This document shows, piece after piece, positions 1-64,000 of a DNA stretch of 64,000 bases. Position 1 is the stretch's first letter; each line of letters begins with the position of its first letter. The notes beneath the pieces were generated by a model. It was not told where the DNA came from. It made no database searches and saw only the letters and a list, made by a program, of their open reading frames with translations. The translations under genes and the position numbers were made by a program. Source of the stretch: Gimesia sp. (GTDB taxonomy: Bacteria > Planctomycetota > Planctomycetia > Planctomycetales > Planctomycetaceae); the NCBI RefSeq assembly GCF_040219335.1, contig NZ_JAVJSQ010000031.1:372001-436000 (forward strand). Reading direction: 5' to 3'.

Positions 1-547
1 AGCCGGGTCGCACATCCTGAATTCGACGGAAATCGGGCGTGACCGCAGTCTTCCCATCCGCACTGACCGAATAGATGGGGGAGGGAATGGTGCGTCCCTT
101 CCCGGATTTAACATCCAGAATTCGACTGACAAACTGACCATCCTGCCGATCGTTCCAGATGATTTCTGAAGCAGAACCGGGCAGCCACTGCAGCATGCAT
201 CCCTGTTGCCAGTTCCAGGCGGATGATTCTCCCAGTTCGATCCAGCGATCGCCGTCTTCCAGGTCGACCATGCCGATTTTGATCACATCATCGGCCCGGG
301 GAGAACGATGTTCGAAAGCCACTTCCATTCCCAGCACGTAGCGGCTCGTGGGATCAAACTGCAGCTTGTCGTAATAGCCGAACCAGTGATGCCGGGGGCC
401 TTTGGTAATCACCCGCATCGGAGGGAACTTCTGTTCGGCACCGCCCTTTTCCCCGGCACCGAATGACAGACTCCCCAGAGCCGAAGCCCCCACACCAGAC
501 ATGACCCGAGATATAAATTCACGACGACTGCAGGAATAGTTCGACAT
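1..547 (-). CDS. Tat-exported beta-propeller-like protein, N-terminal part (runs off window)
   Basis: The reading frame is open from an ATG at 547 down to base 1, so about 182 residues are visible and the C-terminus lies outside the window. The N-terminus carries a twin-arginine signal (C-S-R-R-E-F-I followed by a Gly/Ala/Ser-rich hydrophobic stretch), so the protein is probably exported folded. The mature part begins with a short segment containing HHWFGYYDK and then regularly spaced strands ending in Asp/Gly turns, with WNWQQGCMLQWLPGS and a later SADGK turn. This is the pattern of TolB/WD40-like or oligogalacturonate-lyase-like beta-propellers. No catalytic residue can be assigned, so enzyme versus binding protein is open. 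It is divergent from glnE. Confidence 0.6.
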   Translation of the reverse strand, partial: MSNYSCSRREFISRVMSGVGASALGSLSFGAGEKGGAEQKFPPMRVITKGPRHHWFGYYDKLQFDPTSRYVLGMEVAFEHRSPRADDVIKIGMVDLEDGDRWIELGESSAWNWQQGCMLQWLPGSASEIIWNDRQDGQFVSRILDVKSGKGRTIPSPIYSVSADGKTAVTPDFRRIQDVRPG

Positions 548-887
548 CAGTTTTCTCTCTGTTTTGAGTACCGCGGTTTTGGAAAACGACGCAGTAAATG
601 ATCTTAATTTAATCATTCCAGACTAGAGGACTGTTCGGAGAAAAGCAACTGCAAACGCTTCCCTGAAAACAGCTTCGAATTAGTTGCACTTCAAACGGGG
701 AGTAACTTCTTTTACACTCGATTCCACCCTATAATGTGGTGACACTTCACAGCACTTGAACCAGGCAGGCTCCCATCGCTCCATAAGGACAGGAGAACCA
801 CATCAGTAGAGTGTTCCTCAACCAACACGACCGGATTTTCGATATCCTGAATCTCAGAATTCACGACCCACAGGTTCTGTTAATTAT
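548..887. other. Divergent intergenic region upstream of glnE
   Basis: This 340-base gap separates the start codons of the propeller gene (minus) and glnE (plus). It holds an AT-rich inverted repeat, AATGAT at 597-602 and ATCATT at 612-617, close to the minus-strand gene start, and a plausible sigma-70 promoter facing glnE (listed separately). I see no open frame with coding character and no tRNA-like fold. Confidence 0.5.
707..735 (+). promoter_or_regulatory. Candidate sigma-70 promoter for glnE
   Basis: A perfect -10 hexamer TATAAT lies at 730-735, and 17 bases upstream is a weak -35, TTCTTT at 707-712. Transcription would start near 742, giving a leader of about 145 bases before the glnE ATG. 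The -35 match is poor, so this rests mainly on the -10 element and the spacing. Confidence 0.4.
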
Positions 888-3800
888 ATGAATAGCCCCG
901 TCATCTATGACAACCCGGAAATTCTTCTGGATCAGAAATATACCGTCAGCGATCCCGAAGTCAGAGACATACTGGCCAGCATCGGATTTACCGATCAGGA
1001 ACGCGCGCTGATTCGACTGCGGGAGCTGTGCACAACGCCCCAGATTCGTAAAGAATTAACCCAGATTCTCCCGACCCTGTTCCAGGCACTGACCGATGCC
1101 GCCACCCCGGATGGCTCCCTGATTAACTTCGAACGGTTCATGAACAGCGTTTCGGAACCCGAGACGATGCTCGAGTTCCTCACACAGAATCCACGAGCCG
1201 TCGAAATTCTGGTCCGACTCTTTGTGGGCAGTCAGTTCCTCACGGAAATTCTCCTCAAGAACCCCGACTACCTCGAACGGTTGACCCGCTACAACCGGAT
1301 TGCCGAATTCAAAAGTCAACAGCAGTTCTTCTCAGAAGCAATGGCCATCATGCGGCAGGAGACCGGCAGTGTCGCCGAAAAATTCGATGCCGTTCGTCGT
1401 TTCCAGCGCTGGGAACTGCTCCGTATCGGTGCTTGTGACACCTTCGGCCTGATGGACCTCAAAAACATCACCGTGCAGCTTTCGCTACTGGCTGACGGAC
1501 TGGTGCAATCCTGTTTGACCGTTCTCTCAGAAGATATGGATCTTCCCCTGGATGACTTCGCCGTTCTGGCCTTTGGAAAGCTGGGGGGGGAAGAATTGAA
1601 CTACAGTTCGGACATCGACCTCGTCTTCATCTCCGGACAGGACTCTACCAAGTACTGGCAGCTCGGCCAGAAACTCATCAAGTCACTGATGGAATCGACG
1701 GCTGAAGGCTTCCTGTACCGCGTTGATATGCGTCTCCGTCCCTGGGGACGCTCCGGGGCGCTGGTGACCACGGTCGACGCGTACGTCGATTACTTCGCCA
1801 AACATGGTCGCCTCTGGGAAAAGCAGGCGATGCTGAAAGCCCGCGTGATCGCCGGCAATCAGAAACTGGGCATGGAGTTCTTTCGCCGCATCGAACCACA
1901 GATCTTCAACTGCGACTCAGAAGAAGTCCGCAAAAATGTGCTGGAGATGAAACAACGGATTGAAGAGACCCTGAAGAAAAAAGGCAAGGAGTGGGGCGAA
2001 GTCAAATCCGGCAAAGGCTCTATCCGCGATGTGGAGTTCACGACTCAGTACCTGCAGATGGCTAACGGTGCGAAATACCCCTCAATCCGCAGCATCAACA
2101 CACTGGACGGGCTTGTGCGACTCGTCGATCATGGCCTCATCCAGGCGGATGAATACCGTCACCTGACCAGCGGCTATGTCTTCTTCCGAAAAATCGAACA
2201 CGCGCTGCAGCTGATGCACTATAACCAGGAGCATCACATGCCCACCGATGAGCGGGAACTGGCTTACCTCGCCCGGCGGCTTGATTTCCAGGACGGCAAA
2301 CAGCTGGTGCAGTATTATGAACAGCACCGCAAAGCGGTTCGCAGCATCTACAGAAAATACATCTACGATCCCGCTGAAAACAAAACAGGAAAGCACTCCA
2401 CGCATTCCGAGCAGGACAGCAATCCCATCGGAATGATGGCGGCCTCTTACACGAAAGTCTTCAACGAAGAAGAAACCGAGCAGCACAGTCAGATGGCTCG
2501 CAAGCTGAGTGAGACCAACATCGTCGAGCTCGAAACAGCAAAACGCCCTAACGATCAACTGCGTCTGACCATGGTCGGCTTTGACCAGACCGGCGACCTG
2601 TCCCTGATTTGCGGTCTGCTGTTTGTCTACGGATTCGACATTGAGAAAGGGCACCTGTTTACCAATCAGAAGGTCAAACCGGCTCCCGCTTCCGGGCGGT
2701 CGACCAAACCGAGTGAGAAGTCTAAAAACACCCGCAAGTTTGTCATCGTGCTCGATGTCAAAGCCTCCGGCCCTGCCGTGGAACCGAATATCTGGACCGA
2801 CTACCGCAACGACCTTTCCCAGTTGCTGCACAAGGTCGAATCGGGGAATCCTCAGGAAGCTGTGGGAGAACTTGCCAAACGCGTCGCCGCCGGCCTGCAC
2901 GATCTCGCACAGGCCAGCCAGGTGCTGTACCCCGTTGAAATTGAAGTCGACAACGAAACCGACAGTCGACACACAATTCTCCGCATCCAGTCTGAAGATA
3001 CGACCGGCTTCCTGTACGAGTTGACTAACGCACTCTCGATGAGCGGCATCGATATCGCCCGCATGGTAATCGATTCGGAAGGAACCCGCGTCAGCGATGT
3101 GCTGTATGTCACCGATGACAAAGGGGAAAAAATCAGTGCGGAAGCCCAGCAACAGGGTCTGCGTGCCGCGATCGTCTTGATTAAACACTTCACTCACCTG
3201 CTCCCCCGCTCTCCCAATCCGGAATCGGCACTCCTGCACTTCCGCGAGTTCCTGGAACATCTCTTCAAACAACCCAACTGGGTCGAAGAAATTTCCTCGC
3301 TGGAGCGCACGAGTGTGCTCAGTGCCCTGGCCCGTCTGCTGGGTGTCAGTGACTTCCTCTGGGAAGACTTCCTCCGCCTGCAGCATTCCAATCTGTTCCC
3401 CGTTGTTGCCAACGTGGAAGAATTAAAAAACCGGATTCACCTGGACGAACTCCAGGCTGAACTCGCCGAAGAGCTCGCTGAGGCATCGACTCCCGAAGAA
3501 CAGCAGGAACGGCTCAACGCCTTCAAAGACCGGGCCATGCTGCGTACCGACATGCGGCACATCCTGGGGCACATCTCTGAGTTCGGTCAGTTCTCAGACG
3601 AATTGACCGATGTCGCAGAGGTCGTTGTGGAAGGTGCCTACGAAGTCTGTCATCAGCAGCTACAGGAACGCTACGGCGAGCCGCAACTGGAATCGGGCGG
3701 CCCCTGTCATCTTTCGATCTGTGCACTTGGAAAATGTGGCGGACGTGAACTCGGCTTCGCCTCCGACATCGAGCTCATGTTTATCTACGAGGGCTCCGGC

Positions 3801-4586
3801 CAGACAGATGGCCCCGAAGTCATCACGAATAATGAATACTATCTGAAGCTGGTAGAAAAATTCACCAAGATGATCAAAACCCGCAGCGAAGGTATTTTTC
3901 AAATCGATCTGCGGTTGCGACCCTACGGGCAGGCGGGCAGTCTGGCTGTCTCAGCCGAAGCCTTCCAGAGCTACTTCTCTTATGAGGGAGCGGCCTGGCC
4001 TTACGAACGTCAGGCGCTGGTCAAACTCCGTCCGATCTCAGGTGATGTGGAATTTGGCAACCAGATCGTCCGCGTCAGGGATCAAATTATCTACTCTGGC
4101 AAACCGTTCGACGTCGCCGCGATGCTCGCCATGCGGGAAAAGCAGATTCAGCAGCTCGTCAAAGGGGGCACCATCAACGCTAAGCTCGGGGACGGCGGAC
4201 TCGTTGATTGCGAATACCTGATCCAGGGCATGCAGATCACATACGGGCACCGGAACCCCGGACTGCGAACCACAAACACTCTCGAAGGTATTGAGTCCCT
4301 CAAAAAACTCGGTCTGATCAGCCCCGACGACTTTTACAAACTTCGCGACGCCTACATCTTCCTCCGCAGGCTCATCGATGCGCTCCGCATGGTGCGCGGC
4401 AACGCCAGGGACCTGACGGTTCCCCCTCAGGATCAGGAAGAGTTCGAATTCCTCGCCCGACGGCTCGGCTACGGTTCGCACACCGAGAAGCTCCAGGAAG
4501 AAATCTCATCCACTATGGACTGCGTCCGCGATTTCAGTCGCCTGCTCGCCCCCATCAAAGCGATGACCATCCGCACCAACGGGTAA
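888..4586 (+). CDS. glnE: Bifunctional glutamine synthetase adenylyltransferase/deadenylase with central ACT domains
   Basis: GlnE attaches and removes AMP on glutamine synthetase according to nitrogen status. Both nucleotidyltransferase halves are visible: GKLGGEELNYSSDID with D242 and D244 in the N-terminal half, and GKCGGRELGFASDIE with D960 and E962 in the C-terminal half. Each is followed by the expected LRPWGRSG or LRPYGQAG motif and a helical domain. At 1232 residues it is about 280 longer than the E. coli enzyme. The excess lies between the halves, where two ACT-like segments occur (about 559-594, and about 695-752 with TTGFLYELTNALSMSGIDI). The second closely resembles the GlnD-type ACT. 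In the C-terminal half the usual DxD is DxE. The ATG at 888 has no clear Shine-Dalgarno sequence. Identity is certain; effector binding by the ACT part is inference. Confidence 0.93.
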   Translation: MNSPVIYDNPEILLDQKYTVSDPEVRDILASIGFTDQERALIRLRELCTTPQIRKELTQILPTLFQALTDAATPDGSLINFERFMNSVSEPETMLEFLTQNPRAVEILVRLFVGSQFLTEILLKNPDYLERLTRYNRIAEFKSQQQFFSEAMAIMRQETGSVAEKFDAVRRFQRWELLRIGACDTFGLMDLKNITVQLSLLADGLVQSCLTVLSEDMDLPLDDFAVLAFGKLGGEELNYSSDIDLVFISGQDSTKYWQLGQKLIKSLMESTAEGFLYRVDMRLRPWGRSGALVTTVDAYVDYFAKHGRLWEKQAMLKARVIAGNQKLGMEFFRRIEPQIFNCDSEEVRKNVLEMKQRIEETLKKKGKEWGEVKSGKGSIRDVEFTTQYLQMANGAKYPSIRSINTLDGLVRLVDHGLIQADEYRHLTSGYVFFRKIEHALQLMHYNQEHHMPTDERELAYLARRLDFQDGKQLVQYYEQHRKAVRSIYRKYIYDPAENKTGKHSTHSEQDSNPIGMMAASYTKVFNEEETEQHSQMARKLSETNIVELETAKRPNDQLRLTMVGFDQTGDLSLICGLLFVYGFDIEKGHLFTNQKVKPAPASGRSTKPSEKSKNTRKFVIVLDVKASGPAVEPNIWTDYRNDLSQLLHKVESGNPQEAVGELAKRVAAGLHDLAQASQVLYPVEIEVDNETDSRHTILRIQSEDTTGFLYELTNALSMSGIDIARMVIDSEGTRVSDVLYVTDDKGEKISAEAQQQGLRAAIVLIKHFTHLLPRSPNPESALLHFREFLEHLFKQPNWVEEISSLERTSVLSALARLLGVSDFLWEDFLRLQHSNLFPVVANVEELKNRIHLDELQAELAEELAEASTPEEQQERLNAFKDRAMLRTDMRHILGHISEFGQFSDELTDVAEVVVEGAYEVCHQQLQERYGEPQLESGGPCHLSICALGKCGGRELGFASDIELMFIYEGSGQTDGPEVITNNEYYLKLVEKFTKMIKTRSEGIFQIDLRLRPYGQAGSLAVSAEAFQSYFSYEGAAWPYERQALVKLRPISGDVEFGNQIVRVRDQIIYSGKPFDVAAMLAMREKQIQQLVKGGTINAKLGDGGLVDCEYLIQGMQITYGHRNPGLRTTNTLEGIESLKKLGLISPDDFYKLRDAYIFLRRLIDALRMVRGNARDLTVPPQDQEEFEFLARRLGYGSHTEKLQEEISSTMDCVRDFSRLLAPIKAMTIRTNG

Positions 4587-4852
4587 ATTCAGCCGCAACT
4601 TTCCGATTCAAGCTTAAGTTCACAGGCAGGATCTGCCGGTAAGTTCTCAGTTCTGGGGTCACTCTGAGGGCGCTTTTATCATAATGATCACAGACCGGAA
4701 ATCGACCCGGCACGCCCATATCCCCTTAAAGTCAATTATAGAGGCCACTTACAACCCAATCGGTTTAATTGGCACAATCGATGCTTTTTAACATTCCTCA
4801 GACGCGGTCGCAAATTCCAAAACAACCGTAATCTCTTTTAAGGAATGGAAAG

Positions 4853-5173
4853 ATGAAAAAGTTCATGATCGTTTGCGTTGCTTTGGCAGGTGGATTCGCA
4901 ATGCTCGGGAGTGCCTCCACAGCAGAAGCGGGGGGAGTCAATTTCAGCCTGAATCTGGGCAACGGATATGGCTACAGTAATTACGGTGGATACCGCGGCC
5001 GCTATCGCTCACATCAAGTGCGTCCCTACTATCACGGCCGACGTCACTCTTACTGGCATGATACCAGCCATTACGACTATCACCCCGGCGGATTCTACCG
5101 GCATCGAAATCATTACCACTATCAGCCCGGTCACTACGACTACCATCAGTCAGGACACTGGGATCATCACTGA
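4853..5173 (+). CDS. Small secreted His/Tyr/Gly-rich protein
   Basis: A 106-residue protein with a clear Sec signal peptide (MKKFMIVCVALAGG onward, probable cleavage after AEA near residue 26). The mature part is almost wholly Gly, Tyr, His, Arg and Asn, ending in repeated HYDYH, HYHYQ and HWDHH units with more than 20 histidines. The start is supported by AAGGAATGG just upstream. Composition suggests metal binding or a surface/biofilm role, as in other His-rich planctomycete small exported proteins, but no family or activity can be named. The gene stands alone and is followed by a strong bidirectional terminator shared with the convergent sulfatase gene. Confidence 0.75.
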   Translation: MKKFMIVCVALAGGFAMLGSASTAEAGGVNFSLNLGNGYGYSNYGGYRGRYRSHQVRPYYHGRRHSYWHDTSHYDYHPGGFYRHRNHYHYQPGHYDYHQSGHWDHH

Positions 5174-5209
5174 TCCCGTATCTCCTGTTCTTTAAAAGTG
5201 GCGCGAGAA

Positions 5210-5243
5210 ACCCGGACAGATCGAACCCTCGATCTGCCCGGGT
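5210..5243. terminator. Bidirectional terminator hairpin
   Basis: A 15-base stem (5210-5224 with 5229-5243) with one mismatch and a four-base loop sits between the convergent stop codons of the His-rich gene and the sulfatase gene. The T-tract is weak, but position and stability support termination in both directions. Confidence 0.7.
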
Positions 5244-5250
5244 AATCGTT

Positions 5251-6585
5251 TCAGTTCATCGCTGATTTTGCGGGAACATTCCACCAGGCATTGGTCTGCT
5301 TCAAGAGCTGTTGAACCAGTTCGGGATGCGCAGCTGCGGCATTGTGCTGCTCAAACGGATCCTGCGCCAGGTTATATAACTCGGGCTTTTCTTCACTCAG
5401 CCGGGGTCCGGGGAAGATCGCTTTCCAGTCCCCTTCGATGCACCAGCGATATTTAAGACTCGTGACGGGATCATCAATGTCGACCATATCATGCTCGAAG
5501 ATCTCGCCGAAAATCGCTTTGCGGTCAGTCTTGCCACCGTTCTGAATCACCTGCAGCAGATTGATCCCTTCCATGGCTCTGGTCGGTTTTAACCCGACGG
5601 CATCCAGAATTGTCGGTGCCAGATCGATGCTGCTCACCAGCGTATCATACTCTGCCGGTTTGATTTTCCCCGGCCAGCGAAGCAGGATGGGTGTCCTGAG
5701 ACCGCCATCATAGGGACTCCGCTTCGACTTGGGGGCATAACGGAAACGACGTTTCATTTTCTTGCGTTCCGCTTCGGATTCAGGCACATACTGAATCCAG
5801 CCGTTGTCCGTCACGTAAACAACTATTGTGTTGTCCGACAGCTGTTTCTGATCCAGGTAGTCCAGTAGTTGTCCGCAGGTTTCGTCGAACCACTCAACCA
5901 TCGCGTAATAATAGGACAGCTCTACTGGAGTTTCTGGATTAAGGTATTTCTTCAGAATCCGCTGAGGTGGATTGTGAGGAGTGTGGGGCAGGAAGGGGGC
6001 ATACCACAGAAAGAAAGGCTCGTCTTTGCATTCATCAATGAACTCATAAACGGGTTTCATCCCTTCCCGACCGATCTTCAAACCCAGGTCACCATGACGT
6101 CCTCCCCGTTTGGGGTCACCATGTGTCATCGCCGATGTGAAGCCGGCCAGGCTGGGATTGCCTTCCCACCATTTGCCACACTGATAACTCTTGTATCCCA
6201 GTTTGCCCAGCATTTGAGGCAGGCAGTCAACAGCGCGAACATGTTTCAGCAGCTTCTGGCGATCCATGCCTTTGGGAGGATCATTCCCCGTAATCATATT
6301 CTGATGCGGATACAGACCGGTAATCATCGTCATCAGACTGGGGCGACACAGGCTGGTCGGAACATAACCACGTTTGAAGATGGCGCTCTCCGACGCCAGC
6401 TTGTCCAGGTTGGGAGTTTGAATCTTTTCATGCCCCATGAAACCATAATCGTTCCAGGCCTGATCATCGGAAATGATCATCACAATATTCGGACGGGACG
6501 CGGCTTCAGCCAGTACATTCCGCGGAGCAGCGCAAGCCCCCCAGACCACCAGTACCACCAGCAACAGGTTTTTACACAGCTTCAC
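5251..6585 (-). CDS. Exported sulfatase with variant active-site motif
   Basis: A 444-residue sulfatase of the alkaline-phosphatase fold with a signal peptide (about residues 1-26). Family landmarks are present: NIVMIISDD near the mature N-terminus, LPHTPHNPP, VTDNGW and SPYDGGLRTP with the usual Lys, and SIDLAPTILDAVG. The cysteine that would be matured to formylglycine is C80, but the motif is C-R-P-S-L, with Leu where sulfatases normally have Arg. The GKWHLG element reads GKWWEG, so a usually catalytic His is Trp140. Both changes lie in otherwise well-kept surroundings, so a divergent subfamily is likelier than decay. The start is GTG with AAGGAG seven bases upstream. The substrate, probably a sulfated polysaccharide, cannot be told. 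Confidence 0.85.
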   Translation of the reverse strand: MKLCKNLLLVVLVVWGACAAPRNVLAEAASRPNIVMIISDDQAWNDYGFMGHEKIQTPNLDKLASESAIFKRGYVPTSLCRPSLMTMITGLYPHQNMITGNDPPKGMDRQKLLKHVRAVDCLPQMLGKLGYKSYQCGKWWEGNPSLAGFTSAMTHGDPKRGGRHGDLGLKIGREGMKPVYEFIDECKDEPFFLWYAPFLPHTPHNPPQRILKKYLNPETPVELSYYYAMVEWFDETCGQLLDYLDQKQLSDNTIVVYVTDNGWIQYVPESEAERKKMKRRFRYAPKSKRSPYDGGLRTPILLRWPGKIKPAEYDTLVSSIDLAPTILDAVGLKPTRAMEGINLLQVIQNGGKTDRKAIFGEIFEHDMVDIDDPVTSLKYRWCIEGDWKAIFPGPRLSEEKPELYNLAQDPFEQHNAAAAHPELVQQLLKQTNAWWNVPAKSAMN

Positions 6586-7110
6586 GATGAACTCCTTATG
6601 ATACGAGCGCGATCAATGGCCTCTATTCGAATGAACGCCGCCAGGGGGAAGAATCAGGCGGGAGAATTATTCGAAAAAAATTCTTTAAAATCCCCAACGC
6701 TGAATCTTATAATGACGTAAGGAACTGCAGAAGACATACACACAGATCCCAACCAAGTTCAATCCATCCTACCAACTACTTCACTAAGATCAATAATTAA
6801 AACAACTTACAACCAGACGCATTACTGATCCCCGGTACCCCCCTCAAGCGTTGATTCAATCAGAATAAGAACGTTTTTGCCGGAGATGAAGAGATTGATA
6901 AATCAGAATTTTTCAAATGAGACATTCTTGATTCGATTTCCTTGAGTGCGTTGACAGCGTGGAAAATGAGTATTCTAATGTAGTTACACAATTTGTTGTG
7001 ATTTGAAAAACTCGAACTTCTTGTGATACGGGGCAACCACTGACCGAGGTTTCTGGCTGGCTCAAGCCGGGAGCTTCTTAAGTTAACTGTCACTTACTTT
7101 TTAGAAGAAT
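6586..7110. other. Divergent intergenic region, sulfatase / cytochrome-like gene
   Basis: 525 bases, AT-rich in the centre. It contains the near-consensus promoter at 6951-6979 facing right and a short GC hairpin in the resulting leader (CTGGC/GCCGG around 7050-7065). I see no coding frame with support, although frames are open on the minus strand between 6860 and 7296; these overlap the cytochrome-like gene and have no family features. Confidence 0.5.
6951..6979 (+). promoter_or_regulatory. Near-consensus sigma-70 promoter
   Basis: TTGACA at 6951-6956 and TCTAAT at 6974-6979, separated by exactly 17 bases. Transcription would begin near 6986 and give a leader of about 125 bases to the small heme-protein gene at 7111. 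It is the best-matching promoter in the window. Confidence 0.65.
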
Positions 7111-7497
7111 ATGAGGAATTTTATGCGGAAAATGATGAACGTAAAAGTAGCGTTGATGTTTGGCCTGGCGATCGCCGGACTGACTCTGATCTGTGGTGAA
7201 AAGCAGGTTGAAGCTCGTCCTAACTTCAAAAAAATCTGGGCAGAAACATACCCTGACTCCAAAATGCTGATCGACAAAAAATGCGGCATCTGTCACCCTG
7301 GCAAGACCAAGAAAGAAAAGAGTGCCTACGGTCAGGCCGTTGGTAAAGGTCTGTCAAAGCGGAAAGAAACCGACAAGGACAAGATCGTCAAAGCACTCAA
7401 AGCTGCTGAAAAGATGCCCAGCCCCACCGAAGGTAAAACTTTTGGTGACTACATCGAAAAAGACGAACTGCCTCCCGTTGGAGATGTTAAAGAGTAA
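7111..7497 (+). CDS. Small secreted protein with one c-type heme motif
   Basis: A 128-residue protein with an N-terminal hydrophobic signal (basic start MRNFMRKMMN, hydrophobic core to about residue 30, possible cleavage before RPNFK). One heme c attachment site, C58-G-I-C61-H62, is followed by a Lys-rich tail with many charged residues. It is too short and too basic to match a standard class I cytochrome c with confidence, and no obvious distal Met ligand motif can be assigned. It may be a small periplasmic electron carrier or a heme-bearing partner of a larger enzyme. An internal ATG at 7126 is an alternative start. It has its own promoter and terminator and so appears monocistronic. Confidence 0.75.
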   Translation: MRNFMRKMMNVKVALMFGLAIAGLTLICGEKQVEARPNFKKIWAETYPDSKMLIDKKCGICHPGKTKKEKSAYGQAVGKGLSKRKETDKDKIVKALKAAEKMPSPTEGKTFGDYIEKDELPPVGDVKE

Positions 7498-7566
7498 TTG
7501 ACTCCACGGAGTTGCCGACCTCAGTTTTTCCAACATTGAGTCGGGACTACTGAAGTTAAAATATCA

Positions 7567-7602
7567 AAAGCAGGGTAGTGACAATGGTCATTGCCCTGCT
7601 TT
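7567..7602. terminator. Terminator between convergent genes
   Basis: AAAGCAGGG at 7567-7575 pairs with CCCTGCTTT at 7594-7602, with an inner TGAC/GTCA extension, followed by a run of T. It ends the heme-protein gene on the plus strand, overlaps the last codons of the convergent EEP gene, and may work for both. Confidence 0.8.
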
Positions 7603-8337
7603 TTTTATCCATTCGCTGGCATGTTGATTCAGATGAAAGTCAATCACCAGGGGCAGATGATCGGAAGCCTGACGTGAAAGCTGAGACCGTGCCAGCCTCG
7701 CCTGCTTAACACCGATCTCACCGCGAATAAACGCCTTATCCAGCGTCCCCACAGGCATATACGCAGGAAACGACCGAAAGCGGGACGGTGGGCTCGTCAC
7801 TTCCTGATATTCAAATTCAGAGAACTTCCCGTTCGCCAGAGTATTCCGCCAGTCGTTCGTGTCACCCACAATCAGTGAAGGATGATCATTCCCTTCCCGG
7901 AATAACCGATGCGTCAGCAGATGATTGATCTGCCAGTGTCGCTCTTTTTCAGCCAGCCCCAGGTGGAAGTTCACCAGTTGAAAGGGCCCCTCAGGAGAGT
8001 CAATCAACACAATCTGGGCGCCGCGCGCTTTCCGCCACTTATTGGTCAGCGAAATCTGATGCTGTGACAGGAACGACCAGCGGGAAAGGATCAGATTGCC
8101 GTAGCCCCCTGTCTTCAGCTTGACATTCAGCTGATACAGCGATTCCGGCATATTGAAGTAATCGGCAAAGATCTTCGGCTGGTTATTGAAGCGGGAACGT
8201 TTCACATTCCGGTCGACTTCGTGCAGGCAGATGATATCCGGATTTTCCTGCTCGATGACACCGATCACCCGTTCCAGTTGATATCGACGGTCACGTCCGC
8301 CAATCCCTTTATGAATGTTATAGCTCAACAGTCGCAT
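7588..8337 (-). CDS. Endonuclease/exonuclease/phosphatase (EEP) family protein
   Basis: A 249-residue hydrolase of the EEP superfamily. The metal-binding and catalytic motifs appear in order: MRLLSYNIHKG at the N-terminus, DIICLHEVD with the metal-binding Glu, a GDTNDW motif, and C-terminal SDHLPLVIDF with the catalytic Asp-His pair. There is no signal peptide, so it is probably cytoplasmic. Substrates in this fold range from DNA to sugar or lipid phosphates and cannot be told here. The frame is open 14 codons further upstream to 8379, but that would overlap the upstream gene and precede the conserved first strand, so the ATG at 8337, 13 bases after the previous stop, is preferred. It is co-transcribed with the secreted protein gene upstream. 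Confidence 0.85.
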   Translation of the reverse strand: MRLLSYNIHKGIGGRDRRYQLERVIGVIEQENPDIICLHEVDRNVKRSRFNNQPKIFADYFNMPESLYQLNVKLKTGGYGNLILSRWSFLSQHQISLTNKWRKARGAQIVLIDSPEGPFQLVNFHLGLAEKERHWQINHLLTHRLFREGNDHPSLIVGDTNDWRNTLANGKFSEFEYQEVTSPPSRFRSFPAYMPVGTLDKAFIRGEIGVKQARLARSQLSRQASDHLPLVIDFHLNQHASEWIKKAGQ

Positions 8338-8350
8338 ATTAGATTTGATT

Positions 8351-9145
8351 TTACTTGCCAGTGAGTAATGCGGGCGCAACCGGGATCACTCCCAGGTCTG
8401 TCGTACCGGGTTTAATTTTAAGCTTGAAGCGTCCCCGTTTCCAATCATCCCGGGCGGCCAGATATCCTGCTTTTTCATGCCAGAGCTGGAACTCCCATTC
8501 GCCCACAGGCAGATTCTGAATCTGGAATCGTCCCGAATCATCTGAAGTCGCAAAGTAAGGATGACCCAGAGCCACCAGCCAGCCTTCCTGCCAGGGATGA
8601 ATGCTGCAGCTCATCCGTAGCGGGAGCTTCTCACCATGTTCAAACTGATGATCGAGTTTTTCTCCGGGAGGCAATAGTTGATTCAGGCTCATATTACGAT
8701 AAGCCTTCACCTGGAAGCCGTGCGCACAGAGATCTTTATTGACGGCCTGCAGTTTCTGGCGTTTAACCCACAGCCCCGCCACATGCGGCTGAAAGATGCA
8801 ACCTTTGTTTTCGATGGTGACCGACGCAGGAAGCTTGTCGTACGATGGATGAATCTGAGCTTCCTGCATACGGGATTCCCGCAGGTAGATAAACACATTC
8901 GCCAGCCCCCCGTCTTTCCCGGTAACCAGACTCTGATCGACAATCAGATCGTCGAATTTACCACAGATTTCCTGATCCCGGTTGATATCGAGTTTCGCGG
9001 GTGCCTGCCGCTCTCCGGTAAACTTAAACTGCCCGGTTAAGTTCCCCCATTCTGCAGCCTGCACCTGTTCCATAGCGTTTAACGCGAGACTCAACCCCAG
9101 CAGGCAGCCTGCAATGACCAGTTTTGTACGATTCAAGATCTTCAT
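8351..9145 (-). CDS. Secreted protein with carboxypeptidase-regulatory-like domain
   Basis: A 264-residue protein with a signal peptide (hydrophobic core IAGCLLGLSLALNAM, cleavage near AAEWG). The N-terminal half has the pattern DQEICGK, then LVTGKDGGLANVFIYLRE. This is typical of planctomycete exported proteins related to methylamine-utilisation-like or cupredoxin-like beta-sandwiches. The C-terminal part, SGRFQIQNLPVGEWEFQLWHEKAGYL, matches a carboxypeptidase regulatory-like (transthyretin-type) fold. It has several conserved Cys and His residues (CSIHPWQ, CIFQPHV) that could bind a metal. No catalytic machinery is seen. It is the first gene of a two-gene unit with the EEP gene. Confidence 0.7.
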   Translation of the reverse strand: MKILNRTKLVIAGCLLGLSLALNAMEQVQAAEWGNLTGQFKFTGERQAPAKLDINRDQEICGKFDDLIVDQSLVTGKDGGLANVFIYLRESRMQEAQIHPSYDKLPASVTIENKGCIFQPHVAGLWVKRQKLQAVNKDLCAHGFQVKAYRNMSLNQLLPPGEKLDHQFEHGEKLPLRMSCSIHPWQEGWLVALGHPYFATSDDSGRFQIQNLPVGEWEFQLWHEKAGYLAARDDWKRGRFKLKIKPGTTDLGVIPVAPALLTGK

Positions 9146-9272
9146 CTCCTCTCAAGCGGAAGGGGTCTGACAGTACCCCGAACGCGGCACCGGCGCACAG
9201 GGAACTCACACCTCATATCTTACCGCCGTGCCCGCCTGGAGGAAAGATGCGCCGACGGACTACTCCAGAAAT

Positions 9273-9314
9273 AAAAATGCCCCTCCGCAACAGTAATCTG
9301 CTGCAAAGGGGCAT
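9273..9314 (-). terminator. Terminator of the giant surface-protein gene
   Basis: On the minus strand a hairpin with outer stem ATGCCCC/GGGGCAT (9308-9314 with 9277-9283) and a partly paired inner stem is followed by TTTTTATTT. It lies about 50 bases past the stop codon of the giant gene. Confidence 0.75.
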
Positions 9315-9362
9315 ATCTCAAAGTTTCATTTCATTCCCTGAGGAACGATTGAAAACGGTTTT

Positions 9363-12300
9363 TTATAACAGAGGACCTTCCCAGTTAGTGAAGGCATCAT
9401 CCATCATGTCCTCGTCCAGTTGAGCATCACCGGCCAGATCCAGATCATCATCAGCATGAGCCAAGACCAGTTCCCGATCATCGATATCCTGGAATTCATT
9501 CTCAAAGTATTCTGAATCATACAGATCATCAACCAGACTGCCATCCAGAGTCTTCCGATCTACCAGCAGGTCCTGATCGTAGAGTGCAGGCTGAATCGCA
9601 TCGTAGGAGACGGTCTGCGAAAGACCACTCTCTTCGGTGCTTTCTTCTTTCACCGGTGCGATCACAGCTGGTGCAGCCAGGCTGACGGTGGATTCCGCAG
9701 CGAAGGTCTGAGCCGCTTCCGTACTCTGAATCAGCATCGGTTCAACAGGCTCTGAAGTCGGAGTACCGTTTGTACCGAAGATCGGGCTGGCAGATCCGCT
9801 GCCGGAACCACCGGATGCATTCGCATACGATTCGAGCAGCATTTTGACGTCCAGATCAGAGATTGTCTTACGGACCCCCGGATCGAGCGTGTCATTCATC
9901 AGATCATCACCAACGGCAGGATCTTCGATGTGCAGACCTGTTGGATCCAGTTCGACGGTGAAGTCAGAACCGACGAATGTCAGCCCACCCATACCATCGT
10001 CATTGACCAGATTATTGAATCCGCTGTAGTAGCGGGTGAACCCGAGAACGTGTCCGATTTCGTGCAGCAGCACGGTAAACAGGTCGTAGCTGCCCCCGGT
10101 TGGTGCATCGGTAACATCGACGTGCCAGCCTAAGCCGTTGGCATCGTTGTCAATCACCACCCGACCGGCAACTGGAACACCGTCAACGTTGTACTCGGTT
10201 GTCTGACCAGACCCCAGCTGGGCAGTACCGAAGTCCTGAACGATGATCTGAACTTCCAGAGGCTCATCCAGTCCCAATGCTGCTTCCCAGGTATTTACGG
10301 CCGCTTCCACAACTTCGTCGATGGTGTCATCACCACTGTTGACTTCCAGTTGGGTTCCGATCCACTTCTGACCGAAGTTGGTCGGGAAGATCACTTCCGA
10401 GTTTCCGCCCTTCCGCTTGTTGTAGTTCGATGCCAGGTAAGTCAGGTCACGATAGTCGACCCGACCACTCTTATCGAAGTCCAATGCCGCGGCAAAGCTG
10501 GAAGAGGCGTTGATCACACTCTGGTTATAAGCAGAAGTGAAGAAGACCAGGTCCTTGAAATCAATCGAATTACTGTTGTTGATATCATAGATCACAGGAT
10601 ACAGATCGGTTTCAGGCAGAGCCCCGACAGTCACAACAGCTTCACCAACACCAGAGATGTTGATTTCGGAGTTCTGGATATCCAGTCCCAGAGACAGCGG
10701 TTCCAGAGTCAGATCGGTGGGGTCTACTTCAACCTGGTCACCTGCCAGAGACTCGAACTTGATTCGAGCCAGCAGAGCGTAACCGGAACCACCGACGTTT
10801 GCCTGGTTAGTGCTACCGCCCAGGTTGCGAACAACGCCGGCTTCATCGTCGATAATCACAGTCCGGTTGAAGTTGAAGTTGGAACCGAATTCGACTGAAG
10901 TCGCTGAGAAGTAAGCAGTGTTATAAGCGATGTTCGTCAGCACATCGGAAATTCCGAAACCGCTGGCAGTATCGACCCAGACTTCAACCCAGAATGAATC
11001 CCATTCATCGAGCCAGTCAGCATTGCCCGGCAGGGCAAAGGTATGTCCATTACTGGAGACAACGGTCCGGTCTTTGACCACCGAAATCTGAATATTGGTC
11101 TGTTCGTCAACGACGCTTGAATCACCGCCGGTACCAAACAGCGGAGCTGCTGGTGGATCTTTCAGTTCGACGGCACCGATATCGGTAATCGGGACGGAAT
11201 CATTGTCGCCATCAACCGGACGGGGTTCGCCACGCTGATCGACCAGTGGGGCACCGTTATTCCGACCGGCGTCAATCGCCGCACTGCCGAACAGCAGTGT
11301 GTGAGTCCGGGTAGGACCACCATTATCCAGCAGGATTCCCAGCTTAGGATCAACGGGGGAGAGCAGTGAACCGATAATGTTTCCATTCACAGCATCGGTC
11401 AGTCCGGTGGCTCCTCCAATGTCGCCGACCAGGTTATTGAAGCTGGTGGCAGAGTCGTAGACACCGCCCAGATCGGGATTCCCCTGTGCTCCACTGTTAC
11501 CAGCGACGATTGTGTTGACCAGGGTTACGAAACCGCCGGCACTGTTGGAAATACCACCACCGGTCTGGTCAGCAGTATTATCGGTCAGCGTGTTGTTAAC
11601 GACTGTCAGAGTTCCCTCGTTCAGGATCGCACCACCACGTGAACCGGAATGGTTGGCCGAGAAGGTCGTGTTGGTTGAAATAACAGTCCCTTCATTAAAG
11701 ATCGCACCACCACGGCTGCCTGACTCGTTCAAGTAGAACAGAGACTGAGAAACATCCAATGTGGCACCAGAGGCAACATAGACAGCACCGGCACGAGCAT
11801 CGGATGTATTAGCTTCGAAGGTTGTGCGAGACACAGTTGCCGTATTCGTATACTGATAAATCGCACCACCCTGGAATCCAGCATGGTTGTTGATGAACAA
11901 GGCATCGGAGATATCCAGGCTGGAGGCACTCACGATTGCACCACCCAGGAAGTCCGAGTTATTGTCACGGAAGATGATCTGATTCAGTGTGGTCGGCCCC
12001 TGAGCCAGGAGTGCACCACCATCATCGGCATCACCGTTCCGCAGTTCCATATTGGACAGGTTCAGCGTGACACCACCCGAAGTTTCGAAGATGCGATCCA
12101 GCTGATGGGCATCAATGATTGTGGTTCCCGATCCCTGACCGAAGATATTTACTGATTCAGAAATATCGAAGTCACCAGTGGCATTATTGTTTTCACCAGC
12201 CCCTGCGATTGAGATATCGTAAATTCCCGGCAGCAGGATAATGTTATCCACACCCGGTGTGGCATTGGCATCGTTGATGGCTTCACGCAGTGAGGTCAGG

Positions 12301-15300
12301 CCATCACCAGCATCGACAATATCGTCTGTCGTGTCGACTACGATCCCGTTGTCTACGATAGTACCGACTCCAACTCCATCCAGAACATTCGCGTTCAACG
12401 GAGGATTAAAGGTATCATCGATTTCAACAGTGAAGTATTCATTAGGCTCGGTCAGAGCATCGTTATTCACAACGACGTCGAATGTCACTTCAGTCATCCC
12501 AGCTGGAATCACCAGTCCGTTAATGGCATTGGCCACATAGTCGCTACCGGCCAGAGCTGTACCATCGACAGTTGTAATATCAAAAGTAACATCTGCACTG
12601 GTCGCCTGCGATACCGTCACAGTAAATGTGAATGTGGTTGTTGGTCCTCCGTCGTAGTCTTCCGTCAGAGTAACATCACTGATCGACAGCAGGGCAAAGT
12701 CATCATTTTCGATGGTTCCGATACCGGTCGCATCGGCGATGGTAGCATTGCTGCTGGCATTCGACAGATTCACACTGAAGGTTTCATCTGATTCAATCGT
12801 GCTGTCACCATTTACGACAACCGTAATGGTCTTTTCCGTTTCTCCCGGATTGAAAGTAATCGTCTGTGGCAGGAGTTGGACATAGTCCGAATCTGCCAGA
12901 GTTGCGGAGATGTCAGCCGTTTCCAGATCGACCGTTACTACGCCGGCGACAGGAGTCAACAGCGAAACGGTAAAGTTGAAGTTGGTTGTCGTTCCAACCG
13001 GACCTTCGTCCAGCGTTACATCGTCGATGGAGATCGAAGCCTCATCGTTCAGGATCGTCCCCAATCCCTGATCATCTGCAATGGCTGCCCCCTGGGCATT
13101 GAACAGATTGACGAAGAAGGTTTCGTGATCTTCGACAAGCGTGTCACCATTGACAATCACCCGAACTACCTGGGTCGTTTCTCCAGCAGAGAAGGTCACC
13201 CGACCGGTTGTGAAGGCATAGTCGATACCGGCAACTGCAGTTCCGTTGGACGTTTCAAAGTCGACGGTCACTTCATCTACATTCGCATTCGACAGCGAGA
13301 CCACAAATTCAAACTCGGTCGTACCGGCATTCGTTTCAACCTGGCTGACATCAGTGATGCTGATCGTCGGAGTGACGATTTCGAAAGCACCGATATCACT
13401 GGTTGTGTCTGTCGGACGCAGAGCACCACGCTGATCGATAGTCACACCGTCAGTGTTGTCACCCGCATCAATGGCCAGACTGCCTGGCAGCAGAGCGTGG
13501 GTGAATGTGGGGCCGCCATTGTCCTGCAGCGGACTCAGGAACGGATCGATGTGTTGGGCGTTCGACCCGACAATATCATCGTTGAACCCGTTAATAAAGC
13601 CGACTGCAGTACCGCGGGTACCAATCAGGTTGTGTCCCTCAGAGGTGAAGGAACCTTCAACATCATCTCCGCTCAACAGCGAATCGTTTCCGGCGATGAT
13701 CGTGTTTTTGACATCGACGGATGCGGTTGCTGCAACAGAGTAGACACCACCGCCTGAACCTTCAGTCGTGTTGTTGTAGATAGTGGTATTGTTGATGGTC
13801 AGCTCACCAGTGTTGTGAATACCACCGCCTTCTTTACCGGCTTCGTTTCCGGAGATGGTCACGTTAGACAGTTCAATCGTATCTTCGTTCAGCAGACCAC
13901 CACCACGGGTTCCGGCAAAGTTGTTGGAAATCGTGCTGTTGGTAATCGATACGTCGCCCGCTTCCACAATTTGAGGCTGGCCAGTCACAGAAATTGTGTA
14001 CTGCCCCAGACTGCCGTAGTCTGAGTAACCTGTTCCCAGTACGTCACCTTCACCAGTCCCTTCGATAGACACGTAGTAGGTGCCTGCTGCCAGTCCGGTG
14101 AATGAGGCATTCAGAGCGCCAGTGGGGTTACTCGTTGCAATTTGGGTGCCGCTGGAATCATAAAGGGTGGCAAGAATGTCCAGGTTGGGGCTCTCAAAGA
14201 ATGGATCGATGGTGACATCACCACCCGTGGTTGAGAACTCGAAATAGTCCACATCGGTGTTTCGCTCGACGATTCCGGAAGCGGAACCATTGACGATAAC
14301 GGACGCAAAACCAATCGTACTGGCGTGATCATCGGCCCGGTAACCAAATCCGTTCTGAGTTGTAATGATACTCAGGTCGTCTTCGCTGTTGTTGGCATCG
14401 TTGTACTCACCCTGGCTCCATTGAACCAGGTTCTGGTAATAACCAACGCCCATGATCGGAGCCCAGCCGTTTGCACCACTGCCATGACCATCGTAGTACT
14501 CCAGGGTTGATGTACCATCGTGGACCAACCCGAGAGTATGTCCGACTTCGTGGCTGACAGCCTCGGAAACACCAATCAGACCTGTGTTAAACACATAAGT
14601 TGGAGTATCGACGTTGTCGTTGAAGGAACCAACATAAGCCACGCCCCCGGCATTGCTGTACCAGGTGTTCGCACCAATCACAACACGGATACCCCAGCGG
14701 GTATCGGATGCATCGGTTCTGATCAGATCGCTGACGGGTGGCTCTGCGGTCGTCACATTGACATTGAACGGTGCAAAGTCTTCAACTACCCGCAGCCAGG
14801 TACGCTGAATCACTTCGATTTCAGCCAGGCTGAATGTACTGGTATCGCCATCAGTATCATAAGCAGGTGTGACAATGGTACCAAATGCGGAATTCCACTG
14901 GGTTCCCGTTGTCGTATGGCCATTGAAATCGAGATAAATCGTGTGGCTGGCCCCGGGCAGCGAACTCAGATTAAAAGTATCCGCAACGGGGAACGGAGGA
15001 ACTTCGCTCAAGAGAGCAGTTTCTGCATCACCATAATCGTAGTTAGGAAGAACAGTTTCCACATATCCATCATTATAGACCGGATAATCTCCATCAGGTT
15101 CCTGATCTGGATCAGATCCTACGATCCCATTGTTGACGGCAGGCACATTTACTCCGTCACCACCTTCACCATTCCCCACAGCAGCCTGATCCGAAACGAA
15201 GACACCACCACCGGCGACAGTTGCAGTATTGCTGTCGATCGTCGTGTCATTTACCTGCAGGGTTCCACCTGTGGAGTTGTAGATACCACCACCGTTTTCA

Positions 15301-18300
15301 GCATCGTTGAAAGAAATCTCACTCAAGTCGATGTTGATGGTACCGGGATCGTTATTAAAGATGGCACCACCATCGGCGATCGCTGTGTTGTTGTGGAAGA
15401 AGCTGTCCGTCATGATCACGCTACCATTGTTGAACAGTGCTCCACCACGGTTCGCCAGGCTGTCCTTAATTTCGACATCATCCAGAGTCAGATTACCGAA
15501 GTTCAGGATGGCACCGCCGTCTTCGACCCGGGTGACATCACCATTAACGAGCGTGACCCCGCGAATCGAAACGTTGACACCTGCGAAGATCTCGAAGATT
15601 CGATCCAGGTAATCTGCATCAATCACAGTTTTGCCCGAACCGGCACCGATGATCGTCAGGTCATCGGTAATATCGAGGTCGCCCCAGTAGGCGTTGTCTT
15701 CACCCTGACCGAACAGCGAGAGGGTATAGACTCCGGTTCCCAACAGAATTGTGTCAGCACCAGCACGCGTGTTGGATTCAATAATAGCTGCCCGCAGAGT
15801 ACTCTGCCCGTTGACATCAACGCTCACGCCATCACCGGGGTTCGCATCGACTGAGTCCCCGAAGCCGGTTACGATGTAACCAGACTCGAAAGCCCCGATA
15901 TCCACGATGAGTGAACCATTGCCGTCCCCGTCAAACAGGCGGGCGAAACCCCGCTGGTCATCGGTGGGAGCGTAGAAGTTATTACCTGCATCGCGGGCCA
16001 GACTTCCGCCGAGCAGCTCGTGAGTAAAGGTCGCACCGCCGTTATCCTGCAGTGCTCCCAATCCCGGGCTGACCGGAGTCGCGAAGGTACCCACAATGTC
16101 ACCGTCAACGCCATCGGTGAAGCCGGTTGAAATACCGCCGACACCAATCAGGTTGTTGCCGCGTGAATCAAAGTCGCCTGTCACATCCGGACCGGGTGAA
16201 GTTGTCGAATTACCGGCAACGATGGTATTCGCCACAGTCATATAACCATCGACGGCATTGAAGATACCACCGCCGGAGATCGAGGAGTTATTGAAGATCG
16301 TCGCGTTGGTGACTTCGATACTGCCTTCATCACTGTTGAAGATACCGCCACCATTGTTACCAGCTTCGTTGCCCGAAATCGTGGCGTTCACAACGCTGGA
16401 CGCTTCGAAAGAGTTGTTATACAGACCACCGCCATCACCGGCAGCAACGTTGTTGGAAACAGTGCTGTCGAACAGGTTCAGTTGTGCGACATCATCGTTA
16501 TAGATACCGGCACCATTCAGAGCTCGGTTTCCGTCAACGGTCGTCCGCTGAACGTTAACCACGGCACTCGAAGTGTTGTAGATACCACCACCGTCGCTGC
16601 TGGCAGTATTCTGCACGATGTCCGACAGATCCAGATTCACAACGCCCAGTTCCTGGTTGTAGATACCAGCACCGGACACAGCGACGTTGTTGATGAAGGA
16701 GCTCTGGCTGATCGAAACCGCTCCTTCTTCCTGATCGTTATAGAGACCACCACCAAACTGCTGGGCTTCACTGTCGCGAACGGTGGTACCGCTCAGGATC
16801 AGGGAGACACCGAAGTTGGCAATCGCACCACCATCACGATCAGCTGAGTTATCATCGAAGAAACCATCTGTGATTGTCACTTCACCAGCGGTCGCATTGT
16901 ACAGACCACCCCCGTCAAGGTGAGCGGTGTTCGTCAGGATTGAGACATCCGTCAGTGTTGCGATACCGCCGTCGTTGTAGATACCGCCACCACCCAGAGT
17001 GGTTGTGTTTCCGGAAACGGTTGTCCGGGATACGGTCAGAGATGCCGCTTCTTCATTGAAGATACCACCACCCTGATTCGCGGTATTATTATTGACCTTA
17101 CTATCATTGATGGTCAGGCTGGCCAGATCGTTGTTATAGATACCACCACCGTCCAGTGTCGCCGTGTTTCCGGAGATGTCACTACGGGTAATGCCAATTG
17201 TGGCCTGCAGGTCATTATAGAGACCTGCACCATCGCCACTGGCTGTGTTGCCGGTTACTGCAGAATCGACAATCGTGACCTGTGACTGATCGTTGTTGTA
17301 GATACCACCACCGTCAACGGCGCTGTTACCCGAGACCTGACTGTTGGAGAGATTCAAAGTCCCCTGCTGTCCCAGTTCTCCGTTCAGGATACCACCACCG
17401 TTGAATTCAGCGGTGTTACCTTCGACAGAAGTATTCACGAGCGAGACGGTACCGATGTTACGAATACCACCACCGCTGGTTCCGACAGCATTACCGCCGG
17501 TGACCGTCAATCCGTGCAATGTCAGATCGGCATCGGTGAAGACATCGAAGACACGATCGTCCAGCCCGGTAGCATCAATAATGGTCTGTCCGTTGCCAGC
17601 TCCCAGAATAGTCAATGTACCACTGGTATCGGTCACGTCCAGGTCGCCTGTGAAGGCATTGTTTTCACCTGCACCTGTCAGCGTCAGAGCATAGGTTCCG
17701 GATCCCAGAATGATCAGCGAGTCACCTGCCAGAGCATTGGCTTCCATGATCGCGGCACGCAGGGTGATATTTCCGTCTGCATCCGCGGCGATTCCATCGC
17801 CAAGGTTGGCATCAACGGTATCCAGGTCGCTGTTGACGAAGAAGGTTCCGAATTCAACAGCACCGATGTCTACGGCTGATCCCAGCACCCGCTGTGAACC
17901 GCGCTGTTCCAGGGCATCGATATCAGTGTTGATACCGGAGTTGATGGCGACACTTCCCAGCAACAGGGCATGGGTCAGAGTCGGTCCGCCGTTATCGGCC
18001 AGATTGGAATCCAGCACGACCGTCGGATCAATGACACCCTGGATGTCCAAGGCTCCCAGTCCGGTCGCAGTTCCGACCACACCGACCAGGTTTCCACCCA
18101 GGCTGTTATAGGCTCCCTGCAGGTCGGCATCACTGGCAGCGGTGTTGTCCAGAATCAGATCGTTCTGCAGAATTGCAGTTCCGGTGTTCGAGATTGCACC
18201 ACCAGTGGTTCCTGCATCGTTTTGAGTCATCGTGTTATTCACGGCACTCAATGTTGCGGTGTTACGAATTGCACCACCGCTGCGGTCAGCCTGGTTGCCT

Positions 18301-21300
18301 GAGAATGTGCTGTTAGAGAGCTCTACATCACCGGCTGCCGCATTGAAGAGGGCACCACCATCACGTTCTGTGGTGTTTCCATACAGAGTACTGCGAGAAA
18401 TCTGTAGTGAACCGGTATTGCGGATACCACCACCGCTACCGCCGGCACTGTTATTGGAAATCGTACTGTCGACGATGATCATCACCCCGGTATTGTTGAT
18501 ACCGCCGGCACTGTCTTCAGAGACGTTTCCGGTTACTTCAACATGAGACAGCGTTGTTGTACCACTGTTGCGGATACCAGCACCGTCGGCACTACCGGTC
18601 AATGCACCGTTCGTGATTGTCAGATTTTCGAGGTTCAGCGTAACGCCGGCGAATACCTGGAAGATACGATCCAGGGCTCCTGCATCGATCACGGTGACTC
18701 CGACTCCCTGACCGCGAATGGTCAGATTGTCCCGGATGTCGAGGTCGCCTGTCGCTGACAGATCTTCATCGAAACCAGCGATGCTCAGCACGTAAGTACC
18801 AGCGGCCAGGTCGATGATATTCGAACCAGCCAGGGCATTAGCTTCCTGAATCGCTGCACGCAGTGTCTGGGTACCTGTGGTACCATCACCGACGATCCCG
18901 TCACCAGCAAGGGAATCAACACCATCCGTAAAGACGGGGGTTCCACTTGTCAGGTCGATGGTATCGCTGGCAATCCAGGTTTCCGACGCGTCATCCAGCA
19001 TCGGATCGAGCGTCGTGATGCTGCGGATGTTGGAACCCTCAGCAACCAGGGTCAGTGTGTAATTACCGTAAATACCAGTCACTGAACCGAGGTCAATCTG
19101 GTACTGGCTGCCACTTAAAGGTGTCACGGTCAGTCCGGCCAGCGACACATCCTGTCCGTCCAGTTTCAGGCTGAAATCGGAGATGTCAACACCGGAAACT
19201 GCTTCATCGAAGGTGACTGTCACCACCCCGGCATTGGTAACCAGAATCGGCGGGAGATCTTCAATGGTTGCGACCGGGCCAATACCGCCGGTACGCCAGC
19301 TGTCGGAAGCAACAGCGGTAAATTTATTTCCAGCCAGGTCTTCAATCGTACCGTCGGCCAGCAGATTCAGAACGTAATCTCCATCTTGTGTCGTCACGGT
19401 GCTTAAATCGATCTGGTAGGTCGACCCGTTAAGCGGTGTCACAGACAGAGAAGCTAATGAAATTGGGACCTGACCGCTGCCATCGTCGAGCAACAGTTCA
19501 AAGTCGCTGATATCGACACCGGTTACATCTTCTGAGAAGTTGATTGTCACGACGCCTACAGCGGAACCGGAAGGACGTGGATCCGGAGTAATGTCCTGGA
19601 TACCAGCCGTCGGAGCGATGACTTCAACACCTTTCTGCCAGGTCTCGGAAGCAGGTCCGGAAGCTTCGTTACCGGCGATATCCTGAACGGCAGATCCTTC
19701 GGAGTGATACGTCAGGGTGTAGATACCGTTGTCATCAGCCAGCGTTCCCAGCACGATATTGTACTGCGAAGCGGTCACGGGAACCAAAGTCGCTGAAGTG
19801 GTCGAGAGATCGATTACATTGCCAGCGGGATCAGTCAGTGTAAAATCGGACAAGGCCAGTCCGGTTACATCTTCTGAGAAATTCAGAGTGACAGTAAAAC
19901 CAGGATCGGTCCCTGATGGCACCGGATCTGTAACATTCACAAACTGAGCGATCGGAGACAGCGTATCGTTCAGCCAGGTGTCACTTGCGTTGGCAGCCAG
20001 ATCGTTACCAGCCAGGTCGGTAATGGATGAGCCTGCCGCATTCAGAGTCAATACATAGTCACCAGACAGACTGGTGACTTTGCTGATATCCAGAATGAAC
20101 TGGCTACCGGTAACCTGGGTCAATGTAGCAGGTGTGGATGCCAGGTTGATTGGTGTTCCCCCATCAACAGTGATGGTGAAATCGCTCAGGTCAACTCCCT
20201 GCACATCCTCAGAGAAGTTGATCACGACTTCGCCAGCCGCTTCGCTTCGCGGATCGGGTGAAACATCAACGATGTCTGCTGTCGGAGCCGTCGTGTCGAC
20301 GGTGAAGCGTTCAACATCCCCGAACATCAGGAAGTTGGCGGGCGAATTGCCGGTGATGGGTGAAGCAGGACTGATGTATTTCGCATCCGTAATAGTCCCG
20401 TTATTGACCAGTTGCAGCTGATATTCACCTTGCACTCCGGTTACCGAACTGAGATCCAGGGCAAAGGTCCGGGAAGTAAGCTGAGTCAGCATGGAAGCAT
20501 TCAGGGCTACAGCCACATTGTCCCGCAACAGGACAAAATCGCTGATATCAACGCCATTTACATCTTCTGTGAAGGAGATGATCAACGGATCGGTAATCGC
20601 CCCTGTCGTCGGGTCAGGAACGGCAACAGAAATATCTGCCGTCAGGAATGTTCTCGTATTCGGTACCAGGAAGCTGTCATCATTCGGAATCCAGGCATCC
20701 CAACCGAAGCTGAGTTCCCCAAAAATTGTTCCCGGCCGATTGATCTGGCTCAGGAAGGAATCCCCGGACTGGAAACCATTGCCGACACCATCAAATCCCT
20801 GAGCAATACGGAAGGTACTGACCCCCATCCCGGGATACAGGAAGGCGCCCGTATCATTAAAAGACCAGGTTCCGAAGTTGGAGATCACATCACCCAGGAT
20901 CGCTCCTTCGGTACTACGCAAAGTGAAGTTGAAGGCATCGACCACATCAATGTAGAACACACCGTTGACCGGACTCATATCTCGATAGAATCCGTCGACC
21001 TCATTCGAAAAGACTCCCGTAATTTCAACCACGCTGCCTGAAGTTAAACCGTGTGCCGTGGCCGTAGTTACCTGGATCGGGCCGCCGGGCGAGGTCAGGA
21101 AGGCAGTCGCAACAGTTCCGACGGCCGTAGGTGCTTCGTTAGGAGCACTGAATGGCGCCAGATTGGTACGCGAACCGACACGCTGGGCATTACGCCGGCG
21201 GGTGGCCGAGTTAAAGGGCCCATCGGGGTTCGGAGCAGGTGAACCATTATTGAGCCTTGATTTAAAGACCGGCTCGGAGTTGTTATAGAAACCACCAACA

Positions 21301-24300
21301 TTGGTCACATTCAGACCGTTACCCGTATTCCCTTCAAACACCAGGTTCAGGCGAGCAAGTGGGTCGCCTTCGTACGAATTGGTGACACGGAATGGTGGGT
21401 TCGCGTTGACATCCCAGTTGTCAGTCGTGGTATTAGGATCGACGGTCGATGTGAATGATTCAATATAGACATCTTCCCCGAAGTTACCCTCGAATTCGTT
21501 GTTCGTAACCGAGACATTGGAGCGTCCGTCACCGAAATCGAAGAACTCGTCACTACCCTCTGCTCCTGTACCCGCATCAGTACCAGGCTCATGACTTCTG
21601 AAATCAACGTGCTCACCAGCCATCGTACCGATCCGCAGAATCAGACCGTTGGAGGAGAAGCCACTGCTGACGCCGTTATCCTGGATGTAGTTGGTATCGA
21701 TATTCAATACCATGTCTGCATGAGAAGACTCAACCGCCCCGGTGGCATCCAGGGCTGCAGTGCTGTTCGCATCCTGGTCCTGTCCCCGTGAAGCAGTTGT
21801 AACAACATAGAAACCTTCCAGGGCGTTAGAAACGATCCGGTTGGCTCCGGTCTCCGTGCCATCACCAAAGATAATGTCCGAGTCAGCCTGCTCTTCAGTC
21901 TGCAGGTCCACCCCGCGGCCACCGTTGTTGTCGATGAAGTTCCCGATTGCGGTCAGGCTGGTGCGGGCATCACCACCAATTGTGATGGTCAAGGTAAAGT
22001 TATCTTCATTATGAGCAATATTGTTGGCAGCCAGAATCTCGAGACCATCCTCCGTATTTTCCGTAATGATGTTATTACGCATGAAAATAGTCTGGCCGTT
22101 GGAGTTGATATCCACCCCTTTGCCGGTGTTGAACGCGATCAGGTTTTCGTCGATCGACGAATTCAAACCTTCTCCTAACAGTTCCAGACCACCGGTGGCG
22201 TTCGAGAGAATCGAGTTGTTGGCAATCTTGACGTTACCCTGAATCCGGTCCTGGTGAGCGGCAATCTGAATCCCGTCGCGATTATTGCCTTCGATCATGT
22301 TGCCACGATCTTCTCCCGTGATCGGATCGACGCCATCCAGACCGATGAAGAGCATGTTGCGGTTACCGATGCGGCCGGAAATTCGGATACCATGATTGCC
22401 GTTGTTACTGACTGTATTCTGAATCCAGGTACCGGATACATCACGCCGGTCCGTTCCGAAATAACTGGTAGTTCGTGTGGTTGTTTCGATACCGTTCAGA
22501 TTGTTTGAGTTGATCTCGTTGTTGATGATATCGACATAGAGGGTCGCATCTGCTTCGGCATGCAGGCTGACACCGTCCCGCGAGTTGGACGAAATGGTAT
22601 TGTCTTTAATCTCGAAGTCAGTTGTCGTCAGGTTTCCGTTTTGAGCCAGGATGTCCACACCATCGCTGTTGCCGGTGATGGTGTTATCGTGAATCATCAC
22701 GGCTCGCTCTTCACCAACAATCGGATCGATGACCGCACGTCCCACCCGGGCATCGTCTTCACGGTGGAAGTTGACACCGTCGCCGGAGTTGTTGGCGATC
22801 ACGTTATTGGAAATTTCGGTGCGGTCGATGATCGTCGATTCTTCAATATGAATTCCGACCCCGTGACCAATATTCCCCAGCCCGCCGGTGTTGTTCGCGT
22901 CGGTACCCAGGAAGTTGCCATCAATCGTCAGATCGCGTAACTGGTTAAATGCCTCAAAGCTGACATCGGTACCAATCAAATCAATATAAATCGCATCTCC
23001 GGCAAAGGGAGTGCTTGAGTTCGCGTCATTGCGGGTGCTGGTAATTGTGTTGCCCGTAATACTGACATCACCAGTTGCAGTATCCTGCATGCTCACGGCG
23101 ACACCGGCACCACGGTTATTGTCCATGCTGTTGCCGTCGACTGTCAGACTGAAATCAACACTCTTGAGAATGGTCGGATCAGCAGCAATCAGGTTAATCC
23201 CCTGGGTCTCATTGGAGTTAATCGTGTTGCCGACGATTTCCCCATAGAATGAGGTATACATCTCCAGATCGATTTCAATACCGGCACCAGTGTTTCCGGT
23301 AATCAGGTTGCCACGAATACCACGCAGGTATCCGCCCACACTCGTGGTTTTCACGGTCATTCCGGCCCCGGTCAGGTTGGTCGCATCAACAATCACCTGC
23401 GGGGTGTTAATCGTAGCCAGACTTCCCACAAACTCGATTTCGAAACCGGTGTCGGCAGTTCCCCGCACCAGTACGTCTCCGGGATTCAATGTCGGGAGTG
23501 CCACCAGGGCAGCAATAATCGTAGCGGCGTCTGCGTTATAGGCGATCGGACCGGTAGTCGCGCCATCGAATGTCAGGGTAAAGTCACCCGCTGTCGGCGT
23601 TGCATCGACGCTGATTTCCTGGACTTCGTTAATTGTCGTCCCTTCGGCAATGGTTGTCACCTCAGGTACGACGATCAGAATACCACTGTCATCAATCAGG
23701 ATCGTGTCGCCGGGAGATTCCGCGCGGAAATCGCCGATGAATTCGACAGTAAACCCGCCGGTCAGAGCAGAGCCGGTTACCAGAACGTTACCGGCACCAA
23801 CTGCATCCAGGCTTTCCAGGGCAGCTTGAACTTCAGCAGCCGTCGCATCAAAATCCAGTACAACAGGACCATTGGTGCTGTTGACGGTATCTAAAGTGAA
23901 TGTCCCCCCACCTGGTGGATTGGGAATCGAAATCGTCTGGATCTCGTTCAAACCGATCCCTTGAGTGGTAGTTGTGGCGGCGATGGAAACGTTCGGCAGC
24001 AGAGCAGCCGGATCGCCAGTCACGGGATTGATTGTCGTCAGGTTAAAATTACCAACAGAGGTGCTGGGGACCACATCCAGGGGGAAGACGTTAGCCACGA
24101 TCAGCGGAACGTTGGCATCCGCGAAGTCGCCCTGGAATTCAATTGTGAAACCATTGACATAGTCTCCGGTCACATCGAAATCATCTCCACTGGTTGCAAT
24201 ACTAAGAGCTTCCAGTGCGGCATCAATATTCGCTGCGGTTACAGCCGGGTCCGTATCAATGACGATTCCACCCGTCTCTTCACCCTGGAATGTCAGTGTG

Positions 24301-26819
24301 AAAGAAGCTCCAGCCGGCGGATTCGTAATGTCGACCCCGTTGCCGGCGAAGTTGAATGGAAATACTCCCTGAGAGTTCTGGAACTCCAGAGTCTGCTGCT
24401 CATTCGTAGATGCATTCCCCTGAATCAGATTGGACATAATAATGTCAAACCGCATCCGGTCCGCGTTCGTGGCAATTTGACCGATGTCAACGTTTGCCAG
24501 AGAGCCTGAATCCAGGAAGATGATATCGTAACCGTTACCACTGACGACAACGCTGACGGGGCTTCCGCCAAACGACTGAGTGTTCGCGATACCATTCAAA
24601 GCATTCTGAATGTTAAGTGCACCAGCGGCACTGGGAATGGAATCGGTATAGGGCAGGGTGACGTTCTGTCCCAGAAAAGTCAGCTGAAAAGTTCCAAATG
24701 TCGGATCATTGAAGCCCAACATACCCAGGTGCTGATATTCATTGAATTCGACGGTAAAGCCGGTTGCGAAATCACCGGAAACGATGAAGTCCCCCACGGT
24801 ACCGGTAATATTTGTGGAAGAGAAGAGTGATTCCAGAGCGGCATCGATATTTGCAATCATCGTTGCCGGGTTGGCGTCGATCGCGATCGCGTTTGTAGTC
24901 TCGCCCTGGAAAGTCAGTGTGAACGAACCACCCGTGGGAGTAACAATGTTACCGTCAACATCCTGGAAGGTAATGATCTGGTCGACTGGCTTATTCGGGT
25001 TGAGTTCAGCTGGTCCCTGCGCCACATTCACGAACAGGTTCAAACCTGATGTATCGACTGTAATCTGCGGAACATTCAGATCGTGCATGCTCCGACCGTC
25101 GAGGAAGATAATATCGAACCCGGAGGCAGTCGGATCAACCTGAATCGGACTGTCCTGGAATGGCATATTTCCACTGCCATCATCAAACGTCAGTGCGATC
25201 AGGTTCAGTTGCGTCTGCAGGTCGGCTGCATTCAGCGAAGTATACGGCAATACTACCGAGCTACCCAGGAAGTTCAGTTGGAAGGTACCAAAAGCCGGTG
25301 TACCTGTGATTTCCAGATTCTGTACTTCACTCACGTTGCCGGAGGTATCCTGAGTGACAGAAACACTGGCCGGCGTACTGTTGAAACCGCTGGCATCCAC
25401 GGTGAGCAGATTCTGGTTCTGACCGCCGGCAGCGTTGACGAATTCCACTTCGTAACCATCCTGGAAGTTTCCGTTAACCAGAATGTCATCGAAGTGAATT
25501 CCACTGAAGGCGTTAACCATCGCGAGTTTGACCTGGGACGCTGTCGCGGTCGGGAGAATTCCCGCCGTGGTTTCTGTGACACCATCACCGCCGGTATAGG
25601 AAATTGTAAAAGTACCGCCAGTTGGCACCCCTTCGAACGAAATCAGCTGAACTTCGTTCCGTGCGGAAGAGAAGTCGATTTTGTCAGTCGACCCCGGAAT
25701 ACCATCATAGGCAGGCACTCCGGGTGCGCCGTCACCGGTTGGTACCGGGTTGGTGGTGGAGGGAGTGAAGTAGATCCCGTGTCCGGTATTGGCGGAAATA
25801 CTGTTCCCGGAAATATCACCGCTCAGGTCGCCGTCCGTCTGATCGAAGACAATCCCGTGTCCTGAGTTGGAAGAGATGGTGTTTCCGGTAATCGAAACGA
25901 ATTGATCGACGTTATTCAGGTCCAGGCGAACTCCGTCACCTGCTGTATTACCACTGATCTGGTTTGTCTTAATGTACAGTTCGGTCAGGAGTGCTGCACC
26001 ACCGTCTGCGGTATCATCAACATTGATGTGGACTCCCTGAATGTTGTTGTTATTCGTCAACCGCAGCTCTTCAGCAATCGAATCCACAAGGTTGACGCTC
26101 ACACCGTCATTTCCGGAGGTACCGGCGATCGTGTTGTCTGCCATGGTGGTGTGCCGCAGAACAGATCCGTCTGCCACATCGATTGAGACACCGTCAATGT
26201 TCGAACGACGCAGTGAAGTCTCTTCGAGGGTCGAAGCACTCAAGGCAACCGTCACACCAGCACCGGCCTGACTGGTAAGACCAGAATCGATAATGTTGAA
26301 CTCATTCAGGATCACGTTGGTCAGATCAAGGTTGAATGCGTTTCCGAGGCCGCCTGTGATCGTCGAGCTGTCGATGGCGATGGTATCGGCCAGCAGATTG
26401 GACAGTTCGATATCGATTCCGACACCCGCATCCGCATTGATCGATACATTGTCGAACAGAACCTGGAACGGTTCAGCGAACGTCAGGTTATCCAGATCGA
26501 TGGAGACCGCGGAGCCTGTAGAGGCATCGATGTTCAGCCCTTCGAACAGGATCGTGTCGTAGTTCGAGACACCGTCGGCATCCGGGTCCAGTACCGAGTT
26601 ATTGAGAGTCACACCCAACCCCGGAGTGATCTGATTGATGATCAACGAGGTCAGAAGGGTCCGGTCTTCCAACTGCTCAATGGCAACCCGACGCTGAATC
26701 CGCTGACGCGCCATTGAAGGACCACTTCTCAGTTGAAGTCGACGACGAGGATTTAAGGTCGCCTTACGGCTTTTTTCGAAAGCAACTCGCATCGACTCAA
26801 CCCAAGATGTCAGTAACAT
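9363..26819 (-). CDS. Giant mosaic surface protein with LEPR-XLL-type N-terminus, peptidase and dockerin-like modules
   Basis: One uninterrupted frame of 5818 residues (roughly 0.6 MDa). The ATG at 26819 has GGGAG seven bases upstream. There is no ordinary signal peptide. Instead there is a basic N-terminus with LEDRTLLT at residues 50-57, the LEPR-XLL-type motif of planctomycete giant proteins. Order: beta-helix (about 60-380); beta-sandwich repeats (380-1145); second beta-helix with NTI/GN turns (1145-1740); Ig-like repeats with FSEDVxGVDxSDF (2055-2620); CSLREA/choice-of-anchor-Q beta-helix units with TLRAAI and GGGIYN (2620-3880); metzincin module (H4090, H4094, H4100) plus PPC domain (about 4186-4260); more beta-helix; Calx-beta repeats (4480-4800); another beta-helix unit; a cohesin-like domain; two dockerin-like EF-hand repeats (5410-5470); a second, degenerate metzincin (H5586, H5590, R5596); and an acidic tail. 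Probably cell-surface attached; an adhesion or polymer-capture role is inference. Confidence 0.92.
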   Translation of the reverse strand: MLLTSWVESMRVAFEKSRKATLNPRRRLQLRSGPSMARQRIQRRVAIEQLEDRTLLTSLIINQITPGLGVTLNNSVLDPDADGVSNYDTILFEGLNIDASTGSAVSIDLDNLTFAEPFQVLFDNVSINADAGVGIDIELSNLLADTIAIDSSTITGGLGNAFNLDLTNVILNEFNIIDSGLTSQAGAGVTVALSASTLEETSLRRSNIDGVSIDVADGSVLRHTTMADNTIAGTSGNDGVSVNLVDSIAEELRLTNNNNIQGVHINVDDTADGGAALLTELYIKTNQISGNTAGDGVRLDLNNVDQFVSITGNTISSNSGHGIVFDQTDGDLSGDISGNSISANTGHGIYFTPSTTNPVPTGDGAPGVPAYDGIPGSTDKIDFSSARNEVQLISFEGVPTGGTFTISYTGGDGVTETTAGILPTATASQVKLAMVNAFSGIHFDDILVNGNFQDGYEVEFVNAAGGQNQNLLTVDASGFNSTPASVSVTQDTSGNVSEVQNLEITGTPAFGTFQLNFLGSSVVLPYTSLNAADLQTQLNLIALTFDDGSGNMPFQDSPIQVDPTASGFDIIFLDGRSMHDLNVPQITVDTSGLNLFVNVAQGPAELNPNKPVDQIITFQDVDGNIVTPTGGSFTLTFQGETTNAIAIDANPATMIANIDAALESLFSSTNITGTVGDFIVSGDFATGFTVEFNEYQHLGMLGFNDPTFGTFQLTFLGQNVTLPYTDSIPSAAGALNIQNALNGIANTQSFGGSPVSVVVSGNGYDIIFLDSGSLANVDIGQIATNADRMRFDIIMSNLIQGNASTNEQQTLEFQNSQGVFPFNFAGNGVDITNPPAGASFTLTFQGEETGGIVIDTDPAVTAANIDAALEALSIATSGDDFDVTGDYVNGFTIEFQGDFADANVPLIVANVFPLDVVPSTSVGNFNLTTINPVTGDPAALLPNVSIAATTTTQGIGLNEIQTISIPNPPGGGTFTLDTVNSTNGPVVLDFDATAAEVQAALESLDAVGAGNVLVTGSALTGGFTVEFIGDFRAESPGDTILIDDSGILIVVPEVTTIAEGTTINEVQEISVDATPTAGDFTLTFDGATTGPIAYNADAATIIAALVALPTLNPGDVLVRGTADTGFEIEFVGSLATINTPQVIVDATNLTGAGMTVKTTSVGGYLRGIRGNLITGNTGAGIEIDLEMYTSFYGEIVGNTINSNETQGINLIAADPTILKSVDFSLTVDGNSMDNNRGAGVAVSMQDTATGDVSITGNTITSTRNDANSSTPFAGDAIYIDLIGTDVSFEAFNQLRDLTIDGNFLGTDANNTGGLGNIGHGVGIHIEESTIIDRTEISNNVIANNSGDGVNFHREDDARVGRAVIDPIVGEERAVMIHDNTITGNSDGVDILAQNGNLTTTDFEIKDNTISSNSRDGVSLHAEADATLYVDIINNEINSNNLNGIETTTRTTSYFGTDRRDVSGTWIQNTVSNNGNHGIRISGRIGNRNMLFIGLDGVDPITGEDRGNMIEGNNRDGIQIAAHQDRIQGNVKIANNSILSNATGGLELLGEGLNSSIDENLIAFNTGKGVDINSNGQTIFMRNNIITENTEDGLEILAANNIAHNEDNFTLTITIGGDARTSLTAIGNFIDNNGGRGVDLQTEEQADSDIIFGDGTETGANRIVSNALEGFYVVTTASRGQDQDANSTAALDATGAVESSHADMVLNIDTNYIQDNGVSSGFSSNGLILRIGTMAGEHVDFRSHEPGTDAGTGAEGSDEFFDFGDGRSNVSVTNNEFEGNFGEDVYIESFTSTVDPNTTTDNWDVNANPPFRVTNSYEGDPLARLNLVFEGNTGNGLNVTNVGGFYNNSEPVFKSRLNNGSPAPNPDGPFNSATRRRNAQRVGSRTNLAPFSAPNEAPTAVGTVATAFLTSPGGPIQVTTATAHGLTSGSVVEITGVFSNEVDGFYRDMSPVNGVFYIDVVDAFNFTLRSTEGAILGDVISNFGTWSFNDTGAFLYPGMGVSTFRIAQGFDGVGNGFQSGDSFLSQINRPGTIFGELSFGWDAWIPNDDSFLVPNTRTFLTADISVAVPDPTTGAITDPLIISFTEDVNGVDISDFVLLRDNVAVALNASMLTQLTSRTFALDLSSVTGVQGEYQLQLVNNGTITDAKYISPASPITGNSPANFLMFGDVERFTVDTTAPTADIVDVSPDPRSEAAGEVVINFSEDVQGVDLSDFTITVDGGTPINLASTPATLTQVTGSQFILDISKVTSLSGDYVLTLNAAGSSITDLAGNDLAANASDTWLNDTLSPIAQFVNVTDPVPSGTDPGFTVTLNFSEDVTGLALSDFTLTDPAGNVIDLSTTSATLVPVTASQYNIVLGTLADDNGIYTLTYHSEGSAVQDIAGNEASGPASETWQKGVEVIAPTAGIQDITPDPRPSGSAVGVVTINFSEDVTGVDISDFELLLDDGSGQVPISLASLSVTPLNGSTYQIDLSTVTTQDGDYVLNLLADGTIEDLAGNKFTAVASDSWRTGGIGPVATIEDLPPILVTNAGVVTVTFDEAVSGVDISDFSLKLDGQDVSLAGLTVTPLSGSQYQIDLGSVTGIYGNYTLTLVAEGSNIRSITTLDPMLDDASETWIASDTIDLTSGTPVFTDGVDSLAGDGIVGDGTTGTQTLRAAIQEANALAGSNIIDLAAGTYVLSIAGFDEDLSATGDLDIRDNLTIRGQGVGVTVIDAGALDRIFQVFAGVTLNLENLTITNGALTGSADGAGIRNSGTTTLSHVEVTGNVSEDSAGGINNTGVMIIVDSTISNNSAGGSGGGIRNTGSLQISRSTLYGNTTERDGGALFNAAAGDVELSNSTFSGNQADRSGGAIRNTATLSAVNNTMTQNDAGTTGGAISNTGTAILQNDLILDNTAASDADLQGAYNSLGGNLVGVVGTATGLGALDIQGVIDPTVVLDSNLADNGGPTLTHALLLGSVAINSGINTDIDALEQRGSQRVLGSAVDIGAVEFGTFFVNSDLDTVDANLGDGIAADADGNITLRAAIMEANALAGDSLIILGSGTYALTLTGAGENNAFTGDLDVTDTSGTLTILGAGNGQTIIDATGLDDRVFDVFTDADLTLHGLTVTGGNAVGTSGGGIRNIGTVSLVNTSVEGNTAEFNGGGILNGELGQQGTLNLSNSQVSGNSAVDGGGIYNNDQSQVTIVDSAVTGNTASGDGAGLYNDLQATIGITRSDISGNTATLDGGGIYNNDLASLTINDSKVNNNTANQGGGIFNEEAASLTVSRTTVSGNTTTLGGGGIYNDGGIATLTDVSILTNTAHLDGGGLYNATAGEVTITDGFFDDNSADRDGGAIANFGVSLILSGTTVRDSEAQQFGGGLYNDQEEGAVSISQSSFINNVAVSGAGIYNQELGVVNLDLSDIVQNTASSDGGGIYNTSSAVVNVQRTTVDGNRALNGAGIYNDDVAQLNLFDSTVSNNVAAGDGGGLYNNSFEASSVVNATISGNEAGNNGGGIFNSDEGSIEVTNATIFNNSSISGGGIFNAVDGYMTVANTIVAGNSTTSPGPDVTGDFDSRGNNLIGVGGISTGFTDGVDGDIVGTFATPVSPGLGALQDNGGATFTHELLGGSLARDAGNNFYAPTDDQRGFARLFDGDGNGSLIVDIGAFESGYIVTGFGDSVDANPGDGVSVDVNGQSTLRAAIIESNTRAGADTILLGTGVYTLSLFGQGEDNAYWGDLDITDDLTIIGAGSGKTVIDADYLDRIFEIFAGVNVSIRGVTLVNGDVTRVEDGGAILNFGNLTLDDVEIKDSLANRGGALFNNGSVIMTDSFFHNNTAIADGGAIFNNDPGTINIDLSEISFNDAENGGGIYNSTGGTLQVNDTTIDSNTATVAGGGVFVSDQAAVGNGEGGDGVNVPAVNNGIVGSDPDQEPDGDYPVYNDGYVETVLPNYDYGDAETALLSEVPPFPVADTFNLSSLPGASHTIYLDFNGHTTTGTQWNSAFGTIVTPAYDTDGDTSTFSLAEIEVIQRTWLRVVEDFAPFNVNVTTAEPPVSDLIRTDASDTRWGIRVVIGANTWYSNAGGVAYVGSFNDNVDTPTYVFNTGLIGVSEAVSHEVGHTLGLVHDGTSTLEYYDGHGSGANGWAPIMGVGYYQNLVQWSQGEYNDANNSEDDLSIITTQNGFGYRADDHASTIGFASVIVNGSASGIVERNTDVDYFEFSTTGGDVTIDPFFESPNLDILATLYDSSGTQIATSNPTGALNASFTGLAAGTYYVSIEGTGEGDVLGTGYSDYGSLGQYTISVTGQPQIVEAGDVSITNSTISNNFAGTRGGGLLNEDTIELSNVTISGNEAGKEGGGIHNTGELTINNTTIYNNTTEGSGGGVYSVAATASVDVKNTIIAGNDSLLSGDDVEGSFTSEGHNLIGTRGTAVGFINGFNDDIVGSNAQHIDPFLSPLQDNGGPTFTHALLPGSLAIDAGDNTDGVTIDQRGALRPTDTTSDIGAFEIVTPTISITDVSQVETNAGTTEFEFVVSLSNANVDEVTVDFETSNGTAVAGIDYAFTTGRVTFSAGETTQVVRVIVNGDTLVEDHETFFVNLFNAQGAAIADDQGLGTILNDEASISIDDVTLDEGPVGTTTNFNFTVSLLTPVAGVVTVDLETADISATLADSDYVQLLPQTITFNPGETEKTITVVVNGDSTIESDETFSVNLSNASSNATIADATGIGTIENDDFALLSISDVTLTEDYDGGPTTTFTFTVTVSQATSADVTFDITTVDGTALAGSDYVANAINGLVIPAGMTEVTFDVVVNNDALTEPNEYFTVEIDDTFNPPLNANVLDGVGVGTIVDNGIVVDTTDDIVDAGDGLTSLREAINDANATPGVDNIILLPGIYDISIAGAGENNNATGDFDISESVNIFGQGSGTTIIDAHQLDRIFETSGGVTLNLSNMELRNGDADDGGALLAQGPTTLNQIIFRDNNSDFLGGAIVSASSLDISDALFINNHAGFQGGAIYQYTNTATVSRTTFEANTSDARAGAVYVASGATLDVSQSLFYLNESGSRGGAIFNEGTVISTNTTFSANHSGSRGGAILNEGTLTVVNNTLTDNTADQTGGGISNSAGGFVTLVNTIVAGNSGAQGNPDLGGVYDSATSFNNLVGDIGGATGLTDAVNGNIIGSLLSPVDPKLGILLDNGGPTRTHTLLFGSAAIDAGRNNGAPLVDQRGEPRPVDGDNDSVPITDIGAVELKDPPAAPLFGTGGDSSVVDEQTNIQISVVKDRTVVSSNGHTFALPGNADWLDEWDSFWVEVWVDTASGFGISDVLTNIAYNTAYFSATSVEFGSNFNFNRTVIIDDEAGVVRNLGGSTNQANVGGSGYALLARIKFESLAGDQVEVDPTDLTLEPLSLGLDIQNSEINISGVGEAVVTVGALPETDLYPVIYDINNSNSIDFKDLVFFTSAYNQSVINASSSFAAALDFDKSGRVDYRDLTYLASNYNKRKGGNSEVIFPTNFGQKWIGTQLEVNSGDDTIDEVVEAAVNTWEAALGLDEPLEVQIIVQDFGTAQLGSGQTTEYNVDGVPVAGRVVIDNDANGLGWHVDVTDAPTGGSYDLFTVLLHEIGHVLGFTRYYSGFNNLVNDDGMGGLTFVGSDFTVELDPTGLHIEDPAVGDDLMNDTLDPGVRKTISDLDVKMLLESYANASGGSGSGSASPIFGTNGTPTSEPVEPMLIQSTEAAQTFAAESTVSLAAPAVIAPVKEESTEESGLSQTVSYDAIQPALYDQDLLVDRKTLDGSLVDDLYDSEYFENEFQDIDDRELVLAHADDDLDLAGDAQLDEDMMDDAFTNWEGPLL
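11160..18960 (-). repeat. CSLREA / choice-of-anchor-Q beta-helix units within the giant gene
   Basis: Four units can be read, starting near 18960, 17880, 15890 and 12340 on the minus strand. Each begins with a TLRAAI- or SLREAI-type element and continues with short coils rich in GGGIYN and SGN turns. The third is interrupted by the peptidase module at about 13950-15180, and Calx-beta repeats (about 12400-13400) separate the third and fourth. At DNA level gttgtagataccaccaccg recurs exactly at about 15276, 16575 and 17295. Confidence 0.8.
18960..20650 (-). repeat. Tandem Ig-like repeats within the giant gene
   Basis: About six repeats of roughly 95-105 residues. Each contains an element like VTINFSEDVTGVDISDF, a central GSTYQIDLS strand and a closing DLAGN turn followed by a Trp two to three positions before the linker. 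This is the bacterial Ig-like/SbsA-type pattern. Confidence 0.8.
23390..25670 (-). repeat. N-terminal beta-sandwich repeats within the giant gene
   Basis: Seven to eight units of about 85-110 residues. They share an opening like VQEISVDATPTAGDFTLTF, a helix-like alternation such as DAATIIAALVAL, and a closing element like GFEIEFVG. They separate the first two beta-helix regions (residues about 380-1145). Confidence 0.75.
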
Positions 26820-27645
26820 CTGCTGTCTCCCATAAACTCTAATTTACCAAGGCATTGTACTGTGAATGGTGTAAGAATGCTTCTCTTTTCACTCGATTTC
26901 AGTACGACCTGTATGCCAGTCTGTTTTGTAATGTTTGGTAGCTTCTTCTATAACTCAGATTTCTGCAAAACCGCCTGTTTTTCTTCCCAGGCCAACAATT
27001 TTCACTATTTTTACGTAGTTACAGAAATCCAGACTTTGATGCTAAAAACTAGTCTGAACCGATGTCAAAGAAATTTGCACAAAATAGGTAAAATATAATT
27101 GGTGGATTCCACTTATAACAATCATGACAGCGTCCAAAATCGGGGTTTGAGGCAGGATTGAAGACCGCTTATTTGAAACAAACGGCACAACTGGCCTGCT
27201 GCCAGGATCTGGAATCTACACCATACAGACGAGTGGCCTGAATAAAACTAACCAGTATTCACTTTGTCTCGCCACCATTTCTTAATTTTTTCTCTTATCA
27301 CAAACCGATTGATATAAAGGTTTTAGCCCCACACGAATTTTGACAGCCTGGCAATCTGGGAACTTTACAACGACAGGCAAAGGTATACATTTGAAACTTT
27401 CTTCGCGAAAAATCGTACTGTTTTTTCAAGATATACCGTTTTTAATGGTCTTCGTGGCAATGCTGAGCCGATCAATTATGACAACGGGTTGTCTACATAG
27501 CCCCGGTTGCTGCTGTACTTACGCACAAAAAATACTCTGAGATCACAATTTCGTGTTTTGTCGGAGCGGTTAGTTTTTAATTAGCATCTTTCAGTCAGCC
27601 TGAACCAGAACCATCAGGCCTGAACTGAAATGGAGAGATTAAGCT
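26820..27645. other. Long AT-rich divergent intergenic region
   Basis: 826 bases between the starts of the giant gene and the barrel gene, visibly richer in A+T than its neighbours. Two short plus-strand frames (26862-27098 and 27340-27540, the latter with TTG start) lack any family signature or ribosome binding site and are not called. The stretch contains a possible gene remnant at 27151-27285. The region must hold promoters for both flanking genes, but no convincing pair of hexamers stands out. Confidence 0.5.
27151..27285 (+). pseudogene. Possible remnant of a PPC-type domain
   Basis: A 44-codon open stretch with no start codon, directly after an in-frame TGA (27148-27150) and ending at TAA (27283-27285). 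The translation includes LLPGSGIYTIQTSG and ends NQYSLCLA, which resembles the last strands of bacterial pre-peptidase C-terminal (PPC) domains (G-x-Y-T-I followed by Y-S-L). No corresponding N-terminal part is visible upstream. It could be the surviving 3' end of a decayed secreted-protein gene, or chance. Confidence 0.25.
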
Positions 27646-28908
27646 ATGAGAACGAACGGATTCGTTGGCTTGATAATTGCGGGAATCTGCTGCATATCTT
27701 CACCATCCCTGTTTGCGCAGGCAGATTACCCGGTCGAACCATCTAATGAATCTGAAGGGGTCTTCAGAATATCCAATACTTCAGACTATCAGTATGAAGA
27801 ATATGAGCCGGCCGTCGTCGATGCCGTGTCATTCGCCCCTTCCTCTCCACGGACCTCCGATCTGTCACCGATCGCCATGCCCGAAGGCGGTGCCATGGTT
27901 TCGAATGACTACTACGGGGGTGGCGAATACTATACCCCAACAGAAGGTGAATATTACGGTCCCGTAGAACAATACAGCCAGGGCGACTGGATCGAAGATC
28001 CTTACCTGGAAGAAGGTTCCTACGAACGTCTGGGCCTCGTCTTCGGTGCTGCTGCCGTCTTCCTGAAGCCAGGCTTTGATACAGACACAGCCTTCACCAC
28101 GGAAGATCAGACCGGGCCTGCTACCATTACAACATCCAACGACTTCGGATACAGCTACCAGACAGCTCCCCGTATCAACCTGGGACTGATTGACAACGAA
28201 GGCCTCAGTGCCCAGGTTCGCTGGTTCCAATTGGAAGACAACTCAGGTGCCAGTGCAATTGCCGGCAACAACTTTACCTTCTTCAACGGTCAGCCGACCA
28301 AGACTGCCATCGGCGGTCTGCGTGCCGGTGGTCAGGCTGGTGACTTCGTGGTCGCTGCCAGCCAGATGAAACTGTACACAATCGATGTCGATCTGAGCCA
28401 GGAACTGAATTTCGAACGCTGGCAAACCACATTCGGTGGTGGTTACCGCCATGCATCGGTCAGTCAGGCTTACCAGGCTTACGGTACTGCCAGTGGTGCC
28501 GCAGTTGCTTCTGATGTCGGACATCGCTTCGATGGTAACGGTATCGTCGTCTTCGGTGAAGCACGTCGTCCCCTCGGATTATGGGATCGTCGTACTAAAG
28601 GAACTTCCAGCCTCTCGCTGATCTCCAGTGCCAAATACTCGGCTCTGTGGGGTAAATCGAAATACTCCGCCGTGGACTCCAACCCCGGTCCGGTCAATGC
28701 CATTGCTCAGACCAGTGAAAACAAATCTCTGAGCATCGCTGAAATTCAGGTTGGTATGCAGGCTGATTTCGTCCTGCAGACCGGTGCTCTGGTCTGGGTG
28801 CGTGCCGCCTGGGATGGTATCTGGTGGAACGGTGCCGGATCAGCAGCTTCTGAATCAGGTGACCTGAGCCTGCTCGGTGGTTCAATCAGCCTCGGGATGG
28901 ACTGGTAA
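27646..28908 (+). CDS. Outer-membrane beta-barrel protein (Lpg1974-like)
   Basis: A 420-residue protein with a signal peptide (cleavage likely after LFAQA). A Tyr/Glu/Pro-rich linker of about 110 residues follows, then alternating amphipathic strands separated by Gly/Asn/Asp turns to the end of the chain. Elements such as YTIDVDLSQELNF, FGGGYRHASV, GIVVFGEARRPLG and a C-terminal GGSISLGMDW fit the Lpg1974-type pore-forming barrels found in planctomycetes; the terminal aromatic residue fits outer-membrane assembly. The start is supported by GGAGAG ten bases upstream. It is monocistronic with a strong terminator. The family label is from pattern, not a search. Confidence 0.65.
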   Translation: MRTNGFVGLIIAGICCISSPSLFAQADYPVEPSNESEGVFRISNTSDYQYEEYEPAVVDAVSFAPSSPRTSDLSPIAMPEGGAMVSNDYYGGGEYYTPTEGEYYGPVEQYSQGDWIEDPYLEEGSYERLGLVFGAAAVFLKPGFDTDTAFTTEDQTGPATITTSNDFGYSYQTAPRINLGLIDNEGLSAQVRWFQLEDNSGASAIAGNNFTFFNGQPTKTAIGGLRAGGQAGDFVVAASQMKLYTIDVDLSQELNFERWQTTFGGGYRHASVSQAYQAYGTASGAAVASDVGHRFDGNGIVVFGEARRPLGLWDRRTKGTSSLSLISSAKYSALWGKSKYSAVDSNPGPVNAIAQTSENKSLSIAEIQVGMQADFVLQTGALVWVRAAWDGIWWNGAGSAASESGDLSLLGGSISLGMDW

Positions 28909-28937
28909 ACCACTCCTACTTTCGTAAGACAACAGTC

Positions 28938-28974
28938 AAACAGCCCCGTCAGATCAATCTGACGGGGCTGTTTT
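28938..28974. terminator. Strong bidirectional terminator
   Basis: CAGCCCCGTCAGA (28941-28953) and TCTGACGGGGCTG (28958-28970) form a perfect 13-base stem with a TCAA loop, flanked by AAA and TTTT. It lies between the convergent barrel and heme-protein genes. Confidence 0.9.
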
Positions 28975-29004
28975 CGTTATCGATATCAGTTCTTTAAGGC
29001 TCTG

Positions 29005-32000
29005 CTACTTCTTCTCAGCAGGTGCTTCCAGAGTCTTGATAAATTTCAGCAGGTCTGCCATCTGTTGCGGACTGATCTCTTTTTCCAGACCATTCGGCAT
29101 TAGTGACACACCATTAGACAACAGCGTATCAATATTGTTCCGCAGAATAATATCTTCCTTGCCTTCCGCACGACGAATCGTATAGCTGGTGGCTGTTTCC
29201 GCGGCGATAATCCCCGTGAACAGTTTCCCCTGCTCGGTCACAATCGTGTAAGTATTGTAGTTCGATTGTGCTTCGCGGCTCGGATCCAGAATGGCGATCA
29301 ACAGGTCGTGGTCGGACTTGTTCTTGGTCGTTGCCATGTTTGGTCCAACGTTGTGCCCCATGTCCCCTACCTTGTGGCAGCCGGCACAGTTTTTCTTATA
29401 GATTGCCAGACCACGCTCGGCATCCCCATCCATTTCCAGGGCAGGCTCGTAGCTCTTCACGATTTTAGCACGGTCGCTGTTTACATCACTGCCCAGCACC
29501 TTCTGAGCCTGCTTGCGAATCGTCTTATTGGGATGATTCATCAGCAGGTCCTTCTTGTCGCGAGCAATCTCGTTCAGCCTGACCTGCTTGTCCTCAATGG
29601 CCTTCAGCAGACTGTCGATCCGCCCCGTAGAACCCAGCAGGGCATCAATGACTTCGATCCGTACAGCCGGGCTGAAACCAGACCAGTTGGCCAGCAGGGC
29701 ATCACTCACGTCTTTGTGCTCCATCCGTGACAAAGCCTCCACTGCTGCCAGCTGGATTTTAGGAGAAGACCGGGGATTCAAGACTTCGGAAAGTACTTCA
29801 CCGCCGGCACTGAAATCAAAGAATCCCAGCAGTCGCACGGCAGCAACTCGATCGGCAACAGGCTTCTCTTCGTCTTCCGCGACCGCGACCGCATCTTCGA
29901 CCATCTTGTCGAAGCGTGCTTTTACAGCCGGGTCGAGCTGCTTGTCTTTGATCAGGGTTGCCAGTGAAGCACCACGACGGCCCAGACCTTCACCCAGAGC
30001 CCCCAGCACCAGCTGTTTCTGAGCCAGAGGAACGGAATCATCGGAGACATATTCCAGCACTGCTACCGCATCTGCAGTCTCTTTTTTCGCCCCTGCAATT
30101 CGCAGCAACTCTGTTACCAGAGACTGCTTACTGCCAGAGGGACTGTTCTTGGCCGCTTTGAGAAAGTTGACCGCCAGAGGACCAGCAATGTCAGCGGAGG
30201 AAGTCAGAACTGCCACCTGCATATCACCATCATAGACCGGTGAATTGACCAGTTTCGTCAGACCGGTAATCGCGGTCTGTTTGTCGAATTCTCCCAGTGA
30301 GAATGCCAGCTGTAACTGCACCCGGTATTCCGGATCGTCCACCAGCGCCAGCACGGCTTCCGCCAGTTGCGGGTTTTCCTGAGCCTGTTTTTCAGACAGA
30401 CGAATTGCATGCTCACGGATGCCTGGCTCCGGATCTTTCAGTGCCGTCACCAACAGCTCAGCGTCCAGTGCATTCAGCCCGTCCAGCGTCCACAAAGCAT
30501 GCAGACGTGCCAGTGGCTTGTCAGAGGTCTTCAACAGTTTCACCAGATGCGGAACGGCTGCTTTATCCTGACGCTCCCAGATCAGCCGCTGCGCGGTTTC
30601 CCGGTTCCAGCTGTTGGGAGATTCCATCTGCAGCACCAGCTGATCGACAGGCAGCTTACCCAGTTTCTGAACGGGGAAGACCTTACCATTGGGGCCCAGC
30701 AGACGATAAACGCGGCCGCGATCGTGTCCGCTTTCCAGGTCGAGATGCCGTTTGATATCTTCAGGAATCGAGAACGGATGCTCGATGGTTTCGCGGTACA
30801 TGTCCAGTACCCACAGCGTTCCATCCGGAGCGTTAACAAAGTTCACAGGACGGAACCAGTTGTCCGGTGAGGTAATAAATTCCGTGTTTTCGTCCGCACG
30901 GGACGCAACGTAAGTGGCGCCTTTGGAGCCCATCGTTTTGCGGTGAATCAGGTTCCCCCCCACATCGCCGATGAAGGCATTCCCCTGGTATTTTTCCGGA
31001 TACGCACCGCCCCGGTAGATGGTCACCCCGGTTGCCGAAGTGAAGAAGCCGGTTGCCACCAGTTCAGTCGGAGACAGACGCTTGCGGAAATTCGGATCGG
31101 CGGCCCGACGGGCGGTCCGCACAACACGATAAGGTTCCGGAGGGCTCTGACGATACACGGGAGCAGCCGCCCCTTTACGGGCAGCCGTACGCAGGACGCC
31201 TGGCACAGCCAGATAAGCATTCCGCTTCAGGTAATGACTCGGATAGACGACGTGCTGAATGTGGTTGCTGTTACTGCAGACAAACCGGTTCCCCCAGTCG
31301 TCCATGGAGTGGCCGAACTGAGATCCACCAGACACCGGCTCCAGTTCCTGAGTTTTCGGATTGAGTTTCAGGTCGCGACGACCGGCGGGAATGACTTCTT
31401 TCCCATCTTTCAGGATTGAGCCGCCATTGGTTCCCCCGGCGAAATAGATGTGGTTGTCCAGGCTCCATTTCATATTGTTGGCCAGCCCCTGAACGTTGTT
31501 GGTCCGCAGGCCGGTGAAGACGGTCTTGCGGATATCCGCTTTGTTGTCTCCGTCGGTATCCTTGAAATAGTAGATATTCGGCGGTGCGATCACATACACG
31601 CCTCCGTCGTAGCAGCAGACGGAAGTCGGCCAGGTGATCTTGTCGGCAAAGACAAAGCTTTTGTCCATCTTGCCGTCACCGTTGGTATCTTTCAGCAGCC
31701 GAATTACGCCCGCTTCTTTTCTGACGGGGCGATCGAAATAATCGGGAACCTGATCTGGCAGATAAGGATAGCCTCGCATTTCTGCAACGAACATCTGTCC
31801 GTTTTCATCAAAGCAGGCATCGACCGGGTCCATGACATCCGGTTCCGCAGCCACGAGGTCCAGTTTGAAATCGTGCTCCAGTTTGAACCCGTTCAAACTG
31901 TCTTTGGGAGTGGTCGCGGGAATCCGCTTCAGGCGTTTGGAGAGATCTCCTTCGTCGGCCAGGGGCTTCTGTGCAGTCGCCGCGGGATAAAAGCCGCCCG

Positions 32001-32064
32001 CCGCCAGTACCAGACCGGAACAACAGACCGCTGCCACATAGAACATGTTTCTCTTGGAAACCAT
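29005..32064 (-). CDS. Planctomycete membrane-bound dehydrogenase-like heme protein
   Basis: A 1019-residue exported protein (signal peptide, residues about 1-31). Residues about 55-470 form a beta-propeller-like region starting [21 protein letters not shown], as in the TIGR02604 putative membrane-bound dehydrogenase domain. About 490-860 is a run of HEAT-like helical repeats ([21 protein letters not shown]). The C-terminus is a TIGR02603-type heme domain with C893-A-G-C896-H897, then [16 protein letters not shown] and [12 protein letters not shown]. Such proteins are common in PVC bacteria and are thought to oxidise carbohydrates or small organics outside the membrane, but the substrate is unknown. 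It is monocistronic. Heme attachment is expected; enzymatic activity is inferred from the family name only. Confidence 0.85.
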
Positions 32065-32354
32065 AAATTCGACTTTCTCTGTCAGAAATGCGTTAAGTGG
32101 GACTCAGGCCTTCCGAGGCGTAGACAGACCGGGAAACAGGCAGGGGTTCCCCGAGCTTCAACAGGTTCAACACCAGTCAGACTGCCAGGCGCGATAAATT
32201 ATAAAGAACATTAACGAATGTATTCTACCTTACCCGGATTGACTGGGAATTCAAGTCCAGTTCGCGCGAAAAGTAGAAGGCGAGCGCTTGCAGCTTTAAT
32301 TATTACGGCTGACTTAAACCTGCCGACAGAGAGAAATGGCAGGGAATCGGGAAA

Positions 32355-33953
32355 TTATTCCCATTCAATTGTGCTGGGTGGCTTGGAGCTGATGTCATAC
32401 ACGACCCGGTTGATCCCCCGTACGTTGTTGGTGATCCGGGTCGACATCCGTTCCAGCACTTCGTGAGGCAGCGGAGACCAGTTCGCGGTCATGAAATCGT
32501 CCGTCTCGACGGCACGAATCGCGGCGACATCTTCATAGGTCCGGCCATCTCCCATCACGCCCACAGAGCGAATCGGCAGCAGCACGGCGAAAGCCTGCTT
32601 GGTCTTGCGATAGAGATTCGCCTTGTGCAGTTCTTCGATCACAATCACATCGGCTTCCCGCAGCACCTTGAGACGTTCTTCGGTTACTTCACCCAGGCAG
32701 CGAACTGCCAGTCCGGGACCGGGGAAGGGATGGCGGTAAATCAGCTCGTCAGGCAGGCCCAGTTCGTGCCCCATCTGACGGACTTCGTCCTTGAACAGTT
32801 CCCGCAGCGGCTCGATCAGTTCAAAGCCCAGTTTTTCAGGCAGTCCGCCGACGTTATGGTGTAATTTGATTGTCGCAGCCTGACCGTCCTTATTGGCGCC
32901 GGACTCAATTACGTCGGGATACAATGTTCCCTGAGCCAGGAAGTGGGCGTTTTTGATCGACTTGGCTTCCTTCTGGAAGACTTCGATAAACAGGCGGCCG
33001 ATGATCTTACGTTTTTCCTGGGGATCAACCACACCCTTGAGTTCCGTAAGGAACAGATCTTTCGCATCCACTACGTGCAGGTCGGTCTTGAAGTGCTCAC
33101 CGAAGCGGTGCTCGACTTCATCTGCTTCCCCTTTTCGCAGCAGACCGTTATCGACGAAAATACAGGAGAGCTGCGAGCCGATGGCCCGGTACAGCAGTGC
33201 GGCTACAACGGAGGAATCGACGCCTCCCGACAGACCGCAGATCACCTGCTTGTCTCCTACGCGGGCCCGAATGTTTTCAACTTCCTGCTCGATCAGGTTC
33301 GAGATCTTCCAGGTCCCCTGGCAGCCACACACCTTCTGTACGAAGTTCGAAAGCAGCATCCCCCCGAATTCGGTATGTGTCACTTCCGGGTGGAACTGCA
33401 AACCGTATAAAGGTTTGTCGTGATGCTTGACCGCAGCAAACTGACAGGTTTCGGTCGAGGCCAGCGAATCGAAGTGCTCACTCAGATTCTGTACCTGGTC
33501 GCCGTGGCTCATCCAGGCGATGAATTCGCTTGGCACCCCAGAAAAGAGATTCGTATGATCGCTGACCGTACAAGGCGTCCGACCAAATTCGCGGGACTCT
33601 CCGCCCCGTACTTCACACCCCTGCGAAGCACAGACCAGCTGCATCCCGTAGCAGATTCCCAGAATCGGAATCCCCAGATCAAAGATCGCCGGATCAGGCT
33701 GAGGAGCCCCTTCGCCATACACGCTGGCAGGACCGCCCGAAAGAATAATCCCCTTTGGATTCAGTTCTTTAATCCGTTCTGCAGACAGATCAGCTCGTGT
33801 CAGCAGACTGAAAACATTCTGTTCACGTACACGCCGCGTAATCAGCTGAGCGGTCTGGGATCCGAAATCCAGAACCAGAATCAACTCTTCCTGACGGGTA
33901 TTCAGCAAACTCTGAGAGGGAGCATCCAGCTCGGAGACATGGGATTCAGTCAT
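32355..33953 (-). CDS. guaA: GMP synthase (glutamine-hydrolysing)
   Basis: GuaA converts XMP, glutamine and ATP into GMP in the cytoplasm. The class I glutamine amidotransferase triad is present: C101 in [10 protein letters not shown], and H188 and E190 in FHPEV. The ATP-pyrophosphatase P-loop SGGVDSS is near residue 243. The C-terminal dimerisation domain has [12 protein letters not shown] and ends TIEWE, as expected. The frame extends 13 codons upstream to 33992, but those residues look unconserved and the ATG at 33953 is preferred; either start is possible. With the shorter start it is 532 residues, close to the 525 of E. coli. The gene has a long leader with a possible RNA structure. Confidence 0.96.
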
Positions 33954-33994
33954 TACGTTCTCTGATAGGGCAATCGGTGATAGAAAGGGCATCA

Positions 33995-34087
33995 GCGGCC
34001 GGGGCGCTCAAGGCCTCTGCTGCGTTCCACTGTTCTCAGATTCAGTCCCCACGTCTCGAAAGAGAGGAGGGCTGAAAAGCAAGCCGC
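33995..34087 (-). promoter_or_regulatory. Possible structured 5' leader of guaA
   Basis: The stretch can fold into a three-way arrangement: an outer GCGGC/GCCGC stem (33995-33999 with 34083-34087); an inner GGGG/CCCC helix (34001-34004 with 34047-34050) capped by TCTG/CAGA (34016-34019 with 34037-34040); and a perfect TCTC-GAAA-GAGA hairpin (34054-34065). It lies between the candidate promoter at 34242-34271 and the guaA start. The GAAA tetraloop reads on the plus strand, so transcription on that strand is also possible. No known riboswitch class was recognised. Confidence 0.3.
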
Positions 34088-34477
34088 CATCTTAGCGATT
34101 CACCCCGCGAAATCCAATTCTGCACACGCCTTTCCAGTCAGGAAAGCAGGAATCTTTGCAGGCCAGTCAAAATACGAAAGATACAGAACATGTAGGTTTA
34201 CCAGCCCCGGTTTTCAGCGATTTCCCGACTCTCAATTTGCGTATATATTTTCCACAAGAATCATGTGTAAATAGACTTACAGCAAAACCAACAGATCGGA
34301 ACCCTTTGAATCATTTCTGTCGATCTGTCCGATAATTCCAGTAATCCGACTCCTGAGGGAAAATCCCGTTTGACGGAATGAGCCAGTGCACAGGGGTCCT
34401 GATCGATTTCTTCCAAGCCTCAGGGAATCGGAACCGTTTCCACTCCTTCAAACAAATATTGCCAGGAATAGATAATC
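34088..34477. other. Divergent region between guaA and the 320-residue secreted protein gene
   Basis: About 390 bases. It contains an AT-rich core (34235-34275) with a minus-facing promoter candidate for guaA. A run of short frames near 34378-34477 has no coding support. No tRNA or repeat is seen. Confidence 0.45.
34242..34271 (-). promoter_or_regulatory. Candidate promoter for guaA
   Basis: On the minus strand TTTACA (34271-34266) and TATATA (34247-34242) are separated by 18 bases. The start point would be near 34235, giving a leader of about 280 bases that contains the structured element. Confidence 0.4.
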
Positions 34478-35440
34478 ATGCTTCTCCAATGGAATCGTTT
34501 TTTCACCAGACACTGTCTGGCTCTGGTCGCAGGGACCTCAATGCTGATGGCAGGAGCCGAATTACAGGCACAGGTCATCCCCGGCACAGGGACTCGTATC
34601 GATGGTTCCTGGGACGACTTCGAAGATGAATCCTGGGAATACGTGCCCAATCTGCCGAAAAGCAGTACCAACGTCGACAAACAGACCCGCTACCCACTGG
34701 GCCAGTCGACCAACGGCGTCTGGACCGAAAGTGCCAAACGCGGCCAGATGGATGTCATTCAACGCGTCCCTACTCCCGCCGGCGGTCTGCCCGGTAGCAA
34801 AGGGGCACTGCTGCTGAAAACTCTGCATACCGGCGTTCCCGGTCATGGCAGCCGGAGCAGCAATCAGGATGACCTGATCATGAACGGAACCATGGTTTCT
34901 GTCGGTTTGTCTCCGAGTGTGGTCACACGCGTTTATTTGCCCCCCTTCGAAGAATGGGAAGACAAAACCGGTACTTCATTTGGCTTCCGCGCTGCTGTAA
35001 AAGCTCCGATGAAATCGAGCGAGCCTCGCCGCCGTCGCTTCTTCCGCACGGTCGGGTCTTCAACCAAAATTGAAACCATTTACCTCGGGATGTTCATTCA
35101 GTTCAACAGCAAGACCGACTCTGCCAGCGGTGAAGATTCCGCAGTATTCGTAGTTCGCGCTGATACCAGCGGCCAGGACTTCATCGGTCCCGAAATCAAA
35201 CAGACCGGCTGGTGGACACTGGGTATGTCGTTCACACCAGATGGACGGGTTCACTACTACGCCAGCCCGGGCGTCGATCCGCTGACTCCGGCTGACCGGT
35301 TCGCTTCTCATACTCCTTACGGTACCCGGATCCAGTCTTTCCACACGGCGTTCTTCAACGTCTGTAACCAGGACAACGGTCGTACCTGGTCGACTGAGTG
35401 GATCATCGACGATCCCGCCATGTACTATCTGGCTCGCTGA
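34478..35440 (+). CDS. Secreted protein of unknown function
   Basis: A 320-residue protein with a signal peptide (RHCLALVAGTSMLMAG core, likely cleavage after LQAQ). The mature N-terminus has an acidic aromatic stretch (WDDFEDESWEY). The rest alternates predicted beta-strands with polar turns and includes two basic segments (EPRRRRFFR and KRGQ). The C-terminal part, TEWIIDDPAMYYLAR, looks like a closing strand. The overall pattern suggests a jelly-roll or concanavalin-like sandwich, but no family was recognised and no catalytic residues can be named. It is followed by a separate HpcH/HpaI aldolase gene 158 bases downstream, with no clear operon link. Confidence 0.65.
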   Translation: MLLQWNRFFTRHCLALVAGTSMLMAGAELQAQVIPGTGTRIDGSWDDFEDESWEYVPNLPKSSTNVDKQTRYPLGQSTNGVWTESAKRGQMDVIQRVPTPAGGLPGSKGALLLKTLHTGVPGHGSRSSNQDDLIMNGTMVSVGLSPSVVTRVYLPPFEEWEDKTGTSFGFRAAVKAPMKSSEPRRRRFFRTVGSSTKIETIYLGMFIQFNSKTDSASGEDSAVFVVRADTSGQDFIGPEIKQTGWWTLGMSFTPDGRVHYYASPGVDPLTPADRFASHTPYGTRIQSFHTAFFNVCNQDNGRTWSTEWIIDDPAMYYLAR

Positions 35441-35598
35441 GATTTAGTCAGGTAAGACGAAAATAATAACTGATTTCAACGACGGCGTACTCTTGTGAGG
35501 GTATGCCGTCGTCTGTTTTATGCGTATCATGGGTCCTGGCGCTGACTTCTGTCAGTCGCGGTCTCGACCGTTGACCATCTATTGCAGGACCCTCTGAG

Positions 35599-36369
35599 AT
35601 GTTTGAAAACAAGATCAAAACACTGCTTTCCCAGGGTGAAGTCGCTCTGGGAGTCGGTATGCCCGATGCTTCGGAAATTCTCGCAAAGCTCTCCGTCGAC
35701 ACGGGAGTCGATTTCCTCTGGATCGATCTGGAGCACCGTCCCTACAGCGTTAACGAAGTCAAACACCTCCCGATCATCGCCCGCCGCGCCGGCTGTATGC
35801 CGATGATCCGCGTCCCGGGTCTCGATCCGATCTACTTCAAGAAAGCGCTCGATATTGGCGCAAACACGATCATGGTCCCGCAGATCAATAATGCGGAAGA
35901 AGCCCGCCTGGCTGTCCAGTACGCCAAGTATCCCCCCGAAGGAACCCGGGGCGTCTCTCCCGACTGGACCATGTTCATGGACTTCTCCTTCGATGATTAC
36001 CTGCCACATGCAAACGAAGAAACCGCCATCGTCGCGCAGATCGAATCTCCTGAGGGGATCGAAAACATTGAGGAAATCGCGGCAGTTGACGGCATTGATG
36101 TGATCTTCGCCGGCCCGATGGACCTCTCCGCTTCACTGGGTGTCATCGGTCAGATTCAACATCCCGACCTGCTCAAACTGCTGGCCGAAATCCCTGCGCG
36201 GGCCGCCAAGGCGAATAAACCCGCCGGCATCACCTTCGCCGACCTCGACCGTTGCCGCGAAGCGATCGACCAGGGTTATCGATTCGTCAATATCGGTTCC
36301 ATCGCCAGCCTGGGTGGAATCGGCATCCGCGCCGTCCTGCCCGAACTTCGCGAGCGGGTTCGAAAATAA
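35599..36369 (+). CDS. HpcH/HpaI-family class II aldolase
   Basis: A 256-residue TIM-barrel aldolase of PF03328, metal-dependent and acting on 2-keto acids (the family includes 2-dehydro-3-deoxyglucarate and 4-hydroxy-2-oxoheptanedioate aldolases). Active-site elements are visible: IDLEH with E45 and the catalytic H46, R71 in MIRVPG, the metal Glu in AQIESPEG and the metal Asp in FAGPMDLS. Length and motif spacing are normal. There is no signal peptide, so it is cytoplasmic. Substrate cannot be decided from sequence; HpaI-like aldolases are promiscuous. A distant paralogue occurs at 59367. The start ATG at 35599 follows a weak purine run. Confidence 0.88.
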   Translation: MFENKIKTLLSQGEVALGVGMPDASEILAKLSVDTGVDFLWIDLEHRPYSVNEVKHLPIIARRAGCMPMIRVPGLDPIYFKKALDIGANTIMVPQINNAEEARLAVQYAKYPPEGTRGVSPDWTMFMDFSFDDYLPHANEETAIVAQIESPEGIENIEEIAAVDGIDVIFAGPMDLSASLGVIGQIQHPDLLKLLAEIPARAAKANKPAGITFADLDRCREAIDQGYRFVNIGSIASLGGIGIRAVLPELRERVRK

Positions 36370-36476
36370 TCTTTGGACTCCTCTGGAACACATAAACAGC
36401 ATTTGATACAATCCGATTCTTGCCCCGTTTCCGACTACGGCGCTCCTGCCCTCACCACACCGGGAGAGACATCAAG

Positions 36477-37841
36477 ATGCTGACACTGCTGGGAAAAGAT
36501 CAGGCACGCGGTTCCTTTTGCGATCGTTTATCCAGGCGCAATTTTCTGCAAATCGGCAGTCTCGGGCTGTCCGGACTGACACTGCCTCGTCTGCTGCAGG
36601 CCGAATCCCAGTCTGAGAAACCGAAACGTCAGAAGTCGGTCATCATGATTTACCTGGTCGGCGGACCGCCCCACCAGGATATGATCGACCTCAAACCGGA
36701 GGCCCCCAAAGAAATCGCCGGCCCCTGGCGGCCCATCGCCACCAATGTTCCCGGCATTGAAATCTGTGAAGCGTTTCCCCGTATGGCTCGGATGATGGAT
36801 AAAATGGTCCTCGTCCGTTCCATCGTCGGCTCCCAGAGCGGACACGACGCCATCCAGTGCTTCAACGGACACAACCCACGCAAGCTGACTCCCCAGGGAG
36901 GCTGGCCGCAGTTCGGTTCGACTGTCTCCAGGATTCAGGGACCTTATGTTGAATCTGCGCCCCCCTTCATCAGCCTCTGCTATCCCTGCACACACGGACC
37001 TTACAACGAACCTGGTCCCGGTTTCCTGGGACTGTCCGAGTCCCCTTTCCGCCCCATGGGGCCGACTCGACACGACATGGTGCTCAACGGCATCTCTCTG
37101 GAACGTCTCGCTGATCGTAAACAACTGCTGCAGAGCATCGATAACTTCAAACGCGAAGCAGATGCCTCGGGCATGATGACCGGCCTCGACACCTTTACCG
37201 AACAGGCAATGGGCGTTCTTACCTCTTCCCAGTTGGCGGAAGCGCTGGACCTGTCTCAGGAGGATCCGGAAACCGTCAAACGTTACGGCACCGGAGATCC
37301 CAACGTCTTTATCGACAGCAACGGTGCACCGCGTGTGCCACAAAGTATGCTGGTAGCCCGCCGCCTGATTGAAGCTGGCGCCCGCGTTGTCACACTCAAT
37401 TACAGTAAATGGGACTGGCACGGCGGCAAGAATAACTCCATCTTCAAACGCGAAGCAGAAGACTTCCCGATCTTCGATCAATGTGTGAGTGCCCTGCTCG
37501 AAGACCTGCACCAACGCGGGTTGTCTGATGACTGCACCGTCGCCATCTGGGGCGAATTCGGTCGGACTCCCAAAATCAGCACGCAAGTCGGCCGCGATCA
37601 CTGGCCACGCGTCAATTCCGCCATCCTGTTTGGTGGCGGAATGCAGACCGGTCAGGTGATTGGCGCCACCGATCGCCTGGGAGGCGAAGCCGTCGACCGC
37701 CCGGTCACGTTCCCCGAGCTGTTTGCCACCCTGTATCACAATCTGGGTATCGATACAGAGCATACCACGCTCCTCGATTTCAGCGGCCGACCGCAGTACC
37801 TGGTCGAAGATCACGCCCGACCACTGCCCGAACTCATCTGA
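36477..37841 (+). CDS. DUF1501 protein with Tat-type signal (first copy)
   Basis: A 454-residue DUF1501 protein, a family with an alkaline-phosphatase/sulfatase-like fold that is abundant in planctomycetes. The N-terminus has a Tat motif, SRRNFLQIGSLGLSGL. Family landmarks are YLVGGPPHQDMIDLKP, IVGSQSGHD, LNYSKWDWHG and WGEFGRTPKIS followed by GRDHWP. The frame is open from a TTG at 36420, but the ATG at 36477 with GGGAGAGAC upstream is preferred because the extra residues have no signal character. Function is unknown; members usually neighbour DUF1549/DUF1553 genes, as here. Confidence 0.85.
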   Translation: MLTLLGKDQARGSFCDRLSRRNFLQIGSLGLSGLTLPRLLQAESQSEKPKRQKSVIMIYLVGGPPHQDMIDLKPEAPKEIAGPWRPIATNVPGIEICEAFPRMARMMDKMVLVRSIVGSQSGHDAIQCFNGHNPRKLTPQGGWPQFGSTVSRIQGPYVESAPPFISLCYPCTHGPYNEPGPGFLGLSESPFRPMGPTRHDMVLNGISLERLADRKQLLQSIDNFKREADASGMMTGLDTFTEQAMGVLTSSQLAEALDLSQEDPETVKRYGTGDPNVFIDSNGAPRVPQSMLVARRLIEAGARVVTLNYSKWDWHGGKNNSIFKREAEDFPIFDQCVSALLEDLHQRGLSDDCTVAIWGEFGRTPKISTQVGRDHWPRVNSAILFGGGMQTGQVIGATDRLGGEAVDRPVTFPELFATLYHNLGIDTEHTTLLDFSGRPQYLVEDHARPLPELI

Positions 37842-37890
37842 GTACTGGCCCGGGAAACCGGCTCTCTTTGCTCTCGAGCCTGAATAAAAC

Positions 37891-37920
37891 TTGAATCGCC
37901 GCATCAAAACGCGTTAATAT
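37891..37920 (+). promoter_or_regulatory. Candidate promoter upstream of the PSCyt1/PSD1 gene
   Basis: TTGAAT (37891-37896) and TAATAT (37915-37920) are 18 bases apart, placing a start about 110 bases before the ATG at 38039. The match is fair only. Confidence 0.35.
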
Positions 37921-38038
37921 AAGAGGTAGCGGCAACCTCAGTCGCTCCCTCCTGAATTCGGTGCTGCGCATGAGTTTCGTAGCTCCCGCTGGCCTCAGCT
38001 GAATCAACACCAGAACTTCGACCAGGAACCTCGCGAGC

Positions 38039-41000
38039 ATGAAGCAACTTCTTCGAATCACCTTTGCCTGCCTGCTGCTGGTCTGCCTCGCCTGCTTTTC
38101 GACTTCCGCAGAAGAACCAGCTGCCAGCGCGACAGCAAAACCGCAGTTCTCCCCCGAACAGCTGGAGTTCTTCGAAAAATCAATCCGTCCCCTGCTCGCC
38201 GAACATTGTTATGAATGCCACAGCGGACAGGCCAAACGTCTCGAAGGGGGCCTGCGTCTCGATTCCCGTGCCCTGGTCATTAAAGGAGGCGATTCGGGTT
38301 CTTCGATTCAGCTTAAAACTCCCCACGACAGCTTGCTGCTGGAAGCGGTGCGTTATGAATCCTTTGAAATGCCCCCCAACTCACGATTAAAACAGCCACA
38401 GATTGACGCGCTGACCCGCTGGGTCGAAATGGGTCTCCCCTGGCCCGACGAGAAAACCCCCGAAGGCAATACACAGGCCGAAACCTTCGATCTCCAGCAG
38501 CGCCGCCAGACACACTGGGCCTGGAAAGACCTGAAGCCAGTCTCTCCCCCTGCCGTTCAAGATCAAGGGTGGTCTGACCATCCCGTCGATCAGTTCATCC
38601 TCGCCGGCCTGGAAGCAAAGGAGCTCGCTCCCGCCGCGGCCGCTGACAGACGAACTCTGCTCCGACGACTCTACTTCGACCTGATCGGCCTGCCTCCCAC
38701 TCCCGCGCAGATTGATGAATACCTGAACGACAAATCCCCCGATGCCACTGCGAAAGTAGTCGATCAGCTGCTCGCGTCCCCGCACTTTGGGGAACGCTGG
38801 GCCCGTCACTGGCTCGACCTGATGCGTTATGCTGAATCCCGGGGCCACGAGTTCGATAACGACGCCCCCAATGCCTGGCAGTACCGCGACTACGTGATCC
38901 GGTCTCTGAATTCCGATCTGCCCTATGATCAATTTGTCACCGAACACATCGCCGGCGACCTGTTACCCGAACCACGTCTGAACCCGGAGAGTGGTTTCAA
39001 CGAATCGGTCCTCGCAACCGCCTTCTGGTTCCTGGGCGAATGGGTGCACTCTCCGGTCGATATCCGCAAAGACGAGACCGATCGCTTCGACAATGCCATC
39101 GATGTCATGACCAAATCTTTCCTGGGCATGACCGTGGCCTGTGCCCGCTGTCACGATCACAAATTCGATGCCATCTCCACCCGCGACTATTACGCATTGT
39201 ACGGCTATCTGCAGAGCAGCAATTATCACCAGGTCCGCTTTGAATCGATGGAGCACAATCGTCTCATCGCCGCGAAGGCAGAACAGTTGCATCAGCGTCA
39301 GCAGGCCCTGTTCAAAACGAAACTCAAAGCCGCATTCCAGGACGAAGTCCAGAATTTCTCCCGTTATTACCAGCGTGCATCCGAACTGGCCCGGCAGAAA
39401 CCGTCTCCGGAAAGCGAACAGCAACTGCAGACACAGGCCACGAAACAGGAGCTCAATCCAGCGATCCTCAAACGCTGGGTCGCCTTCCTGCAGAACAACA
39501 AGACTGCGGAAGAGGAACTGAAGGCCGCCATCATGCTGGAGGCGGGCGCCCCCGCTTCACTGACTCCCGCCAGTCCCTTTGGACCGGGCAAACCGGAATC
39601 GCCCGAGCGGACGATTGTCAATTATGACACCTGTTCCCCCGATGACTTCATCGTTGACGGCTTCACCTTTGGACTGGCGCCGCGTCCCCGGGGAACGCTG
39701 CTGCTCGATCTCGACAGCAAAGCACAGTCGCTTAAAGTTCAGACTGAAGGTGCCGCGATCCGCGATCCCCTCTGGAACAATCTGGAAGACGTGAAAACGC
39801 CACAGATGATCCAGAAAAACAGACTGCGTTCCTATCCCCGTGCCGGCCGGACACTCCGAACTCCCACGTTCGAAGTCAAAGGTTCCGTCGCGTACCGCGT
39901 CAAAGGTTCCTGCTGGGTCTATGCCTGTGTTGATTCGCATCGCCTGCTCTTTGGGCCCCTGCACGGGTCCACTTTGAAAAAAGTTGACGCTGACAAAGCC
40001 GGAAAGCCTTTGTGGGTCTTCCATGATCTCTCCCGCTACAACGGACATCGGGTGCACCTCGAGTTCACGCCCATCGGCAAAGAGCCACTCGAAGTCTTCC
40101 AGGTGAAATATGCAGCCAAGTTCCCCGAACCCGATCTGACCTCGGTCAGTCTCCAGACGCCGCAGGTGCAACAGGCCTTCACAGACGCGTTCCAGGAATT
40201 CTGTGACACGACGGACAAACCTTCTTCGCAGACAACTGCATTGATCAACTGGATTCTCGCCCATCCCGACCTGTTCTCCGATCCGGAAGATTCCGACAGG
40301 AAAGCCCTGCAGCAGTCGATCCGCGATTATCAGTCCGAGCGCGATCAACTGCAGAAACAGATTCAAAACAAATCCCGCACCGCGATGGCCATCATGGATG
40401 GCAGTGCCGAGAACGACCACGTCCTGATTCGGGGCAGCCACCAGAATCAGGGCCCTGTTGTGGAACGTCGCTTCCTGGAAGCCCTCGAAGGAACTACTCC
40501 CCAGGTTACCGGCAGCGGACGTCTGGAACTGGCCCGGGAAATCAACGATCCCGCCAATCCGCTGACGCACCGCGTCATTATCAACCGTATCTGGGCACAT
40601 CTGTTCGGACGGGGAATCGTCCCCAGTGTCGATAACTTCGGCGTGTTGGGCGAGCGTCCTTCGCATCCGGAACTGCTTGACTTCCTGGCACTGAAATTCC
40701 TTGAGCAGGACCGTTCGATCAAACAGATGATCAAGTACCTGGTCCTCTCGAAAACTTACCAGCAGGCCAGCCAGACATCCCTGGATGCCGCCGAGATCGA
40801 TCCGGACAATGTCCTGCTTTACAAAATGCCGCTGAAGCGACTCGAAGGCGAAGCGATCCGCGATGCCCTGCTCAGCATCTCCGGAAGACTGCAGCCTGAG
40901 ATGTACGGTCCCTCGGTTCCCATCCACCTCACGAAGTTCATGGATGGACGCGGCAAGCCCCCTGTCAACGGCCCCCTGGATGGAGACGGCAGACGTTCCG

Positions 41001-41386
41001 TCTATATCCAGGTCCGTCGCAATTTTCTCTCGCCGATGATGCTCGCCTATGATACTCCCAGCCCCTTCAGCACGATGGGCCGCCGCAACGTCTCCAACGT
41101 TCCCGCCCAGGCTCTGATCATGATGAATGATCCGTTCGTGATCCAGCAGGCTCGCCTCTGGGGAGATCACATCGCCGAGAATCCCAAATTGACATCAGAT
41201 CAGGAACGCATCCGCTGGATGTATGAGTCGGCCCTGGGACGCCCACCGGCGCAGGCTGAGTTACAGGCCGCAGAGCAGTTCCTGCAGGCTCATCGAACGA
41301 CAAACCCGGCAGCACAACCCGCAGAAACCTGGGGCGAGCTGGGACATGTCATCTTTAATCTCAAAGAATTTATCTACGTCTTCTAA
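38039..41386 (+). CDS. Planctomycete cytochrome (PSCyt1) - DUF1549 - DUF1553 protein
   Basis: An 1115-residue exported protein (signal peptide about 1-24). It has an N-terminal PSCyt1 domain with C57-Y-E-C60-H61. The DUF1549 (PSCyt2) domain contains LLRRLYFDLIGLPPTP, FGERWARHWLDLMRYAES and a second heme-type motif C368-A-R-C371-H372 in CARCHDHKFD. After a variable middle, the C-terminal DUF1553 (PSD1) domain contains LTHRVIINRIWAHLFGRGIV, DNFGVLGERPSHPELLDFLA and NVPAQALIMMNDPFV. The family is a hallmark of planctomycetes and is usually paired with DUF1501; a role in redox-linked polysaccharide breakdown is often suggested but unproven. It is followed by DUF1501 copy two after 19 bases. Confidence 0.93.
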   Translation: MKQLLRITFACLLLVCLACFSTSAEEPAASATAKPQFSPEQLEFFEKSIRPLLAEHCYECHSGQAKRLEGGLRLDSRALVIKGGDSGSSIQLKTPHDSLLLEAVRYESFEMPPNSRLKQPQIDALTRWVEMGLPWPDEKTPEGNTQAETFDLQQRRQTHWAWKDLKPVSPPAVQDQGWSDHPVDQFILAGLEAKELAPAAAADRRTLLRRLYFDLIGLPPTPAQIDEYLNDKSPDATAKVVDQLLASPHFGERWARHWLDLMRYAESRGHEFDNDAPNAWQYRDYVIRSLNSDLPYDQFVTEHIAGDLLPEPRLNPESGFNESVLATAFWFLGEWVHSPVDIRKDETDRFDNAIDVMTKSFLGMTVACARCHDHKFDAISTRDYYALYGYLQSSNYHQVRFESMEHNRLIAAKAEQLHQRQQALFKTKLKAAFQDEVQNFSRYYQRASELARQKPSPESEQQLQTQATKQELNPAILKRWVAFLQNNKTAEEELKAAIMLEAGAPASLTPASPFGPGKPESPERTIVNYDTCSPDDFIVDGFTFGLAPRPRGTLLLDLDSKAQSLKVQTEGAAIRDPLWNNLEDVKTPQMIQKNRLRSYPRAGRTLRTPTFEVKGSVAYRVKGSCWVYACVDSHRLLFGPLHGSTLKKVDADKAGKPLWVFHDLSRYNGHRVHLEFTPIGKEPLEVFQVKYAAKFPEPDLTSVSLQTPQVQQAFTDAFQEFCDTTDKPSSQTTALINWILAHPDLFSDPEDSDRKALQQSIRDYQSERDQLQKQIQNKSRTAMAIMDGSAENDHVLIRGSHQNQGPVVERRFLEALEGTTPQVTGSGRLELAREINDPANPLTHRVIINRIWAHLFGRGIVPSVDNFGVLGERPSHPELLDFLALKFLEQDRSIKQMIKYLVLSKTYQQASQTSLDAAEIDPDNVLLYKMPLKRLEGEAIRDALLSISGRLQPEMYGPSVPIHLTKFMDGRGKPPVNGPLDGDGRRSVYIQVRRNFLSPMMLAYDTPSPFSTMGRRNVSNVPAQALIMMNDPFVIQQARLWGDHIAENPKLTSDQERIRWMYESALGRPPAQAELQAAEQFLQAHRTTNPAAQPAETWGELGHVIFNLKEFIYVF

Positions 41387-41405
41387 TAGCAGGAAAGTCG
41401 GCAGC

Positions 41406-42815
41406 ATGCATTGTGGCCAGTTTCGATACCAGTTCAATCGCCGTCAAATGCTCCAGCAGTGCGCGAACGGCTTCGGCGCCGCCGCCCTGACGGCCCTGCT
41501 GCAGGACCGCGCGTTCTCCGGAGTGACAGCGGAGAGAACCCACTTTCCTGCCAAAGCGAAAAACGTCATCTTCCTCTACATGGACGGCGGACCTTCGCAG
41601 GTCGACACCTTCGACCCCAAACCAATGCTCTCCAAATACAATGGCAAAAGCCCGGGCGATTTTTTCAAAGTCGAAGACACCCAGTTCGATAACGTCGGAA
41701 AGGTGCTGGAGAGTCCCTGGAAATTCAAACCCTACGGCGAAAGCGGGATTCCTGTCAGCGATCTCTTCCCCGAGGTCGGTTCCTGTATTGATGACATCGC
41801 CGTCATTCGCTCAGTTGTCTCGAACTTTCCCGAACATACTTTCGCCAATTACTTCCTGCACACGGGTAGTGGGCTGCAGGGACGTCCCAGTATGGGTGCC
41901 TGGGTCAACTACGGTCTGGGCAGCGAATGCCAGAACCTGCCCGGCTTTGTGGTCATCAACGGCGGACTGATTCCTCCCGGCGGTCTCGACTGCTTCAACA
42001 GCGGTTTTCTCCCCGCCAGCTTCCAGGGTTCGGTCTTCAAGCCGGGAGGCAGCGGTATTGCCAACGTGGAACGCCAGGAAAAGACCAGCCGCACCCAGGT
42101 GGAAAAGCTGAAACTGATGCAGCAGCTGGACCGGTTCAAACAACAGGAGACCGGCAGGCACGACGAAATTGACTCCGCGATCACCAACTATGAACTCGCC
42201 TATAAAATGCAGATGGCGATTCCCGAACTGATGTCGTTCGAGAGCGAAAGCAAGCCGACACTCGAACTCTACGGATTCAATGAGGAATACGAGCCCACAC
42301 GCACTTTCGCTGCCGAGTGTCTGCTTGCACGCCGGCTGGTCGAACGGGGCGTGCGGTTCGTCGAACTGACCTGTCCCAACGTGAAAGGGGACCGCTGGGA
42401 TCAGCACAGCAATCTGAAACTCCATCACGCTAACAATGCCCGGGCAGTCGACCAGCCCATCGCGGGGCTGCTCAAAGATCTCAAACAGCGCGGGCTGCTC
42501 GATTCCACGCTGGTCATCTGGGGAGGTGAATTCGGTCGCACTCCCTTTGCCCAGGGAACCAACGGTCGCGATCACAATCCGTTCGGTTTTACCATGTGGA
42601 TGGCCGGCGGAGGTGTCAAAGGGGGCACCACTTACGGGACGACCGATGAATGGGGCTATAAAGTTGTCGAAAATCGCGTTGAGATCCACGACATCCATGC
42701 CACGATGCTGCACCTGCTCGGACTGGATCATACCAGATCCACGTTCCGCTTCGGTGGACGGGATATGCGTCTGACCGACGTCCATGGACACGTCGTGCAC
42801 GATGTCATTGCCTGA
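41406..42815 (+). CDS. DUF1501 protein (second copy)
   Basis: A 469-residue DUF1501 protein. The N-terminal NRRQMLQQCANGFGAAALTALL is a Tat-type signal. Typical elements are LYMDGGPSQVDTFDPKP, LVIWGGEFGRTP and RDHNPFGFTMWMAGGGVKGG, and the protein ends with a helix containing HATMLHLLGLDH, as usual. The frame is open to 41223 inside the preceding gene, but the ATG at 41406, 19 bases after the PSD1 stop, gives the complete signal and is chosen. It diverges strongly from the DUF1501 copy at 36477, so it is a paralogue rather than a recent duplicate. Very likely co-transcribed with the PSCyt1/PSD1 gene. Confidence 0.9.
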   Translation: MHCGQFRYQFNRRQMLQQCANGFGAAALTALLQDRAFSGVTAERTHFPAKAKNVIFLYMDGGPSQVDTFDPKPMLSKYNGKSPGDFFKVEDTQFDNVGKVLESPWKFKPYGESGIPVSDLFPEVGSCIDDIAVIRSVVSNFPEHTFANYFLHTGSGLQGRPSMGAWVNYGLGSECQNLPGFVVINGGLIPPGGLDCFNSGFLPASFQGSVFKPGGSGIANVERQEKTSRTQVEKLKLMQQLDRFKQQETGRHDEIDSAITNYELAYKMQMAIPELMSFESESKPTLELYGFNEEYEPTRTFAAECLLARRLVERGVRFVELTCPNVKGDRWDQHSNLKLHHANNARAVDQPIAGLLKDLKQRGLLDSTLVIWGGEFGRTPFAQGTNGRDHNPFGFTMWMAGGGVKGGTTYGTTDEWGYKVVENRVEIHDIHATMLHLLGLDHTRSTFRFGGRDMRLTDVHGHVVHDVIA

Positions 42816-42861
42816 GAGAGTTGAAACAATCTAATCTGAATCCGTTTCGAAAGGCACTCCG

Positions 42862-44133
42862 ATGAAACAGTTCCTGCGCCCGTTCTGTTCGACCCTGCTT
42901 CTGCTCTGTATCACATTCTCTGAAACATCTGCTGAAGACTGGCCCGCCTTTCGTGGTCCCCGGGGAAACGGCATTTCACAGGAAACGAAAGGCCCCCTCA
43001 AATGGAGTCAAACCGAGAACATTCTCTGGAAAGTGCCACTGCCTGCAGCGGGTAACAGCAGCCCCATCGTCTCCAACGGACGCGTATTCATTACCTGTGC
43101 AGAGAATGAAGGTCGCCAGCGGAGCCTCTACTGTTTCGACCGCAAGAACGGCAAGCAGCTCTGGATGCGGACCGTCAACTTTGACAAGGTGAAGCCCACC
43201 CACAAAACCAATAATTACTGCGGTTCGACTCCCGTCGCGAATGGCAAACGCGTCGTGGTCTGGCACAGTTCAGCCGGTCTGTACTGTTACGACTTTGACG
43301 GCAACGAGGTCTGGCACCGCGATCTGGGTGAGTTCGATCACATGTGGGGCTACGGTGTCTCTCCGATCCTGCATGAAGGAAAAATCATTCTGCACTGTGG
43401 TCCCGGAAAGCGGGTCTTCATGACCGCGATTGATCTGGAGAGTGGCAAAACGATCTGGGAAACCGATGAACCCGTCGAAAATAACGGCGAGCGAAATAAC
43501 GATCGCAAATACATGGGTTCCTGGAGCACCCCCGTGATTGCGCGAATCAATGATCGCAGCCTGATCATCTGCAGCATGTCACTCCGCGTGAACGCCTATG
43601 ATCCCGAAACGGGTGAGATCGTCTGGAGCTGTTCCGGACTCCGGGGACAGAAAGGGGACTTATGCTATACTTCTCCCCTGCTGGCAGATCAGATCTGCGT
43701 CGCCATGGGTGGCTTCAACGGACCTGCGATCGGCTTTCGCATGCAGGGGACGGGTGACATTACTGAGTCCGCCCGGCTCTGGCGTAAGGAGCCGAATCCG
43801 CAACGCATCTCCACAGGCGTGTTTACTGCAGGCCACATCTTCATGGCCAACGCCGGACCGAATATTGTGCAATGCATCAATCCGCAAACCGGCGAGATTG
43901 TCTGGCAGGAACGTTCCGGTGGTGCCGCCTGCTGGGGATCTCTGATCCTGGCTGACGGCCACCTGTTCGTCACCGACCAACAGGGAACAACGCATGTCTT
44001 CAAGCCGAACACGGAACGCTTTGAAACGGTCGCTCAGAACAAACTGGGCGAACGCAGCAATTCTACGCCCGCGTTCTCGGACGGGCAGATCTTCATCCGT
44101 ACGTTCCAGCATCTCTATTGTATCGGCAACTGA
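42862..44133 (+). CDS. Exported PQQ-like beta-propeller protein
   Basis: A 423-residue protein with a signal peptide (about 1-24) and a repeated-blade propeller. It opens with WPAFRGPRGNGIS, the usual start of planctomycete PQQ-like proteins. Blades contain the tryptophan-docking pattern, for example YCFDRKNGKQLWMR, YDPETGEIVWSC and INPQTGEIVWQE. No dehydrogenase active site is evident, so a BamB-like scaffold or a binding protein is as likely as a quinoprotein enzyme. It lies 46 bases after the second DUF1501 gene in the same direction and probably ends that transcription unit. Confidence 0.82.
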   Translation: MKQFLRPFCSTLLLLCITFSETSAEDWPAFRGPRGNGISQETKGPLKWSQTENILWKVPLPAAGNSSPIVSNGRVFITCAENEGRQRSLYCFDRKNGKQLWMRTVNFDKVKPTHKTNNYCGSTPVANGKRVVVWHSSAGLYCYDFDGNEVWHRDLGEFDHMWGYGVSPILHEGKIILHCGPGKRVFMTAIDLESGKTIWETDEPVENNGERNNDRKYMGSWSTPVIARINDRSLIICSMSLRVNAYDPETGEIVWSCSGLRGQKGDLCYTSPLLADQICVAMGGFNGPAIGFRMQGTGDITESARLWRKEPNPQRISTGVFTAGHIFMANAGPNIVQCINPQTGEIVWQERSGGAACWGSLILADGHLFVTDQQGTTHVFKPNTERFETVAQNKLGERSNSTPAFSDGQIFIRTFQHLYCIGN

Positions 44134-44152
44134 AGCAGCAGCGAGCGGCTGA

Positions 44153-45031
44153 TTACCAGAGCTCGATTTCCAGTTCGAGATCGACGCCGAACTTTTCAGA
44201 CACGGTATTCTGTGCGAGGTTAATCAGATCGAGCACATTCTCCGTCGTCGCACTTTCATCATTGATGATAAAGTTCGCGTGACGGTCGCTGATTTCGGCT
44301 CCCCCGATGCGGGTCCCTTTGAGGCCCGCCTGTTCAATCAGAGCCCCGGCGTGCATCCCACGTGGATTTTTGAAGATACAGCCCGCAGACTGGTGGGTGA
44401 GAGGCTGGTTGGCCTTCTTCATGATCCAGTTCTTTTTCATGCGTTCAGTCAGCTCATCTGCGTCAGCCTGCTGCAACTCGAAGGTCGCCTCCAGAATCGC
44501 CAGTTCATTGATGCTGCTTTCCCGGTAGCTGAAGCTGAGTTCATCCGCTGTCCGCACGAACTTCTCACCCCGGGCGGTCAGCACAGATACGGATTTGGCG
44601 AACTGGCCGATGTCACCGTTGTGACCGCCGGCATTGCCGTGCAGTGCACCACCAACCGTACCGGGAATCCCCACCAGCCCTTCCAGGCCGGCCAGTCCCT
44701 CTTTGACGGTCTGTGAAACCAGGTTCGAGAGCAGCGCCCCCGCTCCCGAGGTGACGGTTGTCCCCTCGATGCTGATCTGGGCGAATTCCTGATCATGAAT
44801 ACGGATGACGGCACCTTGTACGCCGGAATCCTTGATCAGAATATTGGATCCGCCCCCAAAGACGCGTACAGGAATTTCATTTTCTGCACAGCATTTGACG
44901 ACCGCCTGCAGTTCATCTGCGTTCCGTGGCTCCAGAAAGAACTGGGCCGGACCGCCGATTTTGAACCACGAGTATTTCGCCAGGGGTTCGGAATGTTTAA
45001 GAATGTCTTTGAAGTCTTCGATTGAACTCAT
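44153..45031 (-). CDS. murB: UDP-N-acetylenolpyruvoylglucosamine reductase
   Basis: MurB reduces UDP-GlcNAc-enolpyruvate to UDP-MurNAc with NADPH and FAD. FAD-binding landmarks are visible: SWFKIGGPAQF, RVFGGGSNILI and LVGIPGTVGGALHGNAGGHN. The substrate loop FSYRESS and C-terminal GTRIGGAEISDRHANFI are also present. At the proton-donor position the sequence is AGCIFKNP, so C218 takes the place of the usual Ser. Length (292) fits the shorter type II class. The start at 45031 overlaps the end of murC by 35 bases, so translation is probably coupled. Confidence 0.93.
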   Translation of the reverse strand: MSSIEDFKDILKHSEPLAKYSWFKIGGPAQFFLEPRNADELQAVVKCCAENEIPVRVFGGGSNILIKDSGVQGAVIRIHDQEFAQISIEGTTVTSGAGALLSNLVSQTVKEGLAGLEGLVGIPGTVGGALHGNAGGHNGDIGQFAKSVSVLTARGEKFVRTADELSFSYRESSINELAILEATFELQQADADELTERMKKNWIMKKANQPLTHQSAGCIFKNPRGMHAGALIEQAGLKGTRIGGAEISDRHANFIINDESATTENVLDLINLAQNTVSEKFGVDLELEIELW

Positions 45032-46448
45032 GATGGATCCGATTTATTTCGCCAGCACCCATAGTTATGATGATATCACCAGATTGAGCCTCAGTCTCTA
45101 AAGTTGAGACGATCTGGTCAAGGGAACTGCCGAATCTGACCGCAGCATTATGCAGAAGAATTCGCTGAACAAGCTCTTTGGACGTATCAACGGGCTCCGT
45201 TCCCAGCTTTTCCCGGGCTGCATACACCGGAGCAATCAGTACTTCGTCCGCCAGTCGAAAACTGCGGGAGTAAGAATCCATCATGGCCTGCGTCCGCGAG
45301 ACCTGATGCGGTTCATAAACACACCAGACCTTGCGATCCGGATATTCCTGTCTCAACAGGTTGAGTGTGGCCTGAATCGCCGTTGGATGGTGTGCATAAT
45401 CGTCGATCAGCGTGATGCCCTTATAAGAGCCTCTCTGCTCGTAGCGACGACGAATCCCCGGAAACTGGTAGATTCCTTCGCGAATGTCTTCGGCAGGGAC
45501 TCCCGCCGAGTGACAGAGAATCGCGGCGACCATCGCGTTACTCACATTGTGGCGGCCCCGTTTCTGCAGGGAAATCTCGGAAAAGTACTCACCCTTGTAG
45601 AACATTCGGAAACGCTGACCGTAGGTAGTCTGCTTGATGTCTGTGGCCCACCAGTCTGCTTCCTCTTCCAGTGAAAACGTTGCGATTTTTGCCAGACAGG
45701 CTGTGCGAATTTCCACGGCGCCGCGACAGGCTGCCGGCATGATCAATGTTCCGTCAGCCGGAATCCGGGCTACGAACTCAGCATACGCGGAGGTCATATC
45801 ATCCTGATTCTTAAAGTAATCGAAATGATCGGGCTCAATGTTGGTAATGGCTGCATAATAGGGGTAGAGATTCAGAAAACTCCGCTGGTATTCACAGCTT
45901 TCCGCTACAAATAAAGGACCTGCTCCTGCCCAGCCATTCAGGTTCTGGTTACAGAGTTCGGCTCCAATTACGGCCGAAGGAGAAACGCCGGCATTCTCCA
46001 GTACAAATGCCGTCAGTGCGGTAGTGGTGCTTTTTCCGTGGGTTCCTGCGATACAGACGCCCTGCTTCTGCCGCATCAGGTTGCCCAGCATCTGTGTGTA
46101 GGAGAGCTGGGGAATTCCCATGCGCTGCGCGAAACGCCGTTCGGGGTTTGCCAGTCCGATCGCCGGGCTGTAGATCAGCACGTTGGTCCCTTCCGGAACG
46201 AAACGTTTGTCATGCCCCTGATGGACCCGGTAGCCGCCTGCCTGTAAGGCCTGATCTGTCGGCAGCGCAGGACTCATATCCGAGCCGGTTACGCGGCAAC
46301 CGGCGCTGGCCAGGTATTCCGCGAGTGCTTTCATCCCGGATCCACAAATGCCGACCAGGTGCGCAGAGGCAGGTAATCCGGCAGAGTCGAGCCGAAAATC
46401 CTGATTCAAGATTCCCTGTTGATGCGTATTCGTTTTTGACAGGATCAT
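44997..46448 (-). CDS. murC: UDP-N-acetylmuramate-L-alanine ligase
   Basis: MurC adds L-alanine to UDP-MurNAc, the first step of the stem peptide, in the cytoplasm. It has the N-terminal dinucleotide-like fold (HLVGICGSGMKALAEYL), the ATP loop GTHGKSTTTA near residue 132, a central EPDHFDYFKN motif, and the C-terminal domain with LIDDYAHHPTAI. The frame runs to a GTG at 46532, but the ATG at 46448 has AAGG six bases upstream and gives 483 residues, near the family norm; it is preferred. It forms an overlapping pair with murB. Together these show that the organism makes peptidoglycan precursors. Confidence 0.94.
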   Translation of the reverse strand: MILSKTNTHQQGILNQDFRLDSAGLPASAHLVGICGSGMKALAEYLASAGCRVTGSDMSPALPTDQALQAGGYRVHQGHDKRFVPEGTNVLIYSPAIGLANPERRFAQRMGIPQLSYTQMLGNLMRQKQGVCIAGTHGKSTTTALTAFVLENAGVSPSAVIGAELCNQNLNGWAGAGPLFVAESCEYQRSFLNLYPYYAAITNIEPDHFDYFKNQDDMTSAYAEFVARIPADGTLIMPAACRGAVEIRTACLAKIATFSLEEEADWWATDIKQTTYGQRFRMFYKGEYFSEISLQKRGRHNVSNAMVAAILCHSAGVPAEDIREGIYQFPGIRRRYEQRGSYKGITLIDDYAHHPTAIQATLNLLRQEYPDRKVWCVYEPHQVSRTQAMMDSYSRSFRLADEVLIAPVYAAREKLGTEPVDTSKELVQRILLHNAAVRFGSSLDQIVSTLETEAQSGDIIITMGAGEINRIHHEFNRRLQRHS

Positions 46449-46872
46449 AGTCGCCTTAATGTCTATCTGAGGCCCCGACAGGTTATTCCCGCTGGCATCA
46501 GTACCGGCGGGTCTTGATTTCGGTAGAATCACTCCGAAATCCCACGACTCTCTCTATCGGGAATCACTGCGTGTGGAATCCATTGGTTATGACATTTGTT
46601 TCGACTGGATAAACATTATCGAATAACAGGATCCTGTTGCATCAAGCCGGTCATCTGGAGAAACTTGAGAAGATAGACAGCTATAGCTGGGTTTTACTGA
46701 AATCCGTTTCATTTCCCTGATTTCTGCACAATTTTTCCAGGATCTTATAATTCTTTACCGGCTGCGATACAATGCATTATGCCTCGAAATGGATTCTGTC
46801 TGAAGAGCAATTTCCAGGTCCGCAATCTCGACCGTCTGCTGTTCAACAGAATATCCCTGAAAGGAGTTACCA
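46449..46872. other. Divergent intergenic region between murC and the TPR-like gene
   Basis: 424 bases. A TATAAT element at 46746-46751 with a weak TTCTGC 18 bases upstream could be the promoter of the plus-strand set starting at 46873. The strong AAAGGAG before 46873 marks that gene's start. Nothing else with coding or RNA character is seen. Confidence 0.4.
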
Positions 46873-47334
46873 ATGCAGAGCCCCGCTTTTGATCCGCAAC
46901 AGGCCCATCGACATTTTGCAGCGAGCTGTTTCAATAAAACCTGGGATTATCTGGACAAGGCAGATCGCACCGCTGCTGAAAATCTGGCCATGATTTCTGC
47001 CTGCCACGCTTCGCACTGGCACTGGGCACAATACGAGGAACATACGCCAGAGAACATTTCGATCGCGTACTGGCAGCTGGCCCGGGTCTATGCGGTCACC
47101 AATCAGCCCAGTAATGCGTTCAGCTACGCCATGCTCTGCCTGAAAGTCACGCAGGACAAACATCTTAAGCCGTTTTGCCTGGCCTACGCCTACGAAGCCC
47201 TGGCCCGGGCTGCTTCCGTCGCCAATAAGCCCGAAGAAGTGGAAACATACAAACAACAGGCAAAAAATATTGCGGAATCGGACCTCGAAGGAGATGAAAA
47301 ACAGCAATTGCTGGATGATCTGAATACAATATAA
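46873..47334 (+). CDS. Small helical (TPR-like) protein
   Basis: A 153-residue cytoplasmic protein made of amphipathic helices, with an aromatic stretch ASHWHWAQY and spacing like tetratricopeptide repeats (SIAYWQLARVYAVTNQPSNA, CLAYAYEALARAASVANK). It has no signal peptide or catalytic motif. The start is well supported by AAAGGAG seven bases before the ATG. It is upstream of the vWA gene by 73 bases in the same direction and may be the first gene of that unit. Function unknown; a scaffold or partner-binding role is suggested by the fold only. Confidence 0.75.
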   Translation: MQSPAFDPQQAHRHFAASCFNKTWDYLDKADRTAAENLAMISACHASHWHWAQYEEHTPENISIAYWQLARVYAVTNQPSNAFSYAMLCLKVTQDKHLKPFCLAYAYEALARAASVANKPEEVETYKQQAKNIAESDLEGDEKQQLLDDLNTI

Positions 47335-47407
47335 ACAGAGAAGCCCTCTCTCTCGTGAGGATCTCAGCAGACACGTCCTATTGTTTTTCCATTCTTAGAC
47401 AGCACTT

Positions 47408-49816
47408 ATGCAAACGCTGAAACGAGCCCTGGAAGCCTATTTTGATATCCCCGCTGCCGGGCCGGGTCAGGGTTCTGCCTGGAATTTCCACTGGAATACT
47501 CCCTGGCCAGCCTGGTTGCCCGACTGGATCGTGCTGCTGCTGGCCACGGGCATTGTTTTCCTGCTGATCTACGCCTACCTCAAAGATACAGCCCATCTCG
47601 ATCTGAAAAAGAAGAGTCTGCTGATCAGTATTCGACTGATCGTGTTCCTGATTGTTGTATTGTTCCTCACCCGCTTTACGCTGACGATTCATCGCACGGG
47701 TCTGCCTTTCGTAGCCCTGTTGATTGATGATTCCGCCAGCATGGGACTCGAAGACAATTACACAGGCACGCCGGAGATGAGCCCCGCCAACCTGAAAGAG
47801 TTTGAAGGCAAACCGCGGCTCTCGCTCGCCCGAGACCTGCTGCTAAAAGACGACGCCCGCTTCCTCACCGAGTTGCAGCGGAAACATAAACTGCGACTCT
47901 ATCACTTTTCCGAAGACTGCCTCCCCCTGGGTGATCCGGATTTTCTCGATCAGACCAACCAGCAGTCCACACAGGAAACGCTCAAACAACTGGTTCCCAC
48001 AGGTAAAGAGACGCGGCCTTACCACGCGGTGCAGAAAGTCCTCAACGATTTTCGTGGCACCCCGCCGACAGCCATTATTGTCTTGAGTGATGGCATCTCC
48101 AGTACGGGAGAGCTGGATCGCCTGTCCCGCGCCGCTCCTCTGGCCAAGTCGAAGCTGGTTCCCATCTTTCCGGTTGGCATTGGCAGCGAACAACCCGTGC
48201 GTGACCTGCAATTATACGATCTGCTCGTCGACGATGTTGCCTTCGTGAACGACCCGGTCAATCTGTCTGCGAAAGTCAAAACGTTCGGCATCAATTCCGG
48301 CACGCTCTCCCTGGTATTGAAGGATGCCAAAACCGGCAGTCCCCTGGCCACGCGCCAGATTCCGGTCAATTCCCGTAAAGAGTTTCAGAAGATTGAGCTC
48401 ACTTTTACTCCCACGACACCGGGACTGTTTGAATACGAATTCGAAGTCGAGCCGGTCGAAGGGGAAGTCAATCAGAAAAACAATCAGCAGAGCGGCCAGG
48501 TTTCGGTCCTGGATCAGAAGATCCGTGTGCTGCTCGTTGATTCGGTACCACGTTATGAATATCGTTATCTGAAACATTTGCTTGAGCGGGACAAGACCAT
48601 CGAGCTCCGCAGCATCCTGCAGGAATCGGATCTGGAATACTCGTCGGAAGACTCCACGGCACTCGATTACTTCCCGGTCAAAAAAGAAGACCTCTACCAG
48701 TATGACGTCGTAATACTGGGAGACGCCGATCCGGCTTACTTCAGCCAGGCCGTCTTCGAAAACCTCGATCAGTTCGTCAGAGAAAAAGGAGGTGGACTGA
48801 TCGTCGTAGCCGGCCCCCGGTTTTCCCCGCAGGCCTACTTCAATACACCCTTGCAGGGTCTGCTGCCGGTTGAAATTACCAAGGCCGTTCCCAACGCGGA
48901 ATACGCCCCTGTGATCGAAGGTTTTCAGCCAGAGCTGACCACCGAAGGGCAGTTCAGCACATCCATCTTCCGCTTTGCCGACAGTGCTGAAGAGAGCCAG
49001 CGAATCTGGAACAGGCTTCCGGAACTCTACTGGTTCTTTACCGCCGACGACGTCAAACCCGGTGCAACGGTCTTCGCCATCCATCCCACCCAGAAGGGCA
49101 AGGATGGAAAGCCGATCCCCATTATCTCAACGCAGCGGGTAGGAGCCGGCAAGGTGATTTTCAACGCCACCGACGATCTCTGGCGATGGCGGGATCTGGT
49201 GGGTGATCTGTATTACTCCCGCTACTGGGTTCAGGCCATTCGCTACCTGAGTCGTTCCAAACTGCTCAACCAGGAACAGGCTATTGAACTCACACTGGAT
49301 CGCAAAACATACCAGCAGGGAGACACCGTGCAGTTTCGCGTAAAGTTTCTTGACGAACGACTGATCCCTGGTGACTCCGAGCCGGTCACGGTCATGCTCG
49401 AGCGCAAAGGGGAAGCGTCCCGGCCTGTACAGCTGACCCCCCGGAAAACCGCGCCCAATATTTTCGAGGGCAGTTATTCGAACATCCCGGAAGGCGCCTA
49501 TCATACCTGGGTCGCCAACCCCATTCTGGAAGGGACTCCCCCCTCAGACGATTTTCGTGTCGAGATTTCCCAGCAGGAACTGTTGAACCGGGATATGGAC
49601 CGCAGCGACCTGCAGAAAACAGCCCGCGAAACCCGCGGGACGTATTTTCATATCCTGGACGCGGAACAACTGCCGGAAGCGGTTCCCGCCGGTCATCCGA
49701 TTCCACTGGAAAATGAAGAACCGATCCCCCTCTGGAATCGCTGGGAATTTCTGATTCTCTTCACTTTACTGATCTCGGTAGAATGGCTCTTAAGAAAACG
49801 TTTTCGACTGGTATAA
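47408..49816 (+). CDS. vWA / GATase-like membrane protein
   Basis: An 802-residue membrane protein. Two N-terminal transmembrane helices (about residues 42-60 and 72-92) are followed by a von Willebrand A domain whose metal site is D107-x-S109-x-S111 in LLIDDSASMG. A central segment has YLKHLLERDKTI, VVILGDADPAYF and REKGGGLIVVAGPRFS. It resembles the glutamine-amidotransferase-like domain found in such proteins. A C-terminal transmembrane helix ends with a basic tail. Proteins of this type usually sit in MoxR/BatA-like loci; here no MoxR or DUF58 gene is adjacent. It likely acts at the cytoplasmic membrane in protein-complex assembly or envelope stress (inference). Confidence 0.85.
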   Translation: MQTLKRALEAYFDIPAAGPGQGSAWNFHWNTPWPAWLPDWIVLLLATGIVFLLIYAYLKDTAHLDLKKKSLLISIRLIVFLIVVLFLTRFTLTIHRTGLPFVALLIDDSASMGLEDNYTGTPEMSPANLKEFEGKPRLSLARDLLLKDDARFLTELQRKHKLRLYHFSEDCLPLGDPDFLDQTNQQSTQETLKQLVPTGKETRPYHAVQKVLNDFRGTPPTAIIVLSDGISSTGELDRLSRAAPLAKSKLVPIFPVGIGSEQPVRDLQLYDLLVDDVAFVNDPVNLSAKVKTFGINSGTLSLVLKDAKTGSPLATRQIPVNSRKEFQKIELTFTPTTPGLFEYEFEVEPVEGEVNQKNNQQSGQVSVLDQKIRVLLVDSVPRYEYRYLKHLLERDKTIELRSILQESDLEYSSEDSTALDYFPVKKEDLYQYDVVILGDADPAYFSQAVFENLDQFVREKGGGLIVVAGPRFSPQAYFNTPLQGLLPVEITKAVPNAEYAPVIEGFQPELTTEGQFSTSIFRFADSAEESQRIWNRLPELYWFFTADDVKPGATVFAIHPTQKGKDGKPIPIISTQRVGAGKVIFNATDDLWRWRDLVGDLYYSRYWVQAIRYLSRSKLLNQEQAIELTLDRKTYQQGDTVQFRVKFLDERLIPGDSEPVTVMLERKGEASRPVQLTPRKTAPNIFEGSYSNIPEGAYHTWVANPILEGTPPSDDFRVEISQQELLNRDMDRSDLQKTARETRGTYFHILDAEQLPEAVPAGHPIPLENEEPIPLWNRWEFLILFTLLISVEWLLRKRFRLV

Positions 49817-49860
49817 TAATTCTTTAGCGTTCTGTCTCCTGATTGGCTGAATCCATAAAT

Positions 49861-52800
49861 ATGCCTCATTCTATTCGAGCACAACTCGAGCATCTGCACC
49901 AGAAGATCCGACAGCTGATCTGGCTGAACGGGGTCTGCTGGGGGCTGACGATCCTGCTCGCCCTGGGGTTGCTCGCCGTCGCACTGGACTGGAGTCTGAA
50001 TATCACTGACCCCGCGATTCGGCTCATTCTGGGGCTGGGTATCGGGGCGACCCTGGTCTCGACGGTCTGGAAGCGGCTGCTGATCCCTTTAAAGACCCCC
50101 ATCACCGATCTGGACCTGGCTCTTAAGATTGAAAAACGCTATCCGGCCCTGAAAGACAGTTTTTCGAGCAGCATTGAGTTCGAAGATCAACCGGCGGCTC
50201 ATTACGCGGGCTCTGCCCAGATGCGACAGGCCGTCATTCAGGAATCTTACCAGCGGGCAGCCCAGATCAATTTTCTGGAACTGATTGATACCCATCCAAT
50301 TCGCAAAGTCATGATCTCGGCAGCCATGCTCTGCCTGCTGGTGTCGGGACTCGCGATCCTGCATCCCCGGCAGATCATACTCGGCTTTCAGCGTCTGATA
50401 CTCCCTTTCTCCGCCCCGGAGTGGCCCCAGAGTGTGGAACTGCTGATTCTGGATGAGAATCTGGTGCCCATCGAAACCAGCCCTGGAAACCCGTATCAGG
50501 TCGTGGAGGGGCAGGCATTTCAGTTCTTTGTCGAAAACCGCAAAGGTGCGCCGCCCGAAGACCTGATGCTCGAGTATCAGAACCGCCAGCAGTCCCAACT
50601 CCGCCCGCAGATCTATTCCGAACCGCTGCGAATTGTTTCAGTCCCCGACACCGCCACCGGCGTGGAACGCGATCTGGGAACCGGTTCCCTCGTGGTCTCC
50701 AGTAAAACACTCAAACTGAGAGCGGTTGGCGGCGATGACACCAGCATGCCCTGGCTGACAATTGAGTCGGTCCCCCCGACCACCATCAAGCTCGAGAAGG
50801 TCACACTCACTCCCCCGGAATATTCGCAACAGAAAGAAACCAGCCTGCCCGCGGGCATTGGTCATTTCAAAGCGCTCGTGGGAACCAGGGTTCAGATCGC
50901 AGCCAGTTCGAATAAGCTGCTCAAATCGGTCGCGCTACGCGTTAAAGATCAGCCGCCTAAACCTGTTCAACTGGATCAGGACCGCAGGCATTTCACAACT
51001 GAATTTACCGTGACGGAACCAGGCACCTATTCCTACTGGTTCGACATCGAGAACGATCAGGGATTCCGTCCTCCCTCGCCCGATCGATATGAAATCACAG
51101 CAGTCCTCGATGCGCTGCCCGAGGTCTTTCTGGAAAAGCCCGATACTGATCTGCAGGTCACGCCCGACGCACAGATCCCATTGGCGGTCGCGATCCGCGA
51201 TGACCTGGGCATCGCCAGTGCATTGATTCGCTATCAGAAATCGTCACGCGAAGAATCACTCTCACGGGCACTCCGTACAGATCGTCCCACGGAAACCTTT
51301 CCCCTCGGATTCCAATCGCAGCAGCCAGCTACGGATGTGATCATCAATCAGAACTGGAATCTGGCAGAGCTCTCACTGGAAGAAGGCGACCGAATCATCT
51401 TCCGCGCCGAAGCCACCGACTTCTTTCAACCAATTCTATCCGGGGAAAACGAAAGCGGTGTCAAAACCGACCCGCATACCGGCAGCAGTATTTCGCGTGT
51501 ACTGACGATTGTCAGCCCCGACTATAAATCAAACGAACTCGTCAACCGTCATGCACAGTTGCTGGAAGAACTGACGCGTGTGCTCAAAGACCAGCGACTG
51601 CTCAATACGGAGATCAAGGATGTGCAGCATCAGCTGGAACGCGTCGGTCAGGCACGCACACAGGAGCTCGACACAATCAAGCAGGTCGAGATGGACCAGA
51701 AGCGGGTCGCTTCCCAGCTGGCCAGCCCGCGTACCGGCCTGGAACCTCGGGCGAAAGAACTGCTGCAGGAACTGGAATGGAACCGCATCCAGGACCCAGG
51801 CATGCAACAGCGCCTGACGGAACTAAGTACCGAGCTCTCCCGGCTGAACCAGGAACTGTTTCCACAGATCCAGGAACAGATGACGCAGGCCCGTAAGAAA
51901 CTGCAGTCCTCTGTCGATCAGGCCCCCGAATCAAAGGATGACCAGAAACAGAAACCGGCCGCCGGAAAACAGAATTCAACGGACCAGGCTCCCGCGAAGA
52001 AATCAGACCGTGATACAGAACCGCTGGAAGCCCTGACCAGAGCCGAACAGGGACAGCGGCAGGTGATCGATCGGCTGGGTACGATGCTGCAGTCACTCTC
52101 ACAGTGGCAGAAGACCCGGGACCTGGTCTCCGAACTGGACGAACAGATCGCACAACAATCCGAAATTCAGGAACAGACCACGGAACTGGCCAAACGCACG
52201 ATCACCCGTTCGTTTTCCAACCTGAATCTGCAGGACCAGGCCGACCTCGAAAAACTGGCCAGCCGTCAGGAACGTCAATCGGATCAGTTCAAATCCTTTC
52301 GTGACCTGCTGGATAACATCCGGGCGGAATCAAAGGCGAATTCCCAGACCGACCAGTTTGAGAAGCAGGCGGCCCTTGATTTCCTGCGGAAACAGTCGTT
52401 ACCCGAAAAAATGCGACAAACGGCAGACCGACTCAAGCAGAACCAGGTTGGACAGGCGATCCAGGAACAGCAGCAGATTCAGGAGTCGATGCAGAAACTC
52501 AAAGACATCTTTGAGAACCAGGCAGAGGAATCTCCCGACCAGCTGATCAAGAAGCTGAAACAGTCCGAGCAGGAACTCAGCCAGTTGAAGCAAAAACAAC
52601 AGGATCTGCTCCAGAAACTGAAGACGGCTTCACAGGACACGAACAAGTCGGAGCTGAAAAAAGAGCTGGAGCAACTGGCCAAACAGGAACAGGCACTCAA
52701 GCAGCAACTGGACCAGTTGGAAAACCAGTTGCAGAAACTGAGCCTGCACCGGGCCTCCGCTTCGGTCCGGCGTGCCAGCCAGCGACTGTCTAAAGTCAAT

Positions 52801-53592
52801 GACTCCCTGAGCCAGGGACAGACAGGTCAAGCCGAACAGGAAATGCGCGAATCACTGGATGACCTCGAACAGGCCCAGCGCGAACTGGCTTCACGCAGAC
52901 AGGAACTGGAAGAAACCCTCGCATTCGAGGAGTTCACGAAACTCGAGTCGGAGATTGAGTCTCTGATCGAACGTCAGCAGGCCGTGATTACCGAAACCAA
53001 CCGCCTCGAAACAGTGCGTAAAGAACGTGGCCGCTGGTCGCGGGGACAGCTCAAGTCACTCAGACAGCTCGCGGAAGCTGAGCGTGATTTACAGAACCAG
53101 ACACAAACCTTCGTCGATAAAATGGCAGCGGCTCCGGTTTTTGGACTGGCGATTCGCAAAGTTCGGGATCAACTGGAAATCGCAGTGATCCGACTGGAAG
53201 AGCGACTCACGGACGAGGAAACCCTGGCTGCAGAAAAAGGTGCCCAGGACAGGCTGAAGGAAATTCTGGCGATCCTCAAATATCGCAAAAGTACACCGAA
53301 CCAGGAATCGGGGGACGGCTCACCGTCACAACAACAGATGCCCACCGATCAGATTCCGCTGGTGGCCCAGCTAAGATTGCTCAAACTGCTTCAGGAAGAG
53401 CTCCTGCAGCAGACGACTCGCTTTAATGAATCCATCGATCAGCAGAAAGAGCTGACACCCGAGCAACAGGAACTGCGTAAACGTCTCTCCCGGGATCAAG
53501 CCGACCTGGCAGAACTGTCGCAGGAATTGATGTCACTTTTCTCAGACTCTCAGTCTGACGAAACAGAACCATTACCCGAGACCATCCCATGA
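49861..53592 (+). CDS. Giant membrane-anchored coiled-coil protein (DUF4175-like)
   Basis: A 1243-residue protein (frame open from a TTG at 49843; ATG at 49861 preferred). It has two or three N-terminal hydrophobic helices: near residues 20-45, near 50-70, and AAMLCLLVSGLAILHP near 150. Next comes a beta-rich periplasmic-type part with repeated sandwich-like segments. The C-terminal half is a very long Gln/Glu/Leu/Lys coiled coil (about 560-1240) broken by a Gln/Lys/Ser-rich linker. This resembles the DUF4175-like proteins encoded after vWA genes in PVC bacteria. It probably spans the membrane and extends as a rod. It follows the vWA gene after 44 bases and overlaps the next start codon by four bases. 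Function unknown. Confidence 0.8.
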   Translation: MPHSIRAQLEHLHQKIRQLIWLNGVCWGLTILLALGLLAVALDWSLNITDPAIRLILGLGIGATLVSTVWKRLLIPLKTPITDLDLALKIEKRYPALKDSFSSSIEFEDQPAAHYAGSAQMRQAVIQESYQRAAQINFLELIDTHPIRKVMISAAMLCLLVSGLAILHPRQIILGFQRLILPFSAPEWPQSVELLILDENLVPIETSPGNPYQVVEGQAFQFFVENRKGAPPEDLMLEYQNRQQSQLRPQIYSEPLRIVSVPDTATGVERDLGTGSLVVSSKTLKLRAVGGDDTSMPWLTIESVPPTTIKLEKVTLTPPEYSQQKETSLPAGIGHFKALVGTRVQIAASSNKLLKSVALRVKDQPPKPVQLDQDRRHFTTEFTVTEPGTYSYWFDIENDQGFRPPSPDRYEITAVLDALPEVFLEKPDTDLQVTPDAQIPLAVAIRDDLGIASALIRYQKSSREESLSRALRTDRPTETFPLGFQSQQPATDVIINQNWNLAELSLEEGDRIIFRAEATDFFQPILSGENESGVKTDPHTGSSISRVLTIVSPDYKSNELVNRHAQLLEELTRVLKDQRLLNTEIKDVQHQLERVGQARTQELDTIKQVEMDQKRVASQLASPRTGLEPRAKELLQELEWNRIQDPGMQQRLTELSTELSRLNQELFPQIQEQMTQARKKLQSSVDQAPESKDDQKQKPAAGKQNSTDQAPAKKSDRDTEPLEALTRAEQGQRQVIDRLGTMLQSLSQWQKTRDLVSELDEQIAQQSEIQEQTTELAKRTITRSFSNLNLQDQADLEKLASRQERQSDQFKSFRDLLDNIRAESKANSQTDQFEKQAALDFLRKQSLPEKMRQTADRLKQNQVGQAIQEQQQIQESMQKLKDIFENQAEESPDQLIKKLKQSEQELSQLKQKQQDLLQKLKTASQDTNKSELKKELEQLAKQEQALKQQLDQLENQLQKLSLHRASASVRRASQRLSKVNDSLSQGQTGQAEQEMRESLDDLEQAQRELASRRQELEETLAFEEFTKLESEIESLIERQQAVITETNRLETVRKERGRWSRGQLKSLRQLAEAERDLQNQTQTFVDKMAAAPVFGLAIRKVRDQLEIAVIRLEERLTDEETLAAEKGAQDRLKEILAILKYRKSTPNQESGDGSPSQQQMPTDQIPLVAQLRLLKLLQEELLQQTTRFNESIDQQKELTPEQQELRKRLSRDQADLAELSQELMSLFSDSQSDETEPLPETIP

Positions 53593-54323
53593 AATGCGTT
53601 GCCCTTCCACAGACGATTCGCACGCTGTGCCTGCTCTATCTGGCCGGACTCGCCGTGTTTCTGTACTCACCGAAACTGCACGCTGCAGATGAACCGCTGA
53701 AAAAGAAAACCATATCTCAACCGACTGAGACAGAAAATCCGGATAAACAAAAAGAGAATAAGCTCAAACTTCCGGAGACGAAGCTGGATCTCCCCGATCC
53801 GGATAAGCTCCCCAAAGCCAAACCCGGAAATCAATTACCAGTTGAACCAATCATCAAGGAAATGCAACGGGCCAGCAAATTAATCTCTGAGCAGAAGACG
53901 GGAAAAGAAACCCAGCAGATTCAGCGCGAGGTGGTGCGGAACCTGGAAGAGCTGATTCAACTGATCGAGTCGAGCCCCGGCAAAACCATCCAACGCATGA
54001 GTTCGGGGAAAGAATCGGAATCCTCTCAACAGTCCGAGCAGAAACAGGCACAGAAAGACCAGCAGAGTAAGAACCAGCAGAAAGGGGAACAGCTCTCGCA
54101 GGGGCCGGCAAAGGAATCGACTGACCGACAGAATCAGGGAAAAGCGACCTCAGGTCAACTCGCGGACCGGAACGCGTATATCAAAGATGCCTGGGGACAC
54201 TTGCCTCCCGCGATGCGACAACAGCTTTTGAATATCTACACGGAAAAATTTCTTCCCCGCTACGAGGATCAGGTTAAGCGTTATTATGAAGCGTTGGCCG
54301 AAAAGAACAGACAACAGCGCTGA
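53589..54323 (+). CDS. Exported Gln/Lys-rich protein
   Basis: A 244-residue protein with a signal peptide (hydrophobic core LCLLYLAGLAVFLYSP, cleavage near HAADE). A long Lys/Gln/Glu/Ser-rich low-complexity middle follows, and the C-terminal helical module starts WGHLPPAMRQQLLNIY and includes EKFLPRYEDQVKRYYEAL. The terminal module is probably the ordered part. Its ATG overlaps the stop of the coiled-coil gene (ATGA), which implies translational coupling and shared function. No enzyme signature. Composition matches the coiled coil upstream, so direct contact between the two is plausible. Confidence 0.8.
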   Translation: MKCVALPQTIRTLCLLYLAGLAVFLYSPKLHAADEPLKKKTISQPTETENPDKQKENKLKLPETKLDLPDPDKLPKAKPGNQLPVEPIIKEMQRASKLISEQKTGKETQQIQREVVRNLEELIQLIESSPGKTIQRMSSGKESESSQQSEQKQAQKDQQSKNQQKGEQLSQGPAKESTDRQNQGKATSGQLADRNAYIKDAWGHLPPAMRQQLLNIYTEKFLPRYEDQVKRYYEALAEKNRQQR

Positions 54324-54358
54324 ACCTGTTCGTCTATTGATTCCCCTCCCATAAAAAA

Positions 54359-54389
54359 AGCGGCCTCAGATCGTCGATCGAAGGCCGCT
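54359..54389. terminator. Bidirectional terminator
   Basis: AGCGGCCT (54359-54366) pairs with AGGCCGCT (54382-54389), with an inner GATC/GATC pair. It has A7 on the left and ATTTTT on the right, and ends both the plus-strand operon and the convergent small-protein gene. Confidence 0.85.
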
Positions 54390-54413
54390 CATTTTTCGTT
54401 GAATTAACCAATC

Positions 54414-54758
54414 TTAGGGGGGGACGACATTAAAGGTATCACTACGAAAGATTGTCGTGTCGTAGCTGTTCCCGCTGTAGAGTCGCACGTAGTTCCAGCG
54501 ACGTGCGCCCCGTAGTGCAAACCCGGGTGTGGTTGCCAGTTCTGGCACACGATAGGCAGAGCGGCTCTGAGGCCTTGGATAACGGGCAGCGACTTCCGGT
54601 GGCAGCTGGTGGCTGTAATAGGATCGATTATACATCCAGCTCTCAGCCCGAACCTGTTGAGGATTCAAACTGAATCCGGCAGCGCCACTGGCGACAACAA
54701 TCAACAGAATTGATTTCGCGGCCAGTCTTTTGATGCTGACTGATTCTGTGTGTTTCAT
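54414..54758 (-). CDS. Small secreted protein of unknown function
   Basis: A 114-residue protein from the ATG at 54758, which has AGAGG eight bases upstream (a GTG seven codons earlier is less likely). A signal peptide is clear (AAKSILLIVVASGAAGF, possible cleavage after VRA near residue 38). The mature part is Tyr/Arg/Pro/Ser-rich (WMYNRSYYSHQLPPEVAARY and RRWNYVRLYSGNSYD). Not recognised. It resembles the many small basic exported proteins of planctomycetes. Its terminator is shared with the convergent operon. Confidence 0.6.
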   Translation of the reverse strand: MKHTESVSIKRLAAKSILLIVVASGAAGFSLNPQQVRAESWMYNRSYYSHQLPPEVAARYPRPQSRSAYRVPELATTPGFALRGARRWNYVRLYSGNSYDTTIFRSDTFNVVPP

Positions 54759-54906
54759 GAGACTTACCTCTTTCTCCACTGACTCAGCATGTTGCGAAAC
54801 ATCAACACGCTGATTCCGTTTTGAAACGAATGTTGCTCTAAATCAACATTCACTCTTCAATTGGGGGATAGAAGAGGTAAGACGCAGATCCCATGCCGAA
54901 CAGGGA

Positions 54907-55518
54907 TCAGTCGAGCGGAATTCCCGCTTCCTTGTAGAGCTCTGCTTTTTTCTTTTTATCCTCTAAGACCAGGATGTTCCCGGATTCAGCATCGTACCCA
55001 TACATTTTATAGGGGGGCAGTGCTGCAAACTCGACCCGGTTCTCTTTCATCATCTGCATGTATTCGTCGTAAGTGGGGAATCGATCATTCAAGGCCTTAT
55101 GGGCTTTAATCGCCTGTTGCATTCCCAGGGTACTCACGCGGGACGACATCGAGACATAAGCGCTTCCGGCTTGAGAGAAGGGATCGACGCCTTTGATCTT
55201 CCCGTCGACGACAACAATCTCGGGATTCTCCAATGCTTTCTTCGCATCCACCACGACAGCGGTCGTCTTCTGCAGAATGCTCTTCTTCTGGTCTCCGCCC
55301 GCTGGCTGGGCTGCTGGTTCGGGAGCCGCCTGTGCTGCAGCAGGCATCTCCTCAGCTCCCCCCGCGGGTGCCTGCCCCTGGGCTTCATTTCCATCGGCCA
55401 TTCCCTGCTTCCGGGCGATATCCTGTGGATCCTGACATCCCAGACCGGCGGTGAACAGAAGCAGAGACAGCAGACCTGCTCGCGACAAAAACCCGGATTT
55501 CAACTCACTTTGATTCAT
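54907..55518 (-). CDS. Lipoprotein of unknown function
   Basis: A 203-residue protein from the ATG at 55518 (TTG at 55536 is less likely). The signal peptide ends in a lipobox, FTAGLGC, so the mature protein should be lipid-anchored by that cysteine. A low-complexity Ala/Pro/Gln/Glu linker (AAQAAPEPAAQPAGG) leads to a folded C-terminal part, SSRVSTLGMQQAIKAHKALN, then FPTYDEYMQMMKEN and LPPYKMYGYDAESG. The C-terminal module has a small alpha/beta appearance, but no known family or active site was recognised. It is a single gene, divergent from the sigma-factor operon. Confidence 0.75.
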   Translation of the reverse strand: MNQSELKSGFLSRAGLLSLLLFTAGLGCQDPQDIARKQGMADGNEAQGQAPAGGAEEMPAAAQAAPEPAAQPAGGDQKKSILQKTTAVVVDAKKALENPEIVVVDGKIKGVDPFSQAGSAYVSMSSRVSTLGMQQAIKAHKALNDRFPTYDEYMQMMKENRVEFAALPPYKMYGYDAESGNILVLEDKKKKAELYKEAGIPLD

Positions 55519-55931
55519 CAACAACGCTCTTTCCAATATTTTAGAAAAACCCGCTTTAATTTTGCTTCCAATGGACTACTACATCTGTAAGACTGATTTG
55601 TTTCCTCAAACCACTCTCTACCATCAGACTCCCTCTGCTCACATTAAATACGATTCCAATTGTAATTCACCACAAATCTGGTGAATTATATATGTTTTTC
55701 AAAAATTTGACATTAGATCTCACTGCTCACCGAACAACTCTTTATAGCGACCTGAGGTATTTTCCTGCTGGGAGAAATACCTGGATTCAGGTAACAGAGT
55801 TTAATCAGAGTCAGGTCAGGCTTTCCGTTCTTACCTGAAGTTTGCAAGAGTTGTTTTAATGCCAGATTTTTCCGAGTATAGTAATCTTCTGGCTGAACTG
55901 CAGACTCAACTGAACGGAGCGCCTTGTCGGT
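55519..55931. other. Upstream region of the ECF sigma gene
   Basis: 413 bases with two inverted repeats: the 10-base perfect palindrome at 55663-55688 and AGGTATTT/AAATACCT at 55755-55762 and 55775-55782. TTGACA at 55707-55712 has no -10 hexamer at the right distance. A frame from 55859 overlaps the sigma gene and is not called. Regulation by the sigma factor itself is plausible but no repeated promoter motif can be shown. Confidence 0.45.
55663..55688. promoter_or_regulatory. Ten-base inverted repeat upstream of the ECF sigma gene
   Basis: TAATTCACCA (55663-55672) and TGGTGAATTA (55679-55688) are perfect inverted copies six bases apart. The spacing and AT-rich setting fit a repressor or activator operator, or a stable cruciform. 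It lies 243 bases before the sigma-gene start and 145 bases before the lipoprotein start on the other strand, so either could be the target. Confidence 0.4.
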
Positions 55932-56480
55932 ATGTCCATTACGACCTCATCTTCGGATCAAAATTCCGGAGAGACCTTTACATCATTGCTGGAGCAGGAG
56001 CGATTACGAATATTCGGTTATATTCGTACGCTTGTACCCCACAATTCTGATGCCGAGGACGTATACCAGCATGTGTGCCTGACACTCTGGAATAAATTCG
56101 ACGAGTTTGATCAGGAGCGCGACTTCTTTGCCTGGGCCTGTGGAATTGTATACTTCACCGTCTGTAACTTTCGGAGAAGTAATCAGCGTGATCGGCACTA
56201 TTTCAGCCAGGAGTTAATTGAAACAATGTCACAGGAGCGAATGCAACATCTGAGCAACTACAATCTCAGGCTGGAGCTCCTGCAAGACTGTTTCTACAGC
56301 CTGAGCCAGGCCGACCAGGAACTGCTGATCCATTCCACCCAGGAAAAACAGTCTATTAAGGACTTCGCCTGCAAAGCGGGTAAAACTGTGCAGACACTCT
56401 ACAATCGCCTCAGCACACTCAGACGCGAGCTGGCACAATGCGTCAAACGAAAACTGAAACAGGAGGGAAGCCTGAGATGA
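55932..56480 (+). CDS. ECF sigma factor (gvs1-type)
   Basis: A 182-residue RNA polymerase sigma factor. The region 2 segment includes IFGYIRTLVPHNSDAEDVYQ and FFAWACGIVYFTVCNFRR. Region 4 is SLSQADQELLIHSTQE then a helix-turn-helix-like FACKAGKTVQTLYNRLSTLR. It matches the planctomycete/verrucomicrobial sigma-70 group usually labelled Rhodopirellula/Verrucomicrobium family. It directs polymerase to unknown promoters. The ATG at 55932 starts before the conserved region. Its stop overlaps the start of the FecR-like gene (ATGA), so the pair is translationally coupled and the neighbour is the likely regulator. Confidence 0.9.
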   Translation: MSITTSSSDQNSGETFTSLLEQERLRIFGYIRTLVPHNSDAEDVYQHVCLTLWNKFDEFDQERDFFAWACGIVYFTVCNFRRSNQRDRHYFSQELIETMSQERMQHLSNYNLRLELLQDCFYSLSQADQELLIHSTQEKQSIKDFACKAGKTVQTLYNRLSTLRRELAQCVKRKLKQEGSLR

Positions 56481-58171
56481 GCCTGCAGGAAATTCCCCCG
56501 GAGTTTGACGAACTCCTGAATCAGTTTCTGGAAGACGAGCTCTCTGCAGAAGAGTTTGCCGCCTTCGAAAAGACGTTGCGGGAAAATCCCCAGGCGCGGA
56601 CTTACTATTTCGACGTACTGGATGTCAATTCCGGCATCGCTAAAAATCGTACGGATCGACTTCGTGATCTCGACAGAGTGATTCTGCAGGGAATTAAGAC
56701 ACCCCAGCCGGCTCAAGAACGTTCTACCTCACCGTCAAGTCGGGGCGGCGGGCGTGCCATCGCATTTCTCCTGGTGGCAGCGGCTTCGGTTTCAGTCCTT
56801 CTGCTGACAGAATGGATCATGACCGGCCACTTTTTCTGGAATCAGCCGAAGCAGGTCGTACAACCTGACAATAAAGCCAATGAAGATCCTCCGCTGGCAC
56901 TAAGCGATTCTTATGTCGCCACGCTTTCACGGTCCTTTGACTGCAAATGGGGAAATGAAAACCCGCCACGTTTCTCCGGCCAGAGACTGCTCTCCAAAGA
57001 TCTGACCCTGCTGCAGGGCATCGCAGAATTTCGCTTTGACAGCGGCGTCAGGCTCGTACTGGAAGGCCCGACGACCATCAGCATCGATTCTGCGACCTGT
57101 GCGAAAATCGCGTACGGTTCGGTGGTGCTGCACGGTTACGAATCTTCTCCCGAGTTTGAACTGGTGACCCCGCAGGCTCGCTTCTATGACATCGGCACCG
57201 AGTATGGTGCCAAAGTCGCTGAAGATGGGGGAACCGAGCTGCATGTTTTCCAGGGAGCGGTTCGCGTTCAGCCTGAAATTGAGCTGGCTCAGATTTCAGC
57301 TCCCCTGGTCGTGAATGAGGGAAATGCCCGCCTGATCGAACCAGAAACCAATAAGGAAATCAACCTCGAACCAACGCGCTTCAAACGGGAAGTTCCCGGC
57401 CAACCCAAGGCTCTGACTGCGGTTCGACAGGAACTGCTGGCCTATGACAGTTTTCACCCTCCGAAAATTGCCGACCCGGCCCGCTTCTCTGACTGGAGAA
57501 ATTCCGGTTTCGGCTGGACCACTCCCTGGCGCAGTCGGGCTCAGAAGCTGAGTGAAGCCCCCGGAAAAAGCCTGCCCCAGCTTTCGCTTCAACCTGATCA
57601 GAAATCCAAAGATCAAACCGGCAGTATCGAACTGGAACGGGGCAACACCGCCTGGCGATCCCTGGAAAAAGCGGTTCGTCTCGACACAGACGCTCTGTAC
57701 TACCTTAGCTTCTTTATCCAGCAGGCTGCAGAACCAACGGCGGCAGGACTCCATTACGGGAATATTTCGCTGCAGTCCGATCAGATCGATAAACTGACCG
57801 GCCAACGAGACAAGATCATGTTTGGAGTGAATTCTCAGAATTACCCCACCCTGCTACTGAAAGGGCAGACCCAGGAAAAAGCACCTCCCCTTCTCCCGGA
57901 AACGACTTACTTTTATGTAGCGAAAATCGTGGCCAGCGAGAATGCCCCCGACCAGATTTTCCTGCGTGTCTTTTATGAAGATGAAACCATCCCTGACCAG
58001 GAACCGCTGATCTGGACCTGCGTCTCCACGCCCTTCAAAGATTCCAACATCTACCCCCATATTCGTATTCATGCCGGTAAATCCAGCAAATATCGGTTTG
58101 ATGAACTACGAATCGGTTCTTCCTGGGAGTCCGTCGTGAATTTCCAGGACCCCAACAAGCTGCCGGAATAA
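56477..58171 (+). CDS. FecR-like membrane regulator (probable anti-sigma factor)
   Basis: A 564-residue protein starting at the ATG at 56477 (frame open earlier from a TTG inside the sigma gene). The cytoplasmic N-terminus has a short helical, acidic segment (FDELLNQFLEDELSAEEFAA) of the type that binds sigma factors. One transmembrane helix (about 94-116) precedes a FecR-like domain near 150-280 with VRLVLEGPTTIS, FYDIGTEYGAKV and LHVFQGAVRVQ. The last 280 residues, up to VNFQDPNKLPE, look like a beta-sandwich carbohydrate-binding or LamG-like region. It likely keeps the ECF sigma inactive until an external signal is sensed. The extra C-terminal domain may be the sensor; this is inference. 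Confidence 0.85.
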   Translation: MSLQEIPPEFDELLNQFLEDELSAEEFAAFEKTLRENPQARTYYFDVLDVNSGIAKNRTDRLRDLDRVILQGIKTPQPAQERSTSPSSRGGGRAIAFLLVAAASVSVLLLTEWIMTGHFFWNQPKQVVQPDNKANEDPPLALSDSYVATLSRSFDCKWGNENPPRFSGQRLLSKDLTLLQGIAEFRFDSGVRLVLEGPTTISIDSATCAKIAYGSVVLHGYESSPEFELVTPQARFYDIGTEYGAKVAEDGGTELHVFQGAVRVQPEIELAQISAPLVVNEGNARLIEPETNKEINLEPTRFKREVPGQPKALTAVRQELLAYDSFHPPKIADPARFSDWRNSGFGWTTPWRSRAQKLSEAPGKSLPQLSLQPDQKSKDQTGSIELERGNTAWRSLEKAVRLDTDALYYLSFFIQQAAEPTAAGLHYGNISLQSDQIDKLTGQRDKIMFGVNSQNYPTLLLKGQTQEKAPPLLPETTYFYVAKIVASENAPDQIFLRVFYEDETIPDQEPLIWTCVSTPFKDSNIYPHIRIHAGKSSKYRFDELRIGSSWESVVNFQDPNKLPE

Positions 58172-58473
58172 AGCCTCCCCCCATCAAGTCCCTTTGCAAT
58201 AACGAACGCGAACCGAGGGAAATCCCTGCTGCGGTGCGATCAGTAAATCCCCCACCGATGCGCTCATACCAATCTTTTTACAAAAAATTAAAAAATGATT
58301 GTTTTCCTGAGTAGGTTTCCAGGTGGGAAGAACAATTACCGGGTAGCAGGCAAATGTTTTGTGGATCCAAGGGTAGTTTGAGTTCGTACTATCCCACTAG
58401 TCCCTGAACGGCGGGGGTCATGCACGTGACGGCATGGCCCCCTTCTTATTTGATAGACTGCATATTTTGAGAA
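58172..58473. other. Region after the FecR-like gene
   Basis: 302 bases between convergent genes, holding one hairpin terminator (listed) and a short A-rich stretch near 58270-58300. No coding frame. Confidence 0.5.
58413..58442. terminator. Terminator of the sigma/FecR operon
   Basis: GGGGGTCATGC (58413-58423) pairs with GCATGGCCCCC (58432-58442), eleven pairs including one T-G, around an eight-base loop and followed by TTCTTATTT. It is placed to stop both the FecR-like gene and the convergent GntR gene. Confidence 0.8.
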
Positions 58474-59148
58474 TCAGATCAGATCTTCAAACTGCTGTCG
58501 AATCAACACCCGGGCATGCTCCCGATCCTGCCTGCGAATGGCACTGGCCAGTTCCGCATGCTCCCAGACGATCCGTGCTGCTCTACCTGAATCCAATCGG
58601 TCAATTTCCGGCAGACTGTGAAAATACTCCGCGAGGATCTGCTGCATTCCGGCGACATATTTGGAACCGGTCATCTCCAGAACCAGGGAGTGAAATGCCA
58701 GATCCAGCTCGACTGATCGCTCCCATTCCTGATCTTCCAGGCAGGACTGCATCTCAGCCACCAGCGCATCCAGCTGGTCCATCTGTGATTCCGTCGCATT
58801 CTTGACCGCCAGCTCGATCGCACCGATTTCTAATACATACCGCAGCAACTTCAGTTCATCGCGTTCATGCGAAGAGACAGTGAGCAGTGGCAGACTTTCC
58901 GATAACAACTGAACCAGGTCCGGTCGCCTCACGACCAGTCCCTTGCGCTGCTTCCCGTCCAGAATCCCCAGGGCCCGCAGGCGACTGACCGCCTCGCGCA
59001 CAATTGTCCGTGAAACCTGATATTCTTCAGCCAGTTGTCCTTCCGTCATAAACACATGGCCTGCCGACAACTGCTCCTCAACGATGCGCGTACGGATTTG
59101 CTCAGCCAGTCGAGTCGCCATCGTATTTTGCGAAGAGTCTGTTTTCAT
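58474..59148 (-). CDS. GntR/FadR-family transcriptional regulator
   Basis: A 224-residue regulator from the ATG at 59148 (an upstream TTG at 59166 is possible). The N-terminal winged helix has the GntR pattern: RLAEQIRTRIVEEQLSAGHV, then LAEEYQVSRTIVREAVSRL and KGLVVRR. The C-terminal FCD domain is all-helical, with ELDLAFHSLVLEMTG and HAELASAIRRQDREHARVLI carrying the Asp/His residues that usually bind a metal near the effector pocket. FCD regulators mostly answer organic acids or keto acids. It is divergent from the aldolase and fusion-enzyme genes and very likely controls them. The effector is unknown. Confidence 0.92.
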   Translation of the reverse strand: MKTDSSQNTMATRLAEQIRTRIVEEQLSAGHVFMTEGQLAEEYQVSRTIVREAVSRLRALGILDGKQRKGLVVRRPDLVQLLSESLPLLTVSSHERDELKLLRYVLEIGAIELAVKNATESQMDQLDALVAEMQSCLEDQEWERSVELDLAFHSLVLEMTGSKYVAGMQQILAEYFHSLPEIDRLDSGRAARIVWEHAELASAIRRQDREHARVLIRQQFEDLI

Positions 59149-59150
59149 AC

Positions 59151-59309
59151 CAATATTATCATACAATTAAAACCCGCATGTCAATTATCTCAGCTCGGAG
59201 ATCTGCCAATCACCTCAGAATACATTGCATATTGTTATTTCAGACTCATTCCAGACTCACCTCCGATGAGCCTTGCAGTTTTTTTTATCCTACAATATTT
59301 TATGATTGT
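59151..59309. promoter_or_regulatory. Candidate paired operators between GntR gene and aldolase gene
   Basis: Two similar AT-rich sites flank the intergenic space: CAATATTATCATACAATT at 59151-59168 next to the regulator start, and ACAAT-N8-ATTGT at 59292-59309 before the aldolase. Read in opposite directions they share an AT-ATAA-ATATTG-like core with TA ends. FCD-type GntR proteins often bind such short palindromes, so control of both genes by the regulator is plausible. Confidence 0.4.
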
Positions 59310-59366
59310 TAACACCGTCAGCTTCCAACCACCGCCGCGTGCCATCGTTGACAAAGGAAATCCTTA

Positions 59367-60215
59367 ATGCGAATCAGTCGCGTCAAACAGAAACTCAACC
59401 AGAATGAACCGGTCCTCTTTACGCAGCTGCATCTGTTAGACCCCAGCGTCTTTGAACTGACCAGCCTGATGGGTTTTGATGGCATCTGGATGGATATGGA
59501 ACATCACACCTATAGTGTAGAGACAGCCAACCAGCTAATGCGGGCTGCCCGAATCGGAAGTTCTGACATTCTGGCACGACCAGCCAACGGCGAGTTCATG
59601 CGACTGGGACGCATGCTGGAAGCGGGTGCCCAGGGCATCATGTATCCGCGCTGCAGCAGCGCGGAAGAGGCAGCTGAAGTGGTGAAATGGTCCAAGTTCG
59701 CCCCCCAGGGAAAACGGGGATTTGACGGCGGCAATCCGGACATGCCTTATTGCACGATGCCGATGGGTGAGTACATTCAGCAGGCAAACGAAAATACATT
59801 TATCATCATCCAGTTGGAAGAACAGGCAGCGGTCGACCAGGCGGAAGCCATTGCAGCGGTCCCGGGGGTTGATGCACTGATGCTGGGGCCGGGTGACTTC
59901 TCAATCCTGGAAGGCTTCCCCGGACAGTTTGACCACCCACGCCTCCAGGCTGCCATCGACGCCATTGCTGCCGCCGCCGCAAACCAGGGCAAACACTGGG
60001 GCATGCCGACCTTTAACACCGAACACGCGCAGATGCTGCTCAGCAAAGGTGCCCGGCTGCTGTTCCACATGGCGGATATTATCTTCATCAAGAATGGGCT
60101 GGAACTGATGCAGCAGCAGTTCAGCCAGATTGGGTTCACCTTCGATAATCAGCTCAACAAACCAGCCACAGCCTACCTGGAGGGCAAGAGTGATGAACAG
60201 CAAGCTTCCCGATGA
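59367..60215 (+). CDS. HpcH/HpaI-family class II aldolase (second copy)
   Basis: A 282-residue TIM-barrel aldolase of PF03328. Active-site elements: WMDMEHHTYS with E45 and H46, the Arg in LARPANGE, a metal Glu in IIQLEEQA and a metal Asp in MLGPGDFS. Length is normal. It differs throughout from the copy at 35599, for example in the barrel core GAQGIMYPRCSSAEEA versus GANTIMVPQINNAEEA, so a different substrate is likely. It is the first gene of a two-gene unit with the fused amidohydrolase-aminotransferase, whose ATG overlaps its end by 23 bases. It probably makes or splits a 2-keto acid that is the amination target of its partner (inference). Confidence 0.9.
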   Translation: MRISRVKQKLNQNEPVLFTQLHLLDPSVFELTSLMGFDGIWMDMEHHTYSVETANQLMRAARIGSSDILARPANGEFMRLGRMLEAGAQGIMYPRCSSAEEAAEVVKWSKFAPQGKRGFDGGNPDMPYCTMPMGEYIQQANENTFIIIQLEEQAAVDQAEAIAAVPGVDALMLGPGDFSILEGFPGQFDHPRLQAAIDAIAAAAANQGKHWGMPTFNTEHAQMLLSKGARLLFHMADIIFIKNGLELMQQQFSQIGFTFDNQLNKPATAYLEGKSDEQQASR

Positions 60216-62529
60216 CAAGACACTCTTCGACCAGCAACTGAAGCAGTTTATGCCCCCGGGCAGCTTCGATGCCCACGCTCACTTCTATCGCCCCCAGGAC
60301 GCTATCGCCGGACTGCCCTCCTCTGCTGAAAATGCGCAGGGCTTCTCCGGCTGGCAGGAATACTATGACAAGCAGGAACTCTGGATGGGCTCGCTCCGCC
60401 CCTCCGCGGGACTGTTCTTTGCGATTCCGAATCCCAAACTGGAACGGGACGGGGCCAATGAGTATGTCCTCAATGAAATCAAAGATCAGTCCGGTTCGCG
60501 TGCCCTGCTACTGGTCACACCGGCAGACGACCCCGCTGAAGTCGAAGCCAAAATCAAAGCCGGCCCCTACAGCGGCTTCAAGGTCTATCACGTTTACGCT
60601 GATCGCGCAGACACCCTGGAAGCGGAGCCCCAGGAATTCATTCCGGAATGGGTCTGGGAACTGTCTGAACAATATAGTCTGGCGATCATGCTGCATATGG
60701 TTCGTGCCCGTGCGGTGGCAGATCCAATTAACCAGAGCTATATCCGCAATCGTTGCCTGCAGTACCCCAATGCCAAACTGATCCTGGCGCATGCCGCCCG
60801 TGGCTTCTGTGGCAATCATACCACCGAAGGCATCGCTTCCCTGCGCGGACTGGACAATGTCTTCTTCGACACCTCCGCCGTCTGTGAAGCGCAACCATTC
60901 GAAGCCATTCTCCGCGAGTTCGGCACCACCCGCCTGATGTTTGGAACCGACTTCTCCGTCAGCGAACTTACGGGACGCTGCGTGAGTATCGGCGATGGCT
61001 TTCTCTGGCTGGGAGATCAGAACGTCAACTGGGAAACATCCAGGTTTGCCCAACCGGCGCGTGTGGGACTCGAATCCCTGCTGGCCCTCAAACAGGCCTG
61101 CCACACCCTCAGACTGAATGATGCCGACGTCGAGCGTATTTTCGGCACCAACGCACGACAGATGCTGGGCATCCAGACTGCCTCCACACAGAACCAGACC
61201 CAGGAAACCTATCGGCGTGCGAAGCAGTTGATTCCCGGCGGCACACAGTTACTCAGCAAGCGCCCCGAAATGTTTGCCCCGGACTGCTGGCCCGGCTATT
61301 ACCGAGAAGCCAGCGGCTGCGAAGTGATCGACCTCGACGGCAGAAAGTATCACGATCTGGCGACGTCCGGAATCGGCTCCTGCCTGCTGGGCTATCGCGA
61401 CCCCGATGTGACTGACGCTGTCGTACGTCGGGTTCAACTCGGCTCCATGAGCTCGCTGAATGCTCCGGAAGAAGTGGAACTTGCTGCACTGCTGACGGAA
61501 CTGCATCCCTGGTCCGACCAGGCCCGCTTCTGTCGCACCGGCGGCGAATCGATGTCGATCGCTGTTCGAATCGCCCGCGCCTCCACCGGCCGCGATGAGG
61601 TCGCTTTGTGTGGCTATCATGGCTGGAGCGACTGGTACCTGGCTACCAACCTGCCCCGCAAGTCAGCCGAAACGGGAACCACTCTCGACAAACACCTGCT
61701 GCCCGGCCTGGAACCAGCGGGCGTTCCCATGGGGCTGGCAGAGACGACACACCCCTTTACCTATAACGATATCGATGCCCTGAAACAGATTGTGAAGGAA
61801 CGCGGTTCCCAACTGGCCGCTGTCGTAATGGAACCCACGCGCTACACGCACCCTGAACCAGGATTTCTGGAAGCGGTTCGCGAGATCTGTGATGAGTGCG
61901 GGGCGGTGCTGGTGATTGATGAAATCACCACCGGCTGGCGATTGACGCTGGGCGGCGCGCATCTGCATTACGGGATTGAGCCTGACATCGCGGTGTTCGC
62001 GAAAGCACTCGGCAACGGACACCCGATTGCAGCCATCATCGGCAGGCGGAACGTCATGGATGCCGCCGAGAACTCCTTCATCTCCAGCACCTACTGGACC
62101 GAAGGCGTCGGTCCGACCGCGGCGCTGGCGACCATCAAAAAAATGCAGTCTGTCGATGTCCGTCAGCACATTGACCAGATTGGGGAAGCGTTTCGTGCCG
62201 GCTGGAGTGAGCTGGGAGCACGCCATCAACTGCCCGTCAAAGTCTTTGGGCATGCGGTGCTGCTGCATCATACGTTCGACCATCCGCAGGCCGCCGAACT
62301 GGGGACGCTGTTTACGATTCGCATGCTGGATCACAGTTTCCTGACCGGCAGTGGATTCTATCCGACACTCGCGCACGAGCAGCGGCATGTCGATGCATAC
62401 TTCCAGGCAGCGGACGCCGTTTTCGCCGAACTGAAACAGTCCCTTGACCAGAATGACTTAACGAAGCGATTGAGTACTCCGGTCCGGCACTCCGGGTTTG
62501 CCCGGCTGACCCCCAGCCCGAAAAGCTGA
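60193..62529 (+). CDS. Fusion of amidohydrolase and class III aminotransferase/aminomutase
   Basis: A 778-residue two-enzyme fusion (ATG at 60193). Residues about 1-328 are a PF04909-type amidohydrolase with the expected metal ligands: H28 and H30 in FDAHAHF, H168 in LHMVRAR, H200 in LAHAARG and D253 in FGTDFS. After a short Thr/Gln-rich linker, residues about 336-778 are a class III PLP enzyme close to glutamate-1-semialdehyde aminomutase. It opens RRAKQLIPGGTQLLSKRP, has FCRTGGESMSIAVR, D576 in VIDEITTGWRL, and the PLP lysine K604 in FAKALGNGHPIAAI. The two activities probably act in sequence on one intermediate with the coupled aldolase. The frame is also open from 60130, but those codons lie in the aldolase gene. 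Confidence 0.9.
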   Translation: MNSKLPDDKTLFDQQLKQFMPPGSFDAHAHFYRPQDAIAGLPSSAENAQGFSGWQEYYDKQELWMGSLRPSAGLFFAIPNPKLERDGANEYVLNEIKDQSGSRALLLVTPADDPAEVEAKIKAGPYSGFKVYHVYADRADTLEAEPQEFIPEWVWELSEQYSLAIMLHMVRARAVADPINQSYIRNRCLQYPNAKLILAHAARGFCGNHTTEGIASLRGLDNVFFDTSAVCEAQPFEAILREFGTTRLMFGTDFSVSELTGRCVSIGDGFLWLGDQNVNWETSRFAQPARVGLESLLALKQACHTLRLNDADVERIFGTNARQMLGIQTASTQNQTQETYRRAKQLIPGGTQLLSKRPEMFAPDCWPGYYREASGCEVIDLDGRKYHDLATSGIGSCLLGYRDPDVTDAVVRRVQLGSMSSLNAPEEVELAALLTELHPWSDQARFCRTGGESMSIAVRIARASTGRDEVALCGYHGWSDWYLATNLPRKSAETGTTLDKHLLPGLEPAGVPMGLAETTHPFTYNDIDALKQIVKERGSQLAAVVMEPTRYTHPEPGFLEAVREICDECGAVLVIDEITTGWRLTLGGAHLHYGIEPDIAVFAKALGNGHPIAAIIGRRNVMDAAENSFISSTYWTEGVGPTAALATIKKMQSVDVRQHIDQIGEAFRAGWSELGARHQLPVKVFGHAVLLHHTFDHPQAAELGTLFTIRMLDHSFLTGSGFYPTLAHEQRHVDAYFQAADAVFAELKQSLDQNDLTKRLSTPVRHSGFARLTPSPKS

Positions 62530-62594
62530 ATCAGCCGCTGGATGTACTGAGGCTAAGGGATAACCGTTGATCCCCCTGCCGTGTCAGCACTCAC

Positions 62595-62786
62595 CTATTT
62601 CAACTGGTCGAGCGAAATGAAATTGGGTGCGGAAGAAGATTCTGAACTCGAAGGACAGCCACTGCAGGAGCCGCCGGCACAGCCCGGGCGTTGCTTGAAA
62701 AAATGTACCAGCCGCCGCAAGATGCACAATCCGGCTGTCGCGACGCAGAGCAATACGATCACCAGTTGCCAGTCGATCTGATTCAT
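62595..62786 (-). CDS. FeoB-associated Cys-rich membrane protein
   Basis: A 63-residue protein with one N-terminal transmembrane helix (LVIVLLCVATAGLCILR) followed by a basic Cys-rich tail, KQRPGCAGGSCSGCPSSSES. This matches the short FeoB-associated Cys-rich proteins (PF12669). It lies 60 bases after feoB in the same direction. The cysteines may bind iron or help the transporter; the role is not settled in the family. Confidence 0.85.
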   Translation of the reverse strand: MNQIDWQLVIVLLCVATAGLCILRRLVHFFKQRPGCAGGSCSGCPSSSESSSAPNFISLDQLK

Positions 62787-62846
62787 TGTTTCACCTCATT
62801 CAAAATGAGCCTCTGATCCAGCAGCGCTGCCGCGGAGACACCACTG

Positions 62847-64000
62847 TCAGATCAGTAACATTCCCACCTGATAGCAGACCAGTGCTCCCAGGTAGGCCAG
62901 CGTGGTCATATAAGTAAAGGAGACGGCCGGCCAGAACCAGCTGTTGGTTTCGCGACGCATCACCATTAAAGTCGCTGCACACTGCGCACACAGGGCAAAA
63001 AAGACCATGATGGAGACCGCGACGGGAATATTGAAAACTTTGCTGCCATCGGGCCAGGTGGCGGAACGAATGGAACCGATCAGCCCTTCGTCATCTTCGC
63101 CCACATCCCCCCCCAGGCTGTAGATCGTCCCCAAAGTCGAAATAATTACTTCACGTGCGGGGAAGGAAGCGATAACCCCCACCCCGATTTTCCAGTCCCA
63201 GCCGAGTGGCTTGACAACCGGTGCGATCAGATGCCCCGCCTGACCCAGAAAACTGTTTTCTACCAGCTGACTGCTGATCTGATTCTGTTTCTCCGCCAGC
63301 ATTTCCTGTTCTGCACTGAGCTCGGCCTGCTGTGCTTGTAGACCTTTGACGGCAGCCGGCTCCAGTTCCTCCGCATCAGCAATCTGTGTTTCCAGCTCTG
63401 CGAGTGAAGCGTCAATGGTTTCCAGTCGGGTTTCCACTTTGAACTGTTCGGTGTGGTCCCCCGGGAAATATCCGGCGGCCCAGATCAGAATCGATGTGGC
63501 AAAAATCAACGTTCCGGCTTTAACCACAAAGGACTTGGCCCGGTTATACACTCGATAAAACACGTGCCGGGGAGAAGGCCACTTGTAACCGGGCAGCTCC
63601 ATCACGAAGGGGGCGACTTCTCCTTTGAAGCAGATCCGTTTGAGGAACCAGGCGACCGGAATCGCGATCAGGGCACCAATTGAAGACATCGCGAAGAGCA
63701 CGATTCCCTGTAATGAGACAAGAGGACTGCCTGCGATCGAAAAGTAAACAATATTCGGAATGAAGGCCGCGATGAACAGCGTGTAAACGGGCCAGCGGGC
63801 CGAGCAACTCATCAGGGGAGCGACCAGAATTGTCGTGAGACGTTCGTGGCGGTTCTCGATCACCCGGGTCGCCATAATCCCGGGGACGGCACAGGCAAAG
63901 GACGACATCAGTGGAATAAACGACTTGCCACTCAATCCCAGGCTGCGCATCAGGCGGTCCATGATGTAAGCAGCCCGCGCCATGTATCCACTGTCTTCCA
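62847..64000 (-). CDS. feoB: Ferrous iron transporter FeoB, C-terminal part (runs off window)
   Basis: The frame is open through the right edge, so the N-terminal GTPase is outside the window. The visible part starts in the EDSGYMARAAYIMDR motif typical of FeoB. It continues through the conserved GATE regions: SSFACAVPGIMATR, NRHERLTTILVAPLMSCSAR, and later ASFPAREVIISTLGTIY. Fe2+ uptake across the cytoplasmic membrane is the role. An insertion of about 60 residues between 63250 and 63450 is a predicted coiled coil (VETRLETIDASLAELETQ and onward), with charged heptads; E. coli FeoB lacks such a segment as far as I know. The Cys-rich partner gene follows directly. Confidence 0.92.
   Translation of the reverse strand, partial: EDSGYMARAAYIMDRLMRSLGLSGKSFIPLMSSFACAVPGIMATRVIENRHERLTTILVAPLMSCSARWPVYTLFIAAFIPNIVYFSIAGSPLVSLQGIVLFAMSSIGALIAIPVAWFLKRICFKGEVAPFVMELPGYKWPSPRHVFYRVYNRAKSFVVKAGTLIFATSILIWAAGYFPGDHTEQFKVETRLETIDASLAELETQIADAEELEPAAVKGLQAQQAELSAEQEMLAEKQNQISSQLVENSFLGQAGHLIAPVVKPLGWDWKIGVGVIASFPAREVIISTLGTIYSLGGDVGEDDEGLIGSIRSATWPDGSKVFNIPVAVSIMVFFALCAQCAATLMVMRRETNSWFWPAVSFTYMTTLAYLGALVCYQVGMLLI

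Follow-up and report, generated by a model that had tools for sequence, protein, structure and literature searches.

What does a planctomycete do with a GntR-type regulator, a pyruvate-type aldolase and a protein in which a hydrolase is joined to a PLP-dependent enzyme? The question is raised by positions 58474-62529 of a 64,000-nucleotide stretch of Gimesia sp. DNA (the whole stretch is hereafter called the window), where an FCD-type GntR gene on the reverse strand is followed on the forward strand by an HpcH/HpaI aldolase gene and by a gene fusing a PF04909 amidohydrolase to a class-III PLP enzyme (Table 1). The first-pass annotation had described an FCD regulator, an aldolase and a 778-residue fusion overlapping the aldolase by 23 bases, and Pfam matches and coordinates bear this out, the two reading frames sharing positions 60193-60215. 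It had also proposed an undescribed pathway. That this pathway is undescribed is plausible, as searches of open-access literature listed no description of the gene set or pathway, but the set is not a whole pathway: the three genes were rejected as a complete route because relatives add a transporter, PhyH, Gfo/Idh or AKR, SDR and secreted propellers, several of which occur at a second locus (C29) of the window genome.

Table 1. Features of the locus, in window coordinates.
Feature	Position	Strand	Basis or remark
GntR family FCD-type transcription regulator, 224 aa	58474..59148	-	PF07729, PF00392
Operator-like site 1, TTATCATACAAT	59156..59167	+	just upstream of regulator; conserved stretch
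Operator-like site 2, TTATCCTACAAT	59285..59296	+	upstream of aldolase
HpcH/HpaI-family class II pyruvate aldolase, 282 aa	59367..60215	+	PF03328, active-site residues
Fusion protein, 778 aa, ATG at 60193	60193..62529	+	hydrolase residues 1-330, PLP enzyme 331-778
Fusion hydrolase domain, type 'AHa'	60193..61182	+	invariant metal-ligand set
Fusion class-III PLP domain, K604 = candidate Schiff-base lysine	61183..62526	+	PF00202, tree, motif comparison

Gene order, regulator and aldolase

Conservation among genus-mates shows that the gene arrangement is more than chance. Among the 12 nearest, whose fusions are at least 79% identical and which include the window's own genome, the aldolase adjoins the fusion in 10 and the GntR gene is found in 9, one contig stopping too early; two genus-mates (G013, G016) retain the fusion with both aldolase and GntR gone. 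Gene calls in the fetched loci are simple ORF picks.

The regulator exceeds the Pfam cut-offs for PF07729 (71.5 bits) and PF00392 (46.8 bits) and reaches that of no NCBIfam model; with a TTG start, its 5' boundary moves to 59166. L041, L044, L058, L085 and L113 have a related GntR protein (about 50%) close to the aldolase and/or fusion. Two putative TTATCMTACAAT sites lie within 59149-59366. The stretch TATTATCATAC of site 1 is kept in all eight aligned intergenic regions of the genus, conservation of site 2 being less strict. At up to one mismatch the two sites are the only window matches to a pattern derived from these same sites, and the 7.9 Mb genome contains four exact copies of TTATCMTAYAAT, sites 1 and 2 among them, against one for the reversed control pattern. 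In the preferred reading, the FCD regulator would keep the operon off until the substrate or an intermediate appears.

The aldolase matches PF03328 at 88.6 bits (cut-off 25), with 3qz6 as the nearest solved chain (E 3e-31), and its H46, R71, Q149, E151 and D177, to which we assign active-site roles as presumed from HpaI, are each kept in at least 97% of 44 relatives. It shares family and active-site residues with the class II pyruvate aldolases HpcH/HpaI, GarL and RhmA, in support of the keto-acid role first suggested for it. Nevertheless, it belongs to no named equivalog (HpaI, GarL, RhmA), all NCBIfam scores falling below cut-off (126-128 bits against cut-offs of 369-407 for HpaI and GarL), and its substrate is therefore not assigned by family.

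The two halves of the fusion

The hydrolase half matches PF04909 over fusion residues 26-327 (55.2 bits, cut-off 26.4). Its HxH, H, H and D ligands (H28, H30, H168, H200, D253) are invariant in 102/102 hydrolase domains, a set that includes a few duplicates of one genome, and the metal site is intact, as originally noted; K130, a putative bridging carbamylated lysine of a two-metal site, is equally invariant. A phmmer search of the domain against the PDB gave no match at E up to 1, and a profile search returned solved relatives that are remote only. The bond cut would be that of an N-acyl group, a lactone or a lactam. No PF04909 enzyme is known to be an amide deacylase, which weakens the deacylase variant.

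The PLP half matches PF00202 over fusion residues 370-699 (160.4 bits, cut-off 30.5), and D576 and K604, reported at first pass, are confirmed: neither residue varies in an alignment of 13 fusions or in one of 40. It shares with HemL the class III fold family and the PLP-site Lys and Asp, and its best-scoring NCBIfam models are of glutamate-1-semialdehyde aminomutase (GSAM) type, as would be expected of a true GSAM or of some other aminomutase in haem or amino-acid metabolism. Every such score is, however, far under cut-off (hemL 203.7 against 527.3; PRK06209 234.7 against 486; PRK00062 215 against 398; PRK12389 159 against 637; PRK00615 126.3 against 706), and the domain has TQLLSKRPEMF and SSTYWTEG where HemL has NSPxRAF and GTLSGNP, stretches important for the GSAM substrate site that a separate HemL-like gene of the window genome (L158) retains. 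In the PLP tree the domain falls into one clade with unfused enzymes of pseudaminic-acid (PseB/PseC/PseI) operons. The sub-cut-off scores, absent motifs and tree placement largely refute a GSAM or haem function, leaving the aminomutase explanation a negligible chance; the label glutamate-1-semialdehyde-aminomutase-like is unsupported as a hint to function.

That clade (support 100) holds the enzymes of L053, L054, L055 and L073, which lie beside NeuB-family synthases and share a TQxLSKRP-type motif with the window domain; models for PseI, PseB, PseC and PseG exceed their cut-offs in L055/L073. These enzymes are unfused or, in L053, fused to a cytidylyltransferase, and stand in biosynthetic clusters, whereas that of the window is fused to a hydrolase. 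The kinship suggests amino-sugar chemistry, and the PLP half is a candidate transaminase. The PLP and hydrolase trees are quick ones with SH-aLRT support only, the latter carrying a long-branch warning; six loci were removed beforehand as duplicates or near-duplicates, as were rows with fewer than 300 (or 250) aligned residues.

The first-pass annotation had allowed that the fusion might prove rare, or its homologues split and unlinked. It is not rare: the full-length form occurs in 18/392 genomes of the phylum and also in MAGs whose labels place them in about ten further phyla. Split homologues are adjacent in seven pairs (L057, L058, L059, L062, L064, L065, L103), but the halves lie at different places in G034, G396 and G187. 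The halves are fused in 77 of 80 loci, a count biased by the selection of these loci as best full-length matches. The hydrolase domain has been exchanged in one clade of eight fusions, where the PLP domain is kept at 62-67% identity and the hydrolase is 25-27% identical to that of the window against 38-41% to the stand-alone L059/L065. Fusion counts, adjacent split pairs and the domain-swapped clade together indicate that the two halves belong together.

Partner genes in related loci

Neighbours of the relatives include transporters, secreted beta-propellers, PhyH, Gfo/Idh or AKR, and SDR genes. In L058 (G266), for instance, a GntR gene diverges from a series that starts with SSS and a propeller pair and continues with an aldolase (59% to that of the window), Gfo/Idh, PhyH, HEAT, SDR, PLP enzyme and hydrolase. 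At least one partner family is present in the fetched flank of 61/98 loci (SDR 27, 5-bladed propeller 25, PhyH 22, aldolase 22), the other 37 having no scored partner. SusD occurs in 6/8 Bacteroidota loci (Pfam-checked in two), and the 22 loci of the SSS cluster are an upper bound because the cluster swallowed some HEAT-repeat ORFs (L141:8956).

Across the 392 phylum genomes, the SDR orthologue is found in 22/26 carriers, 0/4 genomes with a pseudaminic-type PLP enzyme and 3/362 others; the corresponding counts are 15/26, 0/4 and 0/362 for PhyH, and 15/26, 0/4 and 3/362 for the aldolase. The p-values of this comparison ignore shared ancestry, and the aldolase co-occurrence is not significant with genera collapsed (p 0.19). 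In two mixed genera SDR and PhyH are present in the carrier genome only (one of three and one of four genomes). Gfo/Idh accompanies 18/19 carriers against 0/5 non-carriers, an AKR taking its operon place in the exception, G054. Of 36 genomes searched, 22 have the PhyH orthologue, and in seven of these it lies no more than 2 kb from the fusion or PLP gene. Aldolase and SDR occur without the fusion in G160, G040 and G383.

The propellers match no Pfam family at the thresholds used, apart from a sub-cut-off BNR_2 match of the L172 copy, and one 5-bladed propeller gave no phmmer match in the PDB at E up to 1. The AKRs of catabolic and nonulosonic clusters are 23-36% identical, a tie weak enough not to be relied on as evidence. 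Because genes for propellers and DUF1501/PSCyt proteins abound in these genomes, their presence near the fusion counts for less.

A candidate amino-sugar pathway and its alternatives

Judged from sequence, we give about an even chance that the three genes form the core of an undescribed module that breaks down an amino sugar or amino sugar acid derived from glycans; gene content, conservation, the domain swap and co-occurrence are observed, and substrate class, bond cut, direction of transamination and regulator ligand are what we infer in it. Where the clusters of relatives are fullest, the sugar would be released by secreted beta-propeller enzymes and brought in by a sodium symporter (alternatively MFS, with SusC/SusD in Bacteroidota). 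Gfo/Idh or AKR and SDR enzymes would then oxidise it, with hydroxylation by the PhyH oxygenase in some cases. The PF04909 half may hydrolyse a bond adjoining or masking the nitrogen, after which the class-III PLP half may remove the amine by transamination, the two steps being linked in the fusion, and the aldolase would split the resulting 2-oxo acid into pyruvate and an aldehyde.

The closest described likeness is the ong pathway (OngB, OngC, OngD, OngIT), acting on N-acetylglucosaminate from oxidised chitin (PMC9537276, PMC12017989), in which the hydrolase OngB and the PLP enzyme OngC, with an SSS transporter and RidA, degrade the compound (PMC9537276). The likeness extends to a TIM-barrel amidohydrolase followed by a PLP enzyme on an N-acyl amino sugar acid, to the SSS transporter and RidA (here in L186, and in L173 by eye only), and to a 2-oxo-3-deoxy acid as end product. 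The ong pathway differs in having OngB and OngC as separate genes of D-aminoacylase and D-amino-acid-deaminase type, against PF04909 fused to a class-III PLP enzyme in the window, and a kinase and phospho-aldolase in the role taken here by the HpcH aldolase. The fusion is of neither ong enzyme type, its Pfam matches being PF04909 and PF00202.

In an alternative form of the same module, which we hold to be rather unlikely, the hydrolase half would be a sugar lactonase working for the Gfo/Idh or AKR dehydrogenase, and the PLP half would act later on the opened amino-aldonate, or would be a PLP-dependent ammonia-lyase. Lactonases are known in this superfamily branch, the weak profile matches include 4dlf (an L-fuconolactonase structure, listed as Amidohydrolase 2; E 4e-4), Gfo/Idh or AKR is a constant partner, and L058 shows no separate lactonase gene. 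Those weak matches do not, however, discriminate between lactonase, decarboxylase and hydrolase, and in G160, G040 and G383 Gfo/Idh, aldolase and SDR exist without the fusion, so that something else fills the lactonase role there. Degradation of an amino compound other than a sugar (an amino-phosphonate, a D-amino acid or a hydroxylated one), with an omega-transaminase as PLP half and PhyH hydroxylating the substrate, is improbable. D-threonine-aldolase/D-serine-dehydratase-type PLP genes (PF01168 + PF14031) stand beside partner genes in L172 and L173, not at the window locus, RidA-like genes accompany partners too, and PhyH weakly matches a methylphosphonate hydroxylase model (E 9e-8); yet secreted propellers, SusD, Gfo/Idh, sugar-type SDRs and the pseudaminic-operon kinship indicate sugars, and D-glucosaminate-type sugar acids are themselves D-amino acids, as OngC illustrates.

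Kinship with the PseB/PseC/PseI operons, including the cytidylyltransferase fusion of L053, raises the opposite prospect that the fusion is biosynthetic and decorates a surface or nonulosonic-acid sugar, which we regard as highly improbable. The symporters, SusC/SusD, the secreted propellers resembling hydrolases and the FCD regulator all suit uptake rather than synthesis. A NeuB-type synthase lies beside the unfused PLP genes in 10/28 loci tested, and reading the cluster tables of the fusion loci and the window neighbours revealed none. A GSAM-labelled gene, likened to the window PLP enzyme by its description and not by sequence, stands beside PseG, a cytidylyltransferase and NeuB in the O-antigen clusters of Legionella serogroups 6/12 (PMC3694923).

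Within the preferred catabolic reading, one unlikely form would make the locus a route for nonulosonic acids of the pseudaminic/legionaminic kind, which are amino, often N-acylated, 3-deoxy-2-ulosonic acids. Sialidase-like propellers would free the acids, the SSS symporter would import them, the aldolase would be the pyruvate-splitting lyase, and the fusion would deprotect and deaminate the amino sugar part. If true, the locus would mirror, on the degradative side, a pathway described until now mainly in its biosynthetic form, with a PLP enzyme sharing descent with the pseudaminic-acid biosynthetic operons.

Should the amino-sugar module hold, a carbohydrate-use pathway of Planctomycetota, Verrucomicrobiota, Bacteroidota and others would have escaped notice through the likeness of its PLP enzyme to glutamate-1-semialdehyde aminomutase, and it would explain amino-sugar recycling from bacterial glycans by biofilm and plankton degraders. 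One PLP clade shared by pseudaminic-acid synthesis operons and a degradative locus would also offer a handle on the unassigned step of those operons. The gene set is defined (fusion, aldolase, SDR, Gfo/Idh or AKR, PhyH, propellers and symporter) and testable in culturable Gimesia or Membranihabitans. The window genome holds no close PhyH (best 37%), and its locus C29 brings together a BNR-type propeller (64%), a 5-bladed propeller (40%), Gfo/Idh (54%) and SDR (61%).

Window genes and conserved residues

The regulator, the aldolase, the 778-residue fusion and the overlap of the latter two lie where the first-pass annotation had placed them (table). Both domains of the fusion scored above the Pfam cut-off (PF04909, residues 26-327; PF00202, residues 370-699). 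The PLP-site residues D576 and K604 are present as annotated and invariant in an alignment of 40 fusions, and the hydrolase ligands H28, H30, H168, H200 and D253, likewise confirmed, are invariant in 102/102 hydrolase domains (both fused and stand-alone; one genome contributes a few duplicates), as are K130, Y132, N180, R203 and D226. The aldolase residues H46, R71, Q149, E151 and D177, which we take to be catalytic or metal residues going by HpaI, are kept in at least 97% of 44 relatives.

Features of the window, the second locus of its genome (G000; C29 and C31 are contigs) and loci fetched from relatives (L numbers); bare positions refer to the window
Feature	Position	Strand	Remark
GntR/FCD regulator	58474-59148	-	
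HpcH/HpaI aldolase	59367-60215	+	
Fusion, 778 residues	60193-62529	+	overlaps aldolase gene by 23 bases
Candidate site TTATCATACAAT	59156		
Candidate site TTATCCTACAAT	59285		
Second HpcH/HpaI-family gene	~35599-36369	+	32% identity to window aldolase
Match region of second HpcH/HpaI-family gene	G000:C31:407611-408285		32% to window aldolase
ECF-sigma-like gene, then membrane-anchored FecR/LamG-like protein	55932-58171	+	directly upstream; by eye
FeoB-like iron transporter gene	62847-63998	-	cut by window end, convergent with fusion; by eye
Gfo/Idh (54%) and SDR (61%) orthologues	G000:C29:695412-697245		adjacent
PLP-cytidylyltransferase fusion	L053:2954-5020		Pfam-checked
Same fusion, nonulosonic-acid clusters	L077:4021-6096; L165:9456-12092		from tblastn and frame length
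Two secreted-looking beta-propeller proteins, naturally fused	L058:15259-17571; L172:6981-9308		no Pfam family at cut-off
Separate propeller counterparts	L141:3815-4849 and 18585-20054		no Pfam family at cut-off
(L/M/F)DLTQS..ASP family, adjoining PhyH	L187:3807-4892; L188:10592-11677; L125:1-774		grouped by eye; no Pfam match for L188 copy
(L/M/F)DLTQS..ASP family, near PLP gene	L060:8226-9302		grouped by eye

Affinities of the two halves

The PLP half had been called glutamate-1-semialdehyde-aminomutase-like, a label that was not supported: all aminomutase models listed fell far below cut-off (hemL, 203.7 vs 527.3), and in place of NSPARAF and GTLSGNP, found in the genome's own HemL, it carries TQLLSKRPEMF and SSTYWTEG. 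The fusions, a few single PLP genes and four genes of nonulosonic-acid clusters (L053, L054, L055, L073) grouped as one clade in a quick tree built from 127 PLP domains, the support of 100 applying to the clade as a whole rather than to its internal branching. Models for pseudaminic-acid enzymes exceeded cut-off in several loci (PseI in L055, L073 and L077, PseB in L073, PseC and PseG in L055); NeuB was recognised by Pfam in 5/5 cases tested, and a NeuB-like match occurred in 10/28 loci with an unfused PLP gene. According to tables in PMC3694923, Legionella pneumophila has an O-antigen cluster of similar kind that includes a gene labelled as the aminomutase. Clade membership, Pse/NeuB neighbours, the cytidylyltransferase fusion and the Legionella cluster thus indicate that the PLP family of the fusion works in amino-sugar settings.

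A single-sequence search for solved relatives of the hydrolase half found none, and its profile reached remote PF04909 enzymes only: 3cjp (1e-5), 2f6k, a gamma-resorcylate decarboxylase and 4dlf. Eight fusions (L050, L109, L110, L113, L115, L117, L120, L125) form a clade with PLP domains 62-67% identical to that of the window; the hydrolase domains of the two compared (L109, L125) share 25-27% identity with the window's and 38-41% with stand-alone hydrolases of L059 and L065, which adjoin PLP genes. By the PLP tree the eight nest within other fusions, and by the hydrolase tree, which carried a long-branch warning, they join the stand-alone type. On the simplest account, these fusions would have kept their PLP domain and traded their hydrolase domain for one of a different PF04909 subfamily.

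The first-pass annotation had proposed that a rare fusion, or split and unlinked homologues, would count against a pathway. Split pairs do exist; they are adjacent in seven loci (L057, L058, L059, L062, L064, L065, L103), with a PhyH gene between the halves in L064 and L065, and in three genomes (G034, G396, G187) the halves lie apart. That this PLP type is found repeatedly paired with one or the other type of hydrolase speaks for consecutive hydrolase and PLP steps.

Distribution of the fusion and its partners

Nor is the fusion rare: of 392 genomes drawn from the phylum, 18 have it at full length, 30 have a relative that is close in the PLP domain (E up to 3.4e-94) and 47 have a match to some part of it (E up to 1e-54). 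A scan of named genomes confirmed at least 577 relatives; 77 of the best 80 are fused, a share biased by these being the best full-length matches. Among the matches listed, the labels include Planctomycetota, Verrucomicrobia, Acidobacteria, Spirochaetes, Clostridia, Armatimonadetes, Lentisphaerae, Omnitrophota, Hydrogenedentes, Deltaproteobacteria and Bacteroidota (Chitinophagaceae and the cultured genus Membranihabitans); since nearly all are MAGs, binning errors may account for isolated odd placements. In two genus-mates (G013, G016) the fusion was kept and the aldolase and regulator were lost.

Co-occurrence was counted at E-value and identity cut-offs of our own choice, carriers being the 26/392 genomes with the fusion or a close PLP gene, four nonulosonic-cluster PLP genomes left out. 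SDR orthologues (E up to 1e-80) occur in 22/26 carriers, 0/4 nonulosonic-type genomes and 3/362 others, PhyH (1e-70) in 15/26, 0/4 and 0/362, and the aldolase (1e-75) in 15/26, 0/4 and 3/362. Within the class, carriers exceed others for SDR (21/23 vs 3/17; p 0.004 with genera collapsed) and PhyH (14/23 vs 0/17; p 7e-5 with genera collapsed); the aldolase counts (14/23 vs 3/17) are not significant once genera are collapsed (p 0.19). In genera g5 and g33, SDR and PhyH occur in the carrier genome only. Gfo/Idh was found in 18/19 carriers and 0/5 non-carriers searched, and SDR gives the same counts.

Of 36 genomes searched, 22 have a close PhyH (51% or more), and in 7 it lies no more than 2 kb from the fusion or PLP gene (binomial ~4e-12, common descent ignored); a close aldolase (52% or more) is present in 21/42, in 14 within 5 kb of the fusion or PLP gene. 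The non-carriers with SDR are the same three as those with the aldolase, G160 (L185), G040 (L186) and G383, which have neither the fusion nor a close PLP gene; a RidA-like gene in L186 is a possible sign of a different deamination route.

Neighbourhoods of relatives and a second locus

The fullest cluster is L058 (genome G266), in which a GntR gene (53% to the window's) is divergent from the remaining genes, ordered SSS symporter, 771-residue two-propeller protein, aldolase (59%), Gfo/Idh, PhyH, HEAT, SDR, PLP gene and hydrolase. Across 98 loci, the fetched flanks held SDR in 27, a 5-bladed propeller in 25, PhyH and the aldolase in 22 each, GntR in 9 and AKR in 6; at least one scored partner was present in 61 and none in 37. 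A SusD-like gene occurs in 6/8 Bacteroidota loci (Pfam-checked in L136 and L141). The partner module is also found apart from the fusion, as in L172 (genome G054), with SSS, a PF01168/PF14031 PLP gene, propellers, aldolase (75%), AKR (51%), PhyH (62%) and SDR (60%); L173, L184, L185 and L186 resemble this module without being identical.

In the window's own genome, the region around the adjacent Gfo/Idh and SDR genes (L192) codes for two propellers, one BNR-type (64%) and one 5-bladed (40%), and for a GntR protein that has a sugar-binding domain. The genome yielded no close PhyH, its best match reaching 37%. We infer that the window and C29 loci form a single pathway in two places.

Proposed route

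Gene content, the conservation of active sites, the apparent domain exchange and the co-occurrence are observed; the route itself is a proposal. An amino sugar or amino sugar acid would be taken up and oxidised by Gfo/Idh or AKR and by SDR; the PF04909 half of the fusion would then hydrolyse, the PLP half deaminate, and aldolase cleavage yield pyruvate. Such hydrolysis followed by deamination would work like the ong pathway, in which, according to PMC9537276 and PMC12017989, N-acetylglucosaminate brought in by an SSS transporter loses its acetyl group to OngB and its amine to OngC, a RidA protein also being present; the enzyme families differ, and the window locus is therefore not a member. 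A bolder reading, drawn from the kinship of the PLP enzyme, the BNR-type propellers and the 2-oxo-acid aldolase, is that the locus may break down nonulosonic acids. The families are known and their combination appears undescribed: as the first-pass annotation had supposed, no description of the fusion or gene set was found in the open-licence PMC literature.

Candidate regulator sites

One candidate site lies ahead of each gene in the intergenic region, and the core of the first, TATTATCATAC, is identical in 8/8 aligned genus regions. The pattern TTATCMTAYAAT was derived from the two sites themselves, which makes a match count within the window circular; it has four exact matches in the 7.9 Mb genome, two being these sites, and the reversed pattern has one.
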